Source of the DNA: Legionella qingyii
GTDB taxonomy: Bacteria > Pseudomonadota > Gammaproteobacteria > Legionellales > Legionellaceae
Direction: 5' to 3'
Assembly: GCF_003184185.1 (NCBI RefSeq)
Contig: NZ_QHJG01000048.1
Span: 1-12,901, forward strand
DNA: 12,901 nucleotides
The notes beneath the pieces were generated by a model. The model had not been told where the DNA came from and did not search any database. It saw only the letters and a list, made by a program, of their open reading frames with translations. This document shows, piece by piece, positions 1-12,901 of the stretch. The position numbers and the translations under genes were made by a program. Within the stretch, counting starts at the first letter, position 1. Each line of letters opens with the position of its first letter.

Positions 1-59
1 ATTTGTAGATCCTTAAGAGTATAGTTAGACAAGATAAGAATTTGAAACTACTTTAGCGG

Positions 60-78
60 GACGGGGACAAATCCCGTC
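60..78. repeat. GC-rich hairpin, CTGCCC/GGGCAG
   Basis: A perfect 6-bp stem with a 7-nt loop stands out in AT-rich DNA. No T tract follows directly on either side, so a terminator role for a gene ending to the left is only possible, not shown. Confidence 0.4.
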
Positions 79-143
79 GTACCAATAGCGATCAAAAATA
101 CATCATTTAAGTAACCCAATTTTTTCTATATTATATCAAAAAT

Positions 144-172
144 AACTGTCTCATTAGCTAAGAAACATGAGA
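144..172 (+). promoter_or_regulatory. candidate promoter of the 264-aa ankyrin gene
   Basis: A perfect -35 TTGACA (144-149) is followed after 17 nt by a weak -10 TACTCT (167-172). The -10 and the stretch AGAGTA at 149-154 are perfect inverted copies of each other, so the spacer is flanked by a 6-bp inverted repeat that could be an operator. The coding start lies 47 nt downstream. Confidence 0.3.
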
Positions 173-218
173 AAAATTAGAGCAAACTGTAATAAATCAT
201 GGAATAAACTCCTAATAT

Positions 219-1013
219 TACCCACAACGAGGATTTCATTATATACATTTTGTGTTATCACAACTCGGACTTAAAATATGTAAACAACTACGTCACATAT
301 TGTTAAAGATGCTTTTTCGTCTCCTCTACGAATTTCATATGGGTCTAAAGTAATTGTGTTAATAGTGGGGGTGTTTAGTTAGAGGAAATAGGAGCCAAAA
401 TAGATTCTTTTGTTAACTAATGTGCTACGATTTGTAAGAGCATTTTGTACCACAACTTAAATGAATAGGATAATTATGTTACCCTCTAAAACGAAATCTA
501 GAGCGGACATCTTGCTCCCTAAACGTCAACTAATCGATAAATCAGCGAGTACTACAGAGTTAAAGTCTTCGACGATAAGTGTTTAATAATAAATTTCGAT
601 TTCTGTAGTTTTGAGAATTATGATTTCTATAATTCTACGAAGAATCGTATTAAGTAGTTAATCCTCCTAACCGACTTCAACCGCTTTACTATCTACTGGT
701 TCCAGCATGAAAATTTCGATTTCGTCTCGCTTATTTAGATTCGTTACTGAGTATACCTTGCAACGCAATGTTAGATACCTTAAATGACTTAAATCGACTT
801 TTAGTTCTCGGTCTATTCCGACTTGCTTTACTACGTTTATTTTATAATCTACTTCTTGATCGTAATTAATGGGTAGCGATAATACTCTTTCTCTTATGAC
901 TAAAAAGAAATCCTTTAAGTTATTGGAGAAATAAACCTCGTCCTCCATACGGTTATCTTAAAGGACTGCTGAGACAGATACTTATAGTTGTCTTCGGAAA
1001 TTTAGTTTTTATT
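219..1013 (+). CDS. ankyrin-repeat-like protein, 264 aa
   Basis: The protein begins MGVAPKVIYV and runs 264 codons to TAA. Residues about 54-82 and 88-112 have the ankyrin pattern of paired helices (SPLSSVLS...LNILVKHGVEF; DFALDLACRTRDLQLISYLVAHDV). These are degenerate: the classical TPLH signature is absent. The C-terminal half (about 113-264) matches no family I recognise and ends in a polar tail. The start is supported by GAGG (209-212) 6 nt before the ATG. There is no signal peptide or membrane segment, so it is cytoplasmic or secreted by a dedicated system. Ankyrin proteins of intracellular bacteria often bind host proteins, but that role here is inference. It is one of three ankyrin-type genes in the first 5.2 kb. 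A hairpin follows the stop. Confidence 0.85.
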
Positions 1014-1032
1014 CATATTAAATTAATATGAA
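1012..1032. terminator. hairpin immediately after the 264-aa gene
   Basis: AAGTATAAT and ATTATACTT form a perfect 9-bp AT-only stem with a 3-nt loop that starts inside the stop codon. A second inverted pair, ACAAAAA/TTTTTGT, lies about 10 nt further on. Together they could attenuate read-through, but the stem has little GC and a terminator role is uncertain. Confidence 0.35.
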
Positions 1033-1056
1033 CCACTGTTTTTGTTTATAGATAAA

Positions 1057-1084
1057 AACAGGCGTTTTATTCGTAAAAATATTA
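1057..1084 (+). promoter_or_regulatory. candidate promoter of the 194-aa gene
   Basis: TTGTCC (1057-1062) and a perfect TATAAT (1079-1084) are separated by 16 nt, and the predicted start codon is 43 nt downstream. This is one of the better sigma-70-like pairs in the window. It suggests the 194-aa gene is transcribed separately from its left neighbour. Confidence 0.45.
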
Positions 1085-1127
1085 GAATACTATTTGACGT
1101 GAAAGAAAATGAAAATATCTTTAGGAA

Positions 1128-1712
1128 TACAAACTTTATATATTTCTATTAGTGAAATAATACACGATACTTTTGGATTTGTTATCAAGACCTAAGTGAG
1201 TAAGTGAGAGATATTTCTTGAATTATTGTTTGTTCTGGTGTCCTTACACCCATCTAGGCTGAGTGTGTTCATGCCTACGCTTTGAAGACCTATTTTAAGA
1301 TGCTAATGTTGATAACTTTGTTTGGGAATGAGTCCTACGTATACTTGTACTTCACCGAACGAAATATCTTGCTGAGTATCTTTTACCACCAATATGAACA
1401 GAACTCTAAAGTTCAAATTACTTTCTGCGTAATTCCGTAGTATTTCTGGGAGTCGTAAACAAACTTTGGTAATTTTTGCATCTACAAAGTATGTAAGCGT
1501 TACTTCTATAACTATCCAAGGTATTATAAGTTCTTTACTTTTTAAGACAACGTCTTAAATATTTTTGAGAATGGCTTAAGTAGCCATTAGAAAACAGACA
1601 TGGTAGACTATGAAATCATTGTAGTTATAATCATTTTAAATTATAAATAGTTTTAGGATAACGACTACTACTCGGTTTACCTGGTTATTTATATTTTAGA
1701 AGTTAATAAATT
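1128..1712 (+). CDS. hypothetical protein, 194 aa
   Basis: The protein begins MFEIYKDNHF and ends NGPINIKSSII before TAA. I do not recognise a family. It is soluble, without signal peptide or membrane helix, and mostly helical in appearance (about residues 45-170, for example VACFIERLIENGGYTCLEIS and MKNSVAEFIKTLTEFIGNLL). ATG 1128 is the first in frame after a TAA at 1092. A second in-frame ATG at 1161 is possible, because the ribosome site before 1128 is weak (AGAAA). It follows the ankyrin gene on the same strand at 114 nt with its own promoter-like pair, and may belong to the same host-interaction set by position only. The coding frame is certain; the function is unknown. Confidence 0.75.
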
Positions 1713-1730
1713 TTAGAAGAAGATCTGCTC

Positions 1731-1753
1731 CTCCCGGCCCCATAACGGGGGAG
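1731..1753. terminator. candidate terminator between convergent genes
   Basis: GGGG TATTG CCCC forms a compact stem, extended by GAG/CTC on the outside across a small bulge. On the + side it is followed by a short T-rich run (1754-1759). It lies 19 nt after the stop of the 194-aa gene and about 70 nt beyond the stop of the convergent 249-aa gene, which is the expected place for a terminator. Confidence 0.45.
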
Positions 1754-1825
1754 AACAAACTATTGGTATTGCGTGATCGAATAGGAACTTAGCGATAATC
1801 TTACGTTTACCGACTACGGATTAAT

Positions 1826-2575
1826 GATGGATTCTTCACCACAATATCAAAGAAAACTTAGTAACGAGAGATAAAGTCCCGAAAGTCTTAAGGGATACAG
1901 ATCTCATTTTGAGAATCTTGTAAATAAACGAACCCAATACCATAGACTATTACGACACTCACCGCCTCGCAGGTATAAGAGTACTAGAACATCACGCACA
2001 AGTAAAAAAGGCCGAAATAAACGACCAAGATGTGCACGTAAAAGGGGAAACGCAACGGGTTATAGTAGAGGTATATCTAGAAAACTATAAACTAAGTTCT
2101 TGAAACGCTCGTATGATAGAACTATTCAAGATGAAGGCCCTATAAAAAGAAGTTGACGGGGTTAAGGTGGTCGAGCTTAGCAACGGTTGTATAGAAACGA
2201 TTTTAGTAAAAATAAATATAAATCTACTCTTTACAGTACTTTTCATAGACTTCGTCTCGGAGCGGGATATGACATTCGCTCGTAGAACGGTCTACCTAGT
2301 ATTTGATCTTGACGTTGTTAATCAAGTCCGAGAAGAAGAAGGAGAAGGAAAAAAACTCCAAATAAATATTTGTAACATAGAAGTTCACGAAGGAAAAGAC
2401 TTAAGAGTAGTAAAAGGTTTAATAAATAGTTTAGAAAAAATTAAAGAAGAAGAGAAAGTTACTAATCTTAAAGGCGATTAACTAGGAGAAACAGATTTGA
2501 TTGCTAGTAGACTTATATTCGGCGAAGGAACAACAAAAAAAGATTTAAGAGAACAAGATTCACACCCAACCTGTA
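1826..2575 (-). CDS. hypothetical charged protein, 249 aa
   Basis: Starts MSNPHLEQEN and ends TITPLLR before TAG. No family is recognised. Three parts can be seen. An N-terminal helical segment (1-50) is rich in E and K. A strongly acidic linker, with a run of six glutamates at about 77-82, precedes it to a compact core (about 83-175) beginning PELIVAVLVYDPSGKMLAYS, with a glycine-rich RAGGIGAVEEKYPGSRTYQD. A polar, probably disordered C-terminal tail (176-249) completes it. There is no signal peptide or membrane segment. The start is the first ATG of the frame with GAGAG about 8 nt upstream; a later ATG (residue 23) is possible. A perfect -10 TATAAT lies at 2619-2614. It is convergent with the 194-aa gene. 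Function unknown. Confidence 0.8.
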
Positions 2576-2613
2576 TTGTTACCGAGAGCCACTTATTTTT
2601 TGTTTATAATACA

Positions 2614-2619
2614 TAATAT
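2614..2619 (-). promoter_or_regulatory. -10-like TATAAT upstream of the 249-aa gene
   Basis: A perfect TATAAT hexamer on the coding strand lies 39 nt before the ATG at 2575. No good -35 stands at the right distance; the nearby TTGACC (2628-2623) is too close. It is therefore only a partial promoter match. Confidence 0.3.
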
Positions 2620-2826
2620 TATCCAGTTTAACTCAAATAACAGATTTTGATCTTTTCCCTGGGATACAACAATTCCGGATAGCGCGGTTATTTTAACTCT
2701 TTTATCCCGAGAAATTTTCATTACTCAATATTAGCAAACCTAATAAATATCGCCAAAATCGACATAACTAAATAAACTAATGAGCACTACTTACTCAGTG
2801 TACAATAAAAACATCAAAACATCGGT

Positions 2827-2847
2827 CCCGAGGTACTATGCCTCGGG
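2827..2847. terminator. perfect GC-rich hairpin downstream of the small ankyrin gene
   Basis: GGGCTCC and GGAGCCC form a perfect 7-bp stem around a 7-nt loop, 30 nt beyond the stop of the leftward 135-aa gene. No T run follows in that direction, so it is either an imperfect intrinsic terminator or another structured element. Confidence 0.45.
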
Positions 2848-2876
2848 TGCTTGAGTCCTAAATTTGAGAGTACCCA

Positions 2877-3284
2877 AATATAAAAGTAACTACTAGAATC
2901 ACACCTCCGCTAATTTCAAAGATTATGTAAAAAAAATGGGTATAGACGTCGATTACAATATCGGCTGTAGTACAGTGATAGTCGGTTTGTACCTAATCGA
3001 GGTAATGAATCTTCTTAAAGTTAGTTTAGGTACAGCAATAGTCCTATTTCAAAATGATGAAGCAAATCTTTATCTCATACAAATAAACAAAAAACCATAA
3101 CTTCTCCCCTCAATTAATTAAGAAGTTTGACTATAAGTTTTTATAGTTATTCGAGAAATTAATAAAAAAGCCGACTAACGTTGGCTGGTGTAAAGTATAT
3201 TCATTAACGGAACTGATCTAGAAGTCCATATAGAAGAAATTTTCTTCTGCCTAAACAAGACCTATAAGACTAAAATGACTTGTA
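2877..3284 (-). CDS. small ankyrin-repeat protein, 135 aa
   Basis: Starts MFSKIRISRT and ends LRSSMKI before TAA. Residues about 66-130 contain recognisable ankyrin units: KTNKHTLFLNEVV...LIEILLSNGANPCLADSD followed by MSAITLAADMGKKNVLETLI. The phrase LLSNGANP is the typical end of a repeat. The N-terminal 60 residues are helical, with no known domain. At 135 aa it holds only about two repeats, fewer than most ankyrin proteins, so it may be a remnant or a small adaptor. GAGG about 9 nt before the ATG supports the start, and a TATAAT lies at 3320-3315. No signal peptide. It sits between two other leftward genes; spacings of about 195 and 300 nt argue against tight coupling. Confidence 0.8.
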
Positions 3285-3479
3285 ATAATATTGGAGTATA
3301 ATAAAAACAATTACTAATATTCTTGTAGGTTTAACATAGCTACCAAAATTAGAGTTACAGGCTCTTATATTTGGGTTAGTAGAAGGAAAACCCTGTACCT
3401 AGAATTTCACGATTTTAGATTTGTCGTTCATGAATTATTTTTATAGATACACCACTTTAAACTCGGCGGGTCGGCTGTT

Positions 3480-4559
3480 GATAGATAGATGGAAGGATAT
3501 GTTTATTTAGCGAAAAAGTGGACGACTTTAATTCATTTTGAATTCAAATAGACGATAAAAAGCGAGGTTCATTTCTACTTACTCTTCACTTTGTTTATTG
3601 TAATTTTATCGCTAGCTCTAATTTTCTTTTCCGGAAACTCAACTGGGCCTTTTCTTTAGTATATACAAAAATGGTCGGGCTAACACGTCATCTATGTTAC
3701 CTATCCAATAAGGAGGATTACGGTTGTGTTTATGTCACAGGGAGTACTATTTGAATGCTTATCTTTAATTTATCTTGTCCTTCATTTCTGTGGTATGTTG
3801 AGGGTGTCGTTATTTAGACAGATAGAGTCTTTGTGGTATTACGTTATATTTAGGTAGATAACGGAGGTATCGAGATTCACTCCTTTAATTTTCTCACTAC
3901 CTCTCCTATTACTATACTTTGTGAACTATAGGCGGAGCACAACGCTCTTTTTTTTGTTAGGGCCGCTATTTTATACTTCTTATAAGTCCACTTTATTTGG
4001 TTGGATTCTTCTTACCAACAAATTTTTCATTCTTTGATTACCAATTATACTCGGTATATCAATAGGTTTGGGATATTATAAAATTTTCCAATGTGTGGTC
4101 GTTGTGTTTTTATTTCTTTATCTTAAACTAAAGATGAGGGTCTCAGGTTATCTGGGGTAGCTATAGAAGTTACGGTTTAGCACATAATTTTTCTCATTCT
4201 AACCGTTCGGTCATAAATTTTCATTAAACTGAACGTCACGGGAGTTCTTATTAACGATAATTTCGTCAATAGCTATGCGTTTGGGTTATACAACCTATAT
4301 AAGATCATTAAGATCTTTATGATTTAACTTTTGATCACGCGGGTCTTCGTCTTCGTTTTTAGTGCTTTGGTGAATACTACTTCTTTTCCAGTTGCGGTTC
4401 CATGGGTTTAAATCACTTTAATATATCTGTTCATCGGTTTCGTCTCAAAAGGCATCTTAAAAGATATATAAAACGAACCATTACTATTTAGTACTGGCTT
4501 TCTCGACGTGTCTTCGCCTAATTTAGTTAAAGGGGTTTAGCAAGAAAGAGCGGTTGGTA
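3480..4559 (-). CDS. acyltransferase 3 family membrane protein (OafA/YrhL-like), 359 aa
   Basis: Integral membrane enzyme of the family that transfers acetyl or other acyl groups to surface sugars such as O-antigen, capsule or peptidoglycan. Family hallmarks are visible. EIDLIRFCAALSVMIYHY at about 10-27 carries the conserved Arg and His. FGYLGVDLFFIISGFVIF lies at about 51-68, RITRIYPTYW at 83-92, and VYWTLGVEIKFYFF at about 137-149. The C-terminal LGGITYPLYLLHN (about 281-293) is followed by a last membrane helix. About ten hydrophobic helices fit the family, and the length is normal. ATG 4559 is preferred because GGAG stands 6 nt upstream; an in-frame ATG at 4580 would add seven residues but has no good ribosome site. 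The substrate cannot be told. It diverges from the broken ankyrin gene to its right. Confidence 0.92.
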
Positions 4560-4649
4560 AAGTATGAGGCTAAATTGGTAGGTTAAATTTACGATTCGAC
4601 CGAAACGACGTATTGATAGCCAGGTAAATAGACAGTGATTAAAATCTAC

Positions 4650-4672
4650 ATAGCGATCGAAATAATCGCTAT
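4650..4672. repeat. inverted repeat TATCGCTA/TAGCGATA in divergent intergenic region
   Basis: A perfect 8-bp inverted repeat with a 7-nt loop lies upstream of the acyltransferase gene, in the gap facing the ankyrin remnant. It could be an operator or an orphan terminator. There is no T tract. Confidence 0.4.
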
Positions 4673-4684
4673 AGTAAAATAACT

Positions 4685-5217
4685 GATATGATGTTGGATA
4701 TATCCAAAAGACGAAAAAAGAATTATAGGAAACTTACGTAGTTTGGAGGTTAAGCTGTCCGAAGCCGATTTCCATTAAATCTTCTCTGCTATTTTAATTA
4801 TCTGTAGCAATTTTTTTGTCCCCCGTAACTACGCCGTCCTGAATCGTCGTTTGTTTGTCGAAATGTAGCACGTCGACTTTTCGTTATACTACATTAGTCA
4901 TTAAATGAAAATGCTCGCCCACGATTAGGTTATAATGTTCTATTTCTACCTTTTTGTCGCGAATTAGAAATGAAACCGTTCTACGGAATAATTAATCCGT
5001 TCCATTTTGATCGGGCATAAATTTAGCTGTCGGTCGTTTATGTCTTCTTTTGGATTAATTTGTACGAACATAGCTTGAGAGATTCTGCTTATTCAGTTTT
5101 CTTATAAAATGTGAATGTGTTCTACCATTAGAATAAAAACGCCTGTTGGGTTAACTTAACGGTGTAAATAGTTACGGTAAGGTTCTTTTAAACAAAGTCG
5201 TTAAACCGTTAATAATC
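4685..5217 (+). pseudogene. ankyrin-repeat gene remnant, no start codon and one frameshift
   Basis: Classic ankyrin sequence is readable: QTALHRAAEKQYDVISNLLL, then AGANPILQDKDGKTALNLYFGK. The frame is open from 4685, but it contains no ATG, GTG or TTG before the repeats. The ATG at 4735 is in another frame and stops after 11 codons. After LNLYFGK the frame hits TAA at about 4991. Starting at 4981 in another frame, DALLIRQGKTSPYLNR... continues for about 78 codons to TAG at 5215-5217. This is most simply explained by a single base lost near 4980. The continuation ends in a polar tail, EYFTLTQDGNLIFADN... I infer a decayed relative of the two intact ankyrin genes to the left. A sequencing error could explain the frameshift but not the missing start. 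Confidence 0.75.
4694..4707. repeat. 14-bp perfect palindrome
   Basis: AACCTATATAGGTT is a perfect 14-bp palindrome without a loop. This is the shape expected of a dimeric-regulator operator rather than a terminator. It lies about 135 nt upstream of the acyltransferase start and overlaps the 5' end of the open ankyrin frame. Confidence 0.35.
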
Positions 5218-5401
5218 CGCCAAAAAATCGGAATATATAAGAGGAAAAAACTCACCCATTCTGCGTTTGTTTTTTTGTCGACTTTAACGACCCCGACCAA
5301 GTTTTATCTCCGCGTCATCTACCCTCCCCTGTAAATTTCCGGTATCAATTATGTGTCCGCAACAATAAAAATGTAGTGTCGCGTTCAGTTTAGGCGTATA
5401 G
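5218..5401. other. intergenic stretch left of the transposon
   Basis: No supported gene. A frame of 50 codons from GTG 5253 to TAA 5405 is open but has no ribosome site or recognisable family. It stops inside the left end of the element, so it may be a gene interrupted by the insertion or simply chance. Confidence 0.4.
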
Positions 5402-5455
5402 AATTCAGACTAATAAAACTATTAGTCTGGATTAATCTAAAGGCAAGTGTTGCAA
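5402..5455 (+). repeat. left inverted end with a 13-6-13 recombinase core site
   Basis: Within it, TTAAGTCTGATTA (5402-5414) and TAATCAGACCTAA (5421-5433) are inverted 13-nt arms with one mismatch around a 6-nt spacer, TTTTGA. Paired arms around a 6-8 nt crossover region are the usual architecture of tyrosine-recombinase core sites. The site lies 67 nt before the tnpA start. The adjacent CGTT-CAC-AACG block (5443-5453) is itself a small inverted repeat. Confidence 0.6.
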
Positions 5456-5499
5456 TCTATATACGTTATATAAATCGGTAATAGCAACCTCGCATTTAT

Positions 5500-6122
5500 T
5501 ACTTTCATGTCTTTTAGTTTAATTCAGGAACACTAAAGTCAACCGACCAAGAACTACTGTTAGTAAACGGCTAATTTGGTTAATGTCTAAAGTAAGCTAT
5601 AGAATTATTACAACTATTCAGTGGCACATGGCAGGCTTCGATACGATTGGTAGACTTCGACAAAACCCTCAAGAACAGTCTTTTCGTTTATGTTACCAGA
5701 TCTTATTTGAACCGTTTGAATCGGTCAAAACAACCGACCGATTCCTTATAGTTATCGTGGTTGGTCCATTAACTGGAAGTGCAGTTTATAGCGTAACTAT
5801 TAGAGTTGCTTCATTCTTTGTTTTGTCCGAATTACTTATACATAAGTAATTGAAATTAAGGATACTCGGCGAGGCAATAAGTCGTCAGTTTTTTGATAAA
5901 TCATAAGAGTCACTTTTTACATCGAAAATATAAGCAGGTGTGTACGAAGCAGTATGCGTACGAAGTAGCAACTAATTACGACCGACCCTATACCGCAACC
6001 ATGTTGTTGCTAATCCAGTACGTTCGTATGTTTGTTGTTATTTGTGAATATGCGTATAACTATTATTCCGATACTTTGTTCGGAAATTCGTGATATAGAG
6101 GTGAGTCCTCTTACCGGTTACT
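5500..6122 (+). pseudogene. tnpA: Tn554 TnpA-type tyrosine recombinase, internally deleted
   Basis: The N-terminal DNA-binding part is clear (MKVQKIKLSPCDF..., then KSPCTVRSYANHLKLFWEFL). GGAG stands 8 nt before the ATG. After residue about 92 (VIDLH) the frame passes to fragments of the catalytic domain (IDNLNEVRNKTG) and stops at TGA 5971. A shifted frame from about 5830 carries LNEYVFIN, YSAVKKLF, RPHMLRHTHAS, LGHASIQTT and TYTHID, ending at TGA 6120-6122. These hold the HxxR box, the second His and the Tyr nucleophile. The segment with the first catalytic Arg is missing. About 200 codons remain of the usual 360 or so. I infer at least two deletions, one changing frame. The recombinase should be inactive. 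Its stop overlaps the tnpB start (ATGA). Confidence 0.85.
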
Positions 6123-7501
6123 TTCGTTATCGTATATTAGGTACATTGGTTAGTCTTATACTGCGGGATGAACTATTTCTACAAACCGACCGATCACTAC
6201 ATCCTAATTCGGGACGACGTACGGTTCCTCGTATAATAAATGGTAAAAGTTTACAATGATGATGCACCAATTTTTTTCGTCGGTACTTTAAGCATGCAAA
6301 TGTCCGTCGTTGCTCTTCGAAAAGTTGAACATCTCCTATATATTCTTCAAAATTAGTAGACCTAAGAATGGAGGTTTGTGACCTTTAATCGAATCGGGGA
6401 TTATTATAGTTGGCTCGTGAATATCAACTAAAATAAGCCAAAGATAGTAATTTTCCAAATTCGGGGTACTGGTCTCCGTATTGTAATTATTTGTAGTCCG
6501 ATAAAATAGTCCAACGGAATGTTCTCCTTACCGATTTGACCGGTCGTTTCGGATAGTATAAACTAAGTCTAGAAGGAGCTGCGTGCTATTAACAGGGTGC
6601 CATGTAGTCGTTACTCCACGACCAAGTCAATTTTTACGTAGAATTACCTAATTGACTAACCTACGTCGCGAAACAATAGTAAAACTACCTTTGACCGTCC
6701 GCTTAATCACTTCAAACGGTAGAGTTAAAATTGACAGACCTTTTTCTATTACTACCACTAACCAAAGAATCTCATTTACTTTTATTTGAATTTTCCCAAG
6801 CGAATTAAGGATAGAGATTTCGAACGCAACTACGACAATACCGGGTCGTTCTTATGAACTCTGTTTGTCGGAGGTCTAACGTCAAAGAAAAGGGTCCTAC
6901 GCAGCATAGTTTTAGGGGATGACAGAGTCGCGGGGTATAATTGTCTCAAAATTTGTTCGAACGGCAACTTTTCTTATAATAACTATGGTTGCCCCACCAT
7001 ACCTTCAAGAGAAGTGTAGTTAAATCCGTGTGCTATCCATGGGTCTACTATTTAAGACCACACGGTGTCCATTACCAAGTTGTAATAGAACCGGTACTCA
7101 GTGGACTCTACTGACGTGCGATACGGGTATAAGTATTACTTTGATACTTCCGACGAAAATGACTAATAGTCCTCTTCGAATATCTATAGGTTCCGTTCCA
7201 ATTTAGGAGGCTGCTAGTCTAATTACGCGCAACCGAATTCTTTTTATAATACTGGGTTCGGGACGGGTTACCGAATACGCGGGAAGGAGAGTGGGTTGTT
7301 TTTACGGGGGTACGATTACGGACAAATTGGACGCGTGTGAAATCTTGTAGTTTCGTCATAGAATTTGTCGTATTTAGGGTCGACCTGCTTTGACGATTTC
7401 AGTAACTTTTACGTTTTGTTTTACCGACCGTTGCTTAACAACTCTACTTATGACTTCATCGGTCGTTGAATTTCAATTAATAATCATGTAACCTTTTAAT
7501 T
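6119..7501 (+). CDS. tnpB: Tn554 TnpB-type tyrosine recombinase, 460 aa
   Basis: Second site-specific recombinase of Tn554-family elements, acting with TnpA and TnpC in DNA strand exchange. It starts MKAIAYNPCN at the ATG overlapping the tnpA stop, and is uninterrupted. The N-terminal SAM-like DNA-binding region lies at about 60-140. All catalytic boxes are present. ETGRRISE holds the first Arg (194/195), HQFRHT gives His300 and Arg303, LGHE gives His326, and ARYAHI gives Tyr335 as nucleophile. A C-terminal cysteine cluster (C387, C396, C402, C405, with CPHANACLTCAHF) is typical of this subfamily and probably binds zinc. It is shorter than the 630 aa of staphylococcal TnpB; the extra N-terminal part is absent here. 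It looks functional although its partner TnpA is broken. tnpC follows after 4 nt. Confidence 0.93.
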
Positions 7502-7505
7502 TCGC

Positions 7506-7889
7506 TACTTATTTCCGTGTCTTTTAGTTTAATTCCGAGATTTCCTTCGTCGTGCACCTTTTGCCCGACGATGATAACTTGCCCAAAATCATCGAAATTT
7601 TCGATACCTTCTTGTTAGTAATGGATAATTAAAACTTAGTCAACGTTCAAAACGATTCCAAAGTTTTTGGACCAACATACGTAGACTACTTTATTTTCTT
7701 AATTAATAATTTCGGTTTTTACTTCTACCCATATTAGAAATATACTTTTTGGTTCGACGGTTTAATTAGTGATTTCTATTCCTTTAATCACATGAGTAGT
7801 TCGTTTTGTTTTACAACTCCGTCCTTTAACTACTTAATTTTTTTGTTGAGCTTCATCGTATACGACGCGAAATATTTTTTCTTCTAATC
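7506..7889 (+). CDS. tnpC: Tn554 TnpC-type accessory transposition protein, 127 aa
   Basis: Begins MNKGTENQIKALKEAARGKR and ends ALYKKED. Position after tnpB, length (125 aa in Tn554) and composition fit TnpC, which influences the frequency and orientation of transposition and is not itself a recombinase. Residues about 18-70 resemble a small helical DNA-binding domain (TIERVLVALKAM, FESVASFAKVSKTWLY). Residues about 85-122 form a heptad-patterned coiled coil (ISVLIKQNKMLRQEIDELKK), suggesting oligomerisation. The ATG lies 4 nt after the tnpB stop, so translation is probably coupled; the ribosome site is weak. A long hairpin follows 15 nt after the stop. Confidence 0.9.
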
Positions 7890-7904
7890 AAGTTAACATC
7901 ATGA

Positions 7905-7966
7905 AATTGGAACACAACTATTTTGGTGAGAGTTAAATAGAGCATCAAAATAGTTGTGTCCCAATT
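7905..7966. terminator. long hairpin after tnpC
   Basis: TTAACC plus 15 further bases at 7905-7925 pair with 7946-7966. This is a 21-bp inverted repeat with one G-T type mismatch around a 20-nt loop. It separates the convergent tnpC and glycosyltransferase-like genes, 15 and 16 nt from their stops. No clear T tract follows, but a bidirectional terminator is the simplest role. A recombinase site is an alternative. Confidence 0.6.
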
Positions 7967-7982
7967 GGGAGTTATCAATCCG

Positions 7983-9131
7983 GATAGAGTTTTAATATAG
8001 CCGTATAAAAAGACCACGGCAAAAAAATAGATTAGGGTTCAGAAGAAAGTTTGCTCGACCAACTACGAGTCGACATTTTTTACTTCGATATCATAATCAT
8101 TTTATAACCGCCCCGTTTATTCCAAAAGGGTTTACGCTTATTCAACCAAACGGAAGGTTGTGCCGAACTAAGTCATCGCGTGGTCCATGGCGAACACGCT
8201 AAGATAGACGTCGTCTACGTCGGAGTAAGGGGCATTATAATTGGGAATTTTTTCGTGAGACCATTTATCCTAGTAATTACCAATTAAGTCCATGAAATTA
8301 GGCTGGGTGTTATGATAGACCATTTTATTAAAATTTAACTAGCAAATAGAGTCCTACAAAAGCTATCTAGAAATTTTAGAGACGATTTATTTGTAGGTTT
8401 AAAACATACGGCCCTACCTCTGGTTCTGCTTGAACGTACAAGCCTACGAAAAAATTGAGACAATTATTTGTTAGGTTTTTCGGACTTAGCTAAAGTTGAC
8501 CAACTCACCACGACGAATACTTACGATTACTAAATAGACCACTTTGGGCATTTCAGAGAAACTCGAGGAACCCCGAAAAACATGAAGGTCTCGGACCATA
8601 TATTCGTAACAGTTATGAATTTACAGGTCACTGCTTATCTGATAGTGGTCCTTGGACTTTTAGAAGAAATCGACACAGGTTTCCCTATCGGGTAAATTGT
8701 AACCTAAAAAACGGATTCCTTCTATGTACTAAGGTATTCGTTACCAATAGACCGAACTTGTATTTGAGTATTCGGTAATTATGACCTTATAACTCTCTGA
8801 GACGGTTGACCTTACCTTAAAGTAACAAATGTCTACCATGAGGTTTTATCCTTATTAGTTAGACAACCGAAACTTATATAACGGGATGGTATAATTAAAC
8901 AACAAATCAATTGTTGGGAAGTCCTTTCCTCAGACTCAATCTAACCTCTTAAAGTTCTTCACTATAAAATAATTGATTACTACTACTAACCTTCGATAGG
9001 TGTGCAACAACTCGTCGAAACCAATCACTTTATTCTTGCCAAAAAACAGCCTGTAGTACGAGATCTCGTAATTAGCAAAAATTTCGATTCAGACATAGTG
9101 GATGTGATGATTGTTTTTTACGATAAAAGTA
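7983..9131 (-). CDS. glycosyltransferase-like protein (probable GT-B fold), 382 aa
   Basis: Starts MKIAFFVSSVGDTDLALKTI, a Rossmann-like first strand and loop as in GT-B glycosyltransferases. The second half looks like the nucleotide-sugar-binding domain. It has strand SLAFISSTTQPVE (about 200-213), QVRLGLHPG (about 233-241), and near the end GNEAASAADRIAQ... with LLNQAVLEGKPTY (about 319-331), where family members recognise the sugar donor. No hydrophobic segment is seen, so it is cytosolic or peripheral. Family assignment is by fold pattern only; I cannot name a subfamily or substrate, and a UDP-GlcNAc-epimerase-like enzyme is possible. GGAAG 4 nt before the ATG fixes the start; an in-frame ATG 13 codons upstream is less likely. 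It lies inside the inverted ends, opposite to tnpABC, as a candidate passenger gene. Confidence 0.75.
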
Positions 9132-9168
9132 TTATGAAGGTTATTCAGCACCTCGTGTTTTTTTCCTG

Positions 9169-9198
9169 TAAAATGTTAAAAAATGATACAATAAAGTT
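9169..9198 (-). promoter_or_regulatory. candidate promoter of the glycosyltransferase-like gene
   Basis: On the coding strand TTGAAA (9198-9193) and TAAAAT (9174-9169) are 18 nt apart, and the start codon is 37 nt downstream. Just upstream is the hairpin AGACTG/CAGTCT (9204-9224), which may be regulatory. Confidence 0.35.
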
Positions 9199-9302
9199 AT
9201 TATTCTGACTTACAAAATGTCAGATTTAAGTAATTCTATATAAAAATTATAGATAACTTGAATTTGTTTACAGACTCTATATAAATGATGGATTAGCAAT
9301 AC

Positions 9303-9355
9303 TTGCAACACTTGCTGTAGGAGAACCAAGAAAATTATATCTATTAGTCTGAATT
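9303..9355 (-). repeat. right inverted end, half core site
   Basis: TAATCAGACTTAA (9343-9355) is an exact inverted copy of the outer arm at 5402-5414, and AACGTTGTGAACG (9303-9315) is an exact inverted copy of the inner block at 5443-5455. The second core arm expected at 9324-9336 matches at only about 7 of 13 positions, so this is a half site. It also lies 73 nt upstream of the second, truncated tnpA. Confidence 0.6.
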
Positions 9356-9427
9356 TAATTAACATCATAAGTATCATAAGTTACTATCTTTAATTCGCAT
9401 ATAAGCGCAAGAAGTAACTCCATAAAA

Positions 9428-9910
9428 TACTTTCAGGTTTTTTAATTTAACTCAAGAATACTACAGTGTACCTATCAAGAACTACTGTTGGTGAACGGCT
9501 AATTTGGGTAATGGCTCAAACAAGCGATAGATTTATTACATCTGTTCAGTGGCACATGTCACTTTTCGATACACATAACGAACTTCAATAAAACCCTAAT
9601 AAATCGACTATTTGTTGAATTAACCGTTTGGTAATTGGAACGTTCGAATCGACCTAAACACCCGACCAATTCTGTCAGTTTTCTTGGTTGAGGCTATCAA
9701 CTAGATGTACTTTAGGTTCGCCGTTCTTTTGGACGGTGATATTTGCAATAAGACCCGACGAATAGATCAAAAATAGCGAAAGTATTGGTTGAACCATTGT
9801 GTCTACAATTTCAGTGACTTTGTCATTTGAATGGGTTATTAGCTATATTTCGTGAAAACGTAGTACAAATATTCTTATTTGGAAGTGAGACAGTTAGTTT
9901 GATAAAAACT
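9428..9910 (+). pseudogene. tnpA: second TnpA-type recombinase, truncated to its N-terminal part
   Basis: The frame of 160 codons (MKVQKIKLSSYDV...) is a close relative of the N-terminus at 5500: by hand alignment about 61 of the first 83 residues are identical. It continues further than the first copy, through the rest of the SAM-like binding region (ATINVILGCLSSFYRFHNQL), and then leaves the family with YKNKPSLCQSNYF and TGA. None of the catalytic boxes (R, HxxR, H, Y) is present, and no tnpB or tnpC follows. It is therefore the broken left part of another Tn554-like element, cut at about 9890. A weak ribosome site (TTGAGG, 9416-9421) precedes the ATG. It lies in the same direction as the first copy, only 73 nt outside the right inverted end. 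Confidence 0.85.
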
Positions 9911-10014
9911 TGTCAAGATATCTGAGCGACGTACTCAAGCGGGTTTTATTTAAACCGAATGCGGACAACATTTAAAACGCTGTTTGGGGAACCGTATGGT
10001 ATTCCTTGATAATA

Positions 10015-12654
10015 AATTCTGTTTCTTATTGATAGACTTAGAAGTAGAAGTCTTGATCTCAGTCGAGGTATAAGTCTAAGCCTACGTCTTAACAGGGATA
10101 GTTTTATAAGTAAGTTTGTATTCAATTTATTTGTAGCAAGACTTATTCTGTCTAAAACCACTTACATTAGTTTTAGTTGTGGCAGGAGTAGTCGTATGAA
10201 ATTCTAATTTAGTCCGTGTAGCCCGCGAAGTAGGTTATGTTACAGTCAGTATAGTAGTCATCAATTTGTTGCTTATACTAATCGTAGAAGAAATACGTCT
10301 AAATAGTTAACAAGGTTCCTTATTGGAAGCGATTCACCAAAAAGGTCCAATAATTTGAGTTTGTCCAGTCGGTCGAGCAGCGTTAGTTTCCTTCGCTATA
10401 GTAGTTATCTTTCTACGACTAAAAGGTTCTCGAGGTCCTTAACGAGTAACGGTTCTTTTAGGTCGTATAGTCGTCTTTTACTATTCTAACAACAATTTTG
10501 TAGCCGTAGTAGGAGTTATCGTCGCTAGTGAAGCAGGACTGTTTACTCTGGATTGACAAGCGACCAATTTAGTCAATTAACTCGATTTCACTGAAGTAAA
10601 AGTCGCTATCGACTGTTGTTTGTTAGTGTTACTTAATTAAGATAAAAAAGTTTTAGATATCTGAATTTTAGTCATTCACTTATGGGTAAGAACTCATTAT
10701 CAAATTTTACGGCGACGTGTATTGCTTAGAAAAAGAGAAGAAGTAGTTTATGGAGTGCCGACTACCAAAAGTTCTGGAATGGGGCCGGTAGCCGTTACCA
10801 AAATATATCTCATGCAAGCCGAAGTTATTATCTCCGGTCCGCAAATAATCGTCACCAGCCGCATAGTCCGTTTAGTTTTGATTTTATCGGCAAAAGTAGG
10901 GACATTTAGTTTTGTGATAAAGCAAGAGAACGGTTTGAAACGCGGAATAGTTGGTCCGCATGGAGTAATTTACGCCTATTTATCAGGGGATCACTGAATT
11001 AATGTAAAAAGGCAAGAAGTCATACTCCTCGTACGAAAAATTCACGAAGAACGTGACGATCTATGTAGAGAAATAATTACGGCATAAATACTACTTTATA
11101 GCAAAATATTCTTGGTGATTTCCTGCCTATAAACCGAAACTTTACTATTCGCTGAGCTAGAAGTCCGTACATCCGGTTTTTCCTACAAAGTGCAAGCCGT
11201 TGCTAATGTAAGGGGTTTCACTAGTCGGGGAAAAATTTATTCCTACATTCTACGCTACCGAATACGACACGTATTAGCGAATTTCCTACGTTTGAGTTTA
11301 TGTGAAATGGACTCATTCCCGCAAGTCGTGCGTTTAAGAGAGAGGTCGCGCCTGCATTTGCGAGTAGAAATACCGGAAGCATATTAAAATGTGGTTTGCG
11401 TATAAAATTACGTACTAATCCTTGTAGTGACCAACTCTCATTCCCCGCGAGGGACGAGAGGTCTATTGGGCGTTCTTATGACAAAGAAAAAAAGTTAAGT
11501 CGTAGATCGGTCGATCCTTTAGGTAGCATTAGACGACTCATAACAAAAACATTGTCATTTTTGTCTAAAACTATACGCATGGGTAACTTTCTTGTTCCTA
11601 GCGAAAGGACGTAAAGTTAGTTATTCAAAACATAATGGTGTCGTCGAACCCAATTTACATGTACTTTTAGCCCTAATAGAACGAGAAATAACTCGTATAG
11701 TGCTATGGGAAGATGAGGAAGACGTAATTTTTGACGTGACCTTATAACGCCAAAGGGGTAAAGTAGGTAAAGTGCTACACGAGCGGCTCGAAGCCGTAGG
11801 GTAGCTGAACAATGCATTACTTAGGGCGCTATAACTCGCTGATCTTTGAACCATAAATTACTACGATTTTTGAGTAGCAATTGACTGACCGGTCGGAAAT
11901 TCGCTAGTAATTATCGTAAGTTTAGCGAAAACCGAACAGAAGCGCGCTTTAATGATCCTGCAGCCTACAGTCGAGAGTTAAACCCACACCATAGCAAGTG
12001 AACGAATACTAAAAACTTACGGCACTTTTTAAATGGACGAACTCGTCATAATGCTATTTATAATCGGACGTCTAGAAAGCGAAGTGCAAGAAAAAACCCA
12101 CAAAAATATTTGAGAACAAGGAGCAGTGACAGACTTAGTAGTCTATTTGTAAGTGATATTATACAAAATCGTTCACAAAGAACAACTCGTTCGTCAGACG
12201 ATTTTATTAAGTCGCTTGCCAAGAACGAAACTCCGGCGTTAAATAACTATCGCCGTGCATTCGACTCCGTTCCAAGAAGGCAATTTAGTACTGCGTAGCT
12301 AAGTATCTACATAAATAGTTAATTACGTATTTCCTGCAGTAGTCTAAAAAGGCTCACTCCGTTTTATATTTTAAGCGGGAAATTTTTATCTATTACTGCA
12401 CATCAGCAAACGTATAGTATTAGAAACTGTTTGAGGTAAAATTTTCTAGCACCTTACTAGAGGGGGAGAACCCACGTAAACGATATGTTAAGTTCTAGAC
12501 AAAATAACTCATTGTCTCTTAGAAGTTAGACAAAAAATTAGAGATTTAATCGGAAAAAAAATAGGAAACAAAAATTTAGTAAGTCTACAAAATTGTCAAA
12601 CAACATAAGGAGAAAAAAACTCCATAGCATAAAAAACCAGTCCCTATAGTTGTA
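10015..12654 (-). CDS. large hypothetical protein with acidic tail, 879 aa
   Basis: Uninterrupted for 879 codons, from MLISLTKKYD to a Ser/Glu/Asp tail. I recognise no family. A lysine-rich helical N-terminus (1-55) comes first. An acidic patch, SDDSDSDEEQEF, lies at 171-182. A likely folded centre (about 265-500) contains YRGIHYVTSRWDAEARRAHR, SGKVYLSLHPLSDYAQH and PSHLTSLFKKGLI. The region at about 660-815 is built of short leucine/acidic helices (LTLAQLTDLTSEQLG; MLDFLGNEQFLELLENQHLS). The tail at 856-879 is almost only S, E, D, G and Y. No signal peptide or membrane helix is seen. Parts of the gene are visibly richer in GC than the ankyrin genes, suggesting separate acquisition. Size, isolation and an acidic C-terminus resemble secreted effectors of intracellular bacteria; that is inference. 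The ribosome site is weak; the ATG is the first after an in-frame TGA. Confidence 0.85.
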
Positions 12655-12694
12655 CTTTTAACCATGAGATTCAAACTTATTCTTTTTTCCTCGC

Positions 12695-12724
12695 TAACAT
12701 AAAGTAAATTTTCCGTTTATTGTT
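12695..12724 (-). promoter_or_regulatory. candidate promoter of the 879-aa gene
   Basis: TTGTTA (12724-12719) and TACAAT (12700-12695) are 18 nt apart on the coding strand, and the ATG is 40 nt downstream. The spacing and both hexamers are reasonable sigma-70 matches. Confidence 0.4.
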
Positions 12725-12755
12725 CGTGGAACTAAAGACTAACTAGCGAGTTACT

Positions 12756-12901
12756 GGAATGTCCGTTGCTTGATCTCGAAAACCTGACTTTCTAGTGGAC
12801 CCATAAGGACCCGCCGCAAAGATGACCTTTAGTTTTCTATTTTCTTGGGTATTATAAGTAAACAAACTTGTCCCTAGTTGTCTTTAAAATGCAGTATATA
12901 A
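12756..12901 (+). pseudogene. GrpB/UPF0157 family gene, 5'-truncated and cut by the window edge
   Basis: The frame after TGA 12753-12755 reads LGIPGRRFYWKSKDKRTHNI and then HLFEQGSTEILRHI up to the edge. This is the characteristic later half of GrpB/UPF0157 proteins (GIPGRR, RTHHxHxF, GSxEIxRHLxFRDYL), a nucleotidyltransferase-fold family of unclear function. The conserved N-terminal half, including the HxGSTAVPG box, is not found upstream in any frame, and no start codon precedes the conserved part. I infer that the 5' half was lost, probably when the neighbouring region was rearranged. The 3' end is outside the window. Confidence 0.75.

Follow-up and report, generated by a model that had tools for sequence, protein, structure and literature searches.

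The question raised by this locus is why the window, meaning the whole 12,901-base stretch of DNA analysed here, codes for almost nothing as printed. The printed window contains a single ORF of at least 100 aa, covering 2.4% of the sequence, whereas its plain complement, taken without reversal (the mirrored reading), contains 12, which together cover 79%, total 3,515 aa and reach 879 aa in length. On both strands of the printed text there are four ORFs of at least 80 aa, the longest of 104 aa, and all four (667-948, 2167-2481, 5583-5849 and 10722-10997) sit within mirrored ORFs. One mirrored ORF, 6625-6990 (121 aa), lies antisense over a 460-aa recombinase and is probably its shadow; 11 of the 12 mirrored ORFs are therefore plausible.

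These counts were compared with two sets of controls. Across 200 first-order Markov sequences the mean number of ORFs of at least 100 aa was 0.73 (maximum 4), with coverage no higher than 10.4% and a longest ORF of 194 aa. The first 12,901 bases of each of 12 Legionellaceae loci contained 8-13 such ORFs in their native text, and 0-9, with coverage of at most 19.9%, when complemented without reversal. The controls thus back the original prediction, that the window codes only when complemented without reversal. It had also placed about 85% of the window in intact or decayed flipped genes, which agrees with the 83% covered by the 13 features counted as genes, intact or decayed, and it had rightly put the short literal ORFs 2167-2481 and 10722-10997 over flipped genes, since both are inside mirrored ORFs. 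The features are as follows; directions are those of the mirrored reading, and a printed strand is assigned to the last two only.

1-12901: whole window; reversed, not complemented Legionellaceae DNA by Markov score and segmentation.
207-1013, left to right in the complement: ankyrin-like ORF, 268 aa (Ank_2 19.9 bits, below the cut-off of 27.3).
1128-1712, left to right in the complement: ORF, 194 aa, with no family above cut-off.
1826-2575, right to left when reversed: ORF, 249 aa, with no family found in Pfam or NCBIfam.
2877-3284, right to left: ORF, 135 aa, with a weak ankyrin match (Ank_4 20.8 bits, below 22.7).
3480-4580, right to left: acyltransferase 3 (PF01757) gene, 366 aa (78.6 bits, cut-off 31).
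4766-4990, left to right in the complement: ankyrin-repeat remnant (Ank 26.5 bits, cut-off 21.1).
5500-6119: decayed first recombinase, TnpA-like; N-terminal piece from 5500, C-terminal catalytic piece at 5865-6119.
6119-7501, left to right in the complement: second recombinase, TnpB-like, 460 aa (Phage_integrase 86.5 bits, cut-off 27.1).
7506-7889, left to right: TnpC-like protein, 127 aa (DUF6262, 35 bits, cut-off 29).
7905-7966: inverted repeat with 24-base arms, 92% complementary, 14 bases between them.
7983-9170, right to left: gene for a protein conserved in Legionellaceae, of 395 aa counted from its first start and 382 aa if an inner start is used.
9416-9910: 5' fragment of a second TnpA-like gene (Phage_int_SAM_1 36.1 bits, cut-off 22.3).
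10015-12654, right to left: ORF, 879 aa.
12777-12901, to the window end: GrpB-like piece with 41 residues matched (21.4 bits, below the cut-off of 25.5; E 3.1e-4).
2269-2481, + strand as printed: false gene for the 70-aa product P0116, inside mirrored ORF 1826-2575.
10779-10997, + strand as printed: false gene for the 72-aa product P0117, inside mirrored ORF 10015-12654.

The Pfam cut-off was passed by four of ten mirrored proteins and by three of four mirrored pieces. Acyltransferase 3, tyrosine recombinases and DUF6262 were the families above the cut-off in proteins of the complement, while none of the five mirrored proteins tested against NCBIfam reached a curated cut-off. Of the families named beforehand for the flipped genes, tyrosine recombinases and acyltransferase 3 held; GrpB fell below its cut-off, and ankyrin passed in one piece but fell short in two ORFs. 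The printed version had been expected to lack family matches and it does: none of its four ORFs gave any Pfam match at E 0.01, on which ground coding on the printed strands was rejected.

In the mirrored reading the content of the window is biologically ordinary: a decayed Tn554-like trio, an acyltransferase, ankyrin remnants, a conserved Legionellaceae protein and the 879-aa protein. The trio lies in the order tnpA, tnpB, tnpC, as looked for in a Tn554-family element, and is named for that family partly after the annotation of one match ('Tn554 family transposase B', 37.8% identity). The first recombinase is not an intact TnpA, as its pieces are in different frames and the middle is absent. 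Its 5' part recurs, 9428-9708 having 74% DNA identity with 5500-5780. The second recombinase is 69.7% identical to a Legionella sainthelensi plasmid protein, and the order recombinase, recombinase, DUF6262 protein is shared with the Legionella plasmids pLA01-117_113k and pB41211CHC_76k, whose second recombinases have 69-70% identity to that of the window. The window differs from these plasmid modules in the decay of its first recombinase and in carrying, about 3.9 kb away, a second 5' fragment. The inverted repeat at 7905-7966 separates the ends of two convergent genes of the mirrored reading; it is terminator-like, and a putative terminator. The conserved protein at 7983-9170 has 115 database relatives (best 94%) and 12 genome loci, and residues 42-619 of the 879-aa ORF are 38% identical to an ORF in one of the 12 Legionellaceae genomes searched.

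Similar results were obtained at the DNA level. By blastn the complement gave 16 matches over all 12 loci, a set biased by having been found with a mirrored protein, and the printed text and the two other letter swaps gave none. When 1,425 bases of the window were searched against 22 genomes, the complemented bases matched 11 and the printed bases 0; five of the 22 were genomes of the earlier 12 loci, and six of the 11 matching genomes were new. The complement aligns to Legionellaceae genomes at no more than 91% DNA identity, and the printed text does not align to them. Over 7785-9209 the complement is 91% identical in DNA to the locus JACCWI010000055.1 of the Tatlockia sp. MAG MGR_bin148, which matches the mirrored reading only; elsewhere in this 21-kb locus the rest of the window was not found by blastn, nor the second recombinase by tblastn. 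In the plasmid collection the complement matches two records, whereas the printed text had no match in the plasmid or phage collections searched. A 29-base printed pattern had no match in viral_contigs or genome_contigs, and its complement none in viral_contigs. A 16S rRNA stretch, used to survey how common mirrored contigs are, gave one forward and no reversed match in viral_contigs, too few to give the survey any power.

The oligomer composition points the same way. Of 50 windows of 500 bases, 49 had a Markov score in favour of the complement, the sole exception being 9001-9500, which leaned the other way by 4.7 nats. Four-state segmentation returned a single segment, the complement, from 1 to 12896 at switch penalties of 5, 10 and 15, and over the window the other two letter swaps scored about 2,060 and 2,540 nats worse; these swaps were rejected on this score and on their lack of blastn matches. 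The mirroring is thus uniform over the window, with no internal switch detected. The printed text contained no tRNA genes and no Rfam match at gathering scores, and its 40 promoter-like sites are what chance would give (40.7 expected). Terminator-like sites were above chance in both readings (17 printed against about 7.3-7.5 expected; 14 in the complement against 7.6) and so cannot discriminate between them, nor do they support the printed text. It is clear that families, relatives, gene order and oligomer composition are all in keeping with the complement and at odds with the printed text.

How, then, did the mirrored text arise? The original prediction offered either a strand-handling error or a reversed control. 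Two of the four printed ORFs were searched in a public database of 5.8 billion proteins clustered at 90%, and P0116 and P0117 were found there at 100% identity, each in a single row. The contig given for each is 41,916 bases long, and from these equal lengths both would be on one and the same contig. They are shorter products of the printed shadow ORFs 2167-2481 and 10722-10997, starting at internal ATGs, unlike the GTG and TTG starts of the computed ORF list, which might be the choice of a gene caller. The cluster of P0001 (94% identical, three members) could, given the 90% clustering, hide a correctly oriented copy. Since products of printed ORFs are already public at 100%, the error most likely sits in the public record, which would itself carry the mirrored text, rather than in a control made for the scan. 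Significant protein matches on the printed strands had been named as evidence against mirroring; they exist for both ORFs searched, but seem to be genes predicted on the record itself. The warning that any annotation of the printed strand would be false has in effect already come true in these two proteins.

Genes and families occur only in the complement and homologous DNA matches only the complement. The window is very probably part of a public 41,916-base contig from a Legionella/Tatlockia relative whose letters are stored in mirror order. Reversing the letters of a contig without complementing them would give the same duplex as complementing without reversing, and the likeliest cause is a string-reversal slip, in which reverse may have replaced reverse complement during assembly post-processing or scaffolding. 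The DNA itself would code normally and no unusual decoding need be involved. Mirroring would extend at least from 2,269 to 10,997, which takes in both false proteins, and probably over the whole contig, of which the 12.9-kb window contains no junction by segmentation. It is also possible, albeit doubtful, that the contig is one of many, reversed when an entire public dataset was processed; all minus-strand contigs, or one mate of each read pair, could have been reversed in this way.

Alternatively, a normal contig may have been mirrored deliberately as a decoy. Such a decoy would be uniformly mirrored too, as is seen here, and motif matrices reversed without complementing are used as controls elsewhere, according to a passage of PMC8920891. 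This reading is nevertheless very unlikely: the text of a decoy should be absent from public collections, and the DNA collections searched were indeed empty of it, but the products of both printed ORFs searched are already among the public proteins, with starts that differ from the computed ORF list and on a contig whose 41,916 bases are not the length of the window.

We give only a very small chance to a colour-space decoding error, in which translation of a SOLiD-type assembly would have begun with an incorrect first base. There are three wrong translations, one of them identical to the complement taken without reversal, so that no scripting slip would be needed; in the 2-base code ACTAA and TGATT, its unreversed complement, share their colours (PMC4569514). 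Colour errors, however, would switch stretches to other translations; segmentation of 12,896 positions detects no such switch, and both other letter swaps score far worse than the complement. An error-free colour-space contig would likewise lack switches. A contig of 41.9 kb from SOLiD-type reads would be unusual.

Real coding on the printed strands, or a reading of DNA in the opposite polarity, has next to no credence: the 100% database matches of two printed ORFs speak for it, but each is listed in one row, marked as belonging to the window itself, none of the four ORFs has a Pfam match, all lie inside longer mirrored ORFs, relatives carry the DNA of the mirrored reading, and we know of no polymerase or ribosome with opposite polarity.

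Text errors and control sequences reversed without complementing involve the same transformation as the mirrored public record favoured here, in which base composition and repeats are kept and genes are lost; unlike reversed controls, this case is apparently unintended, stands in a public record and has derived false proteins. The spurious-protein families of the AntiFam type, as a passage of PMC9710616 describes them, are likewise translations in protein collections believed not to be real; in the present case they would stem from a mirrored contig. Among the matches listed in a literature search of titles and abstract openings with limited wordings, there was no report of a contig reversed but not complemented.

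The observation is most likely a data error and not new biology, and the window is useful as a data-quality case. P0116 and P0117 are meaningless, and in the public database they resemble short orphan proteins. Since mirroring leaves base composition and length unchanged, a mirrored contig would escape simple checks and be mistaken for DNA that is novel or poor in genes, whereas an ORF or family search on the plain complement detects it cheaply. If reversal were dataset-wide, complementing contigs rich in orphan ORFs would screen for it, and mirror shadows of real genes would make up a class of small orphan proteins in public catalogues.

It is clear that the window codes only when it is complemented without reversal, as the original prediction had claimed. 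This mirrored reading and the reversal without complementing are the two strands of one duplex. With a threshold of 80 aa, four ORFs can be read from the printed strands, the largest being 104 aa. The mirrored text yields 12 ORFs of 100 aa or more, which add up to 3,515 aa and reach 879 aa in the longest; ORFs of this size cover 2.4% of the printed text and 79% of the mirrored one. In 200 first-order Markov sequences there were never more than four such ORFs and the cover did not exceed 10.4%. The first 12,901 bases of each of 12 Legionellaceae loci served as controls; these have 8-13 ORFs of at least 100 aa in their native text and 0-9 after mirroring, with cover of at most 19.9%. Judged against the Markov sequences and the mirrored control loci, the window therefore behaves like a mirrored natural sequence. 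Intact or decayed genes, previously put at about 85% of the window, cover 83% of it as 13 mirrored features. Read this way, the window resembles unremarkable accessory DNA of Legionellaceae, and its features are described as they stand, with no reading mended.

Features of the window in the mirrored reading
Ankyrin-like ORFs and an ankyrin remnant, mirrored
Acyltransferase 3 gene, mirrored, assigned by Pfam
5500-7889, mirrored, Tn554-like trio with a decayed first recombinase, which lacks its middle and has its N-terminal piece in another frame than its catalytic piece
Inverted repeat with 24-base arms, lying between the ends of two genes that are convergent when mirrored
7983-9170, mirrored, conserved protein of 382-395 aa
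9416-9910, mirrored, second 5' fragment of a first recombinase
10015-12654, mirrored, 879-aa protein with a relative in one of 12 Legionellaceae genomes (38% identity)
Window edge, mirrored, GrpB-like piece

One of the 12 mirrored ORFs (6625-6990, 121 aa), antisense to the 460-aa second recombinase of the trio, is probably without meaning. The 879-aa protein has an acidic, serine-rich tail and no Pfam family; its relative, at locus L013, is an open frame of 959 aa in the genome that also holds the L. fairfieldensis locus L005. Terminator-like sites over 1-12901 number 17 in the printed text against 7.3 in random sequences and 14 in the complement against 7.6, about twice the random level in both readings.

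None of the four printed ORFs had any Pfam match at E 0.01. Ten mirrored proteins were compared with Pfam: four scored above the curated cut-off, namely an acyltransferase 3, a DUF6262 protein and a pair of tyrosine recombinases of which one matched by its N-terminal domain only; three had matches below it only, two of these to ankyrin models, and three had no match. Three of four further mirrored pieces were also above the cut-off (recombinase N-terminal domain, recombinase catalytic domain and ankyrin repeat). The predicted recombinase, acyltransferase 3 and ankyrin families are thus borne out, while the GrpB piece, at 21.4 bits against a cut-off of 25.5, falls short. With NCBIfam, none of five mirrored proteins reached a curated cut-off; the 460-aa protein matched XerC- and XerD-type recombinase models, every one below it.

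The DNA of relatives likewise matches the complement. The genome collection has 12 loci, titled Legionella, Tatlockia or Legionellaceae, that encode the mirrored 382-aa protein (best identity 94%), and its 395-aa form has 115 relatives in a protein database. By blastn the complement gave 16 matches, in all 12 loci, and the printed text and two other letter swaps gave none. Since these loci had been picked with a mirrored protein and are a biased set, 7785-9209 was also searched against 22 genomes from the genus to which the genome with the best match belongs: the complemented query matched 11 and the printed query none. Five of the 22 hold loci of the 12-locus set and all five matched, so that six matches are new. 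The 460-aa recombinase matched in 81 of 143 family genomes at E 0.001, mostly weakly, the best at 72% and 66% identity. The order of the mirrored trio is that of L. sainthelensi and L. longbeachae plasmids, to which the second recombinase is 69-70% identical; the complement DNA of the trio matches the same two plasmid records and the printed text matches no plasmid.

The product of 7983-9170 has no Pfam match, and its named relatives among the 115 are from Legionella, Tatlockia, Legionellaceae or unclassified Gammaproteobacteria, most entries being nameless. The two 5' parts of TnpA-like (first recombinase) genes, at 5500-6119 and 9416-9910, lie about 3.9 kb apart and share 74% DNA identity over about 281 bases. 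The 9416-9910 fragment is closer to the copies in loci L015 and L026 (88-89% identity) than to those in L014 and L025 (only 69%), a pattern which suggests a different source element. In L001, a 21-kb locus of a Tatlockia MAG, the match to tnpC is confined to some 32 codons close to its end (11221-11316, 84% identity), next to the conserved 382-aa gene, and the second recombinase has no match; together these suggest, from sequence comparison, that an element was lost at the same site.

The mirroring is uniform over the window. When a fifth-order Markov model was trained on the 12 loci, 49 of the 50 windows (500 bases each) scored better as complement, and one, 9001-9500, leaned to the printed text by 4.7 nats; in a leave-one-out control on the 12 loci, native text scored better in 244 of 246 windows. 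Segmentation with four states (the printed text, its complement and two other letter swaps) returned a single complement segment at each of three switch penalties, although, with about 18 nats gained per 500 bases, it could miss a stretch of a few hundred bases in printed orientation.

The simplest cause would be text reversed without complementing, either over the whole contig or over a part that scaffolding had set on the minus strand. It is much less likely that SOLiD colour-space reads were decoded from a wrong first base. According to PMC4569514, ACTAA shares its colours with CAGCC, GTCGG and TGATT. TGATT is the complement of ACTAA without reversal, which means that decoding from a wrong first base can produce exactly this transformation; however, stretches in other decodings would be expected by this route, and the segmentation shows none.

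The original prediction had left a strand-handling error and a reversed control as alternatives. Against a large protein database, the printed ORFs 2167-2481 and 10722-10997 each had a single match, P0116 (70 aa, 100% identity over 67% of the query) and P0117 (72 aa, 100% over 79%), each on a contig of 41,916 bases. Both proteins begin at an internal ATG (2269 and 10779), unlike the longer ORFs, which start with GTG and TTG. From these matches and starts, gene calling seems already to have been run on a public record that has the printed orientation; this speaks for an error in that record and against a control prepared for the scan. The P0116 cluster has two member sequences and one contig, and there may be a second copy of its record or protein. 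Patterns and searches for the printed text in viral contigs, genome contigs, plasmids and phages gave no match. The observation and its reading as an artefact were right, and in biological terms it does not count as a real feature. The evidence places the fault most likely in a public record and indicates that it has already given rise to false proteins; this data-quality case merits correction and a screen for similar records.
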